Part shown: positions 1 through 64,000 of the stretch, piece after piece | Position numbering within the stretch: position 1 is the stretch's first letter | Layout of the letters: each line of letters starts with the position of its first letter | DNA from: an uncultured Roseovarius sp. | GTDB lineage: Bacteria; Pseudomonadota; Alphaproteobacteria; Rhodobacterales; Rhodobacteraceae | Direction of reading: 5' to 3' | NCBI GenBank assembly: GCA_947499555.1 | Contig: CANMOU010000001.1 | Coordinates: 1,116,001 to 1,180,000 of the forward strand | Length of the DNA: 64,000 nt | Made by a program: the position numbers and the translations under genes | The notes under the pieces: generated by a model | Told to the model about the DNA's origin: nothing | Database searches by the model: none | What the model saw: only the letters and a program-made list of their open reading frames with translations

Positions 1-1
1 G

Positions 2-1381
2 GTAAGCTCGGGCCGCATCTACTCCAACGTGCTCGAACGTGAACGGCGCGGCGACTATCTTGGTAAAACCATTCAGGTCGTCCCGCATGTCACCAACGAG
101 ATAAAGGATTTCATCGAGATCGGCGATGATGAGGTAGATTTCATGCTCTGCGAGATCGGCGGCACCGTTGGCGATATCGAAGGCCTGCCTTTCTTTGAGG
201 CCATCCGCCAGTTTAGCCATGACCGCCCACGCGGCGAATGCATCTTCATGCATCTCACGCTCCTGCCCTATCTTGCCGCTTCGGGTGAGTTGAAGACCAA
301 GCCGACCCAGCACTCAGTCAAGGAATTGCAGTCCATCGGGATTGCCCCCGACATCCTTGTCTGCCGCTCAGAGCAGCCCATCCCGGAAAAAGAACGCGAG
401 AAGATCGCACTCTTCTGTAATGTACGCAAAGAGGCGGTTGTTGCGGCCTATGACCTGAACTCCATCTATGAGGCGCCGCTGGCCTATCACCGCGAAGGTC
501 TGGATCAGGCCGTGCTCGATGCCTTCAACATCGCGCCTGCGCCAAAACCGGATCTGAGCGTCTGGCAGGACGTGGTTGACCGCATCCACAACACCGATGG
601 CGAAGTGAATGTCGCCATTGTCGGCAAATACACCCAGCTAGAGGACGCCTATAAATCGATCAAAGAGGCGCTGACCCATGGGGGCATGGCCAACCGCGTG
701 AAAGTCAATGTCGAATGGGTAGATGCCGAGGTGTTTGACCACAATGACCCCGCCCCGCATCTCGAAGGCTTTCACGCCATCCTCGTACCCGGCGGTTTCG
801 GCGAGCGTGGCACCGAGGGCAAGATCAAGGCAGCCCAGTTCGCGCGCGAACGCAAAATTCCCTATTTGGGCATTTGCCTTGGCATGCAGATGGCCGTCAT
901 CGAGGCTGCGCGCAATCTGGCAGGGCTCAAGGATGCCGGTTCCGAAGAGTTCGATCATGAGGCTGGCAAGAAACGGTTCACGCCAGTGGTCTACCACCTG
1001 AAGGAATGGGTACAGGGCAATCAAAAGGTGCAGCGCAAGGTCAGCGATGACAAAGGCGGCACAATGCGGCTTGGGGCCTATGATGCCGTGCTGAAGGAAG
1101 GCTCAAAAGTGGCTCAGGTCTATGACACCCTGGCCATTGATGAACGGCACCGTCACCGCTACGAGGTGGATATCAAATACCGCGAGAAACTGGAAAAATG
1201 CGGGCTGACATTTTCGGGCATGTCCCCGGATGGTCGCTTGCCTGAGATCGTGGAATGGGAAGATCACCCGTGGTTCATCGGGGTACAGTTTCATCCCGAA
1301 TTGAAATCAAAGCCTTTTCACCCGCATCCGCTTTTTGCAGATTTCGTGCGCGCGGCGGTTGAGACATCACGCCTGGTCTGA
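2..1381 (+). CDS. pyrG: CTP synthase (partial, N-terminus cut by window edge)
   Basis: The enzyme makes CTP from UTP, ATP and glutamine in the cytoplasm, the last step of pyrimidine nucleotide synthesis. The frame is already open at base 2 with [20 protein letters not shown], a stretch of the synthetase domain, so roughly the first 85-90 residues lie outside the window; the full family length is about 545 residues. The C-terminal class I glutamine amidotransferase domain is intact: GICLGMQ carries the catalytic Cys, and the FHPELKSKP stretch near the end supplies the His/Glu of the triad. It converges on the following gene. The identity is certain from these motifs; only the start is unknown. 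Confidence 0.97.
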
Positions 1382-1391
1382 GGCAGCTGCC

Positions 1392-2039
1392 TTACCCGCT
1401 TTTTGACGCTTTCCGGCGTGGTACGGGCTTGCGCAGATCGCGCTCTTCGGTTTCTTCTTCCGGCAGATAGCGCAGCATCCGACGCGACACGCCAAGCTCC
1501 ATCACCGGGCTGAGAAGATCGCGCAAAAGGCTCTGGTTCTCGGCGTAAATCGCGGTTTCATGCTCGCGGTCGATCTTTAGTTCGTTCTGCGTGAGCGTGG
1601 CGACAATCGCCTCATCAAGCACATAACGCCCCTGACGGTTTTCTTCACGGTCCTTCGCCTGCGCAATAAGCCAGCGTCCCAGACGACGTTGGTCCAGCAC
1701 GCCCCGGTCCGGCCAGGCCAGGTAAAATCCGGAATTGACCCTCAGGCAGATATTGTCGAGCAGACGTGCCGTAGGTTTCCAACGTTCCGGCACATCGCGC
1801 TTGGGCATGTAGTTGAAGCGCTCAGGCTCCCCGTTGAGAAACGCCGTGATCGCCGAGCCAAGATCGATGCATTTCTGCGCCATGATCCAGTTCAAAACAA
1901 CATCGGGATGCACGCGCCAGTCATAGGCCATGGCCAATGCCCGCAACTCTTGGTCTGTCCCGGTTTGGGCCATGTCGAGTTGCTCTTCTGGAGTGCCTTT
2001 GGACCAGTCAAAGTCCTGAAACGTCGTCTCTGCCGACAT
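1392..2039 (-). CDS. DUF4274-like hypothetical protein
   Basis: A soluble protein of about 215 residues with no signal peptide or membrane segment. The N-terminal third (ELRALAMAYDW...HPDVVLNWIMAQKCIDLGSAITAFLNG) resembles the DUF4274 pattern, in which small animal- or toxin-associated domains carry a W-x-D/H and a CDLGTA-like stretch; this is recognition from memory. The C-terminus is Arg/Lys/Glu rich, ending in basic residues. I place the start at the ATG at 2039 (MSAETTFQ); a TTG four codons upstream would give a slightly longer protein. It stands alone between convergent pyrG and a divergent DUF1330 gene. No function can be assigned. Confidence 0.6.
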   Translation of the reverse strand: MSAETTFQDFDWSKGTPEEQLDMAQTGTDQELRALAMAYDWRVHPDVVLNWIMAQKCIDLGSAITAFLNGEPERFNYMPKRDVPERWKPTARLLDNICLRVNSGFYLAWPDRGVLDQRRLGRWLIAQAKDREENRQGRYVLDEAIVATLTQNELKIDREHETAIYAENQSLLRDLLSPVMELGVSRRMLRYLPEEETEERDLRKPVPRRKASKSG

Positions 2040-2205
2040 TGAGCCTCGCAATCAAATAATACACACTTTCTGAGGCTGATTTATGCTGGCCGAAAGCGTG
2101 TTTTCTGGGGTGCAAATGTGACGCGATTGAGACATTCACCTCAAAGATTGCAAAGGTTTGTTTCCTGGACCAGAATTGAGCGAAATCATGCGCAGTGAGG
2201 ACAAT

Positions 2206-2499
2206 ATGGCAAAAGGATACTGGGTGGCGCATGTCGATGTGAACGACCCGCAGGCATATGAGGCTTACAAGGCTGCAAATGCCGCCGCATTTTCAGAATT
2301 CGGCGCAAGATTTATTGTGCGAGGTGGCGCGCGGGAATTGCGCGACGGCCAGCTACGGGCGCGCACTGTTGTTATCGAGTTCCCAACCTACAAGGCCGCA
2401 TTGGCCTGCTACAACTCACAGACCTATCAAGACGCCAAGGCCTTGCGCGAACCTGTCTCGACCTGTGATCTTGTCATTGTCGAAGGCTATGACGGGTAA
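2206..2499 (+). CDS. DUF1330 family protein
   Basis: A small cytoplasmic protein of 97 residues beginning MAKGYWVAHVDV, the typical start of DUF1330 proteins, which adopt a dimeric ferredoxin-like (ABM/Dabb-type) fold and have no settled biochemical role. The pattern continues with the conserved ARFIVRGG, VVIEFPTYKAALACYNSQTYQ and C-terminal VIVEGYDG segments. The start at 2206 follows a GTGAGG ribosome binding site at 2195-2200; an earlier in-frame TTG at 2158 is less likely. It lies 6 bases upstream of a TerB-like gene and may be cotranscribed with it. A second member of the same family occurs at 50630-50917. Confidence 0.85.
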   Translation: MAKGYWVAHVDVNDPQAYEAYKAANAAAFSEFGARFIVRGGARELRDGQLRARTVVIEFPTYKAALACYNSQTYQDAKALREPVSTCDLVIVEGYDG

Positions 2500-2505
2500 A
2501 GCAGC

Positions 2506-2964
2506 ATGGACGCAAAATCACTGATACACCGCTTGTTGCACGCCTTTGATGCGCCCGAACCCGCGCCGCTGCCGGTACCGGACGAGAAGCTGGCGCTTGG
2601 CACGTTACTTGTGCGTGTTGCCAAATCCGATCTTGAATACGCTTTTGCCGAGATCAGCCAGATTGACAAGCTGCTGACACGGCTCTTTGGGCTTGGCGCC
2701 ATCGAGGCGGCCAAGATGCGCGCGATCTGCGAGCGGCTCGACAAGGAGGCCCCGGAGACCGAGAAATTCGCACAGATCATCCGCGAGATGGTCAGTCTTG
2801 AAGCCCGCCTTGATGCGCTGGAAGCGCTTTGGGAAGTGGTTTTGGCGGACGGCTCGGTCCAGTCACAAGAGATGACTGTGATCTCCGAAGTGCAGCTTTC
2901 CTTGGGGCTTAGCGAAGAGGACAGTATCGAGGCCAAAGCCAAAGCGGCCGCGCAATTGGGATAG
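2506..2964 (+). CDS. TerB-like (tellurite resistance fold) protein, copy 1
   Basis: A 152-residue, mostly helical soluble protein. The repeated pattern LALGTLLVRVAKSDLEYAFAEISQID and LEALWEVVLADGSVQSQEMTVI corresponds to the two acidic-loop helical halves of the TerB/DUF533-like fold, where D-x-x-x-x-x-E positions may bind metal. Homologues are associated with tellurite resistance in some operons, but many are stand-alone proteins of unknown role. The next gene at 3015 is a paralogue with the same architecture, so the pair is probably a tandem duplication. Start ATG 2506 lies 6 bases after the DUF1330 stop. Confidence 0.75.
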   Translation: MDAKSLIHRLLHAFDAPEPAPLPVPDEKLALGTLLVRVAKSDLEYAFAEISQIDKLLTRLFGLGAIEAAKMRAICERLDKEAPETEKFAQIIREMVSLEARLDALEALWEVVLADGSVQSQEMTVISEVQLSLGLSEEDSIEAKAKAAAQLG

Positions 2965-3014
2965 CCGCGCGCTTTGCCATTGGCCAAAACAATCCCTTCG
3001 CCTATATCGCTCTT

Positions 3015-3455
3015 ATGTTTGCAGATTTTATCAAGAACCTCGTCGCGCCCGACCCTGAACCACTGAACGATACCGACGCCCGTCTGGCGCTTTCGGCATT
3101 ACTGGTTCGGCTGGCGCGCAGCGATGGCGAATACGCGCTGTCCGAGGCCACGCATATCGAGCACATTCTGGCAACGCGTTATCAACTGAATGAAGCAGAT
3201 GCTCGGGCCTTGCGTGGGGATGCCGAAACGCTGGAATCTGAGGCACCTGATACCGTGCGCTTCACCCGCGCGATCAAGGATGCCGTGGCTTATGAAGACC
3301 GGATCGCAGTCATCGAGGCGCTTTGGATGGTTGCCCTGGCTGATGGCGAACGCGATGCCGAAGAAGACGCTCTGATCCGCCTTGCGGCAAGCCTGCTGGG
3401 GGTCAACGATGTCGATAGCGCCCGCGCCCGCCAGCGCGTTGCCGACGCAGGCTAA
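3015..3455 (+). CDS. TerB-like protein, copy 2
   Basis: A 146-residue paralogue of the preceding gene. Both begin with a short amphipathic stretch rich in Pro/Asp (here FADFIKNLVAPDPEPLNDTD) followed by LALSALLVRLARSDGEYALSEATHIE and IEALWMVALADGERDAEEDALI. In this copy the acidic loops read SDGEY and ADGERDAEED, closer to the TerB metal-loop consensus than in copy 1, where the first loop is SDLEY. The gene ends 4 bases before the next start, so the two TerB genes and the PhnD-like gene are probably one transcript. The biochemical function is unknown. Confidence 0.75.
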   Translation: MFADFIKNLVAPDPEPLNDTDARLALSALLVRLARSDGEYALSEATHIEHILATRYQLNEADARALRGDAETLESEAPDTVRFTRAIKDAVAYEDRIAVIEALWMVALADGERDAEEDALIRLAASLLGVNDVDSARARQRVADAG

Positions 3456-3459
3456 ACTT

Positions 3460-4200
3460 ATGATCGCCAGTTTGCCGATGTATGACCGCCCTGAATTGCA
3501 GGCGGCCAATGACCGGCTTTGGCAGGGCATACGCGCATATCTTGGCATCGGCCCGGAGCAGCTTGACCGGCACGAGGATCCCTGGACTCACTGGACCTCT
3601 CCTGATCTGCTCCTGTCGCAGACCTGTGGCTATCCCTATCGGGCACGCCTACATGGCAAGGTTCAGTTGATTGGCACACCGGACAACCGATTAGACGGCT
3701 GCGCGCCTGGCGAATACTGTTCGGTTTTCGTGGCGCGTGCCGATGATGCACGACAGGACGTCAAAGACTTCGCCACTTGCGTCTTCGCCTATAACGAGGC
3801 GCTGTCTCAAAGCGGCTGGGCGGCGGCTGCGAATTACGGACATGATCGTGGCTTCTCCTTCGCAAACACGCAAAAATCCGGCGGTCACCGCCACTCAGCA
3901 GAGGCCGTCGCGACGGGCCATGCCGACCTGGCCGCGATTGATGCGCTCACCTGGAGACACATTCAGCGCTATGATGCCTTTGCAACGCATCTGCGAGTGA
4001 TTGCCCAAAGTGACGCAACACCCACCCTGCCTTTCATCACTGCGCAGGGGCGCGACCCGGCACCAATTCGAGTGGCCATGAAACAGGCCATCGCCGATCT
4101 GGACGAAACCGATCGCGCGGCGCTGTCGATCTATGACCTTATCGATGTACCGTCTGAGCGTTATCTGAGCGTGCGAACGCCGGCGCCACCCAACGGGTGA
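3460..4200 (+). CDS. PhnD-like periplasmic-binding-fold protein without signal peptide
   Basis: A 246-residue protein starting MIASLPMYDRPELQAANDRLW. The pattern of an early IASLPMYD strand, SPDLLLSQTCGYPYR, YCSVFVARADD and a ligand-loop segment around NYGHDRGFSFAN resembles the phosphate/phosphonate-binding (PhnD/SsuA) type II fold found in many uncharacterised alphaproteobacterial proteins. I see no signal peptide at the preferred start, ATG 3460, which lies 4 bases after the upstream TerB-like stop. The frame is open further upstream to 3382, but that part overlaps the TerB gene and is out of character. No ABC ATPase or permease gene of this class adjoins it, so it may be a cytoplasmic or orphan binder. 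Confidence 0.65.
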   Translation: MIASLPMYDRPELQAANDRLWQGIRAYLGIGPEQLDRHEDPWTHWTSPDLLLSQTCGYPYRARLHGKVQLIGTPDNRLDGCAPGEYCSVFVARADDARQDVKDFATCVFAYNEALSQSGWAAAANYGHDRGFSFANTQKSGGHRHSAEAVATGHADLAAIDALTWRHIQRYDAFATHLRVIAQSDATPTLPFITAQGRDPAPIRVAMKQAIADLDETDRAALSIYDLIDVPSERYLSVRTPAPPNG

Positions 4201-4346
4201 CGTTGCGGAAAGAAGCCCAAAATCCCCACTTTGGTGTCAGATTCACAAACAAACCGGCCATTTTCGGCGTTTTGAAAGTTGCATTGTGCAGAATTTTGCT
4301 TCCTAGTACCGGGTGTTAACCAATAGCCACCTAAGCGGAAGCTACC

Positions 4347-5123
4347 TTGTCCGACACGACGCCCGTCATTGAAATTCGAAACCTGCACAAGGCCTATGGC
4401 GCTTTGGAAGTGATCAAGGGCGTTGATATTTCGGCCAAGCGCGGCGACGTGGTGTCTCTGATCGGGTCATCGGGGTCCGGCAAATCCACTATCCTGCGCT
4501 GCGCCAACCTGCTCGAAGACAGCCAGGACGGGGATGTTCTGTTCAAAGGCGAACCGGTAACCTGGGCCGGAAACGGCATGTCCCGGCGTCCGGCAGATGC
4601 GAAACAAGTTCTGCGCATCCGCACAAATCTCAGCATGGTGTTCCAGCAGTTCAATCTCTGGGCACACCTGACCATCCTGCAAAACGTGATGGAGGCCCCG
4701 GTGACTGTGCTGGGCCGGGATCGTGGCGAGGTGGAGGCATCAGCTCGCAAATATCTCGACAAAGTGGGCATTGGCGATAAATGCGATGTCTACCCTGCGC
4801 AGCTCTCGGGCGGCCAGCAGCAGCGCGCGGCCATCGCGCGTGCGCTGGCGATGGAGCCCGAGGCGCTTTTGTTTGACGAACCAACCTCGGCGCTTGACCC
4901 CGAGCTTGAGCAGGAAGTCGTGAAGGTTATCAAGGACCTGGCCTCCGAAGGCCGGACCATGATGATCGTCACTCATGATATGAAGATGGCCCATGATGTG
5001 TCCGATCACGTGATCTTTCTCCATCAGGGCCTCATCGAAGAAGAAGGCGCGCCCGAAACACTGTTCGGCGCCCCGAAATCAGACCGGCTGCGGCAGTTTC
5101 TAAGCTCGACCATGGCCGCCTGA
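4347..5123 (+). CDS. Polar amino acid ABC transporter ATP-binding protein (HisP-like)
   Basis: The cytoplasmic ATPase of a histidine/lysine/arginine/octopine-type importer, 258 residues. Walker A is GSSGSGKST, the signature is LSGGQQQR, Walker B is ALLFDEPTSALD, and the switch His is in VTHDMKMAHDVSDHV. The insert around MSRRPADAKQVLRIRTNLSMVFQQFNLW is typical of HisP-class ATPases. The start is a TTG at 4347 (SDTTPVIEI follows), preceded by GGAAG; no suitable ATG exists before the Walker A region. It heads an operon with a binding protein, an alpha/beta hydrolase and two permeases. The transported substrate is not determined. Confidence 0.93.
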   Translation: MSDTTPVIEIRNLHKAYGALEVIKGVDISAKRGDVVSLIGSSGSGKSTILRCANLLEDSQDGDVLFKGEPVTWAGNGMSRRPADAKQVLRIRTNLSMVFQQFNLWAHLTILQNVMEAPVTVLGRDRGEVEASARKYLDKVGIGDKCDVYPAQLSGGQQQRAAIARALAMEPEALLFDEPTSALDPELEQEVVKVIKDLASEGRTMMIVTHDMKMAHDVSDHVIFLHQGLIEEEGAPETLFGAPKSDRLRQFLSSTMAA

Positions 5124-5153
5124 AACCAAACTTGAAGAAAAGGGAGTAAATAC

Positions 5154-5876
5154 ATGAAAAAAATAGTCGTTTCTGCATTGGCGCTGGCTCTGACCAGTGG
5201 TCTTGCAATGGCGGAAGACAAAACCATCCGCCTCGGCACCGAGGGTGCTTATGCCCCTTGGAACTTTCTCAATGACGCTGGCGAAGTCGACGGCTTTGAG
5301 CGGGAACTGGGTGACGAACTTTGCGCGCGCGCTGAGCTGACCTGCGAATGGGTCACCAATGAGTGGGATTCAATCATCCCCAATCTCGTTAATGGCAACT
5401 ATGACGTCATCATCGCGGGCATGTCGATCACCGATGAGCGTGATGAAGTCATTGATTTCACACAAAACTACACGCCGCCTGATCCATCAGCTTATGTCGC
5501 GGCCTCTGACGGCGTCGATCTGGAAGGCGGCGTGGTTGCCGCGCAGACCGGCACCATTCAGGCAGGCTTCATTGCCGAATCCGGGGCCACACTGGTGGAA
5601 TTCGCAACGCCGGAAGAGACCATTGCCGCCGTGAAAAACGGTGAGGCCGATGCGGTTCTGGCAGACAAATCCTTCCTCGCGCCCATCGTGGCCGAAGATG
5701 GCGATCTGAACTTCGTGGGCCCCGACGTGCCGCTGGGCGGCGGTGTCGGCATGGGCATCCGCGAGTCAGACGGAGAACTGAAGGCCAAGTTTGACGCGGC
5801 CATCCAGTCGATGAAAGACGACGGCTCGCTCAACGCGATGATCACGAAGTGGGAAGTCTCTTCGACTTTCGAATGA
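5154..5876 (+). CDS. Amino acid ABC transporter periplasmic substrate-binding protein
   Basis: A periplasmic receptor of 240 residues. The signal peptide is MKKIVVSALALALTSGLAMA, with cleavage probably after MAMA-type AMA. The mature protein shows the family 3 pattern: IRLGTEGAYAPWNFLNDAGEVDGFERELGDELC, IIPNLVNGNYDVIIAGMSIT and the hinge stretch ADAVLADKSFL. The acidic character around the ligand residues fits cationic or polar amino acids or opines, but the ligand cannot be read from sequence. A strong hairpin follows the stop codon at 5889-5912 and may set a higher binding-protein mRNA level relative to the downstream permeases. Confidence 0.93.
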   Translation: MKKIVVSALALALTSGLAMAEDKTIRLGTEGAYAPWNFLNDAGEVDGFERELGDELCARAELTCEWVTNEWDSIIPNLVNGNYDVIIAGMSITDERDEVIDFTQNYTPPDPSAYVAASDGVDLEGGVVAAQTGTIQAGFIAESGATLVEFATPEETIAAVKNGEADAVLADKSFLAPIVAEDGDLNFVGPDVPLGGGVGMGIRESDGELKAKFDAAIQSMKDDGSLNAMITKWEVSSTFE

Positions 5877-5888
5877 TTTGATCTTGCC

Positions 5889-5912
5889 GCGCTCCGGCAC
5901 TGGCCGGGGCGC
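5889..5912 (+). terminator. Intra-operon hairpin after binding-protein gene
   Basis: Arms GCGCTCCGGC and GCCGGGGCGC pair over 10 bp with one wobble and a 4-base loop. There is no following U run, so this is more likely a 3'-stabilising or attenuating stem than a full terminator. Such stems between binding-protein and permease genes are common in ABC operons. Confidence 0.6.
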
Positions 5913-5938
5913 GCACCACTCCGGCCTTTTGGGGGCAC

Positions 5939-6763
5939 ATGGCCTGGCACCTAAACCACACACATGATAGCCGACTTGGCACCATCACCTGGGGAAAAGC
6001 AGGGGATGGACCGCCTCTTGTGTTGGCGCATGGCTGGCCCTGGTCTTCCTACGCCTGGCACCGCGTGATCCCAACATTGGCCACCTATTTCACGGTCTAC
6101 TGGTACGACATGCCGGGCTTTGGACAATCTGACAAAGCGCTGGATCAGCCCACGGGTCTGGATGCACAAGCCGTCATCTTCTCGGAAATGATATCTTTCT
6201 GGCAACTCGAGACACCCTCGGTCTGGGCGCATGATTTTGGTGGCGCGATCTCGCTACGCGCGCAGCTTCTGCACGACGCCCGATACGACCGCACGCTTTT
6301 GATGAACATTGTTATGATGCGCCCTTGGGGATCGGACTTCTTTGAGCATGTCGGGCGCCACATCGAGGCTTTCTTAGGTCTTCCGCCACATATCCATGCG
6401 GCTGTTGTGAAGGCCTATATCAGTGGCGCGCTCGTCAAACCGCTCGACGACAAAGATCGTGCCGCTCTGGAAGCCCCTTGGCTTGATCCGGAAGGCCAGC
6501 ACGCCTTCTACCGTCAATTTGCGCAAGCCGATGAAGCACTGACAGCCGAAATTGAAAATAATCTCAATGCGATATCTCGCCCTGTTCAAGTTATTTGGGG
6601 CGCCGACGATCCATGGATCCCACTCGACCGCGGCATGGCTCTGGCCGACGCAATAGGGTGCGAGATACTTCCAATACAAGGACTGGGTCACCTGCCCCAG
6701 CTCGAAGATCCCACAGCGGTTCTTGACAGAGCCTTGCCCTATTTGAAGGCGGAGGCGGCATAG
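5939..6763 (+). CDS. Alpha/beta hydrolase of the dehalogenase-like class, embedded in ABC operon
   Basis: A soluble 274-residue alpha/beta hydrolase. HGWPWSSYAWHRVIP (31-45) forms the oxyanion-hole loop. The nucleophile elbow reads AHDFGGAIS with Asp99 rather than Ser, as in haloalkane and fluoroacetate dehalogenases and epoxide hydrolases. The likely acid is in WGADDPWIP (about 223-224) and the His is in GLGHLPQLEDP (His251). It has no signal peptide, so it acts in the cytoplasm. It is placed between binding protein and permeases, one base upstream of the first permease start, which argues for translational coupling and a role on the imported compound or its relative. Substrate unknown; a dehalogenase, epoxide hydrolase or esterase-like role are alternatives. 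Confidence 0.82.
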   Translation: MAWHLNHTHDSRLGTITWGKAGDGPPLVLAHGWPWSSYAWHRVIPTLATYFTVYWYDMPGFGQSDKALDQPTGLDAQAVIFSEMISFWQLETPSVWAHDFGGAISLRAQLLHDARYDRTLLMNIVMMRPWGSDFFEHVGRHIEAFLGLPPHIHAAVVKAYISGALVKPLDDKDRAALEAPWLDPEGQHAFYRQFAQADEALTAEIENNLNAISRPVQVIWGADDPWIPLDRGMALADAIGCEILPIQGLGHLPQLEDPTAVLDRALPYLKAEAA

Positions 6764-6764
6764 C

Positions 6765-7649
6765 ATGTTTGCGTATTGCTCTGACCCCGCAACACTGGAA
6801 AGCCTGCGCTGGCTGTCCTGTTACCTGACAACCGGCAAGCATGTGAACTTGTACTACTCAGTGGTCACCGTGCTGGTGCTTCTCGCCATCACCGCGCCGA
6901 CCGCGCTCGCTTTCGGCTTTGCAGGGGCCACCGCCGCAAGATCCCGCTTCGCACCGCTAAGCTGGCTCGGCAAAGGCTATATCTCTGTCGTGCGCGGTGT
7001 GCCCGACATCGCCTTTTTCCTCTTTTTCGTCATTGCCCTCGACCAGGCCTTTGAATGGATCCGCCACAAGGTCAAATGCCCCGATTGGACCGAACCGGTG
7101 CGGCAAGGCAATGACTTCATTGTGTGTCAGGCCGCAAAACTACCCCTCAGTGAGTCGCCCCAATGGATGCATGAAACCTATGGGTTTTTCCTTGCTGTTC
7201 TCACCTTTGCCATCGTGTTCGGCGCCTTTGCAGCCAATGTGCTCTTTGGGGCCATGCGCGCCGTGCCGCGTGCCCAAATCGAAACCGCCGAGGCCTATGG
7301 CATGAGTCCGCGCCAAAGCTTCTGGCGCATTCTGGTCCCGCAGATGTGGGTCTATGCCCTGCCCGGCCTTTCCAACCTCTGGATGGTGCTCACCAAGGCC
7401 ACGCCGCTTTTGTTCCTCTTGGGTGTCGAAGACATCGTCTACTGGGCGCGCGAGCTGGGCGGCACCGCCCTGCCGCGCTTCACCGACTATCCGCATGGCG
7501 ACTGGCGCATGTGGTACTTCCTTGTGCTGCTGGTCTTCTACCTGGGCCTCACTAAAATCTCCGAGGTCTTCCTCGAACGCCTCATGACCCGCCTCACCCA
7601 TGGGCAGGCCACCACCGGCGGCGAAGCTCAGAGAAAGGCGGCGGCATGA
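6765..7649 (+). CDS. Amino acid ABC transporter permease (HisQ-like)
   Basis: An inner-membrane permease of 294 residues. Hydrophobic segments include YYSVVTVLVLLAITAPTALAFGF, DIAFFLFFVIAL, FFLAVLTFAIVFGAFAANVLFG and WYFLVLLVFYLGLT. The EAA loop that docks on the ATPase reads ETAEAYGMSPRQSFWRILVP. The protein carries a periplasmic or cytoplasmic insert (RHKVKCPDWTEPVRQGNDFIVCQ) with two cysteines between the first membrane helices, longer than in E. coli HisQ. The start ATG follows the hydrolase stop by one base, with GGAGGCGG upstream. It overlaps the next permease by ATGA. Confidence 0.92.
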   Translation: MFAYCSDPATLESLRWLSCYLTTGKHVNLYYSVVTVLVLLAITAPTALAFGFAGATAARSRFAPLSWLGKGYISVVRGVPDIAFFLFFVIALDQAFEWIRHKVKCPDWTEPVRQGNDFIVCQAAKLPLSESPQWMHETYGFFLAVLTFAIVFGAFAANVLFGAMRAVPRAQIETAEAYGMSPRQSFWRILVPQMWVYALPGLSNLWMVLTKATPLLFLLGVEDIVYWARELGGTALPRFTDYPHGDWRMWYFLVLLVFYLGLTKISEVFLERLMTRLTHGQATTGGEAQRKAAA

Positions 7650-8452
7650 ACTGCTGGGAAACCGTTCAGGCCTATGCCTTTCGCTCAGTGGGTTTTGGCG
7701 AAAGGCTTTTGCCAAAAGAGGATTTCACCCTCTGCCAGCAATTCACCCTGATCGGCTCAGGCATGATCTGGAACGTCTATTTCGGCGCGCTGGCGCTGGC
7801 GCTGGGCTTTTTCCTCGCCACCGCCGTGGCGCTTGGCAAAGGCGCGCAAAACCCGCTACTGCGCAAACTCTCGGAATGGTTCATCTTCCTCTTCCGGGGC
7901 TCTCCGCTTTTCATCCAGTTCTTCTTTGCCTATTTCGCCTTCCTCAGCCTCAAGCAGGTCAACCCGATCTTTGACCCCTTCACTGCGGCGTGGCTTGGTG
8001 CGCTCATCGTGCTTTTCCTCAACACCGCGGCCTATTCGGGCGAGATCTTCTATGGCGCGCTGCGGTCGATCCCGAAAGGCGATGTCGAGGCGGCAGATGC
8101 CTACGGCTTTTCCGGCTGGCCGCGCTTCCGGCGCATCATCTGGCCGACCATGCTGCGGCTTGCCTGGCCTGCCTATACCAATGAGGCCATCTTTCTTTTC
8201 CACGCCACGACGCTGGTTTTCTTCTCGGCCTTCCCCGCCTGGCAACAGCGGGGCGACGCGCTCTATTACGCCAATTACTTCGCCGACAAGACGTTCAACC
8301 CCTTCGTGCCCTACCCGATACTTGCCGGATACTTCATCCTGCTCACATTGTGCGTCATCGGGCTATTCGGGCTGGTGAACCGCTATCTCAACCGGCATCT
8401 GCCGCAGGAAAACCGCGGCAGGCTGAAGCTCCGGATGAACATCATCCGCTGA
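7646..8452 (+). CDS. Amino acid ABC transporter permease (HisM-like)
   Basis: The second inner-membrane permease, 268 residues, forming the heterodimeric channel with the preceding gene. Membrane helices are visible at MIWNVYFGALALALGFFLATAVAL, WLGALIVLFLNTAAYSGEIFYGAL and ILAGYFILLTLCVIGLFGLV, and the EAA loop reads DVEAADAYGFSGWPRFRRIIWP. It starts at ATG 7646, overlapping the stop of the first permease by four bases. It ends the operon; a Rhodobacteraceae-type GC-rich repeat lies just downstream, followed by the convergent DUF4336 gene. Confidence 0.92.
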   Translation: MNCWETVQAYAFRSVGFGERLLPKEDFTLCQQFTLIGSGMIWNVYFGALALALGFFLATAVALGKGAQNPLLRKLSEWFIFLFRGSPLFIQFFFAYFAFLSLKQVNPIFDPFTAAWLGALIVLFLNTAAYSGEIFYGALRSIPKGDVEAADAYGFSGWPRFRRIIWPTMLRLAWPAYTNEAIFLFHATTLVFFSAFPAWQQRGDALYYANYFADKTFNPFVPYPILAGYFILLTLCVIGLFGLVNRYLNRHLPQENRGRLKLRMNIIR

Positions 8453-8464
8453 CGCATCTTCCGC

Positions 8465-8505
8465 CATTTCTTCTTGCCGAAAATATCCCCGCCGGAGGCT
8501 CCGCG
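8465..8505. repeat. Short GC-rich intergenic element of a Rhodobacteraceae type
   Basis: On the minus strand the element reads GCCTCCGGCGGGGATATTTT followed by CGGCAAGAAGAAA. I recall near-identical stretches at many gene ends in Rhodobacter and Roseobacter genomes, where they may mark transcription end points. It lies here exactly between two convergent genes. The family identification is from memory and only one copy is in the window. Confidence 0.4.
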
Positions 8506-8518
8506 ATTTGTCACGGGC

Positions 8519-9310
8519 CTATCGCCCGGCGTTTTCGCGGTCTTTCATGTCCCTGATCGCGCTGTCCCAGCGCCGCGCGCGCAACACCCTGCGAAACGCG
8601 CGCTCCAGCTCGCTCACGCCATCGCGCTCATACCAGCGCCCGTGCGACAGGATCACTCGGCGCGGACCCCAGGCAATCATCTGTTCGACATCCTCGGCGA
8701 AGACGGACTTGTCACGAAAGCTCCAGGCGATAAGCGGTGGCGTCTTGCCGTCGCTGTCATCTATCCCATTCAGCCAAGCAAAGGGGCGACAATGCGGAGG
8801 CAGCTTACCCGTCTCAAACGCCTCAATCAGATCGGTTATGATCAGCGTCTGACTGGCGCGATGGAAAAACACCGCCTCCTTGTGCCAGCGGCTGCCGCGC
8901 ACGATGAGCTGATCCATCTCCCCGGTCCAGTCTTCCTCGGGACCATCGGCACGCAAAGCGGCACTCTCGGGCAGGTGCAACCCGGCCTTGGCGGCGCGGT
9001 CCTGCACGCCTGGGGCGGCCCAGAATTTTGCCTGGGGAAAAGCGGCGCACCAGTCGGGGATGTTCACAAAATGAAACTGGTTGGGGGCAATCAGATGCCG
9101 CACCTTGCCAAGCGCCGTCAACTCGGCGTGCAGGCTGTCGGTCAACTCTGTGGGGGAATGCACCCAAAGATCACCACTCTCCAACTGCACAACCGTGGCG
9201 CGCGTGGAAAACGGGAAACCATAAGACCGGATCGCCGGACCATCGACAATCCAGAGCCCCGCCGCCACGGGCTTGAGCGTGTTGAGCGGCTCGTACCCAG
9301 TGGCGGTCAT
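8519..9310 (-). CDS. DUF4336 domain protein (metallo-beta-lactamase-like fold)
   Basis: A soluble protein of 263 residues. The family shares a degenerate metallo-beta-lactamase fold, and the order of blocks here fits: GLWIVDGPAIRSYGFPFSTRATVVQLESGDLWVHSPTELT, then HLIAPNQFHFVNIPDWCAAFPQAKFWAAPG, FFHRASQTLIITDLIEAFE and a late VILSHGRWYERDG. Only single histidines replace the HxHxDH motif, so hydrolase activity is doubtful. It is last in a minus-strand group after two cyclophilins, with a 3-base gap, so cotranscription is likely. Physiological role unknown. Confidence 0.8.
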   Translation of the reverse strand: MTATGYEPLNTLKPVAAGLWIVDGPAIRSYGFPFSTRATVVQLESGDLWVHSPTELTDSLHAELTALGKVRHLIAPNQFHFVNIPDWCAAFPQAKFWAAPGVQDRAAKAGLHLPESAALRADGPEEDWTGEMDQLIVRGSRWHKEAVFFHRASQTLIITDLIEAFETGKLPPHCRPFAWLNGIDDSDGKTPPLIAWSFRDKSVFAEDVEQMIAWGPRRVILSHGRWYERDGVSELERAFRRVLRARRWDSAIRDMKDRENAGR

Positions 9311-9313
9311 GAC

Positions 9314-9865
9314 CTACTCGCTGACAGTCACCTTGCGCATGACATCCGGTGCCCCGACAACCGCGCCATTGGGACCGGTGCCGCGCTTGATCGCGTCAAT
9401 CACCTCCATGCCGCCGGTGACACGTCCGACAACGGTATATTGACCGTTCAGGAAATGGCCCTCGTCAAACATGATGAAGAACTGGCTGTTGGCGCTGTCT
9501 GGATCCTGCGCGCGCGCCATGCCCACCACGCCGCGGTCAAATGGCACGTCAGAAAACTCGGCTGCCAGATCAGGTCGGTCACTGCCACCACGCCCGGCCA
9601 GATGCATATCTTCGCCTTCCTTGCCGAACTGCACGTCGCCGGTTTGCGCCATGAACCCGTCGATCACCCGGTGAAAGACCACATTGTCATAAGCACCGTC
9701 ACCGGCCAGCTGCGCGATCTGTTCGACGTGACCGGGGGCCACATCCTCCAGAAGGTCGATGGTCACCGTGCCGTTGGCCTCACCGGCGATTTCGATTGTC
9801 ATCTCGGTCGCCGCAGCCGGGACGGCCAGGGCCACGACACTGAGGACGGAAAGAAAATTACGCAT
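9314..9865 (-). CDS. Periplasmic cyclophilin-type peptidyl-prolyl isomerase
   Basis: A 183-residue cyclophilin that catalyses cis-trans isomerisation of X-Pro bonds. The signal peptide MRNFLSVLSVVALAVPAAA indicates export to the periplasm. Cyclophilin blocks are FHRVIDGFMAQTGDVQFG (catalytic Arg in FHRV), MARAQDPDSANSQFFIMFDE and NGQYTVVGRVTGGMEVIDAI. Bacterial short cyclophilins typically have about 165-190 residues. It overlaps the upstream cytoplasmic paralogue by 8 bases (start at 9865, paralogue stop at 9858), so the two are translationally linked. Confidence 0.93.
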   Translation of the reverse strand: MRNFLSVLSVVALAVPAAATEMTIEIAGEANGTVTIDLLEDVAPGHVEQIAQLAGDGAYDNVVFHRVIDGFMAQTGDVQFGKEGEDMHLAGRGGSDRPDLAAEFSDVPFDRGVVGMARAQDPDSANSQFFIMFDEGHFLNGQYTVVGRVTGGMEVIDAIKRGTGPNGAVVGAPDVMRKVTVSE

Positions 9866-10364
9866 CGGCGGCCACCTTCACGCTGATCATCCGGTCGGGG
9901 TTCATTGGGGGCTCACCCCGCATGATGGCATCGACATGCTCCATACCCTCGATCACCCGGCCATAGACGGTGTATTGCCGGTTGAGGAAATGGTTGTCGT
10001 TGAAGTTGATGAAGAACTGCGAGTTGGCACTGTCGGGGCTTTGGCTGCGCGCCGCACCCACGGTGCCGCGATCGTGCGGGACGCCTGAGAATTCAGCCTT
10101 CAGATTGGGCAGGTCGCTACCACCAGTGCCGGCCAGACGGATGTTGAAATCCTTCTCCAGATTGCCATTGGCCACGTCACCCGTCTGCGCCATGAACCCA
10201 TCGATCACCCGGTGAAAGCAGACATTGTCATACGCGCCCGCGCGGGCCAGTTCCTTCATCCGCTCGCAATGACCCGGTGCGATATCAGGCAAAAGCTCGA
10301 TCGTCACGGTGCCGTCCTTGAGCTCGATCAGGACTGTGTTTTCGGGATCTTTGATCTCGGCCAT
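9858..10364 (-). CDS. Cytoplasmic cyclophilin-type peptidyl-prolyl isomerase
   Basis: A 168-residue cyclophilin without signal peptide, acting on X-Pro bonds in the cytoplasm. Blocks are CFHRVIDGFMAQTGDVANGN, GAARSQSPDSANSQFFINFNDN and LNRQYTVYGRVIEGMEHVDAI. The start at 10364 (MAEIKDPENTVLIELKDG) follows an AAAGGAGG site on the minus strand; the frame is open much further upstream but that part has no cyclophilin character. It is the first gene of a three-gene minus-strand group and is divergent from pgk. Confidence 0.95.
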   Translation of the reverse strand: MAEIKDPENTVLIELKDGTVTIELLPDIAPGHCERMKELARAGAYDNVCFHRVIDGFMAQTGDVANGNLEKDFNIRLAGTGGSDLPNLKAEFSGVPHDRGTVGAARSQSPDSANSQFFINFNDNHFLNRQYTVYGRVIEGMEHVDAIMRGEPPMNPDRMISVKVAADA

Positions 10365-10506
10365 CCGGGCCTCCTTTGAAACTATGCTGTCAGGAGACTT
10401 AGGCGCTTCCCGCCCGAATGCCAAGCCAGAGGTTGACGCCCCGGCAGAGCCACGCCAAAAGGCGCGCGACATGCACGGCCGGTCTGGTTGAATGGGAGAT
10501 GTCGAT

Positions 10507-11691
10507 ATGGGTTGGAAATCGCTCGACGGGATGGGCCTTGCAGGCAAGACGGTGCTCACCCGCGTGGACATCAACGTGCCCATCGAGAACGGCCAGGTGA
10601 CAGACACAACGCGTCTGGACCGTATCAAGCCCACGATTGACACCATTCTGGCCGCAGGCGGCAAACCGATGCTGCTGGCGCATTTCGGACGCCCCAAAGG
10701 CAAGGTGGTCGATGACATGTCGCTGCGCCATGTGGTGCCTGCGCTGGCCAGATCCATTGGCCATTCGGTGCAGTTCATTGAAACACTGGAAGGCGCGGAA
10801 AACCTCACTGCCGAAGCCAAGGCCGCCGAAGTTCTGCTTCTGGAAAACATCCGCTTTCATCCCGGCGAAGAAGCAAATGATCCCGATTTTGCCGCCCGTC
10901 TGGCTGCGCTCGGGGATATCTATTGCAATGATGCGTTTTCTGCCGCCCACCGCGCCCATGCCTCGACCGAAGCGCTGGCCCGGCTGTTGCCAGCCTGCGC
11001 CGGGCGTCTGATGCAGGCCGAGCTCAGCGCGCTGGAGGCCGCTCTGGGCGCGCCCGAACGCCCTGTCCTGGCGGTTGTCGGTGGCGCGAAAGTCTCCACC
11101 AAGCTTGATCTTCTGGGCAATCTTGTCGAGAAGGTCGACAAGCTCGTCATCGGCGGCGGCATGGCCAACACCTTTCTCGCCGCCCAAGGCCTTAATGTGG
11201 GCAAGTCACTCTGTGAACATGACATGGCCGACACCGCGCGCGAGATCATGGGCAAAGCGGGTGCTGCGGGATGTGAGATCCTGCTGCCTGCCGATGTGGT
11301 GGTCGCCAAAGAATTCAAAGCCAATGCCCCGCACGACACTGTCCCAGCCCATGCCTGCCCCGATGACGCGATGATACTTGATGCGGGCCCGCAGGCCGTC
11401 ACGCGGGCGAAGGCCGCGATTGAGGCGTCAAAAACGCTCATCTGGAACGGCCCCCTTGGCGCATTCGAGCTGGAACCTTTCGACGCCGCCACCAACGCCG
11501 TCGCCCGCCACGCGGCCGAGTCCAGCCGCGCAGGCAAGCTCGTCTCCGTCGCTGGAGGCGGCGACACCGTGGCCGCCCTCAATCAGGCGGGCGCGGCGGA
11601 GGATTTCACCTATATCTCCACCGCAGGCGGCGCGTTCCTGGAATGGATGGAAGGCAAGACACTGCCCGGTGTCGCGGCACTTGGGGGATGA
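10507..11691 (+). CDS. pgk: Phosphoglycerate kinase
   Basis: This cytoplasmic enzyme transfers the acyl phosphate of 1,3-bisphosphoglycerate to ADP, working in glycolysis and, in reverse, in gluconeogenesis. It has 394 residues, close to the usual 390-400. N-terminal substrate motifs are [22 protein letters not shown] and [13 protein letters not shown]; the nucleotide side shows [14 protein letters not shown] and a late [14 protein letters not shown] 10507 is preferred because GGGAG lies 8 bases upstream; an ATG at 10492 would place that site inside the gene. No gap gene is adjacent, unlike in many bacteria. Confidence 0.97.
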
Positions 11692-11761
11692 CGGCGGCGA
11701 CTAAAAGCCAAATCCTTAACAACCTCTTAAGCCGTTTCGCGCGCGAAACATTTGGCTGCGG

Positions 11762-11820
11762 CAGGGTGGGATTTCACCCCACATTGTCGTTCAAAATGGT
11801 GGGATGAAACCCCACCCTAC
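11762..11820. repeat. Imperfect inverted repeat, GTAGGGTGGGGTTTCATCCC type
   Basis: The left arm CAGGGTGGGATTTCACCCCA (from 11762) pairs with the right arm TGGTGGGATGAAACCCCACC (to about 11820) with two to three mismatches. The spacer is about 15 bases. Each arm itself contains a short GTGGG/CCCAC dyad, so the whole can form a long stem. The GTAGGGTGGGGTTTCATCCCACC sequence is familiar from intergenic regions of Roseobacter-group genomes; that is memory, not a search. It follows pgk and could also act as its terminator. Confidence 0.5.
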
Positions 11821-11864
11821 GCCCCCTTGCACTGCCAAACCCTCACCCCTACCCTGCGCGCCTG

Positions 11865-12458
11865 ATGGAAAACCTCTCCGCCTTCCTATTGGCTGCCTTT
11901 GCCCTCACGGGCAGCCCCGGACCCAACACGCTCAGCGCCGCGGCGGTGGGTGCGTCCTTTGGCCGGGTACGGGGCCTTAAATACATGGCGGGGCTGGATT
12001 TGGGGGTCATGCTCGTGGCGCTCATCGTCGGCTCGGGTGTCTCGGGCATGATCCTCGCCCTGCCCGGCGTCACCCCGGTGATCACCGCGCTGGCGGTGCT
12101 CTATTTCCTCTACCTCGCATGGAAAATCGCCACAGCACCGCCGATGGGACAACTGGCTCAAACCGATAGCACCCCGCCACGACTGATCGACGGTGTTTTT
12201 GTCACGCTGGCTAACCCCAAGGCCTATGCCGCCATGGCAGCGCTCTTTTCGGGCTATGTGTTGATCGCGGGCAACCCGCTCATCGACGGGCTTTGGAAAG
12301 CAGGGCTGATCCTTGGGGTGATCGTCATCGTGAACTTCCTGTGGCTGCTGACCGGCGCGGAACTGGCCCGCCATCTGCGCTCACCGCGCGCGGCACGTGG
12401 GGTCAACATCACCTTCGCGCTTCTCCTGCTTGCCTCTGTCGCCACGCTGGCCATGTGA
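11865..12458 (+). CDS. LysE/RhtB family amino acid exporter
   Basis: An inner-membrane protein of 197 residues with about six hydrophobic segments, of the LysE/RhtB family that exports amino acids or derivatives. The N-terminal block AFALTGSPGPNTLSAAAVGASFGRVRGLKYMAGLDLG matches the family signature (SPGPN around residue 17). Later segments are VITALAVLYFLYLAWKIA, GVFVTLANPKAYAAMAALFSGYVLI (NPKA motif) and LILGVIVIVNFLWLLTGAELA. Substrate cannot be deduced. It is a single gene with about 70 bases to the following SDR gene. Confidence 0.92.
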   Translation: MENLSAFLLAAFALTGSPGPNTLSAAAVGASFGRVRGLKYMAGLDLGVMLVALIVGSGVSGMILALPGVTPVITALAVLYFLYLAWKIATAPPMGQLAQTDSTPPRLIDGVFVTLANPKAYAAMAALFSGYVLIAGNPLIDGLWKAGLILGVIVIVNFLWLLTGAELARHLRSPRAARGVNITFALLLLASVATLAM

Positions 12459-12527
12459 GTCCTCGACGCTCGCGGCCACAAAGCCTAAGCTTTCGGACAG
12501 ACCCGACCCAACGCAAGGATCCCGCAA

Positions 12528-13307
12528 ATGGACACATGGACCCTGGTCACCGGCGCCTCCGAAGGGCTTGGCGTCGAATTCGCCAGGCTGGCGGCAAAGG
12601 AAAAGCGCAATGTCATCCTTGTGGCGCGGTCCGAGGACAAGCTTAATGCGCTGGCCGAAGAGTTGCGCAGCAATGACGTGCAGGTCGAGGTCATGCCAAC
12701 CGACCTCTCGGAGCTTGGGCAGACCCAAGCCATGTGGGCCCGGGCCACCGAGGGACGGGTCATCGACCGGCTGGTGAACAATGCGGGGCTGGGCAAGAAC
12801 GGCCCTTTCAGCGCGCCCGACAACTGGGCGCAGGAACTGACCTCGATGAATGTCAACATGACCGCGCTCACCTACCTGATGAAACAGGCCATCCCCCATA
12901 TGCAATCCCATGGCGGCGGCGGGATACTGAACGTGGCCTCGGTCGCGGGCTTCATGCCGGGGCCGAACATGGCCATCTACCACGCCACCAAAGCCTTTGT
13001 TCTGTCGCTGTCCGAGGCCGTGGCCGAGGAGCTGAGCGGCTCGAACGTGTCGGTCACAGCGCTTTGCCCCGGTGCCACAGCCACGAATTTCTTTGATGTG
13101 GCCGACATGGACGGCGTGCGCCTGCTGAAGCTGGCCAAGCCGATGTCAGCCAAGGCTGTGGCTGAAGAAGGTTGGATCGCCGCGCGCGGCGGCAAGCGCG
13201 TTGTTGTGACCGGCGCGCTCAACAAGGTCTTTACCTTCCTGCCACGGATATCGCCGCGCCGCGTGACCACTTTTGTCGCCTCCAGAATAATGGGCAAAGG
13301 ACACTGA
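12528..13307 (+). CDS. Short-chain dehydrogenase/reductase (SDR)
   Basis: A classical SDR of 259 residues using NAD(P)(H). The cofactor loop is TGASEGLGVEFA (about 8-19), the NNAG motif is LVNNAGLGKNGPF, and the catalytic set is Ser in NVASVAGF, with YHATK (Tyr and Lys). The loop of VARSEDKL after the second strand suggests NADPH. Its overall layout resembles DltE/YqjQ-type SDRs. The substrate is unknown. The downstream gene is a class I aldolase separated by about 100 bases that contain its own operator-like palindrome, so they are probably not one operon. Confidence 0.9.
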   Translation: MDTWTLVTGASEGLGVEFARLAAKEKRNVILVARSEDKLNALAEELRSNDVQVEVMPTDLSELGQTQAMWARATEGRVIDRLVNNAGLGKNGPFSAPDNWAQELTSMNVNMTALTYLMKQAIPHMQSHGGGGILNVASVAGFMPGPNMAIYHATKAFVLSLSEAVAEELSGSNVSVTALCPGATATNFFDVADMDGVRLLKLAKPMSAKAVAEEGWIAARGGKRVVVTGALNKVFTFLPRISPRRVTTFVASRIMGKGH

Positions 13308-13328
13308 GTTCTCGCTTGGGAAACATCC

Positions 13329-13340
13329 GTTAGCGCTATC
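13329..13340. promoter_or_regulatory. LacI-family type palindrome (CceR-like) upstream of aldolase
   Basis: GTTAGCGCTATC contains the perfect core TAGCGCTA with outer G/C pairs and one mismatch. It lies 69 bases upstream of the aldolase start. The Rhodobacter sphaeroides central-carbon regulator CceR, a LacI-family repressor, recognises a similar TTAGCGCTAA-type palindrome, as I remember it. Glycolytic genes are typical targets. Confidence 0.4.
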
Positions 13341-13408
13341 GCAATTGCACGGCCCGCTTCGCTCTTCTAAGAGAGCGTGAATTGTTTGTTTATTGGTCGA
13401 GGACCCAC

Positions 13409-14302
13409 ATGTCGAAATCCGCACAAACCGAAAAACTCCGCCAGGGTCAGGGCTTTATCGCCGCGCTCGATCAATCCGGGGGCTCAACCCCCAAGGCGCT
13501 GAAGCTTTACGGTGTGAACGAGGATGCCTATTCCGGCGAAGCGGAAATGTTCGATCTGATCCATGCTATGCGGTCGCGCATTGCACAGGCACCCGCTTTC
13601 ACCGGCGACAAAGTCATCGGCGCGATCCTTTTTGAAATGACCATGGACCGTCAGATCGCAGGCCGCCCGTCGGCCGAGTTTCTCTGGGAAGAGCGCGGGG
13701 TGGTGCCGTTTCTGAAGGTCGACAAAGGTCTGGCGGATGAGACGGACGGCGTGAAGCTGATGAAGCCCATGCCCGGTCTCGAGGCGCTTCTGGAACGCGC
13801 CAATGCGGCGGGCATCTATGGCACCAAGATGCGCTCTGTGGTTGACGCGGCCTCGCCCTCGGGTATTGCCGCCAATGTGGCGCAGCAGTTTGAGGTGGGC
13901 AGCACGATCCTCGATCACGGATTGGTGCCGATCATCGAGCCGGAAGTGACCATTTCCATCGCCGACAAGGCCGAGGCGGAAGATATTCTCCTGTCGGAGA
14001 TTGCAAAGAACCTTGATGCCCTGCCCGAGGGCCGCGACGTGATGCTCAAGCTGACCCTGCCCGAGACCGCCAACCTCTATAAGCCGCTGGTGGACCACCC
14101 CCGTGTTCTGCGCGTCGTGGCGCTGTCGGGCGGCTATTCGCGGGAAGAAGCCAACACACGGCTGGCGCAAAACACCGGCATGATCGCCAGCTTCTCGCGC
14201 GCCCTGACCGAAGGACTGTCGGCGGATCAGTCAGATGAGGCGTTCAACAGCACAATCGGGGCGACGATCGACAGTATCTATCAGGCGTCAGTGGCAGGGT
14301 GA
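13409..14302 (+). CDS. Class I fructose-bisphosphate aldolase
   Basis: A cytoplasmic glycolytic and gluconeogenic enzyme that splits fructose 1,6-bisphosphate into dihydroxyacetone phosphate and glyceraldehyde 3-phosphate through a Schiff-base lysine, with no metal. The 297-residue protein starts MSKSAQTEKLRQGQGFIAALDQSGGSTPKAL, a signature of the bacterial class I subfamily (FIAALDQSGGSTPKAL). Other blocks are YGTKMRSVVD, VPIIEPEV and VMLKLTLPE, which contain the expected lysines. ATG 13409 is chosen because the preceding TTG at 13382 adds residues outside the family. A GAGGA site precedes it. Confidence 0.93.
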   Translation: MSKSAQTEKLRQGQGFIAALDQSGGSTPKALKLYGVNEDAYSGEAEMFDLIHAMRSRIAQAPAFTGDKVIGAILFEMTMDRQIAGRPSAEFLWEERGVVPFLKVDKGLADETDGVKLMKPMPGLEALLERANAAGIYGTKMRSVVDAASPSGIAANVAQQFEVGSTILDHGLVPIIEPEVTISIADKAEAEDILLSEIAKNLDALPEGRDVMLKLTLPETANLYKPLVDHPRVLRVVALSGGYSREEANTRLAQNTGMIASFSRALTEGLSADQSDEAFNSTIGATIDSIYQASVAG

Positions 14303-14633
14303 TCCCAGAAGGTCCGGTATGCGGACTTAGCGGACGTTCCTGAGTTGCCGTGGGAAGCCGCGTGATGGCCAGACCGCGGGGTGGCGATCCGTCATTTGTT
14401 CAGATCACTTTATGTCAGCCAAGTCTGCGAATTGGTTGATCTAAGTGCTTGGGTCGACCAATCGCCAGCCCGGGGGGCGGTCTGGCGATCGCGCGGCGGC
14501 CTTCGGCCTTGATTCCGCGCGAGGGGCGTCGCTTTGGGCTCAAAACAGACCTCCACCGCTCCCGTGCGGATGCTTTGCTGCATCAATTTGAGCCGAACGG
14601 AGTACACCTCAGCCCACGCAACACAACACGCTC
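14303..14633. repeat. Gene-free gap with GC-rich hairpins and a recurring Rhodobacteraceae repeat
   Basis: About 330 bases without a convincing gene. Two stems are clear: ATCGCCAG (14461-14468) with CTGGCGAT (14482-14489), and GCGCGG (14491-14496) with CCGCGC (14515-14520), the latter enclosing GGCCTTCGGCC. Short open frames in both directions encode stretches such as VCFEPKAT, which I recall recurring as spurious ORFs in Roseobacter genomes. I read this as a dispersed non-coding repeat, possibly a relic of a mobile element. The shared operator of the following cluster begins right after it. Confidence 0.45.
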
Positions 14634-14647
14634 AATTTGATCAAATT
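14634..14647. promoter_or_regulatory. Perfect palindrome AATTTGATCAAATT, operator 1 of gamma-glutamyl cluster
   Basis: A perfect 14-bp palindrome 61 bases upstream of the first glutamine-synthetase-like start. The identical 14-mer occurs at 16062-16075 before the amidotransferase gene. A search by eye found no third intergenic copy, so it is specific to this cluster within the window. It has the size and symmetry of a dimeric repressor site. Confidence 0.7.
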
Positions 14648-14707
14648 CATCTGGAAGCCCGGCCCGCTTCGCTTTAGGCTGCGCCAAATTCTGCGGGACA
14701 GCGGGCA

Positions 14708-16024
14708 ATGGACTTAAGCCAGTATCAAACCTTTCGCGTGGCGGCGTGTGATCTGAACGGGCGCATGCGTGGCAAGCGCGTGCCGGGCTCTTATGCCGAG
14801 AAACTCGCCAAAGGCGCAGTGCGCATGCCGTTTTCGGCCAGCAACGTGGACATCTTCGGCCTTGATATCGAGGACAGCCCGCTTGTGTTCGAGACCGGCG
14901 ATGCAGATGGCGTGCTTTTGCCCACCGATCGCGGGCCGGTGCCTCTGCCCTGGCTGGATCAGGATCAGCCGCTGGTACCCATGGCATTGCATTACGACGA
15001 TGGCACGCCTTTTGAAGGCGATCCGCGGCATGCGCTGGCCGCCGTGATCGAGCGCTATGCCGCGCGCGGCTGGAAAGTGATCGCAGCGACCGAGCTGGAA
15101 TTCACGCTGGTCGATGACAGCGCAGACGCGCTCAGCCCGGTCAAGGATCCCGCCACAGGGCGCGAGATCGAGGTGGCCGATGTGCTCTCCATCGCGCAGC
15201 TCGATATGTTCGATCCCTTCCTCAGCGAGCTTTATGCGGCTTGCGCGGATATGGATATCCCCGTGCAGACGGCGACCTGCGAATCCGGGCTGGGCCAGTT
15301 CGAGTTTACGCTCAACCATCAGGGTGCGATGCGCGCCGCCGATGACACCTGGCTCTTCAAGCGGCTGATCCGCCGTGTGGCCCGCAATCATGGGTTTGCC
15401 GCCACGTTCATGGCCAAGCCCTTTGCCAATGATGCCGGCAACGGGATGCATATGCATTTCTCCGTGCTCGATGCGGATGGTCATAACGTGTTCGACAATG
15501 GCGGCGATGAAGGGTCTGAGACGCTGCATTACGCCATCGCGGGTTGCCTTGCGGCGATGCGCGACAGCACGTTGATCTTTGCCCCGCATGCCAACAGCTA
15601 TGACCGGCTTGTGCCCGGCGCGCATGCGCCAACGGCAATCTGCTGGGCCTATGAAAACCGCACAGCGGCGGTGCGTGTGCCGGGCGGCACGCCCAAGGCC
15701 CGCCGGATCGAGCATCGTGTGGCCGGGGGCGATACCAACCCCTACCTCACCTTTGCAGCCGTGCTGGGCGCGGCCATGAACGGCATTGAGGACGCCACCC
15801 TGCCCCCGGCCCCGATCGAGGGCAATTCCTACGATCTGGACCTGCCGCAACTGGCCGAGGATTGGGACATGGCCATCGCCCTCTTTGAAGGCAGTGATGC
15901 GATGGCGCGGGTTTTTCATGCCGATCTTATCCGCAACCTGGCGCTCACCAAGCGGCAGGAAATGCGCCTGATGTCCGAGCGGCCTGTTGACGAACACTGG
16001 AAAATCTATCTCGAAACCGTGTAG
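14708..16024 (+). CDS. Glutamine synthetase-like gamma-glutamyl ligase 1 (PuuA/GlnT type)
   Basis: A 438-residue member of the glutamine synthetase superfamily, which joins the gamma-carboxyl of glutamate to an amine using ATP. Catalytic-domain motifs are AATELEFTLVD, SGLGQFEFTLNHQ, GNGMHMHFSVLD and the NPYLTFAAVLG stretch. The N-terminal beta-grasp part is short (CDLNGRMRGKRVP), as in PuuA-like enzymes that act on putrescine or other amines. It is followed by an amidotransferase, a second ligase and an FAD oxidase, an arrangement like the Puu pathway of putrescine degradation. The acceptor amine is not shown by sequence. Confidence 0.88.
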   Translation: MDLSQYQTFRVAACDLNGRMRGKRVPGSYAEKLAKGAVRMPFSASNVDIFGLDIEDSPLVFETGDADGVLLPTDRGPVPLPWLDQDQPLVPMALHYDDGTPFEGDPRHALAAVIERYAARGWKVIAATELEFTLVDDSADALSPVKDPATGREIEVADVLSIAQLDMFDPFLSELYAACADMDIPVQTATCESGLGQFEFTLNHQGAMRAADDTWLFKRLIRRVARNHGFAATFMAKPFANDAGNGMHMHFSVLDADGHNVFDNGGDEGSETLHYAIAGCLAAMRDSTLIFAPHANSYDRLVPGAHAPTAICWAYENRTAAVRVPGGTPKARRIEHRVAGGDTNPYLTFAAVLGAAMNGIEDATLPPAPIEGNSYDLDLPQLAEDWDMAIALFEGSDAMARVFHADLIRNLALTKRQEMRLMSERPVDEHWKIYLETV

Positions 16025-16061
16025 ATCAGGCTTGAGTGATGGTTTGCCCACGGCTAGCCTG

Positions 16062-16075
16062 AATTTGATCAAATT
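16062..16075. promoter_or_regulatory. Perfect palindrome AATTTGATCAAATT, operator 2 of gamma-glutamyl cluster
   Basis: The same perfect 14-bp palindrome as at 14634-14647. It is centred about 16 bases upstream of the amidotransferase start, between the first ligase gene and the rest of the cluster. The position suits a repressor site that would give the downstream genes separate control within the same regulon. Confidence 0.7.
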
Positions 16076-16084
16076 TGGTGACTT

Positions 16085-16762
16085 ATGAAAATCGGCATCC
16101 TGATGACCGGCCACGCCCTTCCCGATCTGATCGAGGATACGGGCGACTATGATATGATGTTTGCCACCCTGCTGGCCGAAAACGGCTTTACGTTTGAACG
16201 GTTCAATGTGGTGGACGAAGAATATCCCAACAGCCCGGATGACGCCGATGGATGGCTGATCACCGGCTCAAAACACGGCGCCTATGAGGACCACCCCTGG
16301 ATCCCGCCGCTGGAGGCCTTCATCCGCGACATTCGCGATGCGGGCAAGCCGCTCATCGGTGTCTGCTTTGGTCATCAGATCATCGCGCAGGCGCTTGGCG
16401 GTACGGTGGTGAAGTTTGATGGCGGCTGGTCGGTGGGGCGCACCGACTATGAGATCGAGGGCGAGACATTCTCTATGCATGCTTGGCATCAGGATCAGGT
16501 GATCACGCCGCCGGACGGGGCGCAAATCATTGGTCACTCGGATTTCTGCGAAAATGCGGCGATGCTGATCGGCGACACGATCCTGACCATTCAGCCACAT
16601 CCCGAGTTCACCTCGCATATCCTCAGCACCATCATAGACCAGCGCGGCAAGGGCGTGGTGCCCGACGCGCTGCTGGAGGCGGCAAGCGCCACCGCACAAA
16701 CACCGACCGACAGTGCCGATTTCGGCAAGCGGATGGCCGATCATTTCAGAAAAGGGGCCTGA
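16085..16762 (+). CDS. Class I glutamine amidotransferase domain protein
   Basis: A 225-residue class I glutamine amidotransferase of the GMP-synthase-like group. The nucleophile elbow is GVCFGHQIIAQALGG with the catalytic Cys, and QPHPEF near residue 178 supplies the His and Glu. As a stand-alone protein it can hydrolyse gamma-glutamyl amides; in the Puu pathway the equivalent step removes glutamate from gamma-glutamyl-GABA, though E. coli PuuD is of a different subfamily (peptidase C26). It lies between two ligase genes, 3 bases before the second, so the same transcript is likely. Alternative: an amidotransferase acting on an unknown gamma-glutamyl compound. Confidence 0.85.
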   Translation: MKIGILMTGHALPDLIEDTGDYDMMFATLLAENGFTFERFNVVDEEYPNSPDDADGWLITGSKHGAYEDHPWIPPLEAFIRDIRDAGKPLIGVCFGHQIIAQALGGTVVKFDGGWSVGRTDYEIEGETFSMHAWHQDQVITPPDGAQIIGHSDFCENAAMLIGDTILTIQPHPEFTSHILSTIIDQRGKGVVPDALLEAASATAQTPTDSADFGKRMADHFRKGA

Positions 16763-16765
16763 GCC

Positions 16766-18127
16766 ATGGCCAAAGACTGGATCGCAAAACTGCCCGAAGC
16801 GGCGCAAAGCTATCTCGATGGCAAACGACTCGATGAGGTTGAATGCATCATCGCCGACCTGCCCGGGATCGCGCGCGGCAAGGCCGTACCCGCCAGCAAG
16901 TTCGCGCGGCAAAGCTATTTCCACCTGCCCGACTCGATCTTCTACCAGACGATCACCGGCGATTGGGGAGAAGCGGCAGGCGACGAAGGCTTTATCGAGC
17001 GTGACATGGTGCTGAAACCGGATATGGACACGGCCTCTGCCGCACCCTGGACCGGCGACTGGACGCTGCAGGTCATTCACGACGCCTATGATCGCGAAGG
17101 CAAACCGATTGCCTGTGCGCCGCGCAATGTGCTCAAGCGCGTCGTGAAAATGTACGAGAAAATGGGGCTGACGCCCGTGGTGGCCCCGGAAATGGAGTTT
17201 TTCCTGATCGGTCGAAACCTCGACCCACGACAGGAAATCGCGCCCATGGTGGGCCGCTCTGGCAGGCCCGCCGCCGCGCGGCAGGCCTATTCGATGACCG
17301 CCGTGGATGAATTTGGCCCGGTGATCGACGACATCTATGATTTCGCCGAAGCGCAGGGCTTTGAGATTGACGGCATCACCCAGGAAGGCGGCGCCGGTCA
17401 GCTGGAAATCAACCTGCGCCATGGCGATCCGGTGAAGCTTGCCGATGAGGTGTTCTATTTCAAACGCTTCATCCGCGAGGCGGCCCTGCGGCATGACTGT
17501 TTTGCCACTTTCATGGCCAAACCCATTGCCGCCGAGCCGGGCAGCGCGATGCATATCCATCATTCGATCATCGACGCCGAGACCGGCAAGAACGCTTTTT
17601 CCGGTCCTCAGGGTGGGGAAACGGACATGTTTTACCACTTCATCGGTGGGCTGCAGACGCATCTGCCCGCCGCCATCGCCGTGATGGCGCCCTACGTGAA
17701 TTCTTATCGCCGCTATGTGCGCGACAACGCGGCCCCCATCAACCTTGAATGGGGACGCGACAATCGCACCACGGGCATCCGCGTGCCGCTCTCCCCGCCC
17801 GAGGCGCGACGCATCGAAAACCGCATCGCGGGCATGGATTGCAATCCCTATCTGGGCATCGCCGTCAGCCTGGCCTGCGGTCTTCTGGGCATCATGAACG
17901 AGACCCGCCCCAAGGGGCAGTATCGCGGCGACGCCTATGAGGGCGAGCCGGATTTCCCCAATGAGCTGGGGGCGGCGCTTGATCTCTTTGATGACGCGAC
18001 AGACCTGCACAAGATTCTCGATCCCGAATTCGCACGGGTCTATTCGATTGTGAAACGCGCCGAATATGCCGAGTTCCTGCAGGTGATTTCTCCTTGGGAA
18101 CGTGAGCATCTGCTGCTTAATGTCTAA
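16766..18127 (+). CDS. Glutamine synthetase-like gamma-glutamyl ligase 2
   Basis: A 453-residue second member of the glutamine synthetase superfamily. Catalytic motifs are VVAPEMEFFLIGR, GGAGQLEINLRHGD, SAMHIHHSIID and CNPYLGIAVSLACG. It is not a close copy of ligase 1: for example EMEFF replaces ELEFT and MHIHHS replaces MHMHFS, so the two probably have different amine specificity. It starts 3 bases after the amidotransferase stop and overlaps the next gene by 8 bases. Cytoplasmic. True glutamine synthetase (GlnA) is excluded by the short N-terminal domain and divergence around the adenylylation loop. Confidence 0.88.
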   Translation: MAKDWIAKLPEAAQSYLDGKRLDEVECIIADLPGIARGKAVPASKFARQSYFHLPDSIFYQTITGDWGEAAGDEGFIERDMVLKPDMDTASAAPWTGDWTLQVIHDAYDREGKPIACAPRNVLKRVVKMYEKMGLTPVVAPEMEFFLIGRNLDPRQEIAPMVGRSGRPAAARQAYSMTAVDEFGPVIDDIYDFAEAQGFEIDGITQEGGAGQLEINLRHGDPVKLADEVFYFKRFIREAALRHDCFATFMAKPIAAEPGSAMHIHHSIIDAETGKNAFSGPQGGETDMFYHFIGGLQTHLPAAIAVMAPYVNSYRRYVRDNAAPINLEWGRDNRTTGIRVPLSPPEARRIENRIAGMDCNPYLGIAVSLACGLLGIMNETRPKGQYRGDAYEGEPDFPNELGAALDLFDDATDLHKILDPEFARVYSIVKRAEYAEFLQVISPWEREHLLLNV

Positions 18128-19271
18128 ACGTGCATTTGTCCTTGCCGGGCTGGCTCTTTTTGTGACCGTCATGGTTTGGGGTTGGCCACGGTCACTTTTG
18201 CAGGAAAAGGCGGATACGCCGCGTGAGGACGTCAATCGACATGCATTTTTGCAAGATCTGAACCTGGAGAATGACGCCGACCGCTATGCGCTGTTGCTGC
18301 ACCCGCTGGCCACGGGCGACGGCGTGCGCGCCGTCACCGACGCGGGTGCCCTGATGGCCGCCCAGCCGCGGGCTTTCTACACCGACAACCCCGGTGCCGC
18401 GCTCAGGCGCACGCTTTTGTCGATTGTGTTCCTCAGCCCGCCGGGCATGCCGCCCAGCAATCGGTTCGTCACCGTGGTGAAGGACAAGGAGACCGAGACC
18501 GAGTTCACCTGCTACGCGGCCTATTGCAACGGCACGACCGACCTTACCCCCCGGCACGAACGCGATCTGGCCGGGCTGCTGGAGGCCTCGCAGCCGGTCG
18601 AATACGTGCAAGACAGTTTTGCCCATCACGACAAGGCGCGCGCAGCGCATTTCCGTCTTTTGAAAAACCCGGATGTCGTGCTGATCGACCCGCCGAACCT
18701 GCCTGCCCCCGGCACGCTGGTCTTTCCACACCGGGTGATCCTGAACCTGCCCGCCATCCTGCTGGAGACCGACGCCACCGGCGAGACCCCGGTCACCCCC
18801 TTCGATCAGCAGGACCTTGAGGCGCGGTTTCGCGCGGCGTTCACCCACGCCTATCCCAAGACGGATGAATACCGGCTTGGGGCGATGAACGTGACCACCT
18901 ATTTCCCGCCCGAACGGGGATGGCCCGTCGTCTCGGACCAGATCGAAGGGTATCTGCAGGGCGCGGACGGGGTTCACACCGGCTTGGACCGTTTGATGGT
19001 GATCGAACCAAGCATCGCGGTTGAACTGCATGCGCCCATGCAAGAGGCGCTGTTGGGCCCCGATGCCTTTGCCCTGATGCCCGAGTTCCTGCCGCCTGAA
19101 CCGCCCAGCGTGGCCGACCGTCTGTCGCAGTTGGCCGCGGTGCATCTGGGCGGCCCCTGCCCTGACTGTTTCAAGATCGAACTGCCGGTGGCCACGGTGG
19201 ATGGCATCCGCGTGGACAAGGTCAAACCCATCCCCTTCATCCTGTCCTACTACCGGATCGTAGCCCCATGA
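18120..19271 (+). CDS. Unknown membrane-anchored protein in gamma-glutamyl cluster
   Basis: A 383-residue protein of no family I recognise. A single N-terminal hydrophobic segment (AFVLAGLALFVTVMVWGW) after MSKR looks like a signal anchor; the remaining 350 residues would be periplasmic. Two cysteine pairs, CYAAYC (about 132-137) and CPDC (about 353-356), could form disulphides or bind metal. The ATG at 18120 overlaps the stop of ligase 2 by 8 bases, and its stop overlaps the FAD oxidase start by ATGA, so it is translationally coupled on both sides. The location suggests a link to periplasmic handling of the substrate, but no function can be stated. Confidence 0.78.
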   Translation: MSKRAFVLAGLALFVTVMVWGWPRSLLQEKADTPREDVNRHAFLQDLNLENDADRYALLLHPLATGDGVRAVTDAGALMAAQPRAFYTDNPGAALRRTLLSIVFLSPPGMPPSNRFVTVVKDKETETEFTCYAAYCNGTTDLTPRHERDLAGLLEASQPVEYVQDSFAHHDKARAAHFRLLKNPDVVLIDPPNLPAPGTLVFPHRVILNLPAILLETDATGETPVTPFDQQDLEARFRAAFTHAYPKTDEYRLGAMNVTTYFPPERGWPVVSDQIEGYLQGADGVHTGLDRLMVIEPSIAVELHAPMQEALLGPDAFALMPEFLPPEPPSVADRLSQLAAVHLGGPCPDCFKIELPVATVDGIRVDKVKPIPFILSYYRIVAP

Positions 19272-20572
19272 ACCTGCTTTATTCCAATGACCGCCCCGGG
19301 CAGTATCCGCCAAGCTGGTACGCCGCCACGGCCACGGCGCTGGACCCGTTCGAGCCCCTGAAAGGCGAGACGCGCGCGGATGTCTGCGTGGTGGGCGGCG
19401 GCTTCACCGGCCTGTCGGCGGCGCTGCATCTGGCCGAAGCGGGGTATGACGTGGCGCTGATTGAGGCGCATCGCGTGGGCTTTGGGGCCTCAGGGCGCAA
19501 TGGCGGTCAGCTCGGCAGCGGGCAACGGCAGGATCAGCAGACGCTGGAAAAACTGGTTGGACGCGAGGATGCAACCAAGCTTTGGGTATTGGCGGAAGCC
19601 GCCAAGGATCTGGTCAAATCACTGATTTCCAAGCACAAGATCGACTGCCATCTGAAATCTGGCATTGCCCATGCCGGGTTCACTATGGGCGAAGTCGACG
19701 AAGAACATGCCTATGCCGATTTTCTGGCTCAGCGTTATGGGTACACCGTGCTGGAAAAGCTGGATCATGACGCGATGCAGGCGCTTTGCCCCTCGCCGCG
19801 CTATGTGGGCGGCTCGCTCGATATGACAGCCGCGCATCTGCATCCTTTGGCTTATGCCTTGGGGCTGGCGCGAGCCGCAGCAAAAGCAGGCGTGCGGATT
19901 TATGAGCGCAGCGAAGTGCACAACATCACCCCCGGCACGCCGGCTCTCGTGCAGACCGACAAGGGCCGGATCAAGGCCGATCACGTGATCCTGGGCTGCA
20001 ACGGGTATCTGGGCGGGCTCGATCGCAAAGTGGCAGCGCGGGTGATGCCCATTAACAATTTCGTTGTGGCCACAGAGGCATTGGGCGATGAGGCAGCGCG
20101 CGTTCTGACCCGCGATGTGGCCGTGGCCGACAGCAAGTTCGTGGTGAATTACTTTCGCTTGAGCCATGACAAACGCCTGCTTTTTGGCGGTGGCGAAAGC
20201 TATGGCTACCGCTTCCCGTCTGACATTGCGGCGCTGGTGCGCAAGCCGATGACCCAGATTTTCCCGCATCTGCGGGATGTGAGGATCGACTATGCCTGGG
20301 GCGGGACTTTGGCGATTACGATGAAGCGCATGCCCTACCTGGCGCGGCTTGCACCGAATATCCTCACGGCCTCGGGCTATTCGGGTCACGGCGTCGGCAC
20401 AGCGACCTTCTCAGGCAAGCTTATGGCCGACGCGATTGCCGGCGAGGCGGAAGGTTTTGACACCATGGCCGGCGTGCCTACCCCGGCATTTCCCGGGGGC
20501 ACGGCGCTGCGCTCTCCGCTTCTGGCTCTTGCGATGACCTGGTACGCCACACGCGACCGGCTGGGGCTCTGA
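19268..20572 (+). CDS. FAD-dependent oxidoreductase (PuuB/DAO family)
   Basis: A 434-residue flavoprotein of the D-amino-acid oxidase superfamily, related to gamma-glutamylputrescine oxidase, which oxidises the amine of a gamma-glutamylated substrate. The FAD loop is DVCVVGGGFTGLSAALHLAEAGYDVALIEA (GGGFTG), followed by GFGASGRNGGQLGSGQRQDQ, typical of the family. The C-terminal FAD contact reads GYSGHGVGTATFSGKLMAD. The ATG overlaps the stop of the unknown upstream gene. A role after the ligases, oxidising gamma-glutamyl amines, is inferred from the operon; sarcosine-type oxidases are alternatives. Confidence 0.88.
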   Translation: MNLLYSNDRPGQYPPSWYAATATALDPFEPLKGETRADVCVVGGGFTGLSAALHLAEAGYDVALIEAHRVGFGASGRNGGQLGSGQRQDQQTLEKLVGREDATKLWVLAEAAKDLVKSLISKHKIDCHLKSGIAHAGFTMGEVDEEHAYADFLAQRYGYTVLEKLDHDAMQALCPSPRYVGGSLDMTAAHLHPLAYALGLARAAAKAGVRIYERSEVHNITPGTPALVQTDKGRIKADHVILGCNGYLGGLDRKVAARVMPINNFVVATEALGDEAARVLTRDVAVADSKFVVNYFRLSHDKRLLFGGGESYGYRFPSDIAALVRKPMTQIFPHLRDVRIDYAWGGTLAITMKRMPYLARLAPNILTASGYSGHGVGTATFSGKLMADAIAGEAEGFDTMAGVPTPAFPGGTALRSPLLALAMTWYATRDRLGL

Positions 20573-20651
20573 GACGCAGCCCTGCGCAGCCCGGCGCTTG
20601 TTTCCAGAGTTTAAAAAAAATTCGCTTTGGGCGCCGCCTTGTCTGGGGTAT

Positions 20652-20694
20652 ATATTCGGAAAATCGAAAAACTATCTTGAGGTTATCCGAATAT
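20652..20694 (+). promoter_or_regulatory. RNA hairpin sequestering ribosome binding site and start codon
   Basis: ATATTCGGA (20652-20660) is a perfect 9-base inverted repeat of TCCGAATAT (20686-20694). The second arm contains the start of the ATG of the aminotransferase gene at 20693, and the TTGAGG ribosome binding site at about 20677-20682 lies in the 25-base loop. In mRNA this would form a stem that hides the start codon, a typical layout for thermosensors or translational control. Confidence 0.5.
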
Positions 20695-21904
20695 GTCACT
20701 TCCCCCCAATGTCTACGATGCCGAACCGATCCCCGAAGCCGCGCGCGCCGAAATTGATAAACTTCTGAAATCCGGTGATCTTTTTCGATATACCGCTGCC
20801 AAGGACGCCCCTGTTGCCCTTCTGGAGCGGGAAATTGCAGCATTCATGGGCAGCACCTATGCGTTGGCGGTCTCCTCCTGCTCGGCGGCATTGTTTCTGT
20901 CGCTGAAGGCATTGGGTCTGAGACCCGGTGCGCGGGTTCTGATCCCGGCCTTTACCTTTGCTGCCGTTCCTTCGTCTGTGGTGCACGCGGACTGCGTCCC
21001 TGTGCTCTGTGAGGTGAAAGACAATTACAGAATTGATATCAAGGGCTTTGAGGCAAGACTTGACGCGGATATCGAGGCCGTGATCATCAGCCATATGCGG
21101 GGCCATACGTCAGATATGGACGCGATTATGGCCCTGTGTGATGCGCGCGGCATCCCGGTCATTGAGGACGCCGCCCATAGCCTTGGCACAACATGGTCGG
21201 GGCGCAATATCGGCACGATCGGGCGCGTGGGCTGTTTCAGCTTTCAGTCCTACAAGCTGGTGAATGCCGGCGAAGGTGGGGTCATGATCACCGATGATGC
21301 CGATCTGGTGGCGCAGGCGGTGATCATGTCCGGCGCTTATGAACACAACTGGGCCAAGCATATGGCCGTCTCTGACACAGCGCTGGAAGCGGCTTTTGCC
21401 AGATGGCAAAATCGCCTGCCGCTTTACAATCTGCGCATGGGCAATCTGTCGGCAGCGATCATTCGCCCGCAGCTTGCCGAGATCCCGCGCCGCGTACGTG
21501 ACGGGCGGGCCAACCATGATTATGTCGCGACACGGCTCAACACATCGCCGTGGATGCACGTGCCTGAGAAGCTCAAACCCGAAGAGCGCGCCCCGGACTC
21601 GATTCAGTTCAATCTTGTGAACCTTTCCGAGGCCGAGACCGATGCCTTCGCCAAAGCCGCCGCCGAACGCGGCGTGAAGGTGCAGGTTTTCGGACAAAGC
21701 ACCGACAATGCGCGCGCCTTCTGGAACTGGAAATTCCTCGACAACCCGGTGCCCGACCTGCCGCAAACCCGCAAAATGCTGATGCGGGCCTGCGACGTGC
21801 GTCTGCCTGCACGACTGAACCGCGAAGAGCTAGATATCATTTCAGAGGCACTTGTGATGGCTGCACAGGATGTGATGGGCGCACTGCGCGCTTATGGCAC
21901 GTGA
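20693..21904 (+). CDS. DegT/DnrJ/EryC1/StrS family aminotransferase
   Basis: A PLP-dependent enzyme of 403 residues from the sugar-aminotransferase family, which transfers amino groups to keto-sugars or, in the sensory role of DegT, to other keto compounds. The PLP lysine is in SFQSYKLVNAGEGG (Lys188). Conserved blocks are VSSCSAALFLSLKALGLRPG, VLIPAFTFAA and VIEDAAHSLGT. No sugar nucleotide or glycosyltransferase gene is near, so its pathway is not evident. It is preceded by a predicted hairpin around the start codon and converges on a LysR gene. Confidence 0.88.
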   Translation: MSLPPNVYDAEPIPEAARAEIDKLLKSGDLFRYTAAKDAPVALLEREIAAFMGSTYALAVSSCSAALFLSLKALGLRPGARVLIPAFTFAAVPSSVVHADCVPVLCEVKDNYRIDIKGFEARLDADIEAVIISHMRGHTSDMDAIMALCDARGIPVIEDAAHSLGTTWSGRNIGTIGRVGCFSFQSYKLVNAGEGGVMITDDADLVAQAVIMSGAYEHNWAKHMAVSDTALEAAFARWQNRLPLYNLRMGNLSAAIIRPQLAEIPRRVRDGRANHDYVATRLNTSPWMHVPEKLKPEERAPDSIQFNLVNLSEAETDAFAKAAAERGVKVQVFGQSTDNARAFWNWKFLDNPVPDLPQTRKMLMRACDVRLPARLNREELDIISEALVMAAQDVMGALRAYGT

Positions 21905-21911
21905 AGAACGT

Positions 21912-22877
21912 CTAAAGCACCACGAGCTTTTCGCGCAAAAACGGATAGGCCTGCAAGGCAGGCGCGACGATTGTCTCCTGCAGAATTGGCCGCAGGGCAT
22001 CTGCCACCTGTCCTGGCATGTCCTGCAGGATATCCTTGCGCGCGGTGACGCTGATCGTCCGTGTCAGAGGCTCAAAGGGAAGTTCCAGCACATCGATCTG
22101 ATCTGCAAAGCGGCGCGCCCGCATCAGCGCGAGCGGTGGCAGGATTGTCCAGCCGGCCCCCTGGCCCACCAGCGCGAGGATGGCGTGGTAGCTGTCGAGT
22201 TCAAACCGGTGTGGCAAGCTCAGATGGTGCCGCGCGAGATGCGCACTGAGCAGACGGCCCATGTAATGGCGCTGCGTGTACTGAATAAGCGGCAGGTCCT
22301 TGAGCTCGGCCAGGACATCGCCCTGCACTTTGACACGCCCTTTGGGCACAGCCGCAACAAAGCCTTCGCGCAAGAGTGGATGCACCTCTGACCAATCGTC
22401 GCCGGTATCCAGCTCGGCGGCCACAATCACATCGAGCGACCGCGAATCGAGTAGGTCGTAAAGATAGTGACTGGCCCCTGTCTCAAGCAGAAACTGGCTG
22501 GCCTTGAGATCCGTCGCCATTTGCGCCAACAGGCGCGGTGTGACATCCGCCTCGAAATCCTCGATCATTCCCAGCCTGAGGCGCGGCAGGCGCGCCAGAT
22601 CGGACTCTGCCAGTTCGGCACGCGCCTGTGCCGCTTCGTTCAGGATCACCTGTGCGCGGCGGCGCAGTATCTCTCCTGCAGGTGTCAGGCGCACCGGACG
22701 CGCGTTACGCTGCAGAAGCGTCGCACCAACGGCTTTTTCAAGATTTGTTAGCTGCTGGCTGACCGCAGAAGGGCTGGCCCCTAGCCGTTTCGCCGCCGCA
22801 GAGATCGAGCGTTCATCGGCGGCCGCAACAAAGACTTCAATACCCCAAAGCGTGATCTTGCCCGGGCTATCGACCAT
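21912..22877 (-). CDS. LysR family transcriptional regulator
   Basis: A 321-residue LysR regulator with an N-terminal winged helix (ITLWGIEVFVAAADERSISAAAKRLGASPSAVSQQLTNLEKAVGATLLQRN) and a C-terminal periplasmic-binding-like effector domain. It starts 6 bases downstream of the phaR stop on the same strand, using a GTGAG site inside the end of phaR, so the two regulators are probably cotranscribed. The effector is unknown. A link to PHA or carbon-storage control is inferred only from this arrangement. It converges on the DegT gene. Confidence 0.88.
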   Translation of the reverse strand: MVDSPGKITLWGIEVFVAAADERSISAAAKRLGASPSAVSQQLTNLEKAVGATLLQRNARPVRLTPAGEILRRRAQVILNEAAQARAELAESDLARLPRLRLGMIEDFEADVTPRLLAQMATDLKASQFLLETGASHYLYDLLDSRSLDVIVAAELDTGDDWSEVHPLLREGFVAAVPKGRVKVQGDVLAELKDLPLIQYTQRHYMGRLLSAHLARHHLSLPHRFELDSYHAILALVGQGAGWTILPPLALMRARRFADQIDVLELPFEPLTRTISVTARKDILQDMPGQVADALRPILQETIVAPALQAYPFLREKLVVL

Positions 22878-22883
22878 CAGAAC

Positions 22884-23456
22884 TCACTTGCCCAGCTTCG
22901 AAAGTTTGTTCTGCAGATCGGCAAGTTGTTTCTTTATGGCATCGAGATCTTCTTCCCCGGCCTCGTCGCTATCCGCGGCTTCTTCGCCGTCGGTCGTGTC
23001 AGCGGCGGTATTCATGGCTTGGATGCCGCCGGTCATGGCCTTCATGAAGGCCTCTTGCTGGGCCCGCATCGCTTCCATACCGGGCATACCTGCCAGCGGA
23101 TTAGCCCGGGCCATATTTTCCATCATCTGGCTTTGGCCCTTCTGCAGCATTTCGAAAGAGGCAGAAAGAAAATCCGGCACCATCGAGGTGGCATGAGTTG
23201 TGTAGCTGCGGACCAGATCCGTCAGCACATTGATGGGTAGCATATTCTCGCCGCGGCTTTCATGCTCGGCAATGATCTGAAGCAGGTATTGCCGTGTCAG
23301 GTCATCACCGGACTTCAGGTCAATAATCTGAACCTCTCGCCCATCGCGAATAAACTCCGCGATGTCTTCCAGCGTCACATAGTCAGAGGTTTCGGTGTTG
23401 TAGAGACGGCGGCTTGCATACCGCTTGATCAGCAAAGAGTTATCGGATTCGCCCAA
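22884..23456 (-). CDS. phaR: PHA synthesis repressor PhaR
   Basis: PhaR represses PHA granule genes in the absence of PHA and is released by binding the polymer. The 190-residue protein opens with the PHB/PHA accumulation regulator DNA-binding domain: LLIKRYASRRLYNTETSDYVTLEDIAEFIRDGREVQIIDLKSGDDLT. The middle carries NMLPINVLTDLVRSY, and the C-terminus is acidic and coiled-coil-like. It starts at a TTG (23456) with a clear GGGAGGG site 6 bases upstream; no suitable ATG precedes the DNA-binding domain. A palindrome of the PhaR operator type sits immediately upstream (23475-23486), consistent with autoregulation. Confidence 0.93.
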   Translation of the reverse strand: MGESDNSLLIKRYASRRLYNTETSDYVTLEDIAEFIRDGREVQIIDLKSGDDLTRQYLLQIIAEHESRGENMLPINVLTDLVRSYTTHATSMVPDFLSASFEMLQKGQSQMMENMARANPLAGMPGMEAMRAQQEAFMKAMTGGIQAMNTAADTTDGEEAADSDEAGEEDLDAIKKQLADLQNKLSKLGK

Positions 23457-23474
23457 GGCCTACCCTCCCAAGAA

Positions 23475-23486
23475 TGCAGCGCTGCA
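23475..23486. promoter_or_regulatory. PhaR-type operator upstream of phaR
   Basis: TGCAGCGCTGCA is a perfect 12-bp palindrome just upstream of the phaR ribosome binding site. PhaR of Paracoccus is reported to bind TGC-rich CTGC-N3/4-GCAG sequences. An adjacent palindrome, AGCATA-GCT-TATGCT at 23486-23500, resembles the core in the phaC promoter. Confidence 0.55.
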
Positions 23487-23510
23487 GCATAGCTTATGCT
23501 ACCGCAGAAC

Positions 23511-23545
23511 AAAAAGAAAGGGCGAGCCGCGAGGACTCGCCCTTT
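23511..23545 (-). terminator. Rho-independent terminator of phaP
   Basis: AAAGGGCGAG (23517-23526) pairs perfectly with CTCGCCCTTT (23536-23545). On the minus strand the stem is followed by TTTCTTTTT. A second stem, GGGCTCT (23553-23559) with AGAGCCC (23574-23580), lies between this and the phaP stop. Together they end the phaP transcript before phaR. Confidence 0.85.
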
Positions 23546-23595
23546 GAGGTTTGGGCTCTTGATTGGGAGGAGGAGAGCCCAGAAACCTGTAAGCC

Positions 23596-24045
23596 TTACT
23601 TGGCCGATGCAGTTGCTTTCTTGGCAGCAGCTGTCACATCGTCTGTGGCTTTCTTAACGGCTTTCGCTGCGTCTTCTTGCAGGTCTTTGCCAGCAGCCAT
23701 CAGAAGCTCAACTGTGTCCATTTGAACTTTTTTGGCGATCTCTGCAAAAGCAGCCATGTTTTCTGCAGCAACTTCAGCGTTGGCCGACGCAAAATCGGTC
23801 ACTGCTTTGGCGTAGTCAGCAGGCTCTGCTTTGGCTTTGGTCACGTCTGACAGTTTGGCCAGAGTTTCTTTGGTCCATTTGCCCGAAAGCTCAGCTGATT
23901 TTTCAGCCGCTTCGAGAGCAACGCCAGACATTTTTTCGCTCAGAGTTGCTTGGTTTTTGAAAGCATCTTCGAATGCTTTGGTGTCAACAGGGAATGCGCC
24001 CATGAAGTCTTTCATGATGCTGTTGAAGTCTTGTGCTTTAGCCAT
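23596..24045 (-). CDS. phaP: Phasin (PHA granule-associated protein)
   Basis: A small granule-coating protein of 149 residues, rich in Ala and Lys and predicted helical throughout (for example VALEAAEKSAELSGKWTKETLAKLSDVTKAKAEPADYAKAVTDFASANAEVAAENMAAFAEIAKK). It starts MAKAQDFNSIMKDFMGAFPVDTKAFEDAFKNQATLSEK, as phasins of Rhodobacteraceae do. The ribosome binding site AGGAGG precedes ATG 24045. Phasins bind the PHA surface and control granule size and number. Its promoter overlaps two PhaR-type sites, so synthesis should follow PHA accumulation. Strong terminators follow. Confidence 0.93.
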   Translation of the reverse strand: MAKAQDFNSIMKDFMGAFPVDTKAFEDAFKNQATLSEKMSGVALEAAEKSAELSGKWTKETLAKLSDVTKAKAEPADYAKAVTDFASANAEVAAENMAAFAEIAKKVQMDTVELLMAAGKDLQEDAAKAVKKATDDVTAAAKKATASAK

Positions 24046-24108
24046 GGTGGCCTCCTAAAAATATTCCGCTCGCGAGCAGGACCGCCCTGCTTTTCTGCGT
24101 CTGCAAAT

Positions 24109-24137
24109 AATATAGATGCTGCACTGCAGCATTTCAA
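24109..24137 (-). promoter_or_regulatory. phaP promoter with PhaR operator in the spacer
   Basis: On the minus strand TTGAAA (24132-24137) and TATATT (24109-24114) are separated by exactly 17 bases. The palindrome ATGCTGCACTGCAGCAT at 24116-24132 fills that spacer. It contains a CTGC-N3-GCAG core. Repressor bound here would block RNA polymerase. Confidence 0.75.
24116..24132. promoter_or_regulatory. PhaR-type operator in phaP promoter, proximal
   Basis: ATGCTGCACTGCAGCAT is palindromic with one asymmetric central base pair, containing the CTGC-ACT-GCAG core. It coincides with the 17-base promoter spacer of phaP. Confidence 0.65.
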
Positions 24138-24146
24138 GCATTTTTT

Positions 24147-24157
24147 CTGCAGTGCAG
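24147..24157. promoter_or_regulatory. PhaR-type operator upstream of phaP, distal
   Basis: CTGCAGTGCAG has the CTGC-N3-GCAG layout and its centre lies 28 bases upstream of the proximal site's centre. Two sites in tandem would allow cooperative repression. Confidence 0.5.
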
Positions 24158-24192
24158 CAAAAATTTCATATCTCGAAATTTGAACTTTTAAA

Positions 24193-25998
24193 TCAAATAC
24201 TTGCGCGCTTTCGAACATATGTACCAGGGGCCGGAGCCAGTGCAGGATGCTCAGAATCACCCGGCATACGCGCCGCAACCATCGCGCCAGAGCGCTTCTT
24301 CAGCCATGCTTCCCAAGTGGGCCACCAAGAGCCTTCATGCTCTTTTGCACCGGCCAGCCACTCATCCGCAGTGTCCGGCAGGTCCTTGTTCGCATAGAAG
24401 CCGTATTTCTTCTTGCTCGGCGGATTAACGATGCCTGCAATATGACCCGATTCCGAGACAATGAACGTCCGGTCTTTCGATCCGGTCTGCAGGAAACCAC
24501 GATAGCAATCTTTCCAGCGTGCGATGTGATCCGTCTCGCAGGTAATGGCCATGATCGGTACGGTGACGTCCTTAATGTGAACCGTTTCGCCGCACACTTT
24601 CATGCCGTCAGTGACGAATGCGTTCTTCTGACAAAGGTCGCGAAGATACTGCATGGTCATATTGCCCGGCAGGTTCGCCCCATCCCCATTCCAGTAAAGA
24701 AGGTCAAAGGCGGGCGGCGTCTCGCCCATCATGTAGCTGCGGATGGCAGGTGAATAGATAAGGTCGTTGGAGCGTAGAAACGACATGGTGCGCCCCATGA
24801 TGAAAGAGCGCAGCACCCCTTTCTCGGAGACCTCTTTTTCAATGCCATCAACAAAATCATCCTGCAGGAAGGGCACAAACTCTCCCTGCTCGCTGAAATC
24901 GGTCAACGCCGTAAAGAAGGTTGCGGACTTGATCGACTTGTCACCGCGTTTGGCCAGCAGGGCGAGTGTCAGATGCAGCGTCGTCCCCGCAATACAATAC
25001 CCAACCGCGTTCACTTGCTTCTCACCGGTGATCGCCTTCGCCTCGCGGATCGCGGTGAGATAGCCCTCTTCGATGTAGTCATCCATTGAAACGTCCGAAT
25101 AGGACGCGTCTGGATTGATCCAGCTGACCACGAAAAGCGTGTAACCCTGATCGGTGATCCATTTGATCAGGCTGTTTTCCTGCTTGAGATCGAGGATGTA
25201 GAACTTGTTGATCCACGGCGGAAAAATGATGACAGGCGTCTTGTGCACCTGCTTTGTCGTCGGCGTGTACTGGATCAGTTCCATCATCTTGTTGCGGTAA
25301 ATGACCTCACCCTCGGTCACCGCGACGTTCTTGCCCAGTTCGAACGCCTCTTCATCGCAAAGCCGCACAACCATTTCGCCATTGTTGGCCTCAAGATCGG
25401 CCACGAGATTCTCAAGCCCTTTCACAAGGCTCTCGCCTTCGGTCGCAACCGCTTTTTCAAGCGCATCTGGGTTCGTGCCGAGGAAATTCGTCGGGCTCAT
25501 CATGTCGATGATCTGCGTTGCGAAATATTGCAGTCGCTGCCTGTCCTTCGCTTCGAGATTGTCGGCCTCTTGTACGGCCTGCTCAATCGCCTGCTTGTTC
25601 AGCGCATATTGGTGCTTGATATAGCTGAAATAGGGATGAGTATTCCAAAGCGGGTTGGAGAACCTTTTGTCGCCCTGCAGCGGATCATCCTCGCCGTTCT
25701 CCGTCGGCACCGGCGCGCCTTGGGCAATGCTTTGTTGCGCCTCGATGAAATGACGGACGGATTTTCCCCAATATTCGAGCTGCTGTTCGTATACCTTGCC
25801 GGGGTTCTCCACCAGGGATTTCCAATAAGAACCAGCTGCCTTTACGAAAATATCCTGTGACGGTCCGTTCAGCTCTGGCGTGGCAGGCGTGCGCGCAGAA
25901 AGGGCCTGCACAAGTCGCTGCGACAAGGTTTCGACCCGCTCCAGATTGGCGCTCATCCGATCAAGATTCGAATTCTCAACATTGTCTTGCGTTGCCAT
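24193..25998 (-). CDS. phaC: Class I polyhydroxyalkanoate synthase
   Basis: This enzyme polymerises (R)-3-hydroxyacyl-CoA into PHA at the granule surface. The 601-residue protein has an N-terminal domain and an alpha/beta hydrolase-type catalytic domain. The lipase-like box is GYCIAGT with Cys335; the family allows Gly or Ala at the fifth position. Other conserved parts are FPPWINKFYILDL, LFVVSWINPD, an Asp in AITCETDHIARWKD and the catalytic His in SESGHIAGIVNPP. I choose ATG 25998 (MATQDNVENSN); an in-frame ATG at 26010 is the alternative. phaZ is divergent. A PhaR-type site lies about 25 bases upstream. It ends before phaP on the same strand. Confidence 0.95.
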   Translation of the reverse strand: MATQDNVENSNLDRMSANLERVETLSQRLVQALSARTPATPELNGPSQDIFVKAAGSYWKSLVENPGKVYEQQLEYWGKSVRHFIEAQQSIAQGAPVPTENGEDDPLQGDKRFSNPLWNTHPYFSYIKHQYALNKQAIEQAVQEADNLEAKDRQRLQYFATQIIDMMSPTNFLGTNPDALEKAVATEGESLVKGLENLVADLEANNGEMVVRLCDEEAFELGKNVAVTEGEVIYRNKMMELIQYTPTTKQVHKTPVIIFPPWINKFYILDLKQENSLIKWITDQGYTLFVVSWINPDASYSDVSMDDYIEEGYLTAIREAKAITGEKQVNAVGYCIAGTTLHLTLALLAKRGDKSIKSATFFTALTDFSEQGEFVPFLQDDFVDGIEKEVSEKGVLRSFIMGRTMSFLRSNDLIYSPAIRSYMMGETPPAFDLLYWNGDGANLPGNMTMQYLRDLCQKNAFVTDGMKVCGETVHIKDVTVPIMAITCETDHIARWKDCYRGFLQTGSKDRTFIVSESGHIAGIVNPPSKKKYGFYANKDLPDTADEWLAGAKEHEGSWWPTWEAWLKKRSGAMVAARMPGDSEHPALAPAPGTYVRKRASI

Positions 25999-26021
25999 TT
26001 CACCATTCATCCCGTATTTTT

Positions 26022-26032
26022 CTGCTATGCAG
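26022..26032. promoter_or_regulatory. PhaR-type operator upstream of phaC
   Basis: CTGC-TAT-GCAG matches the CTGC-N3-GCAG pattern, and the wider GCTATG-CAG-CATAGC (26024-26038) is a 6-bp-arm palindrome. On the minus strand it includes TATGCT, a plausible -10 box of phaC. Confidence 0.6.
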
Positions 26033-26047
26033 CATAGCGGCGCAGCG

Positions 26048-26061
26048 CGTAACCTGTTACG
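26048..26061. promoter_or_regulatory. Palindrome CGTAAC-CT-GTTACG between phaC and phaZ
   Basis: A 14-bp palindrome with 6-bp arms in the divergent intergenic region. It does not fit the PhaR pattern and could be the operator of another regulator. An additional inverted repeat, GTCGCAG (26095-26101) and CTGCGAC (26112-26118), lies closer to phaZ. Confidence 0.45.
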
Positions 26062-26156
26062 TATCGAGTCGCCGCGTGCCCCGGATATAAGACCGTCGCA
26101 GCCAAATGTGACTGCGACGAATAGAACCGGGGCGCTCAGGTCAAAGGAGTAACGAT

Positions 26157-27455
26157 ATGCGCTACATGTTGACGTATGACCTGATGGAAACGACGCGCAA
26201 TATGAACCAGTGGCTCGGCGCGACAGCGCTATCCATGGCATCTTATCCCATTTTCAGCATGGCACCAAACCCTGCGTTCCAATGGATGGCTGCATGGGGA
26301 GAGGTGACAGAGCGCACGTTCCAGAGGATGGTGACAAAACCCGACTGGGGCATCGAATCGATCACCGGTCAGGATGGCCGCGACCATCTGATCAAAATAG
26401 AGACCGTTGTCGAAAAACCCTTTGGCGATTTGATCCATTTTGATGTGCAAGGCCGCGACGAAATGGACCGTCGGGTTCTGCTTGTTGCGCCGATGTCAGG
26501 ACATTACGCGACACTTCTGCGCTCGACCGTGAAGTCGATGCTGCCCGATTGCGAGGTCTATGTCACCGACTGGCACAATGCACGCGATATCCCCGTGTCG
26601 GCCGGAAAGTTCGATATCGAGGACTATACACTTTACCTGATGGACTTCATGCGCGAGCTTGGCAGTGACTTGCATGTCATCGCCATCTGTCAGCCCGCGC
26701 CTCTGACACTGGCCGCAACGGCCTATCTGGCCGAGCTTGACCCAGACGCACAGCCCCGCTCTTTGACGCTGATTGGCGGACCGATCGATCCAAACGCCGC
26801 ACCGACCGAAGTCACGGATTTCGGTCACCGTGTTGCGATGGGCCAGCTTGAAGAAACCATGATCCAGCGCGTGGGGTTCAAATATAAGGGCGTGGGCCGC
26901 ATGGTCTATCCCGGCCTTTTGCAACTGGCATCTTTCATGTCGATGAATGCCGACCGTCACAGCAAGGCCTTTCTGAACCAGATCTCGCGCGTCGCCCAAG
27001 GCGACGCCAGTGATCGAGACCCGCACAACAAATTCTATGATGAATATCTCGCCGTCATGGACATGCCGGCTGAATTTTACCTCTCAACGGTAGAGCGTAT
27101 CTTCAAGGCGGGTGAGATCGCCCAGAACGAATTCGTCGTTGCAGGCCATAAGGTCGATATAGGCGCCATTACACGGGTGGCGGTGAAAACCGTTGAAGGC
27201 GGCAAGGATGACATCTCGGCCCCCGGCCAATGCGTCGCCGCACTTGATCTTCTGACCGGCCTGCCCGATCACATGAAAGCCAGTTATCTGGAACCAGAAG
27301 CGGGCCATTACGGTATTTTCGCCGGGCGCTCGTGGCGCAATAACATTCGGCCTCTGGTGCTGGATTTCATTGACGCCAATTCCGAGGCACCTGCGAAACG
27401 CGCACGCACCGCACCGAAAAAGGCGCGCAAGGCCCGGAAAATCGCCGCCGAGTAA
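26157..27455 (+). CDS. phaZ: Intracellular PHA depolymerase
   Basis: This enzyme mobilises stored PHA by hydrolysing or thiolysing it at the granule. The 432-residue protein starts MRYMLTYDLMETTRNMNQWLGATALSMASYPIFSMAPNPA, typical of PhaZ1-type depolymerases. The likely nucleophile is Cys178 in VIAICQPAPLTLAA. A basic tail (AKRARTAPKKARKARKIAAE) may bind granules or nucleic acid. ATG 26157 follows AAAGGAG. The gene is divergent from phaC across a 158-base region with three palindromes. It converges on a short alpha/beta hydrolase gene. Confidence 0.93.
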   Translation: MRYMLTYDLMETTRNMNQWLGATALSMASYPIFSMAPNPAFQWMAAWGEVTERTFQRMVTKPDWGIESITGQDGRDHLIKIETVVEKPFGDLIHFDVQGRDEMDRRVLLVAPMSGHYATLLRSTVKSMLPDCEVYVTDWHNARDIPVSAGKFDIEDYTLYLMDFMRELGSDLHVIAICQPAPLTLAATAYLAELDPDAQPRSLTLIGGPIDPNAAPTEVTDFGHRVAMGQLEETMIQRVGFKYKGVGRMVYPGLLQLASFMSMNADRHSKAFLNQISRVAQGDASDRDPHNKFYDEYLAVMDMPAEFYLSTVERIFKAGEIAQNEFVVAGHKVDIGAITRVAVKTVEGGKDDISAPGQCVAALDLLTGLPDHMKASYLEPEAGHYGIFAGRSWRNNIRPLVLDFIDANSEAPAKRARTAPKKARKARKIAAE

Positions 27456-27466
27456 GCGCTTGATTT

Positions 27467-28213
27467 TTACGAGGCAAGCTTCGTTTCGACCCGCACCATC
27501 TTGTTGCGCAAAACCAGCGGCTGCTTGATCCAGGCCCGCAAGGCGGCGGTCACGGCGTCGGGCGTTTCCAGTGTTGGAAGGTGCCCGGCATCACGCAAAA
27601 TCGCCAGATCGGCATGGGGGATCATCCCGGCCATAAACTCGTGCCGCTTGACCGGCGTCAGCGTGTCATGCTCACCGCACATCACCAGTGCCGGAACCGA
27701 GCATTTGCGCAACGTTGCCTGATAATCGCGGCGCCGCTGCAAAGCGCGCGCCTGCCGAATGATCGCCTCACAGCCAACATTTTCGGCCATTTTGGCCACC
27801 AGATTCAAAACGCTTGTCCGCTCTGGCCCAGGCGCCAGATACTCGGGCCGCACGATGCTGGCCGCGGCCTGATCGAGAAGACCGGCCTTCAATTTGGTGA
27901 TGAGCGGCTCGTAATCAGCCGCGCTTTGGGGTGTTTCCGGCAGCGAATTCGTGTCCATCAGCGCAATCCGCGTGACCCGTTCCGGCGCGCGGCGCAACAG
28001 TTCCATCGCAACGATGCCGCCCATCGAAAGCCCGGCCAGCGCAAATTTCATCGGCAGCTGATCCAGAAGACGCGAGGCGATTTCCTCGATCCGGTCGCCA
28101 CCCGTGACCGGGGCAACCATAACCGCGATATCACGGCTGAGCGCCGTCACCTGTGGGCCAAACAAACGTGCATCACACATCATGCCCGGCAGAAAAACCA
28201 AGGGCTCTTGCAT
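27467..28213 (-). CDS. Alpha/beta hydrolase
   Basis: A 248-residue soluble alpha/beta hydrolase. The nucleophile elbow is LAGLSMGGIVAME with Ser, the acid is in VMCGEHDTLTPVKRHEF, and the catalytic His is in LRDAGHLPTLETPD. The oxyanion-hole loop is FLPGMMCDARLF. Its stop lies 12 bases from the convergent phaZ stop. A PHA-related esterase role is possible but only suggested by neighbourhood. No signal peptide. Confidence 0.88.
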   Translation of the reverse strand: MQEPLVFLPGMMCDARLFGPQVTALSRDIAVMVAPVTGGDRIEEIASRLLDQLPMKFALAGLSMGGIVAMELLRRAPERVTRIALMDTNSLPETPQSAADYEPLITKLKAGLLDQAAASIVRPEYLAPGPERTSVLNLVAKMAENVGCEAIIRQARALQRRRDYQATLRKCSVPALVMCGEHDTLTPVKRHEFMAGMIPHADLAILRDAGHLPTLETPDAVTAALRAWIKQPLVLRNKMVRVETKLAS

Positions 28214-28337
28214 TGTCGGAGTTCCTTACTGCTCTGGAAACTTGCCTATTATTTTTCTTTGAGACTGCCATGCACACGGCAAAAATCAAGGCCTCTCGAC
28301 AGGCCTGTGGAACAATCAACCTTAAAAGAGAGGATAA

Positions 28338-28448
28338 ATGCAACACTCTGCCCCTGCCCTGGGCTGGCACGTCATTTCGCAGGTTTTTCAGGGCACTAGG
28401 CAGTCAAAGCACGGGCCTAACCTGCCGAAGTGTCACGCGCGGACGTGA
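28338..28448 (+). CDS. Possible small ORF, 36 residues
   Basis: ATG 28338 is preceded by GAGAGG at a suitable distance and opens a 36-codon frame beginning MQHSAPALGWHVISQVFQG and ending in a basic stretch. Its last 32 bases overlap the convergent hydrolase gene. No homologue is known to me. The site and frame are the only evidence. Confidence 0.15.
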   Translation: MQHSAPALGWHVISQVFQGTRQSKHGPNLPKCHART

Positions 28449-29196
28449 CAGCGCGCGCCAAGACCTCTTCCACAGCACGCTCGATCATCAAAAGACAATC
28501 AGGGTCGGAGAATCGGTGATCCGCGCCCTTTACAAGGGTCAATCGCAAATCCTCACCTGTCGCATGCTCTAGCAGCCTTAGCGCCACAGACTTATCCACA
28601 TCGGCATCCGCCGTGCCCTGCAGGAACCGCACCGGAAAGGGCAATTCTAGCGCGTCGCGCAACACAAGGTTTTGCCGCCCTTCCTCGATCAGCTTGGCGG
28701 TGATGATGTAAGGCTCGCCATACTCGCTGGGCAGCGCAACCTGCCCTTTTTCGGCCAGCTCGGTCTTTTCTTCCTCGGAAAATCCGGCCCACATCGAATC
28801 TTCGGTAAAGTCTGGCGCCGCTGCGATGGTGACAAGTCCGGCAAGACGGTCTGGCATGGCACGCGCTGTCAGAAGCGATATCCATCCTCCCATCGAAGAG
28901 CCCACCAAAACCTGCGGGCCACGCGTCAGAGCGTCAATCACCGCGCGCGCATCCGCCACCCAGTCGCCAATACAGCCATCGGTGAAGGCCTCTGAACTTT
29001 CGCCGTGGCCTGAATAGTCAAACCGCAGAAACGCCCGCCCGGTGCGGCGCGCCCAGTCTTCCAGGTAAACCGCCTTGGTGCCCTCCATGTCAGATTTGAA
29101 GCCACCAAGGAACACCACGCCCGGCCCGTCACCTACCGTGAGATGATAGGCCAGCCGCCTACCCTGCGGTGATGTCAGAAACTGCGTGTCGCCCAT
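28417..29196 (-). CDS. Alpha/beta hydrolase (serine-type)
   Basis: A 259-residue soluble hydrolase. The nucleophile elbow is LVGSSMGGWISLL. The region DYSGHGESSEAF is the substrate-binding lid entry found in monoacylglycerol-lipase-like enzymes, and the late KGADHRFSDPDCL contains the catalytic His. The start MGDTQFLTSPQGRRLAYHLT has the typical lead strand. It is not adjacent to PHA genes by operon structure and its substrate is unknown. Confidence 0.88.
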   Translation of the reverse strand: MGDTQFLTSPQGRRLAYHLTVGDGPGVVFLGGFKSDMEGTKAVYLEDWARRTGRAFLRFDYSGHGESSEAFTDGCIGDWVADARAVIDALTRGPQVLVGSSMGGWISLLTARAMPDRLAGLVTIAAAPDFTEDSMWAGFSEEEKTELAEKGQVALPSEYGEPYIITAKLIEEGRQNLVLRDALELPFPVRFLQGTADADVDKSVALRLLEHATGEDLRLTLVKGADHRFSDPDCLLMIERAVEEVLARAVTSARDTSAG

Positions 29197-29624
29197 TGAA
29201 ACCCTGCCCTGATCCTGTCAGCGCAGCTTTGTCCGAAGGACGATGGCATGCAAGCCGCAATCGGCATGCATTACATGATCGAGCCGATGATCCGTTCGAT
29301 CCGGTTTAGTGGAAAGGACCGCTCATGTCCCGGACGGTCTTCGATGGCGGTCCTGGGAAAGCCCTGCCATGCCTCTGACGCGGTCTGCGCCTGATCGCCT
29401 GCATCATTTCCGCCAGTTTGGTACTGGGTGTTTGTTTCGTCTCTGGCCATTGCCTGTGTCCAGCTTGAAATCCGCAAATCAGAGCGCTCGGAAGCACCCA
29501 TATTTCAAGAGCTAACAGAGATGGAAAATAATGAAAATATCTTTTTATTTCATTTTGTTACGGTGAACAATTGCATACGATCGAAGACTGAAAAAGACGA
29601 TTGCATGCCATGCGCAGAGGCCCA
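29197..29624. other. Gene-poor stretch with one doubtful small ORF
   Basis: About 430 bases between the hydrolase start and the terminator at 29625. The middle part (29500-29600) is AT-rich. A minus-strand frame (29271-29450) could encode 59 residues beginning MARDETNTQY and ending RIIGSIM, but no good ribosome binding site precedes it. I see no RNA gene or repeat here. Confidence 0.3.
29271..29450 (-). CDS. Doubtful small hypothetical protein
   Basis: A 59-residue hydrophilic frame (MARDETNTQYQTGGNDAGDQ onward) with no recognisable domain. The ATG at 29450 lacks a clear purine-rich site. The amino acid composition is not obviously that of an antisense shadow, which is the only reason to list it. 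Confidence 0.2.
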   Translation of the reverse strand: MARDETNTQYQTGGNDAGDQAQTASEAWQGFPRTAIEDRPGHERSFPLNRIERIIGSIM

Positions 29625-29654
29625 AGAAAAAGGGGACATGCCATGCATGTCCCC
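29625..29654 (-). terminator. Rho-independent terminator of the 29681-29926 gene
   Basis: GGGGACATG (29632-29640) pairs perfectly with CATGTCCCC (29646-29654) over a 5-base loop. On the minus strand it is followed by TTTTTCTT. Its position 27 bases after the small gene's stop supports that gene being real. Confidence 0.8.
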
Positions 29655-29680
29655 AGTTCATCCGTTTAAGGACCTTGAAT

Positions 29681-29926
29681 TCAACCGCTCACATAAGGCG
29701 CGTTCTTTGGTCGGTAGAATACCTTCTGATTATGAAGCCTGCCCAAAAGATCATGGATCTGACGCATGGACGCGTCTGTCTTTTGGGTTTGCTCACATAA
29801 CTTTGGGCTAGGAGCTCCCTCGGCGATCAAATTGCTTGCGAGCTCAGTTTTTGAGCGCCGCAAGGCGTCTTCGATCAGCTCCATATCTTCCACCGACAAC
29901 TGAAAATCGACATTGTACCGTGCCAT
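29681..29926 (-). CDS. Small conserved-looking hypothetical protein
   Basis: An 81-residue soluble protein, MARYNVDFQLSVEDMELIEDALRRSKTEL at the start, with charged helical character and a C-terminal IHDLLGRLHNQKVFYRPKN. ATG 29926 follows GGGAGAGG; an earlier ATG at 29953 adds nine residues without a site. It has its own hairpin terminator downstream, so it is an independent transcript. I do not recognise a family. Residues resemble a short helix-turn-helix-free regulator or antitoxin-sized protein, but no toxin partner is adjacent. Confidence 0.6.
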   Translation of the reverse strand: MARYNVDFQLSVEDMELIEDALRRSKTELASNLIAEGAPSPKLCEQTQKTDASMRQIHDLLGRLHNQKVFYRPKNAPYVSG

Positions 29927-30264
29927 TCTCACGCCTCTCCCGCTTGATAACATAATCTAATCGCACATTAGCTTAAGGTGAACATACGAAAAAACCGCGC
30001 GAGGTAAAGGGAAAAAACGCATTTTTCTTCAATGAGTTACTGCGGCTATGGAATACTATGGGATACCGAGTTCTGCATACTTTTGCACACGGAAAATATC
30101 GCCTTCGCTAAGCAATTGTTAACACTTGAGGACCACGCGCCATATTGCCGGACCAAATCAATCCCGCCCGCTTGACTTGTTACGCTGGCAAGGTCACAAG
30201 CAGCGCACATATTTTTCGCAACCGGGCGTTTCGTGGGCGCCAAACCGACGAGGAGAGCCGTATC
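29927..30264. other. Divergent intergenic region upstream of thrS
   Basis: About 340 AT-rich bases between two divergent genes, which must hold both promoters. CTTGACTTG near 30172 and A/T-rich patches near 29950-30040 are candidate promoter elements, but no clear -35/-10 pair stands out. The region ends with the AGGAGAG ribosome binding site of thrS. I see no tRNA, T-box-like element or repeat. Confidence 0.35.
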
Positions 30265-32211
30265 ATGGCCCAAATCTCTCTGACATTTCCCGATGGCAAC
30301 GCGCGTCAATACGTGGCAGGAATCACCCCTGCCGAAGTGGCGGCGGACATTTCCAATTCGCTGGCCAAGAAGGCGATCTCGGCCCATGTGGATGGCCAGC
30401 ACTGGGATTTGCAATGGCCGATTGACGCCGACGCCAGTATCGCCATCAACACCATGAAGGACGAGGCCGCCGCCAATGAGCTTGTGCGCCACGACCTCGC
30501 GCATATCATGGCGCGCGCGGTGCAGGAGATCTGGCCCGACACCAAGGTCACCATCGGTCCGGTGATCGAAAACGGTTGGTATTACGACTTTGACCGGGAC
30601 GAGCCGTTCACCCCCGAAGATCTTGGCCTCATCGAGAAGAAGATGAAAGAGATCATCAACCTGCGCGACGCTGTTCGCACGGAAATCTGGCCGCGAGAAA
30701 AGGCGATCAGGCATTACCACGACAATAATGAGCCCTATAAGGTTGAACTGATCGAGGCCATCCCCGGCAATGAGCCCTTGCGCATGTACTGGCACGGAGA
30801 CTGGCAGGATCTCTGCCGTGGGCCGCATCTGCAACATACCGGCCAGGTGCCGGCGGACGCGTTCAAACTGATGTCCATCGCCGGGGCCTATTGGCGTGGC
30901 GACAGCGACCGCGCCATGCTGCAACGCATCTACGGCGTGGCCTTCACCGGCAAGGAAAAGCTCAAGGAATACCTGACCTTCCTTGAGGAAGCCGAGAAAC
31001 GCGACCACCGCCGCCTTGGCCGCGAGATGGACCTGTTTCACATGCAGGAAGAGGCCCCCGGTCAGGTGTTCTGGCATCCCAATGGCTGGACCGTTTACAC
31101 CGAACTTCAGGACTATATGCGCCGCAAACAACGCGCAGGTGGCTATAAAGAGATCAACACGCCGCAGGTAGTGGACCGAAAACTGTGGGAGGCCTCGGGC
31201 CACTGGGACAAGTACCAGGAACACATGTTCATCGTCGAGGTCGAGGAAGAGCATGCGCGCGAAAAAGCAATCAACGCGCTGAAGCCGATGAACTGCCCCT
31301 GCCATGTACAGGTGTTCAATCAGGGCCTGAAATCCTATCGCGACCTGCCCTTGCGGTTTGCCGAATTCGGGTCCTGCTCGCGCTATGAACCCTCGGGCGC
31401 GCTCCACGGGATCATGCGCGTGCGTGGGTTCACACAAGATGACGCGCATATCTTTTGTACCGAGGAACAGATCGAGGCGGAATGCGCCCGCTTCATCAAC
31501 TTCCTCGCTGAAATCTATGCCGATCTGGGGTTCCCGGAATTTGAGATCAAATTCGCCACACGGCCTGAAAAGCGCGTGGGATCAGATGAGTCATGGGATC
31601 ATGTCGAAGGGGCGCTGGAAGGTGCGATCAAAGCCACCGGCCGAACCTTCACGCTGGAACCCGGCGATGGGGCATTTTACGGGCCGAAGCTTGATTTCTA
31701 CCTCACTGATGCCATCGGTCGTGTCTGGCAATGCGGCACTTTTCAGGTGGACCCGAACCTGCCGGAACGCCTTGGGGCCACCTATATTGCGCCCGATGGC
31801 TCAAAACAGCGGCCTTACATGCTGCACCGTGCTACGCTGGGATCATTTGAGCGATTTATCGGCATTTTGATCGAAAACTCCGCTGGTCGCCTGCCCTTCT
31901 GGCTGGCCCCGCGTCAGGTTGTGGTTGCGCCGATTATTTCCGAGGCCAACGATTATGCCGAAGAAGTGGTCACCACCCTGCGTGCTGCCGGTGTGCGGGC
32001 CGAGGCCGATTTGCGCAATGAAAAGATCAACTACAAGGTCCGCGAACACTCGGTCGGCAAGGTGCCAGTCATTCTGGCCGTTGGGATGCGCGAGGTCGAG
32101 GACAAGACCGTCACAGTGCGGCGTCTGGGGGAAAAGCAGACCTCGGTTCAGCCATTGACAGATGTCGCCGAGGCGCTTTCGAAAGAGGCCACCCCACCCG
32201 ATCGCGTTTGA
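30265..32211 (+). CDS. thrS: Threonyl-tRNA synthetase
   Basis: A class II aminoacyl-tRNA synthetase that charges tRNA-Thr. The 648-residue protein has the TGS domain ([30 protein letters not shown]), the editing/alanyl-like domain with [16 protein letters not shown] and the catalytic core with [48 protein letters not shown] and the C-terminal anticodon domain ending in [19 protein letters not shown] 30265 follows AGGAGAG; the frame is open further upstream but lacks family character. Single gene, convergent to the membrane protein downstream. Confidence 0.97.
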
Positions 32212-32217
32212 ACGGAG

Positions 32218-32586
32218 TTAAAAATGGGCTTTTGGTTCGTCCGGCTTGCCCGCCGCCACGGCCAGAAGCCCGCCCAGCGCTGTAAACCCTATCGGGAACA
32301 TGGTGAAAACGCCAAAGCCAAAAGTGTACCCCATCATCGCCGCAGAGATTAGCATCAGGATACCGCCCCAAAGCGCCCGGATGCGGGCCATGGCACCACC
32401 GGCAATCGCCAGGATCGGGGCCAGAAAACTGACGGCGCGGATCAGCCCTTCGCGGTCAACTTGTTCCGCAAGGCCGTCGATTTCGCCATACTCGCGGATG
32501 ACTTCCGTGTATCCAAAGCTGAAAAACCCCACGATCAGGGCCAGAACCCCACCGATAATTCCAAGAACAAGCGCCGCATTCCGCAT
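32218..32586 (-). CDS. Small membrane protein with four hydrophobic segments
   Basis: A 122-residue integral membrane protein. Hydrophobic segments: AALVLGIIGGVLALIVGFFSFGY, LIRAVSFLAPILAIAGGAMA, ALWGGILMLISAAMMGYTFGFGVFTMF and PIGFTALGGLLAVAAG. No catalytic motif is visible. Its 5' end lies 49 bases from the repaired end of the ArsC-like gene on the same strand, so the two may form one transcript. Function unknown; the composition resembles DUF4064-like small proteins. Confidence 0.65.
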   Translation of the reverse strand: MRNAALVLGIIGGVLALIVGFFSFGYTEVIREYGEIDGLAEQVDREGLIRAVSFLAPILAIAGGAMARIRALWGGILMLISAAMMGYTFGFGVFTMFPIGFTALGGLLAVAAGKPDEPKAHF

Positions 32587-32634
32587 TTTGCGTCTCCGTT
32601 TTCGTGCCAGACCCGATGTATGACACCCTCATCC

Positions 32635-32947
32635 TCACGCCAAGGCCGATTGTACGTCTTTGCTCCAACCCAGAAAAAAATTCCCCGTCTTTCTCGATCA
32701 GCGGGCGCTTCATCAAAGTCGGGTGTTCGGACAAAAGCGTCAGAGCAGGCTTCGTGCGTTCACTCGCACTGAGTCCCCGCCAGGTGGTTGATCTGGTGTT
32801 GAGCAACGCATCGCCCAAACGCGCGTAGGCGGATTCCAGCACGTCTGCAGGCACGCCATCCTCGCGCACATCACAAAATTGTGCATCTGGCAGCAATTTC
32901 AGCGCCTTACGGCACGTATCACATGTTTTTAAACCGTAAAGTTTCAT
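32635..32947 (-). pseudogene. ArsC/Spx-family protein with one-base frameshift (as read)
   Basis: The gene starts MKLYGLKTCDTCRKALKLLPDAQF with CxxC at residues 9 and 12, and continues to LMKRPLIEKDGEFF, the conserved part of the ArsC/YffB thioredoxin-fold family. Then a run of seven A (32674-32680 on the plus strand) shifts the frame; as read the protein runs on for about 70 unrelated residues over the neighbouring gene. Removing one A restores LGWSKDVQSALA and a stop at 32635, giving 103 residues with a normal family end. So the locus is either a sequencing error, a programmed slip site or a real recent mutation. Related proteins are arsenate reductase-like or Spx-like. Confidence 0.8.
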
Positions 32948-33089
32948 ACCAATCCGCCTAAAAAATCACGTCTGACACTGTGTTTACCGGTCTGTCACGG
33001 GGGTTTCACTTGCTTTTTACCGACCATGCCCAATCTTTTTAGCCGTGGTCTGGGCTTGTTCTTGCCTGTCCGGCTTTGGCCTTGTGAGA

Positions 33090-33150
33090 AAACCCATGTC
33101 GACATGGCCCGGCATATCCGGGGAATTTGAAGTCATGAAGGAGAAGCGGA
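33090..33150 (+). promoter_or_regulatory. Structured leader of cspA
   Basis: The 5' region before cspA contains the 12-bp palindrome CATGTCGACATG (about 33096-33107) followed closely by the stem CCCGG-CATAT-CCGGG. The GGAGAAGCGGA site precedes ATG 33151. Cold-shock mRNAs often have structured leaders with thermosensing function. The structure here is short and its role is inferred. Confidence 0.35.
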
Positions 33151-33357
33151 ATGCCAACAGGCACCGTGAAATGGTTCAACACGACGAAAGGGTACGGATT
33201 TATCGCACCCGATGAAGGCGGCAAGGACGTCTTTGTGCATATCAGTCAGGTCGAGCGGTCCGGCCTGACGGGTTTGGCCGATAACCAAAAGGTCGGTTAC
33301 GAGCTTGAAGAAGGACGCGACGGACGTCAAATGGCGGCGGATATCAAGCCGCTCTGA
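33151..33357 (+). CDS. Cold shock protein (CspA family)
   Basis: A 68-residue cold-shock domain protein that binds single-stranded RNA and DNA. The RNA-binding motifs are GTVKWFNTTKGYGFIAPDEGGKDVFVHISQVERSG, with RNP1-like KGYGFI and RNP2-like VFVHI. The length is typical for CspA proteins. A loose stem, GGGTCAGGCT with AGCCTGAACCC, follows at about 33383-33413 and may end both this gene and the convergent folA. Confidence 0.95.
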   Translation: MPTGTVKWFNTTKGYGFIAPDEGGKDVFVHISQVERSGLTGLADNQKVGYELEEGRDGRQMAADIKPL

Positions 33358-33427
33358 GCCATTGGCAAAACCGTTTTGAAATCGGGTCAGGCTGCAAAAC
33401 CAGCCTGAACCCAAGTTGCCCTGCGCG

Positions 33428-33916
33428 TCAGCTGCAGCTCAGATACTCCACCAACTCCGCCCTCGGCGCGTCGTGGCGCAAAGGAAATCTTGTGATCTCT
33501 TGCCAGTCCTCAAGGGCGATGTCGGGAAACCAGGTGTCGGGCTCTTCCACCATCAGATCGACTTCGGTGATCAAAAGCCTCTGGGACATGGGCAGCATGG
33601 CACGGTAGATGCCGGCCCCGCCGACGCCATATATCCGGGCATGCCCGGCTTGCAGCGCGGCTTCAATCGCGGCATCCACCGACGGCAACACGTGCTCTGC
33701 CCCCTCCGGCGCCCCCGATGACACCACCAGATTGAGCCGGTTTTTCAGGGGCCGCGCGACTGTCGGCAGACTGTTCCAGGTATTGCGCCCCATGATGACC
33801 GCGGCACCCGTTGTCTCGCGCTGAAAGAACTTGAGGTCTTCGGGGATGTGCCACGGGATGTCGCCGCCTCGGCCAATCGCACCATCGCGATCCCGCGCCA
33901 CAATCAAGCTTATCAT
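33428..33916 (-). CDS. folA: Dihydrofolate reductase
   Basis: This enzyme reduces dihydrofolate to tetrahydrofolate with NADPH. The 162-residue protein shows [31 protein letters not shown] at the N-terminus and the NADPH loop IYGVGGAGIYRAML. Its start overlaps the thyA stop, so the two are translationally coupled; ThyA produces the dihydrofolate that FolA recycles. C-terminus ends in VEYLSCS. Confidence 0.95.
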   Translation of the reverse strand: MISLIVARDRDGAIGRGGDIPWHIPEDLKFFQRETTGAAVIMGRNTWNSLPTVARPLKNRLNLVVSSGAPEGAEHVLPSVDAAIEAALQAGHARIYGVGGAGIYRAMLPMSQRLLITEVDLMVEEPDTWFPDIALEDWQEITRFPLRHDAPRAELVEYLSCS

Positions 33917-34737
33917 CAGACCGCCACCGGTGCCGCGATATGGGGATCAGGGTCGTATTCGGCGATCTCGAAATCCTCGAATTTGAACTCGAAAATCGAG
34001 CTGACATCACGCTTGATTTGCAATCTCGGCAATGTCTTTGGCTCGCGCGTCAGCTGCAGCTTCACCTGTTCCATATGGTTTGAATAGATATGCGCATCGC
34101 CAATCGTATGCACGAAATCCCCTGCCTCGTAGCCCGTCACATGCGCCAGCATTTCCAGAAGCAACGCGTAGGAGGCAATGTTGAATGGGACACCAAGGAA
34201 CATATCCGCCGAGCGCTGATAAAGTTGCAAATGCATTTTCCGCCCGATGATCCGCACCTGCCAAAGCGTATGGCAGGGTGGCAGCGCCATAACAGGCACA
34301 TCGCCGGGGTTCCAGGCCGACACGATAAGCCTGCGGCTGTCCGGCGTCGTTTTGATCATCTCGATCAGGTTGGCGATCTGGTCTATTTCATTGCGGCGGA
34401 AAAGCGCGGGATCATCTGTGGGCTCAAGCGCGGGAAAGCGCCGCCATTGATGGCCATAGACCGGGCCCAGATCACCGCTCTCATCGGCCCATTCATCCCA
34501 GATAGAGACGCCGTTCTCCTTCAGATACCGGATGTTTGTATCGCCGGACAGGAACCACAAAAGCTCATGAATGATTGACTTAAGATGTAGCTTCTTGGTT
34601 GTCACAAGAGGAAACCCATCAGAAAGCGGATAGCGCGACTGCAAACCAAAGGCCGATAGCGTGCCGGTGCCCGTGCGATCCGATGAGGCTTCACCGGTTT
34701 CCAATACATGGCGCAGGGCGTCGTGATATTGCTGCAT
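33916..34737 (-). CDS. thyA: Thymidylate synthase
   Basis: This enzyme methylates dUMP to dTMP using methylenetetrahydrofolate and yields dihydrofolate. The 273-residue protein carries the nucleophile loop [12 protein letters not shown] with Cys155, the folate/dUMP site [20 protein letters not shown] and the C-terminal half with [37 protein letters not shown]. It precedes folA with overlapping codons. A 225-base region upstream, before the divergent gloA, contains no obvious gene. Confidence 0.97.
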
Positions 34738-34962
34738 AGTCTGGCGGTCCGATGCTGAAAGCCGGGGCGCACACCCCGCAACTGAGTCGTCCTTTACTAT
34801 ATATGGCCTCTTCTTGACGCGGAACCTCTATATCAGGTGGGGTTTCGTCCTTTTGCCCTGCACCACCCCTGTCGCGCCAGTGACTACATCACGAAGCCGT
34901 CGTTGGACTCGTCCGTCAATTCCGCTACCTCTTGAATAACGTGGAAAAACAGGGAGAACCCT

Positions 34963-35391
34963 ATGGGTTTGAAATATCTGCACACGATGGTCCGGGTGAA
35001 GGATCTTGAGGCGTCAATGGCGTTTTACAAGCTTCTGGGGCTGAAAGAGACGCGCCGTTACGACAATGACGGCGGGCGGTTCTCGTTGATCTTCATGGCG
35101 CCTGAAGGGCAGGAAGACTGCCCCGTTGAACTGACCTATAACTGGGACGGCGATGATGCCCTGCCTTCTGACAGCCGCCACTTTGGCCATCTCGCCTATT
35201 CGGTCGACAATATTTACGAGACCTGCCAGCACCTGATGGACAATGGTGTCACCATCAACCGTCCGCCCCGCGACGGTCGCATGGCCTTTGTGCGCAGCCC
35301 CGACAACATCTCGGTCGAGCTTTTGCAGGCCGGTGAAGCGCTGCCTCCCGCTGAGCCGTGGAGCAGCATGGAAAACACAGGCCATTGGTAA
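34963..35391 (+). CDS. gloA: Lactoylglutathione lyase (glyoxalase I)
   Basis: A metal-dependent enzyme that isomerises the methylglyoxal-glutathione hemithioacetal to lactoylglutathione. The 142-residue protein begins MGLKYLHTMVRVKDLEASMAFYKLLGLKE. The four metal ligands are His in LHTMV, Glu in VELTYN, His in FGHLAY and Glu in SVELLQ. The vicinal-oxygen-chelate fold is single-domain, as in bacterial GloA. The following gene overlaps its 3' end. Confidence 0.95.
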   Translation: MGLKYLHTMVRVKDLEASMAFYKLLGLKETRRYDNDGGRFSLIFMAPEGQEDCPVELTYNWDGDDALPSDSRHFGHLAYSVDNIYETCQHLMDNGVTINRPPRDGRMAFVRSPDNISVELLQAGEALPPAEPWSSMENTGHW

Positions 35392-35999
35392 GGCGTTCGC
35401 CCCTGGCCTGGGCGGCGGCGCTGGCGCTGTGGCCCTTTGCGGCGCAGGCCGATCCGCTGGCCGACGCGGCGGCAAGTCAGGTCGGCGTCACGGTTTTCTA
35501 TGATCCGTCTTATCAGGGACTGTCCTATCCCGGCGGTGACATCCCGCGCGACCGGGGGGTCTGCACCGACGTGGTGATCCGGGCCCTGCGCGACGCGCAT
35601 AGCATTGATCTGCAGGTGGCGGTGAACCGCGATATGAAGGCCGATTTCTCGGCCTATCCGGCGATCTGGGGCCTTAGCACAACCGACCGCAACATCGACC
35701 ATCGTCGCGTGCCCAACCTGGAAACGCTGTTGCAGCGCATAGGGGCCGCGAAACCGGCCAGCGACGATCCTTCGGATTTTGCACCCGGCGATATCGTAAG
35801 CTGGCGTCTGAAAGGCTCAAACCTGCCGCATATCGGCATTGTCAGCACACAGCGCAGCGCGGATGGTGCGCGTCCGCTTATCACCCACAATATCGGATGG
35901 GGGACGCGAACCGAGGACATCCTGTTTGAACACCAGATGGTTCTGCGCGCACGTCTCGACGACCACGCCCGCGCCCGGTTGCGCGCCTTGTCGGAGTAA
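35358..35999 (+). CDS. DUF1287 domain protein, exported
   Basis: A 213-residue protein of the DUF1287 family, possibly NlpC/P60-related papain-like fold. A signal-type stretch PLAWAAALALWPFAAQA precedes DPLADAAASQVGVTVFYDPSYQGLSYPGGDIPRDRGVCTDVVIRALRDA, where the C-T-D-V-V/I motif contains the presumed catalytic Cys. LPHIGIVST contains a conserved His. GTG 35358 is the far start inside gloA; TTG 35385 gives a shorter, more normal signal peptide and is possible. The next two DUF1194 genes follow on the same strand. Confidence 0.75.
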   Translation: MEQHGKHRPLVRRSPLAWAAALALWPFAAQADPLADAAASQVGVTVFYDPSYQGLSYPGGDIPRDRGVCTDVVIRALRDAHSIDLQVAVNRDMKADFSAYPAIWGLSTTDRNIDHRRVPNLETLLQRIGAAKPASDDPSDFAPGDIVSWRLKGSNLPHIGIVSTQRSADGARPLITHNIGWGTRTEDILFEHQMVLRARLDDHARARLRALSE

Positions 36000-36004
36000 G
36001 TGGC

Positions 36005-36715
36005 GTGGTGCGATGGGTCTTGTCCCTTGTCCTCGGCGCCACATGTCTTGGCGCACCGCTGCAAGCCATCGCGCAGGACTGCCGGCTGGCGCTTGTTCTG
36101 GCGGTTGATGTCTCATCCTCGGTCGACGCCCGCGAATATGATCTGCAACGGATCGGGCTTGCCGCCGCGCTTGACGCCGATGAGGTGCGCCATGCGATCC
36201 TGTCCGGCGCGCCGGGGGTCGTGGCGCTGGCCGTCTATGAATGGAGCGGATTTTACCAGCACAAGCTTCAGCTGGACTGGACGATCCTGGACAGCGATGC
36301 GGCCATCACCGACGCCGCGACGACCATTGCCCGGATGGAGCGCAGCCATGATGATTTTCCGACCTCGCTTGGTCCGGCCTTGGGTTTTGGTGCGTCACTT
36401 CTGGAACGGGCCCCGCGTTGCACACGAAAGGTGATCGACGTGTCTGGTGACGGGGTGAACAATTACCGCTACGGCCCGCGCGAGGCCTACAAGCACTTCC
36501 CGCTCCAGGACGTGACGGTGAACGGGCTGGTGATCCTGGGCGAGGATGCAGGCGTTCTGGCCTATTATGGATCGGAAGTGTTGCATGGGCCGGGCGCGTT
36601 TCTGGTTGTGGCCAACGGGTTTGACGAGTTCCAGGAAGCCATGACCAAGAAACTTTATCGCGAAATCAATGATATCGTCCTGGGCCGCGCGCCGGCCGCG
36701 CTTGAGCCGGGATGA
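36005..36715 (+). CDS. DUF1194 (von Willebrand A-like) secreted protein, copy 1
   Basis: A 236-residue protein with a signal peptide (MVRWVLSLVLGATCLGAPLQAIAQ) and the DUF1194 von Willebrand factor A-like fold. LAVDVSSSVDAREYDLQ corresponds to the DxSxS metal-ion-dependent adhesion motif, and DVSGDGVNN is a second acidic loop. Start is GTG 36005, 5 bases after the DUF1287 stop. It overlaps the next gene by ATGA. The family has no known biochemical function; the VWA fold suggests metal-dependent protein binding in the periplasm. Confidence 0.85.
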   Translation: MVRWVLSLVLGATCLGAPLQAIAQDCRLALVLAVDVSSSVDAREYDLQRIGLAAALDADEVRHAILSGAPGVVALAVYEWSGFYQHKLQLDWTILDSDAAITDAATTIARMERSHDDFPTSLGPALGFGASLLERAPRCTRKVIDVSGDGVNNYRYGPREAYKHFPLQDVTVNGLVILGEDAGVLAYYGSEVLHGPGAFLVVANGFDEFQEAMTKKLYREINDIVLGRAPAALEPG

Positions 36716-37449
36716 TCCGCACTACACTCTTGAGCCTTGCGATGCTGATTGCCGGGGCCGCCGCCCAAGCACAGTGCCGTCAGGCGCTGGCGCTTGGTTT
36801 TGATGTCTCAGGCTCCGTGGATGAGCGTGAATACCGACTGCAGCTTGATGGTCTGGCCACGGCGCTGTCAGATGCAGAAGTGCGCCAAACTTTTCTCGCC
36901 GCACCGCAAATTCCGGTCCGGCTGATGATGTATGAATGGAGCGGGCCGCAGGATCAGCGCATCGTCATACCCTGGACGACCATCGAGAATGCAGAAGATC
37001 TTGATCGGATCATCGCCAGCCTGCGCAGCGCGCCTTTGACCCGCGAGCGGGACAACAACACCGCCATATCTGCCGCCATGCTCTTTGGCGCGCAAGAGTT
37101 GGATCGCCAGAGCGAATGCTGGCAGAAGACACTTGATATCTCGGGTGATGGACCAGCCAATATCGGCGCGCATCCTCAAACGGTAACCGAAGATTTTCTT
37201 GGCGGTATCACGGTGAACGGGCTGGTGATTGTGCCCAATTCGCGTGCCAACATCTCCAAGAACCGGACCAACGCCAAGACTTTGCTCACCTACTACACGA
37301 CCTATGTCATTCGGGGTCCCGCCGCTTTCGTTGAAACGGCCGAGGACCACACCGTCTTTGCCGAGGCCATGAAGCGCAAGCTGATCCGGGAATTGCAGCT
37401 GCCCAACCTGTCCTCACTCCGACAGGCCGCGCAGGGCCAAGTTCAGTAG
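36712..37449 (+). CDS. DUF1194 (von Willebrand A-like) secreted protein, copy 2
   Basis: A 245-residue paralogue of the preceding gene, beginning with signal peptide MIRTTLLSLAMLIAGAAAQA. The MIDAS-like motif is GFDVSGSVDEREYRLQ, followed by DISGDGPANIG. The two copies share VNGLVI but have distinct loop sequences, so they could form a heterodimer. It ends overlapping the convergent MarR gene by 7 bases. The tandem pair is inferred to be an old duplication. Confidence 0.85.
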   Translation: MIRTTLLSLAMLIAGAAAQAQCRQALALGFDVSGSVDEREYRLQLDGLATALSDAEVRQTFLAAPQIPVRLMMYEWSGPQDQRIVIPWTTIENAEDLDRIIASLRSAPLTRERDNNTAISAAMLFGAQELDRQSECWQKTLDISGDGPANIGAHPQTVTEDFLGGITVNGLVIVPNSRANISKNRTNAKTLLTYYTTYVIRGPAAFVETAEDHTVFAEAMKRKLIRELQLPNLSSLRQAAQGQVQ

Positions 37450-37943
37450 ATATACCGGATCTGATCCGCCCAGTACCGCTCAACCCGGCGCAGGGATGTG
37501 GTGATCATGTCAATCCCGTCATTGCCCAGAACACCCTTGCTTTCGAGGCCCTCGGCATGCCGCTCAAACAATGTGGCCACGACATCACGGATCCCCCGGC
37601 CCTTCTCTGTCAGGCGCACCCGCACGGAGCGGCGGTCAATCTCGCAGCGCTGATGGTGCATATACCCCATCTCCACCAGCTTCTTGAGGTTGTAGCTCAC
37701 ATTGCTGCCCTGATAATAACCGCGCGTCTTAAGCTCACCGGCGGTTACTTCATTGTCGTTGATGTTAAACAACAAAAGCGCCTGCACGGCGTTGATGTCG
37801 AGGATACCCACGCGCTCAAACTCATCTTTGATGACATCCAGCAACAACCGGTGCAATCGCTCAACCAGAGCCAGCGCATCGAGGTAATTGTTGATGAAAC
37901 CGTCGCTCTTGGACTGAGCTGACAGGCTTGATTGAAAACTCAT
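37443..37943 (-). CDS. MarR-family regulator, LdtR-like
   Basis: A 166-residue winged-helix MarR regulator. The segment DINAVQALLLFNINDNEVTAGELKTRGYYQGSNVSYNLKKLVEMGYM closely matches what I remember of LdtR from Liberibacter and related alphaproteobacteria, a regulator of L,D-transpeptidase and cell-envelope genes. The wing is HHQRCEIDRRSVRVRLTEKGRGIRD. No L,D-transpeptidase gene is adjacent. It converges on DUF1194 copy 2 with a 7-base overlap. Confidence 0.85.
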   Translation of the reverse strand: MSFQSSLSAQSKSDGFINNYLDALALVERLHRLLLDVIKDEFERVGILDINAVQALLLFNINDNEVTAGELKTRGYYQGSNVSYNLKKLVEMGYMHHQRCEIDRRSVRVRLTEKGRGIRDVVATLFERHAEGLESKGVLGNDGIDMITTSLRRVERYWADQIRYIY

Positions 37944-38023
37944 TATTCTTCTCCGTACGAAACCGCTCGACGGCAGTCCTGACGGAAAATGCCCAATAAT
38001 CAGTTAAATGCAGGCAATAACGC

Positions 38024-38296
38024 CTAAAATGCGTTGGAATTTGGTGCGGTGACGCGGGCAATACGCGCGGTCATAATTCTAAAACGTTCCGGCGCGGCGG
38101 CCTGTCCGCTGATCCACAGGTAAAGGTCTTGATCGTTTTCCTCAAGCAGGGCCTCATAAAGGTCAAGCTCATCGGTGCTCAATTCCGCCAGATGCGCCTC
38201 GGCGAAGCGCATCAGAAGGATATCCATCTCTTTTGTGCCGCGCCGCATAGAACGCATGTGCAGACGCTTAAGACGTGTATCAAGCGTTTCGGACAC
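38024..38296 (-). CDS. sdhE: FAD assembly factor for succinate dehydrogenase (SdhE)
   Basis: A 90-residue protein of the SdhE (Sdh5/DUF339) family, which attaches FAD covalently to succinate dehydrogenase. The signature is RSMRRGTKEMDILLMRF (about 15-31; usual RGxxE). The C-terminal helix includes LYEALLEENDQDLYLWISGQ. It is cytoplasmic. It follows the XRE regulator gene on the same strand by 9 bases. Confidence 0.92.
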   Translation of the reverse strand: MSETLDTRLKRLHMRSMRRGTKEMDILLMRFAEAHLAELSTDELDLYEALLEENDQDLYLWISGQAAAPERFRIMTARIARVTAPNSNAF

Positions 38297-38305
38297 GGTT
38301 GCGGC

Positions 38306-38704
38306 TCAGGCCTCAGCGCTTTCGCGCACCAATGCCCGCATTGTCGTCTCAAGCCGGGCCAGACGATCTGCCGAGGCCGATAGCTGCCCGCGCACCTCAC
38401 GGATTTCCGCGAAAAGATCCGACACATTTGTCTCTGGTACAGCATCAGGCTCGGCCGGGCTTGGACCATCTCCGCTGATTAACCAAAGCAACGACACGTT
38501 CAAAACCCCTGCCAGCATTGACAGTTTATTCGCGCGCGGCTCATTGAGATCTTCTTCCCACGCCTTCAACGTCTTCAGCTTGACGCCAAGACGGCGCGCA
38601 AGATCATCCTGCGACATGCCAGCCGCCTCTCGCGCTCCGGCAACCCGGTCGCCAAATGTTGTCGCTTGGGGGTGATACCAGTCAATTTTTTCTGCTTCGC
38701 TCAT
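38306..38704 (-). CDS. XRE-family helix-turn-helix regulator
   Basis: A 132-residue DNA-binding protein. The HTH is GDRVAGAREAAGMSQDDLARRLGVKLKTLKAWEEDLNEPRANKLSMLAGVLNVSLLWLISGD, typical of Cro/C1-type domains. A C-terminal acidic helix (VSDLFAEIREVRGQLSASADRLARLETTMRAL) may form a coiled coil. The start MSEAEKIDWYHPQATTFGD at 38704 is chosen; an ATG at 38761 is also in frame. It is divergent from aspartate aminotransferase and 9 bases upstream of sdhE. Confidence 0.85.
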   Translation of the reverse strand: MSEAEKIDWYHPQATTFGDRVAGAREAAGMSQDDLARRLGVKLKTLKAWEEDLNEPRANKLSMLAGVLNVSLLWLISGDGPSPAEPDAVPETNVSDLFAEIREVRGQLSASADRLARLETTMRALVRESAEA

Positions 38705-38746
38705 TGCTCGCCTTTCGGGCGCGGACGCCTCGATATGATAACTTGA

Positions 38747-40006
<1,260 letters not shown>

Positions 40007-40040
40007 ACCTGCATGTCAGGGCCAAATACCGGAGCAAAAT

Positions 40041-40454
40041 GTGAGCGGCGAGCTTCCAGACTACTATTTCCGTGTCCGCGAAAACGGCGCCTTCGTCTTT
40101 CGTGTAGACACCGAAAACCGTCAACGCCGCATCGAGATGGACCAGATCGCGGTGGTCAATATCCGCAACGGACAGATCAAGCCTCATGGCGAGCGGGAGC
40201 TGAGCGAAGAGGATCTGAGCGCCATCCAGACCTGGATGGAAGAGCGCACTGCGTTATTGGCCAGGCGCGATATCGACGATATCCATCGCGCAGTGGATTA
40301 CCTCAACACCACCACCCATTGGGCACAAACGCGAGCCAGCGATGAAGACCTCGAGGCCGTCACCGACGCGCTTTTGCTGGCCATGCATGATCTGCGCGCG
40401 GTTCTCGTGCGCAAGAAAGCGGATCGGCTTTTGGCCGAGTCAAAAGACGATTAG
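40041..40454 (+). CDS. Conserved hypothetical protein
   Basis: A 137-residue soluble protein, GTG start at 40041 after GGAGC. It begins MSGELPDYYFRVRENGAFVFRVDTENRQRRIEMDQIAVVNIRNGQIKPHGERELSEED and continues into long helices rich in Arg, Glu and Ala (ALLARRDIDDIHRAVDYLNTTTHWAQTRASDEDLEAVTDALLLAMHDLRAVLVRKKADRL). No family is recognised. It lies 34 bases after the aspartate aminotransferase and may share its transcript. It converges on the acyl-CoA synthetase gene. Confidence 0.6.
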   Translation: MSGELPDYYFRVRENGAFVFRVDTENRQRRIEMDQIAVVNIRNGQIKPHGERELSEEDLSAIQTWMEERTALLARRDIDDIHRAVDYLNTTTHWAQTRASDEDLEAVTDALLLAMHDLRAVLVRKKADRLLAESKDD

Positions 40455-40464
40455 TTAAATGAAT

Positions 40465-41934
40465 TCAATTTCTTGAAAGACGTTCCCGAAGCACTGTCTT
40501 GAGCACTTTTCCGTAGCTGTTTTTGGGGATTTCGGTCACGAAGACATAGGCCTTGGGCCGCTTGAAACGCGCGATATTCGCAAGGCAGTGCGCATCAAGA
40601 TCCGCGTCCTCCAATCCCCCCGTACGTGACACAACAAACGCCACAACCTCTTCTCCCCAGGCATTCGATGCACGGCCCACGACCGACACCTCGGCAACAT
40701 CCGGGTGGGTCAAAAGCACCTCTTCAATCTCGCGCGGGTAGATGTTCTGACCGCCGGAAATGATCATGTCCTTGGACCGGTCCACCAGCGTCAGATATCC
40801 GTCATTGTCCAGGTGCCCCATGTCACCCGTCTTGAGCCAGCCCGCGCGCAGCGTCTTTGCGGTGGCGTCGGGGTTTTGCCAATATCCGGGCATGACCAGA
40901 TCGCCGGACACCTCAACCTCACCTGACTCTCCCGGCTTCAGGATATTGCCAGAAACATCTGTAATTCTTATAGAAACCCCGGCTTGCGCCTGCCCGACTG
41001 TGGTCAGTTTTCGCTCTGCTGCAATGTCTTCCCGTCGCAAAGCGGTGATCCCCATCGGGGCCTCGCCCTGCCCGTAAATCTGCAGAAACACAGGGCCGAA
41101 ATGATCAAGCGCTGCCCGCAGGTCGGCCTCGTAAAGCGGCCCGCCGCCCAGCACCACGCTGCGCAATCCCTGCCCATCCCGGCCATGCCCCCGCGCAAAC
41201 CTGGTCAGCCGCACCAGCATCGTGGGCGCTGCAAAAAGATGCAGTCGGCCAAAATATGCGGCCATATCAAGCAGTTCCTCTGGGTCAAACCCACCCGAGA
41301 CAGGCACCACATGCCGCGCGCCGCACATCACATGCACCAGCGCATAAAGCCCCGCCCCGTGGCTCATCGGCGCGGCATAAAGCGTGGCATCCTCGGACGT
41401 GACCTGATCCACGGAAACAAGGTAGCTTTCGGTCACAACCCGCAACATGCCATGGGTGATTTGCACACCTTTCGGCCGCCCTGTCGTCCCGGATGTATAG
41501 AAAAGCCAGGCCAGCGCGTCCGGCTTGCAAGGTGTCACGCCCGGCACCGGCTCTGCCATAACCTCATGCGGCTCCACCACCTCAACCACGCATTTCAAGG
41601 CCTCTGCCTGCTCTCCCGTGGCCAGACATAAAGACGCGCCCGCATTCTCGATGATCCACCCCGCCTCTTTGCCGTGCAGGCGCGCGTTGATCGGCACAGC
41701 GGCCATACCGGCCATCCAGATGCCAAAGAGCGCGATCAGGTAATCAGGATGATTTCCCATGAAAATCGCGACGCGGTCTCCCGGCCTGTGACCTCTGGCG
41801 ACAAGCCCGCCTGCCATCCGCGCCGCGCGATCATAGAAACCGGCATAGTCACACACGTGTGTCCGGCCATGAAATATTGCTGTCGCGCTTCCGCGCGCTC
41901 GTGCCTGATCTTCCAGCCATGTCGCGATGTTCAT
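40465..41934 (-). CDS. AMP-forming acyl-CoA synthetase family protein
   Basis: A member of the adenylate-forming superfamily of 489 residues that activates a carboxylic acid with ATP, then forms the thioester with CoA. Motifs: phosphate loop LFYTSGTTGRPKGV, QIYGQGEAPMGIT, TGDMGHLDNDGYLTLVDRSKDMIISGGQNIYPREIEEVL and the C-terminal PKNSYGKVLK lysine motif. ATG 41934 follows GGGAGAGGG. The substrate is not shown; fatty, phenylacetic and methylmalonic type acids are all possible. Divergent from accB, with a 269-base intergenic region. Confidence 0.9.
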   Translation of the reverse strand: MNIATWLEDQARARGSATAIFHGRTHVCDYAGFYDRAARMAGGLVARGHRPGDRVAIFMGNHPDYLIALFGIWMAGMAAVPINARLHGKEAGWIIENAGASLCLATGEQAEALKCVVEVVEPHEVMAEPVPGVTPCKPDALAWLFYTSGTTGRPKGVQITHGMLRVVTESYLVSVDQVTSEDATLYAAPMSHGAGLYALVHVMCGARHVVPVSGGFDPEELLDMAAYFGRLHLFAAPTMLVRLTRFARGHGRDGQGLRSVVLGGGPLYEADLRAALDHFGPVFLQIYGQGEAPMGITALRREDIAAERKLTTVGQAQAGVSIRITDVSGNILKPGESGEVEVSGDLVMPGYWQNPDATAKTLRAGWLKTGDMGHLDNDGYLTLVDRSKDMIISGGQNIYPREIEEVLLTHPDVAEVSVVGRASNAWGEEVVAFVVSRTGGLEDADLDAHCLANIARFKRPKAYVFVTEIPKNSYGKVLKTVLRERLSRN

Positions 41935-42203
41935 GCCCTCTCCCTTCGTACGCAGGAAACCACCAGACGCGGCAAGCGGCAACAGGGCATGCCTCTCAAA
42001 ATCTCCGGCAATATCAGGCCACAACGCCCGAAAGTGGACGTAGCGTCAGCTTTTTGTGATTTCCCCCTCGCAATCACGCGGCAAATACGCCAAATTCCTA
42101 GGCAATTCCGCGCTTTTCAAGGGATGCCCCATCCCCTATAAGCGCGCAAAAAACACGCATGGCCTTTGGGACAAGGCGATCATGCAAGGCACGAGGATAC
42201 AGG

Positions 42204-42707
42204 ATGCCGAATAAATCGCACGAGGCGGATGTCGCCTTTATCAAGGCCCTGGCAGAATTGTTGAATGACAACGACCTGACAGAGCTTGAGGTCAAGCGCG
42301 ACTATAGCGCCGATGACGCGCTCAATGTGCGTGTCAGCCGGAAGCAGAAAGTAATCACGCAGATGGCCGCCGCGCCTGTTGCCGCAGCACCGATGGCTGC
42401 CGCGCCCGCCGCACCGGCCGCAGCCGCAGCACCAGAAGCCGCTTCAGAGCCTGCCGAGGACCCCGCAAGCCATCCCGGCGCGGTGACCTCCCCGATGGTG
42501 GGCACGGTCTACATGCAGGCCGAACCGGGCGCGCCGGCTTTCGTTTCGGTTGGCGATCAGGTCTCGGAAGGTGACACGCTTCTGATCGTGGAGGCGATGA
42601 AAACGATGAACCACATTCCCGCCCCACGCGCAGGCACCGTCAAACGTATTCTGGTCGAAGATGGGGCCGCCATCGAATTTGGCACACCACTGATGATCAT
42701 CGAATAA
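42204..42707 (+). CDS. accB: Biotin carboxyl carrier protein of acetyl-CoA carboxylase
   Basis: The carrier subunit that moves CO2 on biotin between AccC and the carboxyltransferase. The 167-residue protein has an N-terminal helical domain, a long Ala/Pro-rich linker (MAAAPVAAAPMAAAPAAPAA...) and a C-terminal biotinyl domain with VEAMKTMNHIPA, where Lys133 is biotinylated. The start MPNKSHEADVAFIKALAELL at 42204 follows GGATACAGG. It is 12 bases upstream of accC, the usual pairing. Confidence 0.97.
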   Translation: MPNKSHEADVAFIKALAELLNDNDLTELEVKRDYSADDALNVRVSRKQKVITQMAAAPVAAAPMAAAPAAPAAAAAPEAASEPAEDPASHPGAVTSPMVGTVYMQAEPGAPAFVSVGDQVSEGDTLLIVEAMKTMNHIPAPRAGTVKRILVEDGAAIEFGTPLMIIE

Positions 42708-42719
42708 GGTCCTGCGGCG

Positions 42720-44072
42720 ATGTTCGAAAAAATCCTAGTGGCCAACCGAGGCGAGATCGCGCTCCGCGTGATCCGTGCCGCGCGCGAAATGGGCATTCAG
42801 ACCGTCGCCGTGCATTCCACCGCCGACTCAGACGCGATGCATGTGCGCATGGCCGATGAAAGCGTCTGTATCGGGCCGCCACCGGGCATAGACAGCTATC
42901 TTTCGATCCCCTCTATCATCGCCGCTTGTGAAATCACCGGAGCGCAGGCCATTCACCCCGGCTATGGGTTTCTCAGCGAAAACGCCAATTTTGTGCAGAT
43001 CGTTGAAGATCATGACCTGACCTTCATTGGCCCGACGGCGAAGCATATTCAGGTCATGGGCGACAAGATCACTGCCAAGGACACCATGAAAGAACTCGGC
43101 GTGCCTTGCGTGCCGGGATCTGAGGGCGGTGTGCCTGACCTTGAAAGCGCCCGTGCGCTTTGTGAAGACATCGGCTATCCGGTGATCGTCAAGGCGACGG
43201 CAGGTGGCGGCGGGCGCGGCATGAAGGTAGCTGAAACCGCAGCCGATATCGACACGGCCTTTCGCACCGCACGGTCCGAAGCCAAGGCGGCTTTTGGCAA
43301 TGACGAGGTCTATATCGAGAAATACCTCACGACGCCGCGCCACATCGAAATTCAGGTGTTTGGTGATGGCAAGGGCAAGGCGGTGCATCTGGGCGAACGC
43401 GATTGTTCGCTGCAACGCCGCCACCAGAAGGTCTTTGAAGAAGCGCCCGGGCCCTGCATCAGCGCTGAGGAACGCGCCAAGATCGGCAAGGTCTGCGCCG
43501 ACGCCGTGGCCAAGATTGACTATGCCGGTGCGGGCACAATCGAATTTCTCTACGAGAAGGGCGAGTTCTACTTCATCGAGATGAACACGCGCCTGCAGGT
43601 CGAGCATCCCGTTACAGAGGCCATTTTCGGCGTCGATCTGGTGCGTGAGCAGATCCGCGTCGCGGCTGGCCTGCCGATGTCGTTCAGCCAGGAAAACCTC
43701 GACATCAACGGCCATGCCATCGAAGTGCGGATCAATGCTGAAAAACTACCCGAATTTGCCCCGCGCCCCGGCCGGATCAGCCAGTTCCACGCCCCCGGCG
43801 GTCTTGGCGTGCGCATGGATTCGGCCCTATATGACGGCTATTCAATCCCTCCCTACTATGACAGCCTGATTGCCAAACTGATCGTGCATGGCCCGGATCG
43901 CGCCTCGGCGTTGGCTCGGTTGGACCGTGCGCTTGGTGAACTGATCGTGGATGGCGTTGAGACGACCGTGCCGCTTTTCCATGCGCTTCTGCAGGAAGAG
44001 GATATCCTGAGCGGGGACTACAACATCCACTGGCTTGAGCATTGGCTCGAAACCAACCTGCGCGACGGCTGA
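42720..44072 (+). CDS. accC: Biotin carboxylase of acetyl-CoA carboxylase
   Basis: ATP-dependent carboxylase of biotin on AccB, first step of fatty acid synthesis. The 450-residue protein starts MFEKILVANRGEIALRVIRAAREMGIQTVAVHSTADSDAMHV. ATP-grasp motifs: PVIVKATAGGGGRGMKVA, YIEKYLTTPRHIEIQVFGDGKGKAVHLGERDCSLQRRHQKVFEEAPGP, IEMNTRLQVEHPVTE. Length and motif order match standard AccC. Aat follows on the same strand at about 100 bases. Confidence 0.98.
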   Translation: MFEKILVANRGEIALRVIRAAREMGIQTVAVHSTADSDAMHVRMADESVCIGPPPGIDSYLSIPSIIAACEITGAQAIHPGYGFLSENANFVQIVEDHDLTFIGPTAKHIQVMGDKITAKDTMKELGVPCVPGSEGGVPDLESARALCEDIGYPVIVKATAGGGGRGMKVAETAADIDTAFRTARSEAKAAFGNDEVYIEKYLTTPRHIEIQVFGDGKGKAVHLGERDCSLQRRHQKVFEEAPGPCISAEERAKIGKVCADAVAKIDYAGAGTIEFLYEKGEFYFIEMNTRLQVEHPVTEAIFGVDLVREQIRVAAGLPMSFSQENLDINGHAIEVRINAEKLPEFAPRPGRISQFHAPGGLGVRMDSALYDGYSIPPYYDSLIAKLIVHGPDRASALARLDRALGELIVDGVETTVPLFHALLQEEDILSGDYNIHWLEHWLETNLRDG

Positions 44073-44170
44073 CCTCCGCAAATCATCACGCTGTTTGCGC
44101 AATGCCACTTTGGCGGTAGCATGCCATTCGCGGGGAAAGACCCCGACAAGACGAACGTGGGTCTACACTC

Positions 44171-44800
44171 ATGACCGAAAACGCTGACGGACTCGTACCG
44201 GAGATCCTGCTACGCGCCTATGCATCGGGCATTTTCCCGATGGCGGAATCGCGTGACCACGAAAAGCTTTTCTGGGTCGACCCAAACCGTCGCGGCGTCC
44301 TGCCGCTGGATGCATTTCATATTTCGCGATCTCTGGCCCGGCGCATGCGGCGCGGCAACTACACGATCAGCCTTAACGAAGATTTCGAGGGTGTGCTGGT
44401 CGCCTGCGCCGACCGCTCCGAGACTTGGATAAGCCAAGAAATCCATGGGCTATACACATCGCTTTACGAACTGGGGCACGCCCATTCCATTGAAGTCTGG
44501 CAAGAGGACATTCTGGTCGGCGGCGTCTACGGCGTCACCCTGGGCGCTGCCTTTTTTGGTGAAAGCATGTTCTCACGCAGAACCGACGGCTCAAAGCTCG
44601 CCTTGGCACATCTCGTGGCGCATTTGCGGAAATGCGGGTTTGTCCTGTTTGACACGCAGTTTTTGACACCGCATCTTGCGCGATTGGGCGCAATCGAGAT
44701 CAGCCGCACGGCCTATCGCGCATTACTTGACGACGCGCTGGAGATTGAGGCCAATATCCTGGCGCATCCGCTGCCCGGTATCGGCGATCCGATCGCTTAG
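44171..44800 (+). CDS. aat: Leucyl/phenylalanyl-tRNA-protein transferase
   Basis: This enzyme attaches Leu or Phe from tRNA to N-terminal Arg or Lys of proteins, marking them for ClpAP via the N-end rule. The 209-residue protein has the family stretches EILLRAYASGIFPMAESRDHEKLFWVDPNRRGVLPLDAFHISRSLARRM and GVTLGAAFFGESMFSRRTDGSKLALAHLVAHLRKCGFVLFDTQF. It follows accC as in many alphaproteobacteria and converges on the DUF2155 gene with adjacent stops. Confidence 0.95.
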   Translation: MTENADGLVPEILLRAYASGIFPMAESRDHEKLFWVDPNRRGVLPLDAFHISRSLARRMRRGNYTISLNEDFEGVLVACADRSETWISQEIHGLYTSLYELGHAHSIEVWQEDILVGGVYGVTLGAAFFGESMFSRRTDGSKLALAHLVAHLRKCGFVLFDTQFLTPHLARLGAIEISRTAYRALLDDALEIEANILAHPLPGIGDPIA

Positions 44801-45169
44801 TTAACCCGACTGGCAGCGCAAAACCCAGATGTCATAGCGTGGATGTTCCATCGGGTTCAGCCCCGGGGACGAGGCGATCATCCAGCCCGAGAAGACAGGT
44901 TTTGCATCGTTTTCAGCATGAATAGTCAGGAAGGCGTAAGCATCGCCTGCCGGGTTTCCGACCGGATAGCGGCATTCCCCAAGCTCGATGCGCAACGAGC
45001 GCTGCTGATGCGAACTGGCATTGGTCATCTCGATGTCTTGGGTGTCACCTGTGATCTTATCAAGCCAGCGCAGGACAACACCTGTGCCAGGCTCAACCCG
45101 TTCCTGTGCCAGGACAGGCGCGCTTAGCACAAGGCAAAGCCCCCAAAGGGCGATGCCACCACGTCTCAT
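44801..45169 (-). CDS. DUF2155 domain protein, exported
   Basis: A 122-residue protein with signal peptide MRRGGIALWGLCLVLSAPVLAQ. The DUF2155 domain has VVLRWLDKITGDTQDIEMTNASSHQQRSLRIELGECRYPVGNPAGDAYAFLTIHAENDAKPVFSGWMIASSPGLNPMEHPRYDIWVLRCQ, in which the two Cys residues could form a disulphide. Its ATG overlaps the mlaD stop by 4 bases. The gene family is frequently beside mlaD in alphaproteobacteria, so a cell-envelope role is inferred. Confidence 0.9.
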   Translation of the reverse strand: MRRGGIALWGLCLVLSAPVLAQERVEPGTGVVLRWLDKITGDTQDIEMTNASSHQQRSLRIELGECRYPVGNPAGDAYAFLTIHAENDAKPVFSGWMIASSPGLNPMEHPRYDIWVLRCQSG

Positions 45170-45627
45170 TCGCTGCTGCTCTCGGCGTCACCGGCAACGA
45201 ATTTCGTCAAAAGCCCGATCAGGCTGACCGAGCCTTGGGTAAATTCGATCTCATCACCGGCCGCGAAATAGAATGGCGAGCCGCCTGGCAAAACTTCGAC
45301 GAAATTGCCGCCCAGCAGACCTTCTGAGCTGATGGCCAGCGCGCTGTCATCCGGCACTTCGATATCGTCGCGCACACTGATCACGGCCCGCGCGCGGTAG
45401 GTTTCGGGATCAAGCTGAAGTTCGGTCACCCGGCCAACCTTCACTCCGGCAAGACGCACATCCGTGCCCACATCAACGCCATCGGCACTGCGAAAACTGG
45501 CGGTCAGCTCATATTCGCTTGGCGCGCCGGAAAACCCGGTCACCTGCCCTGCGTAAAACAAAAATCCCGCCGCGACGGCAAGAACGACCCCGCCCACTGC
45601 GACCTCTGTCAGGTTTTCATTGCTCAT
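45166..45627 (-). CDS. mlaD: MlaD-like periplasmic lipid-transport component (MCE domain)
   Basis: An inner-membrane-anchored MCE-domain protein of the Mla system that keeps outer-membrane lipids asymmetric. The 153-residue protein has an N-terminal helix (EVAVGGVVLAVAAGFLFYAGQV) and a single MCE domain: VDVGTDVRLAGVKVGRVTELQLDPETYRARAVISVRDDIEVPDDSALAISSEGLLGGNFVEVLPG. It ends near VSLIGLLTKFVAGD, the typical C-terminal helix. Mla ATPase and permease genes are not in the window. It overlaps the DUF2155 start and follows an NDUFA12-like gene. Confidence 0.93.
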   Translation of the reverse strand: MSNENLTEVAVGGVVLAVAAGFLFYAGQVTGFSGAPSEYELTASFRSADGVDVGTDVRLAGVKVGRVTELQLDPETYRARAVISVRDDIEVPDDSALAISSEGLLGGNFVEVLPGGSPFYFAAGDEIEFTQGSVSLIGLLTKFVAGDAESSSE

Positions 45628-45682
45628 CGGGTCACCCCGGCCTCATGTTTCTATTTCTGGCATCCGCGCGCGAACACCTCTG

Positions 45683-46066
45683 CTATTCCGGCGACCATGC
45701 CTCATAATCGCTGCGATCCGCAGGTTCGCCCCGCCGGATTGATCCCGCCGGCGCATAGGCCAGCGGTGTACCGGTCAGGTTCTCTTCATGCGGTTTTTCC
45801 CAGGTCTTGCGCGGCAACGGCGCTTCTGTGGGTGGCTCCGGATAGGTATGATGCAGCCAGCCATGCCATACAGGGCTCACCCGGCTGGCCTCGGCCTCAC
45901 CGTTGAATATCACCCAACGCCGCTTATTCTCGCGATCGCGGTAAAAGATATTGCCCTGATCGTCTTCGCCCACTTTCACACCCTTGCGCCGGGTATGGAT
46001 CATCGTATTGAGCGTCGCACCATTCCACCACGTCACGGATCGAAGAAGCGTTGTAAGAAGGCCCAT
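45683..46066 (-). CDS. NDUFA12-like NADH:ubiquinone oxidoreductase accessory protein
   Basis: A 127-residue relative of mitochondrial complex I subunit NDUFA12 (B17.2), found in alphaproteobacteria and inferred to stabilise complex I. It starts [79 protein letters not shown], with the family's GNIFYRD and [23 protein letters not shown] blocks. It is the first gene of a three-gene minus-strand group with mlaD and DUF2155, a common order in the family. Confidence 0.93.
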
Positions 46067-46174
46067 AAAGGTTCTCCGGATTTCCCTGCCCCTGATATGC
46101 CGCAGATTGCATGCGGGGTCCAGTCCAGTTGGTATCTCTGGTCTTCTCAGACGAAACCAATATGGAATTCATTC

Positions 46175-46213
46175 AAAGAAAAATGGGCAGGAGAACTCTG
46201 CTCTTTCCTGCCC
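46175..46213 (-). terminator. Rho-independent terminator of clpX
   Basis: GGGCAGGA (46185-46192) pairs perfectly with TCCTGCCC (46206-46213), with a 13-base loop. On the minus strand a T-rich stretch (ATTTTTCTTT) follows the stem. It sits 28 bases after the clpX stop and separates it from the NDUFA12-like group. Confidence 0.8.
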
Positions 46214-46240
46214 CTAAAAATCCTCTCAATCGCCGAAGCG

Positions 46241-47503
46241 TTAGCTCGCGCTGGCTTCTTCCTTCTTGGAATCCGCATGCACCATCAAAGGGGAAGCGTC
46301 GGCGCTGACCGCCTCTTCGTTGACGACCACTTCTTCGACATTGTCGAGACCAGGGAGGTCAAACATCGTATCCAGCAGGATATCTTCCAGGATCGAGCGC
46401 AACCCGCGTGCGCCGGTCTTGCGCTCAATCGCCCGTTTGGCGATGGCAGCGAGCGCATCATCGGTAAAGCTAAGCTGCACATTCTCAAGCTCAAAAAGCC
46501 GCTGATACTGTTTCACAAGCGCGTTTTTCGGCTGGGTCAGGATCGTGACCAGCGCGTCCTCGTCCAGATCCTCCAGCGTCGCGATCACCGGCAGGCGGCC
46601 CACGAATTCCGGGATCAGGCCGAATTTCAGAAGGTCCTCGGGTTCGAGTTCCTTGAATACCTCGCCCACGCCGCGGTCGTCCACGTCACGCACATCGGCG
46701 CCGAAGCCCATCGCGCTGCCCTTGCCGCGCTGAGCGATGATCTTGTCGAGACCGGCAAACGCGCCGCCGCAGATAAACAGGATATTCGTGGTGTCCACCT
46801 GCAGGAATTCCTGCTGCGGATGTTTGCGCCCGCCCTGTGGCGGCACGGCGGCCACGGTGCCTTCCATCAGCTTCAGCAGCGCCTGCTGCACGCCTTCGCC
46901 CGACACGTCGCGGGTGATCGACGGGTTCTCGGACTTGCGGGTGATCTTGTCGACCTCGTCGATATAGACGATGCCGCGCTGCGCACGCTCGACGTTGTAT
47001 TCGCTCGATTGCAGCAGCTTGAGAATGATGTTCTCAACATCCTCGCCCACATAGCCCGCCTCGGTCAGCGTGGTCGCATCCGCCATGGTAAAGGGCACGT
47101 CCAGAATGCGCGCCAGCGTCTGTGCAAGCAGCGTCTTGCCGCAACCCGTCGGGCCGATCAGAAGGATGTTCGATTTCTGCAACTCGATGTCATTCTTGCC
47201 CGAATGATTGAGCCGCTTGTAGTGGTTGTGCACCGCCACCGACAGAACCCGTTTTGCGGTCGATTGTCCGATCACATAATCATCAAGCACATCGCAAATC
47301 TCACGCGGTGTCGGCACACCATCAGAAGATTTCAGCCCGGCGGTCTTGGTTTCCTCGCGGATGATGTCCATGCAAAGCTCGACACACTCATCGCAGATGA
47401 AAACCGTCGGCCCCGCAATTAGTTTACGCACCTCATGCTGGCTTTTGCCGCAGAAGCTGCAATACAAGGTATTCTTACTGTCGCCGCCAGAACTATTCGC
47501 CAT
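46241..47503 (-). CDS. clpX: ATP-dependent Clp protease ATP-binding subunit ClpX
   Basis: An AAA+ unfoldase of 420 residues that feeds proteins to ClpP. The N-terminal zinc-binding domain reads [19 protein letters not shown]...[14 protein letters not shown] with four Cys. Walker A is [18 protein letters not shown], Walker B is [38 protein letters not shown], sensor-2 is within [21 protein letters not shown], and the pore motif GYVGEDV is present. ATG 47503. It lies downstream of clpP (start 48302) on the same strand, 163 bases apart, the usual order. Confidence 0.98.
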
Positions 47504-47666
47504 TTCGATACCTTCCGGGCTTCAAATTTATCGCCCTCGCATTCCACGTCAAACCACGCAGCTGTCGCTTACCCTGGCTCGCCAACCACATCGCGGCAAC
47601 GAACCCCAATTTCTTCCGCGCAGCTTAGGACAGGTGCCGCAGCACCACAACGCCTAATTGTCGGCA

Positions 47667-48302
47667 TTACGATGCGTCTTCTTCGTCACCTTTTGCTCTG
47701 TTCTCAACTATCTCGTCGATGAGGCCCCACGCCTTTGCATCCTCGGGTGACATGAAGTTGTCACGCTCAAGCGCCTCCTCGACTTTCTTCAATGTTTGTC
47801 CGGTATGTTTGACGTAGATTTCGTTAAGACGCCGTTTCAGCTTCTGTGTTTCTTCCGCATGGATCATGATGTCAGTCGCCTGACCCTGATAGCCGCCAGA
47901 TGGCTGGTGAACCATGATCCGGGAGTTTGGCAGCGAAAAGCGCATGCCCGCCTCGCCCGCGGTCAACAGCAGGCTTCCCATGCTCGCCGCTTGCCCGATC
48001 ACAAGCGTGCTGACCTTCGGGCGGATATACTGCATGGTGTCGTAAATCGACAAGCCTGATGTAACAACGCCGCCGGGGCTATTGATATACATTGATATTT
48101 CCTTACTCGGGTTCTCAGCTTCCAGGTGCAGAAGCTGCGCCACGATAAGGCTCGACATGCCATCATGCACCGGCCCGTTCAGGAAGATGATCCGCTCTTT
48201 CAGCAGCCGCGAGAAGATGTCATAGGCGCGTTCGCCCCGGCTGGTCTGCTCCACAACCATGGGAACAAGCGTGTTCATGTAAGTATCGATAGGGTCGTTC
48301 AT
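47667..48302 (-). CDS. clpP: ATP-dependent Clp protease proteolytic subunit ClpP
   Basis: A 211-residue serine protease that assembles into a 14-mer and degrades substrates delivered by ClpX. Catalytic Ser is in [17 protein letters not shown] and the His is in [16 protein letters not shown]; the Asp lies further on, near the end of the fold. It starts [49 protein letters not shown], typical of ClpP1. It is followed by clpX at a 163-base interval. Confidence 0.98.
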
Positions 48303-48863
48303 GATGTGCCTGCCTGATTTATGTTCAGCGACCGAAAAGGCCGCCTGTCCTTTAGAGTTGTAGTGGCCCCCGAAAGCACCTGCAAGAGCACCGGGCGAAA
48401 TTCATCAATCGGGTCGGACGCCGAAAAATCGCCCGGACCGTGCCGCGCGACAATCGGCTGTCGCGCAGCACGATTTGTCACTGATCCTGCAGACCGGACA
48501 TCTGCTCACCTCTTGTCGATTGCCGCGCCTCTGCAAGACAGCGCGCCAGTATGTCGCGCCCGTGGAAGATCATTCAAAACACATGGCATCCCCCCCAGAA
48601 ACGGCCACTAGATACCCACCAACAGCGCCCCTTAAGGCTTTGAAATTGATAATTTTTGGTTAATTTCTCTAAATTTTTCCGGTCCCATCGATGCTGCCTG
48701 CCCGAGACAGCGGAATTCTTTCAGCCAAATCAAACTCCTGCATTGCTCCTGTCCGCATGACAATCTAAAACGGGAGTGTGTTGCGGGACACGCACGCTCT
48801 GAGTCTCCCCGGAGCTTGGGCGATATTGGTGTCCCTTGGAAAGTTTCAACAGGAGGCACCTAA
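48303..48863. other. Gene-free region between clpP and ctaD
   Basis: A 561-base divergent intergenic region which must hold the promoters of clpP and ctaD. Its right half includes AT-rich DNA (TTGATAATTTTTGGTTAATTT near 48648) and the AGGAGGCACC-type site of ctaD at 48850. Two frames, about 96 and 60 codons, have no domain character. I see no RNA gene, repeat or palindrome of note. Confidence 0.4.
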
Positions 48864-50537
48864 ATGGCAGACGCAGCCATTCACGGGCACGGACACGAAG
48901 ACAATCGCGGATTCTTTACCCGCTGGTTCATGTCCACCAACCACAAGGATATCGGTATCCTCTACCTGATCACGTCGGCCTTTGTCGGTCTGATCTCGGT
49001 GGCCTTTACCGTTTACATGCGGCTCGAACTGATGGAGCCGGGTGTTCAGTACATGTGCCTCGAAGGTGCGCGCTTTACCGCCGCTGCCGCAGGTGAGTGT
49101 ACGCCGAACGGACATTTGTGGAATGTCATGATTACGTATCACGGCGTCTTGATGATGTTCTTCGTCGTGATCCCCGCCCTCTTCGGCGGGTTCGGCAACT
49201 ACTTCATGCCGCTCCAGATCGGCGCGCCGGACATGGCCTTCCCGCGGATGAACAACCTCAGCTTCTGGCTTTACGTCACGGGCACATCGCTGGGTGTCGC
49301 CTCGCTTCTGGCACCAGGCGGCAACGGGCAATTGGGATCCGGCGTGGGCTGGGTGCTCTACCCACCGCTCTCGACAACCGAGCAGGGCATGTCGATGGAC
49401 CTGGCGATCTTTGCCGTGCACGTCTCGGGCGCCAGCTCGATCCTGGGCGCGATCAACATGATCACCACTTTCCTGAACATGCGCGCACCGGGCATGACGC
49501 TCTTCAAGGTGCCGCTCTTCTCGTGGTCAATCTTCGTCACAGCCTGGCTGATCCTACTCAGCCTGCCTGTTCTGGCGGGTGCCATCACGATGCTTTTGAC
49601 CGACCGGAACTTCGGAACAACCTTCTTTGATCCGGCCGGCGGCGGAGACCCGGTTCTCTACCAGCACATCCTGTGGTTCTTCGGCCACCCGGAAGTGTAC
49701 ATCATCATCCTGCCGGGCTTTGGCATCATCAGCCACGTGATCGCCACCTTCAGCCGCAAACCCGTCTTCGGCTACTTGCCGATGGTCTGGGCGCTCATTG
49801 CCATTGGCGCATTGGGCTTTGTCGTCTGGGCGCACCATATGTACACGGTGGGCATGTCGCTGACCCAGCAATCCTACTTCATGCTGGCCACCATGGTGAT
49901 CGCGGTGCCCACTGGCGTGAAAGTCTTCAGCTGGATCGCGACGATGTGGGGCGGCTCCATCGAATTCAAAACGCCCATGCTCTGGGCTTTTGGCTTCCTG
50001 TTCCTCTTCACCGTGGGCGGTGTGACCGGGATCGTTCTGTCTCAGGCAGGCATCGACCGGGCCTATCACGACACCTACTACGTCGTGGCGCATTTCCACT
50101 ATGTGATGTCGCTGGGCGCGGTCTTTGCCATCTTCGCGGGGGTCTACTTCTACTTCCCCAAGATGACAGGCCGCATGTATCCCGAATGGGCTGGCAAGCT
50201 GCACTTCTGGACGATGTTCATCGGTGCCAACCTGACCTTCTTCCCGCAACACTTCCTGGGACGTCAGGGCATGCCACGCCGCTACATCGATTACCCCGAG
50301 GCCTTTGCTCTTTATAACTACTGGTCGTCGATTGGCGCATTCCTGTCCTTCGCCAGCTTCATCTTCTTCTTCGGTGTGATCGCCTACGCGCTCTTCCGGG
50401 GCGCCAAGGTGACGGAAAACAACCCGTGGAATGAATATGCCGACACGCTGGAATGGACCCTGCCGTCCCCTCCACCGGAGCACACATTCGAAATCCTGCC
50501 CAAGCAGGAAGAATGGGACAAACAGCCGTCGCACTAA
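48864..50537 (+). CDS. ctaD: Cytochrome c oxidase subunit I (aa3-type)
   Basis: The catalytic membrane subunit of the heme-copper terminal oxidase, 557 residues with twelve predicted helices. It starts [82 protein letters not shown] is the CuB/heme a3 region with the cross-linked His-Tyr, and [27 protein letters not shown] contain further metal His ligands. It ends with a strong terminator at 50562-50591. The other subunits are not adjacent, as often seen in this group. Confidence 0.98.
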
Positions 50538-50561
50538 GACACGCTGTGACATGAATGAGAG

Positions 50562-50591
50562 AAAGGCCCCCGATGTTCCGGGGGCCTTTTT
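50562..50591 (+). terminator. Rho-independent terminator of ctaD
   Basis: AAAGGCCCCC (50562-50571) pairs with GGGGGCCTTT (50580-50589) around an 8-base loop, followed by further T residues. It sits 25 bases after the ctaD stop. Confidence 0.92.
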
Positions 50592-50629
50592 CGTATTTGC
50601 AAGACTGCTCCGTCGGCAGACCTAATCCA

Positions 50630-50917
50630 CTAAACGCCTTCCACGATCAGAAAGTCAGCATCGGCATGCGCCTGCCGGATCGTGCGCGCGGCACTGTATT
50701 CGGGCGACTCGTAGCAGGTTACTGCTGTGTCGAAATCCTTGAATTCAACGACGACGTTGCGATCACGCGCAACGCCTTCCGGAGCAAGATATCTTCCACC
50801 GCGTACATGGAAGCACGCTTCGTACTTCTCAAAGGCAGGTCGCGCAGCCTCCAGATACCTGGGATACTCCCCGGTATCGCGAACCGACACACGAACAATC
50901 CAAAATCCTTTTGCCAT
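50630..50917 (-). CDS. DUF1330 family protein, copy 2
   Basis: A 95-residue protein of the same family as 2206-2499, starting MAKGFWIVRVSVRDTGEYPRYLEAARPAFEKYEACFHVRGGRYLAPEG and containing NVVVEFKDFDTAVTCYESPEYSAA and VEGV near the end. ATG 50917 follows AGGAG. It lies 26 bases downstream of the globin gene on the same strand, so they are probably cotranscribed. The two DUF1330 proteins in the window are about 35-40 percent identical by eye. Confidence 0.88.
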   Translation of the reverse strand: MAKGFWIVRVSVRDTGEYPRYLEAARPAFEKYEACFHVRGGRYLAPEGVARDRNVVVEFKDFDTAVTCYESPEYSAARTIRQAHADADFLIVEGV

Positions 50918-50943
50918 AGTTTTTCTCCTGATCTGTTCCTGCA

Positions 50944-51366
50944 TCAAGCGGCGCGCTGCCGCTGATACCCATCCACGACATGCGCGACCACGATCTGCCA
51001 GGCCGCGCTCCAGGCGTCGACATGTGCGGCTGTCCAACGCACGCCCAACCCAGCCTCCAAGGTGGCCAGGAGCGCCTCACCAACCTTGTCGAAATCGGCC
51101 TCCAAAACACCATATCCGGCATGGCGTGCACCCAAATCGCGGAGCGTTTGGACCAAAACCTCCGGCACACGCAGCTGCGCGACGACGAGATCAAGCGCGC
51201 TGGCCAGATGAAGCCGTTGGGCTGCCATGTCTTTGCCTGAAAACAGCGCGGCAACCCTAGGGTCCATTGTGAGAAGCCTGTCGTAAAACAGCCCCATCGC
51301 CGCGTCTGATACAGGCAGAACATGCGCCCAACTTTCTTCAACCAATCGGATTTCCTGTTCCTTCAT
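50944..51366 (-). CDS. Single-domain globin (flavohaemoglobin-like)
   Basis: A 140-residue globin. The proximal His is His82 in LRDLGARHAGYGV, a pattern shared with flavohaemoglobin and Vitreoscilla globin domains, and Gln50 in DMAAQRLHLASAL is at the E7 position typical of that class. No reductase domain follows, so it is a single-domain globin that may bind O2 or NO. ATG 51366 follows GGAGAG. It is divergent from a LysR regulator with a likely operator in between, suggesting control by that regulator. Confidence 0.88.
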   Translation of the reverse strand: MKEQEIRLVEESWAHVLPVSDAAMGLFYDRLLTMDPRVAALFSGKDMAAQRLHLASALDLVVAQLRVPEVLVQTLRDLGARHAGYGVLEADFDKVGEALLATLEAGLGVRWTAAHVDAWSAAWQIVVAHVVDGYQRQRAA

Positions 51367-51424
51367 TAAATCTCTCCATTCATGCAAAAACTTGTTCACA
51401 ACGCCGGTCTATGGCAAAAGAATC

Positions 51425-51449
51425 ATCAAAAAAAATGAGTATTTTTGAT
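51425..51449. promoter_or_regulatory. Inverted repeat between globin and LysR genes
   Basis: ATCAAAAA (51425-51432) and TTTTTGAT (51442-51449) form 8-bp arms with 9 bases between. The location in the 111-base divergent region fits a LysR-type regulator site (T-N11-A style). It would place the operator over both promoters. Confidence 0.5.
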
Positions 51450-51477
51450 CTTTCAAATCTGATTTGGAGATGGATGA

Positions 51478-52347
51478 ATGGAGCTTTCTGACCTCAGAGT
51501 GTTTCAAGCTGTGGTGCGACAAGGCGGTGTCACCCGCGCTGCAGATCATCTGGGGCGCGTGCAATCGGCAATCACGGCGCGTATCCAACAACTTGAAGAA
51601 CGGCTGGACCAAAAGTTGTTCTCACGCCAGGGCCGTAAGATGGTGCTCACACCCTCTGGTCGTACCCTACTTGATTATTCCGAGAAGCTACTGGCGCTTG
51701 CAGATGAAGCCGAAGCCGCCTTGCAGTCGGATATGCCACGCGGCGTATTGCGGATCGGATCAATGGAGAGCACGGCAGCGGTGCGATTGCCCGCCCCCTT
51801 GGCTGAATTCTCAGCAAGATACCCCAAGGTGGTTCTCGAAATGCAGACCGGAAACCCGACGATGCTCTCGAAGGCATTGCTTCGGGGCGAAATCGACGCG
51901 GCTTTTGTCGCCGAACCAGTTGCGGAAAAGCGCTTCGAATTCATCACTGCTTTTGTCGAGACACCGGTGATTGTGACCGCCGACACGCATCCGCCTATCG
52001 GCGGCGCACATGGTTGCCCTTCAACCGTCTTGGTCTTTGAGCATGGCTGCCCTCACAGAAAGCTGCTGGAGCACTGGTTCGCGCGACAGAAGGATGTTCC
52101 CGAGCGGACAATCGAAATGGGTTCTTACCACGCCATGCTTGGATGTGTGTTGGCGGGGATGGGCGCGGCCTTGGTCCCGCGCAGTGTTATTGACACCTTC
52201 CCCGAGGCACATCGGTTGCGCATCACGCAACTTCCCAATGGAAGCAACAACCTGCGGACCCTTTTGGTCTGGCCGAAAGGATCTCTTTCACCCAAAGTTG
52301 CCGCTCTACGTGATCTTGTTGCCGAAAGACGGGAAAATTCAGACTGA
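51478..52347 (+). CDS. LysR family transcriptional regulator
   Basis: A 289-residue LysR regulator. The winged helix is MELSDLRVFQAVVRQGGVTRAADHLGRVQSAITARIQQLEERLDQKLFSRQGRKMVLTPSGRTLLDYSEKLLALADEAE. The effector domain starts at about residue 90 with LRIGSMESTAAVRLP. Start ATG 51478 follows GGAG. Divergent from the globin gene, it is the likely regulator of the globin and DUF1330 pair. It converges on the OxyR-like regulator, 21 bases apart. Confidence 0.9.
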   Translation: MELSDLRVFQAVVRQGGVTRAADHLGRVQSAITARIQQLEERLDQKLFSRQGRKMVLTPSGRTLLDYSEKLLALADEAEAALQSDMPRGVLRIGSMESTAAVRLPAPLAEFSARYPKVVLEMQTGNPTMLSKALLRGEIDAAFVAEPVAEKRFEFITAFVETPVIVTADTHPPIGGAHGCPSTVLVFEHGCPHRKLLEHWFARQKDVPERTIEMGSYHAMLGCVLAGMGAALVPRSVIDTFPEAHRLRITQLPNGSNNLRTLLVWPKGSLSPKVAALRDLVAERRENSD

Positions 52348-52367
52348 CCAGCCGAAAATGCGGTACC

Positions 52368-53300
52368 TCACTCCACAAAAATCAATCCTTTGAACCGCTC
52401 AAGCGCCACTTCGCGCGCCACGGCTGCGACCCGTGCCAGCGCCTGTCTGTGAGCCGCCCTTTTGCGCCAGGCAAGACCGATCGACCGGGTAAATAGATTG
52501 TTGCGAAAAGACAGGATCGTCACATCGCCGCGCTCGGATGTCACCTCGGAATTGACGTAGAGCGCAGGCAAAAAGCTCGGCCCCATATTAAGCGCCGTCA
52601 TCTGCCGCAACGCATCAAGGCTCGTGCCCTCGTAATCCTGCCGGACATGTGCCCCGAGTTCTTCGCAGAGCGAGGTGATTTGTGCATGCAGGACGAAGGC
52701 ACGTGAGAGGGTCAGTATCTCTTCGCCCTCCAGATCCGCATCGCTCACCGCGTTGCGCCCTGCCAGCGCGTGCTCTGATCCAACCGCCAGCTTCAATGGC
52801 TCGCGGAAAAGCCGTTCAACCTGCAGATCGGTCGATTGCACCGGAAGCTGCGTGAGGATCACATCGTGCGTACCGGCAATCAGCTCCTCTTCCAGAACGT
52901 AAGGCGCAGCATCCCGGATCACGACCTTGAGCGTCGGATAAATCTGGCTCAGACGTCGCGTGAGATACGGCAGAAAGTAAGGCCCCAATGTCGGGGTTGA
53001 GCCAAGCCGGATCGTTCCACCGATCCCCTCCCGGGCCGATTGCGCCAATCCGTGCATCACGTCAATATCCTCGAGAACCTTGCGCGCAAGGTTCAGAACA
53101 TCGCGCCCGCCTGGTGTCAGAACCGCACCCCGCCTCCCACGTTCCACAAGATCAAGACCCAGTGCCGCTTCAAGATTGACGATTTGCTGGCTCAGAGACG
53201 GCTGACTGATGCCAGAGCGCTCGGCCGCCTTTCGATAATGCCCGGTCTCGGCAAGCGCCAGGAAGTAGCGCAACTGCCTTAAAGTAATCTGCTCCAGCAT
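52368..53300 (-). CDS. OxyR-like LysR regulator lacking the peroxidatic cysteine
   Basis: A 310-residue LysR regulator with the OxyR-type N-terminus LRQLRYFLALAETGHYRKAAERSGISQPSLSQQIVNLEAALGLDLVERGRRGAVLTPGGRDVL. The effector domain aligns with E. coli OxyR around the redox loop: LEGEEILTLSRAFVLHAQITSLCEELGAHVRQDYEGTSLDALRQM. The resolving Cys equivalent (208 in E. coli) is present as Cys212, but position 199 is Val203. So it cannot form the OxyR disulphide as known. Start ATG 53300 is preferred to the upstream TTG at 53327. Role may be regulation of another stress or a reduced-form-only response. Confidence 0.85.
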   Translation of the reverse strand: MLEQITLRQLRYFLALAETGHYRKAAERSGISQPSLSQQIVNLEAALGLDLVERGRRGAVLTPGGRDVLNLARKVLEDIDVMHGLAQSAREGIGGTIRLGSTPTLGPYFLPYLTRRLSQIYPTLKVVIRDAAPYVLEEELIAGTHDVILTQLPVQSTDLQVERLFREPLKLAVGSEHALAGRNAVSDADLEGEEILTLSRAFVLHAQITSLCEELGAHVRQDYEGTSLDALRQMTALNMGPSFLPALYVNSEVTSERGDVTILSFRNNLFTRSIGLAWRKRAAHRQALARVAAVAREVALERFKGLIFVE

Positions 53301-53337
53301 GGTCCGGCACACCTTTATTGGGGGCAACCCACTTAAG

Positions 53338-53379
53338 ATAGGTTTTTCATATCAAACTTTCAGGTCCAATAGGATTTTT
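53338..53379. promoter_or_regulatory. Direct repeat upstream of the OxyR-like gene
   Basis: ATAGGTTTTT (53338-53347) and ATAGGATTTTT (53369-53379) start 31 bases apart, about three helical turns, so they lie on one face of the DNA. ATAG half-sites occur in the OxyR consensus. A third copy, CCTATTTTTT at 53396-53405, is on the same strand. Confidence 0.35.
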
Positions 53380-53442
53380 TTGAATCAGGCGCGCCCCTAT
53401 TTTTTGCCCATAACAGGATGAACCGACAGGAACAGGATCCCC

Positions 53443-53694
53443 ATGCAACCGAGAATGCTCTCTTTTGCCTCATTACAGAACCGCATCGAAACTCTGCGTC
53501 GCCGTCACCGGGAACTCGATGCACGGATTTCAGCCGAACAATCCCGGGCCGCGCCGGATTTCATGCAGATCAAGCAACTCAAGCAGGAGAAACTTGGTTT
53601 GCGCGATGCAATCCGCATGACGCAAATTCTGATTTCCCGGATGCAGCCGCGAAAGATAAAGCAAACCTGGCAGGCGCAGTTTCATTCGGGATAG
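53443..53694 (+). CDS. DUF465/YdcH family protein
   Basis: An 83-residue protein with the DUF465 (YdcH) signature: FASLQNRIETLRRRHRELDARISAEQSRAAPDFMQIKQLKQEKLGLRDAI. The family forms a small helical hairpin; its function is not established. ATG 53443 follows AGGATCCCC. Divergent from the OxyR-like gene. A 10-bp perfect stem follows about 100 bases later (53795-53823). Confidence 0.85.
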   Translation: MQPRMLSFASLQNRIETLRRRHRELDARISAEQSRAAPDFMQIKQLKQEKLGLRDAIRMTQILISRMQPRKIKQTWQAQFHSG

Positions 53695-53794
53695 CAAGAC
53701 AGCCTTCATCGAATAGTTTTTCTGCCGCGTTTAGGCCGACCATGGGGAGCGATGGCCTTGACGCGCAAACACCGCGGCGGCGGTGCAAAGGGGT

Positions 53795-53833
53795 CTGGCA
53801 GTGGAAGATTGGGCCACTGCCAGGCCTCTCTTC
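53795..53833 (+). terminator. Perfect 10-bp hairpin downstream of the YdcH gene
   Basis: CTGGCAGTGG (53795-53804) pairs fully with CCACTGCCAG (53814-53823) around a 9-base loop. A T-rich tract (CTCTCTTCTTTT) follows, so it may be a terminator for the YdcH transcript. It lies 101 bases after the YdcH stop and 118 before the FolB start. Confidence 0.6.
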
Positions 53834-53941
53834 TTTTACCATCTTGGCGGCCTCGCCCCCTTGTCTGTCGTATTCCGTCTTTCACTGCCCGCACAGGGCA
53901 TGGTAAGCCCCGGACAGACGCCCGACCAAGGACCCTGCTGC

Positions 53942-54871
53942 ATGTCCAATGAAATCCGACTGGCCTTTGAGCACCCCGCCGCGCGCGCCAACGCCACCGC
54001 GCCGGACGGTCCGTTGGACCGGATTTCGCTGCGCGATCACGTGGTTGAGGTTGAGATCGGGGCCTTTCAGGCCGAGCGCGGCATCACCCAGCGCATTGCC
54101 TTCAATGTCGTGGTCGAAGTCCGGCCTCTGGATGTGGCCATCGATGATGATGTGGACCGTATTCTAAGCTACGACCGCGTAACCGAAGCGATTGCCGCCG
54201 AACTTGCCGCAGAGCGGCTCAACCTGCTTGAAACCCTCGCGGAACGCATTGCCGAACGTATCCTGCTCGAACCCCAGGCGGTGCGCACCTTTGTGCGGAT
54301 CGAAAAGCTTGACCGTGGCCCCGGTGCCCTTGGCGTCGAGATCGTGCGCTCGGTCGAGGATCTGGCGACCAAGCCGGTCGGTCACCTGCCCGACATCACG
54401 CCACATCCGCATGTGGTGTATCTCTCAAATCTCGCCATCAGGTCGCCAAACCTCGCGCGCTGGCTGGATCAACTTGAGGCGCGCGCCGAACCGGTGATCC
54501 TCTGCGTGGGTCATGCCGATGTGACCAATCCGCAGACCGGCCACAAGATGACCCAGCGGCGGGTGGACCTTCTTGCGCTGGAGCAGAACGCCTGGGTTCT
54601 GGCCGGGCGAGACGACCGTTGTGTCGTCGTGGGCACGCGCACCGAACTGGACTGGGCGATGAAGAACGGCCAGATCAGTGTCTGGGCCCCTTCGAAAATC
54701 GTCCTCGATGCGGTCGATGGCCCGAAGACCGGGCCCGACGACCCTGTGGCGCTGGCCGCCTGGTTCGCCGGCCATATGGAGGCATCCGATCTTCTGCTGA
54801 TCGGAGAAGCCCCGCCGGACCGCGCGGCTGTACCCGTACTGGTACGAGATATCGCGCAATCCGGGCTCTGA
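53942..54871 (+). CDS. folB: Dihydroneopterin aldolase fused to a kinase-like C-terminal domain
   Basis: A 309-residue protein. Residues 1 to about 138 form the FolB domain: DRISLRDHVVEVEIGAFQAERGITQRIAFNVVVEVRPLD, ILSYDRVTEAIAAELAAERLNLLETLAERIAERI and VRIEKLDRGPGALGVEIVR, which convert dihydroneopterin to 6-hydroxymethyldihydropterin. Residues from about 139 to 309 contain a second domain. Its late part (QRRVDLLALEQNAWVLAGRDDRCVVVG...LDWAMKNGQISVWAPSKIVLDAVDG...PVALAAWFAGHMEASDLLLIGE) resembles amino-acid-kinase-fold proteins of the MfnE type known from methanopterin synthesis. The Gly-rich phosphate loop is not evident. folP follows 13 bases later. Confidence 0.88.
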   Translation: MSNEIRLAFEHPAARANATAPDGPLDRISLRDHVVEVEIGAFQAERGITQRIAFNVVVEVRPLDVAIDDDVDRILSYDRVTEAIAAELAAERLNLLETLAERIAERILLEPQAVRTFVRIEKLDRGPGALGVEIVRSVEDLATKPVGHLPDITPHPHVVYLSNLAIRSPNLARWLDQLEARAEPVILCVGHADVTNPQTGHKMTQRRVDLLALEQNAWVLAGRDDRCVVVGTRTELDWAMKNGQISVWAPSKIVLDAVDGPKTGPDDPVALAAWFAGHMEASDLLLIGEAPPDRAAVPVLVRDIAQSGL

Positions 54872-54884
54872 ACCGGTCTGACCG

Positions 54885-55889
54885 ATGCCCTATTACCGCC
54901 CCCTGCCCCAACTTGGCCGCGCCCGGCCTAAAACCGCTTTGCCGCTCGCGGGCGGTTGGTGCTGGTTTGATACGGTCGAGCAGCTTGATCGCGATGGATC
55001 AGCGGGCTTTCTGGCCGCCCGGAGCCTGCCAGATGACGTGCTGTCCCCCCTGACCGAGCCCCGCGCGCCCATCGCGGGGATCGCCTTTGACGCCCCCCGC
55101 CTGATGGGGATACTCAACGTCACGCCAGACAGCTTTTCCGATGGCGGACAGCACAATGCCCCCGATGCCGCCGAGGCCCGCGCGCAAGAGATGCTGACGC
55201 AAGGTGCCGACATCATCGACATCGGCGGAGAATCCACGCGCCCCGGAGCGGCCGAAGTTTCAATCCAAGAGGAAACAGAGCGCACCGCCCCGGTGATCGA
55301 AGCCCTGCGCAGACAGAGCCAAACGCCGATTTCCATCGACACCCGCAAAGCGCCCGTGGCCCGCGCCGCCCACGCCGCCGGGGCCAACCTGGTCAACGAT
55401 GTCGCAGGCTTCACCTTTGATCCCGAACTTGCTCCCTTTTGCGCCGAAGCAGGCCTTCCGGTTTGCGTGATGCACGCGCAAGGTACGCCTGACATCATGC
55501 AAAAGAACCCGCGCTATGATCACGTGGCGCTTGATGTCTATGACTATCTTGAAACCCGCGTGGCGGCGCTGACGGCACTGGGCATCGCCCGCGACCAGAT
55601 CATCGTCGATCCCGGCATCGGCTTTGGCAAAACGCTCGAACACAACCTGACGCTCCTGCAAAATCTGTCACTTTTTCACGGGCTGGGCTGCCCTGTTCTT
55701 CTGGGTGCATCACGCAAGCGCTTTGTCGGCACAATTGGCGGCACAGAAGAAGCCGGTGCCCGCATGCCCGGGTCGCTGGCCGTCACACTGGCCGGTGTCG
55801 CGCAAGGTATTCAGCTGCACCGCGTGCATGATGTGGCTGAAAGCGCCGAGGCCCTGAAGCTCTGGCAAGCGGCCACAGTTGGGATTTGA
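54885..55889 (+). CDS. folP: Dihydropteroate synthase
   Basis: Makes dihydropteroate from 6-hydroxymethyldihydropterin diphosphate and p-aminobenzoate. The catalytic barrel starts near residue 72: LMGILNVTPDSFSDGGQHNAPDAAEARAQEMLTQGADIIDIGGESTRPGAAEVSIQEE, then PISIDTRKAPVARAA, NDVAGF and DPGIGFGKTLEHNLTLL. The 334-residue protein has an extra 70-residue N-terminal section before the barrel. It follows folB closely. The glmM gene that often comes next in this family is not here; instead a convergent permease follows. Confidence 0.95.
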   Translation: MPYYRPLPQLGRARPKTALPLAGGWCWFDTVEQLDRDGSAGFLAARSLPDDVLSPLTEPRAPIAGIAFDAPRLMGILNVTPDSFSDGGQHNAPDAAEARAQEMLTQGADIIDIGGESTRPGAAEVSIQEETERTAPVIEALRRQSQTPISIDTRKAPVARAAHAAGANLVNDVAGFTFDPELAPFCAEAGLPVCVMHAQGTPDIMQKNPRYDHVALDVYDYLETRVAALTALGIARDQIIVDPGIGFGKTLEHNLTLLQNLSLFHGLGCPVLLGASRKRFVGTIGGTEEAGARMPGSLAVTLAGVAQGIQLHRVHDVAESAEALKLWQAATVGI

Positions 55890-55955
55890 GTATTTGAAGA
55901 CCGATGAAAGCCACTGGTCTTTCACTGTTCATTAAATACTCTTATCCAACCAAAT

Positions 55956-56882
55956 TCACGCGTTGCTGCGCCCCGAAAAGAGGCGTCTCAAAGCCCCCAG
56001 TTGGCTGAGCGCCACGCCAAAAAGGATCAAAGCAAGGCCCAGGTAAAGGCTGGGCGGCAGTGGTTCGCTGAGGACCATCACGCCAAAGATCACCGACCAG
56101 ACCGGGACCTGATAATTCACCAGGCTCATGAACACCGGACCAGCGTCGCGGATGACTTGCACCAGCAGTATTTGCGCCACGCCTGTCGGCAGCAGCCCAA
56201 GATAAATGAGCGCCCAGAAGCTGGTGCCCGACGGCAATATTGGCCAGCCTTCCACATATATCGCGTAAGGTGTGAAAAGCACCGCGGCCACCAGCAAAAC
56301 CGCCGCCGCAAGCGCCATACGATTGACCTCGGGACAAAGCCGCGTGCAGATCGAGCCAATGGCATAACAGGCCGCAGCGCCCACACATGCAAGCTTGGCC
56401 AAAGCCTCGAAATCCTTGCCCGTTGAGGCCAGCGCGCCAGGGCCGATGATCACGATCACCCCGATCGTGCCGATGGAAAACCCGATGAAACGGCGCAGGC
56501 TCATGCGCTCTCCGGGCACAAAAACATGCGCCAGCGGCAGGATCAGCAGCGGCACCACGGCCATGCAGACCCCGGCAAAGCCCGAGGCGACAACCTGTTG
56601 CCCCCAACTCAGAAAGGCAAAGGGCACAGCGTTGGAAAAAATCGCCATGGCAAGGATAAAACCCCAGAGCTTGCCAGCACCTGCCCCGGAGATGCGGGGA
56701 AGACCGGAGCCAAGGGCCATCGTCAGCACAAGCAGGAAAAGCGCCCCAAGGCAAAGCCGCGCGGTGACAACCGTCAGCGGGCCAACACCCTCAAGCGCCA
56801 GCGTCACAAACATAAACGACGCGCCCCAGATCATGCCAAGGGTAATCAGGCGCAGCCAGTTGGTGGTGGAAATTCCGGTCAT
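55956..56882 (-). CDS. EamA/DMT-family membrane transporter
   Basis: A 308-residue inner-membrane permease with about ten hydrophobic segments in two EamA repeats, including LRLITLGMIWGASFMFVTLALEGVGPLTVVTARLCLGALFLLVL, RRFIGFSIGTIGVIVIIGPGAL and VPVWSVIFGVMVLSEPLPPSLYLGLALILFG. The family exports small metabolites. ATG 56882 overlaps the GNAT stop by 4 bases, giving ATGA coupling. The upstream frame to 57014 is not used because it runs into the GNAT gene. Confidence 0.9.
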   Translation of the reverse strand: MTGISTTNWLRLITLGMIWGASFMFVTLALEGVGPLTVVTARLCLGALFLLVLTMALGSGLPRISGAGAGKLWGFILAMAIFSNAVPFAFLSWGQQVVASGFAGVCMAVVPLLILPLAHVFVPGERMSLRRFIGFSIGTIGVIVIIGPGALASTGKDFEALAKLACVGAAACYAIGSICTRLCPEVNRMALAAAVLLVAAVLFTPYAIYVEGWPILPSGTSFWALIYLGLLPTGVAQILLVQVIRDAGPVFMSLVNYQVPVWSVIFGVMVLSEPLPPSLYLGLALILFGVALSQLGALRRLFSGRSNA

Positions 56883-57478
56883 TTCAAAAACGTCACAGCC
56901 AGCAAAACAAAAATCACGGTCCAAAGGACAATTGGGTCCCGAAGAAAGCTCCATTTTTGTGTTGGGACGATGCTCGAGAATTTTGACGGCGGCTCCATCG
57001 GTCCGAACCGCCATCTGGTGTGGACCTTGGCAAAGCCGGAGCTGGCGAAAAACTTCTCTCTCGTGTCTCCAAGATTCCAGACAGTTGCATCAAGATTATG
57101 GGCTTCGAAATCTTCTGCGAGCGACTTGCCCCAGTTCAAAAGCGCCTGACCCACGCCTTTCTTGCGATACTCCGGGCGCACGTGGATATCGAAGATCTCA
57201 AACCCACCTCCGGTATTGGCGGAATCCGCCATAACGACATACCCCGCAAACGCCCCATCGACTTCTGCCACCTGCACAAGCCGAGCCTCATCAACCTTGG
57301 TCTGAGCGTCGATGCAATTCGCAATATGTGGCTCGTAGAAGGCGTCAAAAGCCTCTTCGCCGAAAGCAAATGGCATCTGGCTGTGATGACGCTCAAACGT
57401 CTCGCGGCAGCCTTCAAGGATCATCGCAAGATCATCGCGCGTCGCAGGGCGCAAGTGTATGTCCGGGGTGTCTTGCAT
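56879..57478 (-). CDS. GNAT acetyltransferase with C-terminal membrane anchor
   Basis: A 199-residue GNAT-family N-acetyltransferase. The acetyl-CoA site is FEIFDIHVRPEYRKKGVGQALLNWGKSLAE, with RKKGVG as the phosphate loop. The last part, after WSFLRDPIVLWTVIFVLLAVTFLK, is one hydrophobic helix with a very short tail, a tail-anchored arrangement that is unusual for GNAT enzymes. Its stop overlaps the DMT permease start, so a joint role is inferred: acetylation of a compound near the membrane, then transport. Substrate unknown. Confidence 0.85.
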   Translation of the reverse strand: MQDTPDIHLRPATRDDLAMILEGCRETFERHHSQMPFAFGEEAFDAFYEPHIANCIDAQTKVDEARLVQVAEVDGAFAGYVVMADSANTGGGFEIFDIHVRPEYRKKGVGQALLNWGKSLAEDFEAHNLDATVWNLGDTREKFFASSGFAKVHTRWRFGPMEPPSKFSSIVPTQKWSFLRDPIVLWTVIFVLLAVTFLK

Positions 57479-57490
57479 GATAATCCTTCA

Positions 57491-57525
57491 AATCAAAAGG
57501 GCGCCCGGAATGCCGGACGCCCTTT
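57491..57525 (-). terminator. Rho-independent terminator of ilvC
   Basis: AAAGGGCG-C-CCGG (57496-57508) pairs with CCGG-A-CGCCCTTT (57513-57525) with one mismatch and a 4-base loop. On the minus strand TTTTGATT follows. It sits 22 bases after the ilvC stop. Confidence 0.85.
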
Positions 57526-57546
57526 CCGACTCATGTCTTGGACAGA

Positions 57547-58647
<1,101 letters not shown>

Positions 58648-58664
58648 TTAGACTCTGTTAATTC

Positions 58665-58694
58665 TATCCTAATATTGATAATTTAATTCGGATA
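58665..58694. promoter_or_regulatory. AT-rich dyad between ilvC and the Lrp genes
   Basis: TATCCTAAT (58665-58673) and ATTCGGATA (58686-58694) form a dyad with one mismatch across a 12-base AT-rich centre. The location between ilvC and the start of the first Lrp gene at 58717 fits an Lrp-type operator. Lrp sites are usually loosely conserved, so identity is tentative. Confidence 0.45.
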
Positions 58695-58716
58695 TTTACA
58701 GATTACTGGATTTTTG

Positions 58717-59172
58717 ATGCTAAAAGACGAAGATCGCCGTATTCTGCGTTACCTGCAGTCTGACCCAACGCTCAGTCCTGCCGAACTGGCGGAGCGCTGT
58801 GCCATCAGCCCGCAAAGTGCGGCGCGTCGGATCACGCGGCTCGAAGAGTTGGGTATTTTGAAAGGCATCACCGCCCAGATCGACTGGCAGCGATTGGGGT
58901 ATACGGTTGAGGTGTCCCTGCGCTTCACGCTCGACAAAACCCATGCCCGCGCCTTTGACGAATTTCTGGAGGCTGCGCGGCAAGTGCCCGAAGTGCTGGA
59001 GTGCCAGACTTTCCTTGGCCGAGTCGACGTACGCCTCTCGGTGATTGCCCGCGACATGGCGCATTACCAGGAGATTTACCGTGACCGAATCCTGACCCTG
59101 CCCCATATCGCAGAGATCGAGGCGCTGATGCATGTGGCGCGGATCAAATCGGATGAAAGCCTGCCGATATGA
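58717..59172 (+). CDS. Lrp/AsnC family transcriptional regulator, gene 1
   Basis: A 151-residue feast/famine regulator. The HTH region is EDRRILRYLQSDPTLSPAELAERCAISPQSAARRITRLEELGILKGITAQIDWQRLGY and the C-terminal RAM domain starts with VEVSLRFTLDK. ATG 58717 is preferred over TTG 58714. It overlaps the next Lrp gene by 4 bases and is divergent from ilvC. Lrp proteins respond to leucine and other amino acids, so control of ilvC is likely. Chain length is at the short end of the family. Confidence 0.93.
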   Translation: MLKDEDRRILRYLQSDPTLSPAELAERCAISPQSAARRITRLEELGILKGITAQIDWQRLGYTVEVSLRFTLDKTHARAFDEFLEAARQVPEVLECQTFLGRVDVRLSVIARDMAHYQEIYRDRILTLPHIAEIEALMHVARIKSDESLPI

Positions 59173-59627
59173 CCGAACTCGATGATCTTGACCGCAAGGT
59201 TCTGGCCGCACTGGCGCGCGATGCGCGGGCAAGCTCGGGCGCGTTGGCCCGCCGTTTCAGCGTATCGCAACCTGTAGTCTGGCGCCGGATCAAGCGGCTC
59301 AGGGATGCGGGCGTTCTGGCTGGCCGCAGGCTGGAGCTTGATGCCGCCAAACTCGGCTTTGGCGTCACGGTTTTTCTGGGCGTGAAGCTTGCCACCAAAG
59401 GCCGCGTGAGCCTGCAGGACTTTGAGACCGCCGTCAGCGCCATCCCCGAAGTGCAGACGGTTGAGCATGTGCTGGGCATGTATGACTATCGCCTGCGGGT
59501 CGTGGCGCGCGATATCTCGGATTTTGAGCGCGTCCTGCGCCGCCGTATCATGACCCTGCCGGGTGTCGGAGATGTAGAAGCAAATGTGCTTCTGAGCGAG
59601 GAAAAGCGGCCCGGGCCGATTGGCTGA
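59169..59627 (+). CDS. Lrp/AsnC family transcriptional regulator, gene 2
   Basis: A 152-residue paralogue overlapping gene 1 by ATGA. The HTH is LDDLDRKVLAALARDARASSGALARRFSVSQPVVWRRIKRLRDAGVLAGRRLELDAAKLGFGV, and the RAM domain follows from VTVFLGVKLATKGRVS to the end. The pair is translationally coupled, which would favour a mixed oligomer, as seen for other paired Lrp homologues. It is followed by an unknown gene, 26 bases away. Confidence 0.93.
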   Translation: MTELDDLDRKVLAALARDARASSGALARRFSVSQPVVWRRIKRLRDAGVLAGRRLELDAAKLGFGVTVFLGVKLATKGRVSLQDFETAVSAIPEVQTVEHVLGMYDYRLRVVARDISDFERVLRRRIMTLPGVGDVEANVLLSEEKRPGPIG

Positions 59628-59653
59628 TGCGCAACCGATGATAGACTGAACCC

Positions 59654-60415
59654 ATGTCCCGCAAGATCGAAAAACCGCTGAAAGCCAAACTCCCGCCAGA
59701 TCATCCGCTTTTTGAAGTGATCGAAGAGGCCTATCGGGTGTTCAACTACCCGACGCCACCGACGACGGGCGTGTGTCAGGGGTGCTGCATGTATCCCGAG
59801 ATAGAAGCGGATTTCTTCAATCCGCCCATCCGGGAGCTGCCCCTGCATTACCTGCAGGACTGGTTCTTTGCCGCATCCGACATCCCCCTGAGCAAGAGGG
59901 TATGGGGCTACCTCCTACCTCGCATCCTGGAGGTGCTCGCCTTTGGTGAGGATGTGGCCAATGTGGGGTTAGAAGTCAGCCTGAGCCGCTTTCCGACGGG
60001 TGACAAGACCGAATGGTCAGGCGCAGAATGGGCGGTGCTGGACCGGTTTCAGCGTCACTACCTTGCGCGGCACATCGCGGGCACGCAGCCCTATCTGGAT
60101 GATGTCCTGTGCATGTTTGGTCAGGCGGACTGGCCTTTGGAGGATCTGTTTCAGCAAGTCTGGGAGACACCGGATGATGTGCTTGTTCGGCGGCTTTGGT
60201 CAGACTGGTGCACAGCCAAACCGGCCATCTGGACAACCGCCTTTTGGGATAATGGACGCAACAGCAAAGCGTTCGAATTTTACACATCACGGCAATTGTA
60301 TGATCGGATGGAAAGGCTCGCGTTAGGTGAGACTGCCCCGCCCGATCTTGCGAAAAAAGCCTTCGATATCGCAAGTGTCATCCAAGACAGCGCCTTTTGG
60401 GTCAAGCGCGGCTAG
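59654..60415 (+). CDS. Hypothetical protein with CxxCC motif
   Basis: A 253-residue soluble protein I do not recognise. It starts MSRKIEKPLKAKLPPDHPLFEVIEEAYRVFNYPTPPTTGVCQGCCMYPEIEADFFNPP, with a CQGCCM cluster at about 41-46 that could bind a metal or iron-sulphur. The rest is rich in Trp and acidic residues (VWGYLLPRILEVLAFGED, LVRRLWSDWCTAKPAIWTTAFWD). It is placed after the Lrp pair, and converges on the Hint-domain gene with 7 bases between. It may share transcription with the Lrp pair. Confidence 0.6.
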   Translation: MSRKIEKPLKAKLPPDHPLFEVIEEAYRVFNYPTPPTTGVCQGCCMYPEIEADFFNPPIRELPLHYLQDWFFAASDIPLSKRVWGYLLPRILEVLAFGEDVANVGLEVSLSRFPTGDKTEWSGAEWAVLDRFQRHYLARHIAGTQPYLDDVLCMFGQADWPLEDLFQQVWETPDDVLVRRLWSDWCTAKPAIWTTAFWDNGRNSKAFEFYTSRQLYDRMERLALGETAPPDLAKKAFDIASVIQDSAFWVKRG

Positions 60416-60422
60416 GCTCAGA

Positions 60423-61532
60423 TCAAGCCGAAAGTCGCCAGGCCTGCGCCTCAAATCCCCTGAGCGTGTAGCGCGACAGGGCGAGGTCGCAAGCGTGCGT
60501 TTCTAGATCCGGGAATAATGTTACGATCTCGTCGCGCTCATCGGGCATCACGCCTTTCAGCGCCTCCTGCCCCGGATAAAGGCTTTCTGTCGCGCAGGTT
60601 TCGGCAAAGACAATCTGATGACCGTCCAGCAGGAAATGCCAGTATTCCACAGAGGCGCAAGGGACAAGCCGGATGGATTTTCCATCCACCAGATGTTTGG
60701 CGGCAACCAAAACCTCCGGCTCGCCGAAAAGCAGTTCGGCCCGCGGGCCGCGCACGAGCATACGGTGGTTTTGACTGACCCAAAGATCACGCACATTGCC
60801 AAGCGTACCGCGCCGGATGAAAACCGGGGCATGCGCGCCGACCCCTTGGGTCACCCGCCCGCCGATCCAGGTGATCGGCATCGGCCCCTGATCGAGCGTG
60901 TTGACTAATTCGCCTTTCAACAATGTCTCAATCGCTTGCGGCCCGGTGGGTGTCTCGATCAGCGTGCCGCGCGCAAAACAGACCAGATTGTCAAGTGTCA
61001 GATCGTTGAGATCGCTTGAGAAACTGCCATCCGCCTCTTCATCGGGGCTGATCACACCATCGCCATCTATGTCGATATCTTCGTTGGTCGGGATTTCCAG
61101 CGGTCCGTTGATTGTCTCCAGCGTTCCAAGGATGTCGACCCCGGCAATCAAGGCCAGATCGCCCAGTACCGGCGCCCCAGGATCGGTGGAAACCAGGGGC
61201 GAGGCGTCAAACTCCAGATATCGGTCGCCCATGTTGTTACGACCGGTTTCAATATCGACCCCGTCCCCGGGCGCCGCGTCATAGGTAAACTTCGGAATGT
61301 CGTTAAAGAAATCCGACGCGTTGTCATAAACAATCGCCTGAACAATCACCGAGTCATCGGTCAGCACGCCATCTACGGTGGCGTCCTGCACGATGAACGC
61401 AATCACATCGTCATCTTCGAAGACTTCCGTTCCCCCACGAATAAACAACTCACCGCCATTGCTGGCGTTGGTGTTCGTCTGCGGGTCGCCAACGATGCTA
61501 AACCCGTTCAGGAGTAACGTGGTATCCGGCAT
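60423..61532 (-). CDS. Hint (hedgehog/intein) domain protein
   Basis: A 369-residue protein of the type common in Rhodobacteraceae. The Hint domain starts near Cys185 in DNLVCFARGTLIETPTGPQAIETLLKGELVNTLDQGPMPITWIGGR and includes WVSQNHRMLVRGPRAELLFGEPEVLVAAKHLVDGKSIRLVPC. Upstream is an acidic region with an EF-hand-like DIDIDGDGVISPDEE (about 152-166), suggestive of calcium binding and export. No classical signal peptide is visible, which fits type I secretion. I chose ATG 61532 (MPDTTLLLNGFSIVGD); the frame is open to 61670. Confidence 0.82.
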   Translation of the reverse strand: MPDTTLLLNGFSIVGDPQTNTNASNGGELFIRGGTEVFEDDDVIAFIVQDATVDGVLTDDSVIVQAIVYDNASDFFNDIPKFTYDAAPGDGVDIETGRNNMGDRYLEFDASPLVSTDPGAPVLGDLALIAGVDILGTLETINGPLEIPTNEDIDIDGDGVISPDEEADGSFSSDLNDLTLDNLVCFARGTLIETPTGPQAIETLLKGELVNTLDQGPMPITWIGGRVTQGVGAHAPVFIRRGTLGNVRDLWVSQNHRMLVRGPRAELLFGEPEVLVAAKHLVDGKSIRLVPCASVEYWHFLLDGHQIVFAETCATESLYPGQEALKGVMPDERDEIVTLFPDLETHACDLALSRYTLRGFEAQAWRLSA

Positions 61533-61705
61533 GTTTGCCTGATCGACTGCCTCATGCCCGACTTTAGCCGGGTCTGTTAGTGGTTCCGGCGAATATCTGG
61601 CGGAAATGTGGCGGAAATAAGGCAAGGACTGACGCAGTGCCGCAGTGAATGTCCTGTGCGAATCTGGCATGATCAGTATAAACCATTACCCCCTGGAGCA
61701 CGCAA

Positions 61706-62833
61706 ATGAACGCCCTTCTGCCGCATGTCGACCCTGACGGTCTTCTGGAATATTCCGTTGTCTTCACGGACCGATCTCTGAACCATATGAGCCAATCCTT
61801 TCAGCAGGTTATGAATGATATCTCATCCATGCTGAAAGAGGTCTACAAGGCCGATGGCGTCGCCCTTGTTCCGGGTGGTGGTACTTACGCGATGGAGGCG
61901 GTCGCCCGACAGTTTGGCACCGATGCGCACGCGCTTATCGTGCGCAATGGCTGGTTCTCGTTTCGCTGGACGCAAATCTTTGACGCAGGCCGGTTCACGT
62001 CTGACACAACTGTTTGCATGGCGCGGCAGACCGGCAATGGCGCGACTGCACCCTTCGCCCCTGCCCCGATTGAGGAAGTCACCGCGAAAATCCGCGAGGC
62101 CAAGCCCGACGCCGTCTTTGCACCGCATGTCGAGACCTCCGCGGGCATCATCCTTCCTGATGACTACATAACCGAACTGGCGCGCGCCGCGCATGAGGTT
62201 GGGGCGCTGATGATCCTTGACTGCATCGCGTCTGGCTGTGCCTGGGTCGATATGAAGGCAACCGGCGTCGATGTTCTGATCTCGGCTCCGCAAAAGGGCT
62301 GGTCCGCGTCTCCATCGGCAGGTCTTGTGATGATGTCGGACCGCGCTTTGGAGCGGCTGGAAAACACCAGTTCCAACAGCTTTGCGATCGATCTGAAGAA
62401 ATGGCATTCCATCATGGCTGCCTATGAAGGTGGCGGACATGCCTATCACGCCACGATGCCGACCGATGCCCTGCGCGGGTTTCGCGATACGATGCTGGAG
62501 ACCCGCGAATTCGGTTTCGAGAAGCTGCGTCAGGCGCAATGGGCCTTGGGCGACGGCGTACGCGCGATGCTGGCGGAGAAAGGCGTCGTCTCGGTCGCCG
62601 CAGAGGGGTTCGGCGCGCCGGGCGTCGTGGTGAGCTACACCGATGATCCCGATATCCAGAATGGCAAGAAGTTTGCCGCCGAAGGCATGCAGATCGCCGC
62701 CGGCGTGCCCTTGCAATGCAATGAACCCGAAGGGTTCAGAACCTTCCGGCTCGGGCTATTTGGACTGGACAAGCTCTATGACGTGGATGCCGCCAAAGCG
62801 CGCTTGCAGGATGTTATAAGCAAGGTCTTGTGA
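61706..62833 (+). CDS. Class V aminotransferase family protein
   Basis: A PLP enzyme of 375 residues from the alanine-glyoxylate / serine-glyoxylate aminotransferase group. The PLP lysine is Lys197 in DVLISAPQKGWSASPSAGLVMMS. Other blocks are ALVPGGGTYAMEAVARQFG, FAPHVETSAGIILPDDYITELARAAHEVGALMILDCIASGCAWVDMKATGVD. A cysteine desulphurase is less likely because no reactive-Cys loop is evident. It is a single gene, divergent from the Hint gene. The keto substrate is not known. Confidence 0.88.
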   Translation: MNALLPHVDPDGLLEYSVVFTDRSLNHMSQSFQQVMNDISSMLKEVYKADGVALVPGGGTYAMEAVARQFGTDAHALIVRNGWFSFRWTQIFDAGRFTSDTTVCMARQTGNGATAPFAPAPIEEVTAKIREAKPDAVFAPHVETSAGIILPDDYITELARAAHEVGALMILDCIASGCAWVDMKATGVDVLISAPQKGWSASPSAGLVMMSDRALERLENTSSNSFAIDLKKWHSIMAAYEGGGHAYHATMPTDALRGFRDTMLETREFGFEKLRQAQWALGDGVRAMLAEKGVVSVAAEGFGAPGVVVSYTDDPDIQNGKKFAAEGMQIAAGVPLQCNEPEGFRTFRLGLFGLDKLYDVDAAKARLQDVISKVL

Positions 62834-62887
62834 GGCTGGTTTCGAGTGTTTCAAAATATATTAAAATGAAATGGTTAAGAGGTTTCC

Positions 62888-64000
62888 TTAACGCATTCCA
62901 AGCCCCATTTGCATCAATGTCTTGCGCACAGGCGTCATGGAATAGAGCGCTTTCAAACCAGCCGCGCGCGCATCCCTCAGAACCGGTGTCTCAACCATAG
63001 AGGCCCGGTTCAGCACATCGATGCCCTTGACCCGCGCGCTGATCTCAAAATGACGCTTCCTGTGATATGCGTCGAGCATCGTCGCGTCCCCGAGCCCCTC
63101 GGGCCTAGCCCGCGCCAGATCGCGCAGTGCCTGTATATCGCCAAGGCTCATGTTCAGACCTTGTGCGCCGATTGGAGGGACGACATGCGCCGCCTCGGCC
63201 ACAAGCGCAAGCCGCTGGCCGTACATGCGATCCGCCAACTGGCTGATGATGGGCCAGACCGTGCGGCGGGATGCCAGTTTGAGAGGGCCAAACAGATGGC
63301 AAGACCGCGTGCTCATCTCCGCCTCAAACTCTGCCACGTCCAGCGCCGCCAGTCTTTTGACCTCGGCTGAATGTTCCATCCAGACAATAGCCGAAGACGG
63401 CCGCCCTTCGTGATCAGGCAATGGCACAAGCGTAAACGGCCCGCCCGTGCGGTGGATTTCGGTCGAGACATTGTCATGCGGTATGGCGTGCGTGACCGCG
63501 AAAGCCAGTGCTTTTTGTCCATATCGCGTGGTGCGCACATCAATGCCCGCCGCTTGCCGCATTGGCGAATTGCGCCCGTCGGCAGCAATCACCAGCCGGC
63601 ACCGCTTCCGCGCGCCATTCGAAAGCGTGACGCGGGCCTCGCCCTCGCGGGTAAAGAGCGAGGTCGCGGCGGTACCGGGCAGGAAGCTCACGTTCTTGAG
63701 CGTCTCGAGATGCGCAACCATTTCTCGGCGTAAGAGCCAATTTGGCAGGTTCCATCCAAAGGGTTTGTCGGAGATATCTGACGCGTTGAAATCCTTGACG
63801 ATGCGTGGTTCGGGCTCTGCCCCACCGGCATCGACAATACGCATAACTTGCAGCGGAGCCGCATGTTCATCAAATCGCACCCAAAGCCCGGCATCCGCCA
63901 GCAGCGCCTGCGCGGGCTGTAAAATCGCCGTTGTGCGAAGGTCTGCGCCCTCTGCATCGCGCTCGGTGACGGGAGATGCCGGATCGACGCAGATCACAGA
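62888..64000 (-). CDS. UbiH/COQ6-family FAD-dependent hydroxylase (partial, N-terminus cut)
   Basis: An FAD monooxygenase of the UbiH/UbiF/VisC/COQ6 family, which hydroxylates the ubiquinone ring. The frame reaches the window end at 64000, so the N-terminal FAD-binding Gly motif is missing. Visible are LVIAADGRNSPMRQAAGID (the family's DG motif) and the second FAD contact LVAEAAHVVPPIGAQGLNMSLGDIQALRDLARA (GD motif). About 371 residues are present of about 400. Its stop is 55 bases from the class V aminotransferase stop in convergent orientation. Confidence 0.93.
   Translation of the reverse strand, partial: SVICVDPASPVTERDAEGADLRTTAILQPAQALLADAGLWVRFDEHAAPLQVMRIVDAGGAEPEPRIVKDFNASDISDKPFGWNLPNWLLRREMVAHLETLKNVSFLPGTAATSLFTREGEARVTLSNGARKRCRLVIAADGRNSPMRQAAGIDVRTTRYGQKALAFAVTHAIPHDNVSTEIHRTGGPFTLVPLPDHEGRPSSAIVWMEHSAEVKRLAALDVAEFEAEMSTRSCHLFGPLKLASRRTVWPIISQLADRMYGQRLALVAEAAHVVPPIGAQGLNMSLGDIQALRDLARARPEGLGDATMLDAYHRKRHFEISARVKGIDVLNRASMVETPVLRDARAAGLKALYSMTPVRKTLMQMGLGMR

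Follow-up and report, generated by a model that had tools for sequence, protein, structure and literature searches.

A repeated palindrome in a Roseovarius gamma-glutamyl gene cluster is a predicted operator of a GntR/FCD-controlled polyamine regulon in Rhodobacteraceae

VanR, a GntR/FCD-type repressor of Caulobacter crescentus, controls vanillate genes, and its operator originates from that species. The operator sequence, ATTGGATCCAAT, is a 12-bp GATC-centred palindrome (PMC7970624, excerpt). Another member of the VanR group of FCD regulators, Atu1419 of Agrobacterium fabrum, represses genes in its own region through a short palindrome, which overlaps the -10 element at two genes; the effector domain of this group has six helices, not seven (PMC7797058, excerpt). 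Two other types of regulator have been linked to the gamma-glutamylated putrescine pathway. PuuR, the XRE-type regulator of E. coli, represses the puu genes, and GabR/MocR proteins, which regulate GABA and putrescine genes, carry a GntR-type DNA-binding domain; some predicted GabR regulons include puuA and puuD (PMC5320631, excerpt). Polyamines are regarded as an important component of marine dissolved organic matter (PMC8437039, excerpt). In Ruegeria pomeroyi, mutants confirmed a polyamine transporter; a potFGHI mutant (SPO3469) was impaired on cadaverine, putrescine and spermidine (PMC10130141, excerpt), and Spo3471 was described as an aminotransferase (PMC11075332, excerpt).

The window, which is the whole stretch of 64,000 nucleotides analysed from an uncultured Roseovarius sp., contains a gamma-glutamyl gene cluster (Table 1). 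A first-pass annotation had described two identical 14-bp palindromes in intergenic DNA upstream of ligase 1 (GS1) and of the amidotransferase, and both their positions and their exactness were confirmed. The perfect palindrome AATTTGATCAAATT was located 60 bp 5' of the GS1 ATG at 14708 and 9 bp 5' of the amidotransferase ATG at 16085. Beyond these two copies, the matches in the window with up to 3 mismatches were three sites, each with 3 mismatches; the total of 5 was not enriched relative to shuffled sequence (mean 2.31, with at least 5 in 11 of 100 shuffles). Under a first-order Markov model, 0.0004 exact copies were expected in the window and 2 were observed, and the 3,725,386-base genome held 3 against 0.025 expected. 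The earlier statement that the intergenic DNA of the window holds no further copy was right, and a third exact copy lay elsewhere in the genome, at C1:1422051. The genome contained 21 sites with up to 2 mismatches and none of the reversed control. A frequent, randomly scattered 14-mer would have spoken against regulation; the 14-mer was rare both in this genome (3 exact) and in the genomes of the family. On comparative grounds, we consider it highly probable that a VanR-group GntR/FCD protein uses the palindrome as its operator; this protein would repress polyamine-degradation genes in many marine Rhodobacteraceae and respond to a putative inducer.

Table 1. Cluster genes, predicted promoter elements and candidate operators in the window.
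Feature	Position	Strand	Remark
Candidate operator 1, AATTTGATCAAATT	14634..14647		Exact; precedes ligase 1 (GS1)
Predicted -35 element CTGGAA of GS1	14651..14656	+	3 bp after candidate operator 1; read from sequence
Predicted -10 element TAGGCT of GS1	14675..14680	+	18 bp spacer
Ligase 1 (GS1), glutamine-synthetase-fold putative gamma-glutamyl ligase	14708..16024	+	PF00120 E 1.9e-96; substrate inferred
Predicted -35 element TTGAGT, amidotransferase promoter	16032..16037	+	Read from sequence
Predicted -10 element TAGCCT, amidotransferase promoter	16055..16060	+	17 bp spacer; 1 bp before candidate operator 2
Candidate operator 2, AATTTGATCAAATT	16062..16075		Exact; over predicted transcription start of amidotransferase
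Class-I glutamine amidotransferase, putative gamma-glutamyl hydrolase, presumed PuuD-like role	16085..16762	+	PF00117 E 2e-14
Ligase 2 (GS2), glutamine-synthetase fold	16766..18127	+	PF00120 E 1.5e-100
381-aa protein, no family match	18126..19271	+	Overlaps ligase 2 and FAD oxidase genes
FAD-dependent amine oxidoreductase, presumed PuuB-like role	19268..20572	+	PF01266 E 1.3e-66
DegT/DnrJ/EryC1 aminotransferase	20693..21904	+	PF01041 E 6.3e-64; cluster end

The solved structure nearest to the amidotransferase was gamma-glutamyl peptidase 1 (E 2.3e-26). Both ligases scored below the curated cut-off of 650 bits for gamma-glutamylputrescine synthetase (NF045547), with 174.0 bits for GS1 and 170.1 bits for GS2, which speaks against the proposed regulon. 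The GS2 gene started 3 bp past the amidotransferase stop and is likely co-transcribed from the second candidate operator. The 381-aa protein had no match in Pfam or NCBIfam, and in one related genome (G043, L170) the ligase 2 and FAD oxidase genes were directly adjoining, with the gene for this protein absent between them. The operon membership of the DegT/DnrJ/EryC1 aminotransferase is uncertain; no site with up to 2 mismatches was found upstream of it. A HisM-type permease gene (7646-8452 in the window) was separated from ligase 1 by about 6 kb that included fructose-bisphosphate aldolase and other genes; in several other genera (e.g. L136, L143, L150 and L160), such a gene stood directly before ligase 1.

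The conservation of both sites was evaluated in 80 loci encoding ligase 1 relatives, which were the best 80 of 163 and often came from one genus, so that the counts are not independent. Of the 80 loci, 30 had a site with up to 2 mismatches within 500 bp 5' of ligase 1 and 34 had one just 3' of ligase 1, before the amidotransferase; the reversed control was found in 0 of 80 at either position. Over the whole loci, 75 sites were counted against 1 control site. The expectation that orthologous promoters would carry the palindrome was borne out for at least one of the two positions in 41 loci, 23 of which had both; it failed for a majority of the 41 more distant loci, which lacked both sites. Most of the sites came from the first 39 loci (L024-L062), which were mainly Roseovarius and had 26 upstream and 32 downstream sites; the remaining 41 (L063-L103, mostly more distant) had 4 and 2, respectively. 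Neither site was present in 39 of the 80 loci, which counts against the operator reading. The GS1 site had a mean information of 1.78 bits per position against 0.17 and 0.42 bits in its flanks (31 sequences); for the aligned sites overall, the values were 1.78 and 1.87 bits, and the flanks had diverged to 0.17-0.56 bits per position. A second, family-wide set contained 198 genomes, one per genus.

The position of the sites relative to the promoters was explored by scoring -35/-10 pairs around them by consensus. The phase windows were set after the offsets had been seen, and the controls were flanks shuffled by single bases in 40 rounds. At the amidotransferase, the predicted -10 element ended 1-2 bp before the site in 20 of the 34 promoters from the 80 loci (shuffled mean 0.28), so that the site covered the predicted start; the same phase was found in 6 of 8 family-wide cases (shuffled mean 0.08). 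At GS1, the site abutted the predicted -35 element in 23 of 30 promoters (shuffled mean 0.45), and the window had the same phase; several Roseovarius relatives had TTGGCA at the predicted -35 position. In the family-wide exact set, the GS1 site overlapped or followed the predicted -10 element in 17 of 26 cases (shuffled mean 1.4). In the promoters of the aminotransferase gene next to the 30 GntR genes, 26 of 28 sites had a right arm that doubled as the predicted -10 box (shuffled mean 1.7), which accounts for the constant departure of this site from the palindrome. The aminotransferase genes with exact sites in other genera showed the site against the predicted -35 element in 9 of 10 cases (shuffled mean 0.05). 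Hence, the candidate operator overlapped or abutted the predicted core promoter, with a position that switched between lineages. Such switching among related promoters fits a repressor that excludes polymerase, and the position of the operator suggests steric repression.

The same GntR regulator might instead activate some of these promoters. The centre of the ligase 1 site falls about 45 bp 5' of the predicted start, where an activator site would be placed, and the sites against the -35 element at GS1 and at the family-wide aminotransferase promoters are of the same kind. However, the GS1 promoters of other genera carried the site at the -10 element or the start, and the aminotransferase promoter of the type found in the own genome carried it over the -10 element. 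Since the position switched freely, occlusion fits better than activation, and we regard an activating role as unlikely.

The first-pass annotation had proposed one regulator for two entry points of the pathway, encoded at a distance and perhaps of the GntR or RpiR type. The comparative evidence agreed with this proposal and pointed to the GntR alternative. A gene for a 231-aa GntR/FCD protein was located outside the window, at G000:C2:777400-778092, and was flanked by two sites. One of them, GATTTGATCAAAAA, lay in the divergent promoter common to the GntR gene and an FAD oxidase gene, and the other, AATTTGATCATATT, preceded the class-III aminotransferase gene that adjoined the GntR gene. The degeneracy of GATTTGATCAAAAA (3 mismatches) and the absence of potF from the divergent position in this genome are points against the operator reading. 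Polyamine-type transporter genes lay about 4 kb beyond the GntR locus, with potA scoring 385 bits against a subfamily cut-off of 355.6. Among the 30 GntR orthologue loci, which were the best 30 matches, a site with up to 3 mismatches was present up to 181 bp 5' of the aligned GntR start in all 30, and a site was present within 61 bp 3' of the GntR gene in 26. At up to 2 mismatches, these loci contained 55 sites and 0 controls. A homologue of potF, which encodes the putrescine-binding protein, was divergent from the GntR gene in 29 of the 30 loci, the exception being the own genome with its FAD oxidase gene. The gene after GntR encoded a polyamine-type aminotransferase in 27 loci, a ligase-2-like protein in 2 and neither in 1. 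In one of the loci (L105:1-2172, genome G009), the GntR gene had no stop and read in frame through the candidate operator into the aminotransferase, giving a 724-codon frame up to the locus end, which may be either an assembly error or a natural fusion.

The adjacent genes were compared with solved structures. The PotF of L141 matched putrescine- and polyamine-binding proteins, 1a99 and 3ttm included, with E values of 9.8e-116 to 1.6e-108. The own class-III aminotransferase matched putrescine aminotransferase and polyamine:pyruvate transaminase at E 1e-181 and 1e-178, and its closer matches were transaminases without a polyamine name. The regulator and the sites were thus found together at polyamine uptake and catabolic genes, and this adjacency, together with the sites before the gamma-glutamyl genes, supported the polyamine-type regulon that had been proposed.

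The regulator protein had an N-terminal GntR winged helix (PF00392, 53.4 bits, cut-off 27) and a C-terminal FCD domain (PF07729, 68.1 bits, cut-off 24.3). These were its only Pfam matches, with no XRE and cupin pair of the PuuR type, and its length of 231 aa and FCD sensor did not correspond to the aminotransferase-fold sensor of MocR/GabR. A structure model was built from 29 aligned orthologues plus the FCD paralogue mentioned below, with L105 left out. The model had a pLDDT of 94.2 and showed the winged helix and six FCD helices (87-111, 114-133, 136-154, 157-181, 190-198 and 202-230), and the protein was placed in the VanR group because of this helix number (PMC7797058, excerpt). The short palindromic operator near the own gene that is typical of the group had its counterpart in the predicted binding site at all 30 orthologue loci. 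The nearest solved structure was E. coli McbR/YncC, and further Foldseek matches were other GntR regulators, Atu1419 (VanR) included. N143, H147 and H190 were invariant, and the position of the third metal-binding histidine, which is His in 7u5q and 3c7j, was an invariant D212; the protein therefore did not have the three His plus Asp/Asn of metal-binding FCD domains. An FCD paralogue encoded beside an accA-like gene (C2:916266) shared N143, H147, H190 and D212, so these residues do not set the polyamine regulator apart.

The exact 14-mer and the regulator were also compared across 120 genomes. The 14-mer occurred in 36 of 63 genomes with a GntR orthologue (E <= 1e-58) versus 4 of 57 without one (Fisher p = 2e-9). 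In one of these 4 site-only genomes (G021), the GntR gene was cut by the contig end (L155). The other 27 genomes with an orthologue had no exact 14-mer, a point against the proposed regulon, though all 30 loci inspected carried variants. In 240 genomes from the class, a match with E <= 1e-45 was found in only 3, all from the same family. Two other proteins might read the palindrome, namely the accA-side paralogue, the recognition helix of which is nearly identical (MTPAREAVRRL versus MTPVREAIRRL), and a LysR protein such as that encoded at 21912-22877, next to the cluster. No site with up to 2 mismatches was found near C2:916266, and of the 53 genomes that had no orthologue and no exact 14-mer, 42 still had a weaker, paralogue-type GntR match (E <= 1e-30). 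In G043 (L170), the aminotransferase gene was followed by the next gene without an intervening LysR gene. Moreover, neither protein explains the adjacency of the site to the GntR gene at every orthologue locus, and both were judged quite unlikely as binders. The VanR-group GntR/FCD protein at G000:C2:777400-778092 is very probably the protein that would bind the palindrome.

The exact 14-mer was found family-wide at 100 sites in 66 of the 198 genomes, and the reversed motif at 0. A control palindrome of the same composition and the same GATC core, AATTAGATCTAATT, had 1 site in the 198 genomes. The 12-base core was present in 31 of 61 genomes, against 1 for its reversed control. A perfect palindrome with a GATC core might also act as an RNA hairpin, a terminator or a DNA-methylation site, a reading that is very improbable. 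The only stem possible, as read from the sequence, was 5 bp of A-U around a 4-base loop, the outer changes were one-sided, and the GS1 site preceded the predicted start; the GATC core alone fails to account for the abundance, because the control palindrome with the same core was rare. Chance duplication, for which nothing speaks except the small number within one window, has a negligible probability given the family-wide count against the control and the conserved position, and it was rejected, as were the hairpin, terminator and methylation readings. We regard the repeated palindrome as a genuine and conserved operator serving a polyamine regulon, with its binding predicted from sequence comparison.

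The genes beside 75 of the 100 exact family sites, including the three of the own genome, were examined. A reference gene was assigned where the site lay up to 300 bp before the start, with up to 60 bp inside the gene allowed; 65 sites preceded such a gene, and 10 had none nearby, which counts against the proposed regulon. The search in related Rhodobacteraceae that had been suggested earlier returned mainly the anticipated genes, with ligase 1 after 28 sites, class-III aminotransferase after 10 and amidotransferase after 8. At 5 sites the following gene was a PuuC-like aldehyde dehydrogenase, which in 4 cases was divergent from a gene for a 1-Cys peroxiredoxin. A second aminotransferase (3), a third aminotransferase (2), GAPDH-like (2), ligase-2-like (2) and the GntR/potF pair (2) were less frequent, and DMGDH-like, gabD-like and fourth aminotransferase genes were single cases. 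Several small classes, these single cases among them, were defined from the sites themselves and are counted by construction; hence, 50 of 75 is the reliable count, comprising GS1, amidotransferase, class-III aminotransferase, GS2-like and the GntR/potF pair. The 14-mer stood between aldehyde dehydrogenase and divergent 1-Cys peroxiredoxin genes in four genera (L146, L172, L182 and L208), and such sites would couple amine oxidation with peroxide defence.

Other sites in the own genome were also located, some of them before further likely target genes. The second aminotransferase gene had AAATTGATCAAATT 23 bp before its start, and its homologues in 3 genera had the exact 14-mer 18-21 bp upstream. 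The third exact copy, at G000:C1:1422051-1422064 (L017:11052-11065), lay 73 bp 5' of a GAPDH-like gene, where a DinF-type MATE gene ends. Among 25 loci of the GAPDH-like gene, the own included, 4 had a site with up to 3 mismatches within 250 bp upstream, 2 of them exact, against 0 for the control, and the arrangement with the exact copy recurred in G099. The GAPDH-like gene is at best a patchy member of the regulon. The site TTTTTGATCAAATT (L019:9988-10001, G000:C2:541487) lay between two genes and upstream of both, at about 100 bp from a flavin oxidoreductase gene and about 680 bp from a gene for a PotF homologue, 41% identical to the L141 PotF. On a 145-kb contig, CTTTTGATCAAATT (L020:9953-9966, G000:C5:100352) preceded by about 90 bp a gene for a solute-binding protein that has a Tat-type signal. 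Of 11 own-genome matches to PuuC-like aldehyde dehydrogenase, the two closest had no site with up to 4 mismatches, which speaks against the proposed regulon. None of five other TTTGATCAAA cores was near a polyamine-looking gene; those of L164, L165 and L167:9292 were within long reading frames, that of L166 was inside a called frame, and L167:2992 preceded a gene with a Tat-type signal.

In the proposed repression mechanism, the GntR/FCD protein would act as a dimer, by analogy, and without inducer the dimer on AATTTGATCAAATT would block RNA polymerase. At the amidotransferase-ligase 2-oxidase operon, the bound dimer would cover the predicted start, and at ligase 1 it would abut the predicted -35 box. 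This repressor would also control its own gene and the divergent gene, which is potF in most of the relatives compared and the FAD oxidase gene in the own genome, and further targets would be the adjacent class-III aminotransferase gene together with other genes for aminotransferases and dehydrogenases. The inducer that releases the repressor may be a polyamine or an intermediate, either gamma-glutamylated or an aldehyde, so that the genes for uptake, glutamylation, oxidation, transamination and deglutamylation would be induced jointly. A bolder version, which we consider rather unlikely, is a family-restricted master repressor of polyamine use in marine Rhodobacteraceae, in which the FCD pocket with D212 may bind a cationic amine directly and the regulon would couple polyamine oxidation to peroxide defence through operators common to the aldehyde dehydrogenase gene and the divergent 1-Cys peroxiredoxin gene; an amine pocket formed by D212 is speculation. 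The candidate gene, operator and target list make the control of polyamine use testable, and the motif may help to assign genes of unknown role.

Among the open-access papers listed in the literature searches, none was found to describe the AATTTGATCAAATT operator or a polyamine regulator of the GntR/FCD type from Rhodobacteraceae; within that literature, the regulon and its operator appear to be undescribed, as the earlier annotation had supposed. The VanR operator, as given in the excerpted source, is one symmetric substitution away from ATTTGATCAAAT, and the genes regulated by VanR in Caulobacter crescentus differ from those of the regulon described here. Unlike the present regulator, Atu1419 is a tetramer with the operator ATGTATACAT and folate as a proposed effector (PMC7797058, excerpt). 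The metal site of Atu1419 has three His, one of which is Asp in the GntR regulator. E. coli McbR/YncC is structurally closest to the regulator (30% identity, TM 0.83). McbR/YncC is not known to act in polyamine catabolism in E. coli. PuuR has a cupin sensor, its operator differs from AATTTGATCAAATT, and it belongs to another DNA-binding family than the GntR regulator. The sensor of GabR/MocR is aminotransferase-like, whereas that of the GntR regulator is an FCD domain. Hence, both PuuR and GabR, the regulators of the gamma-glutamyl pathway in the papers compared, differ in family or subfamily from the GntR/FCD regulator that would control this pathway in Rhodobacteraceae.
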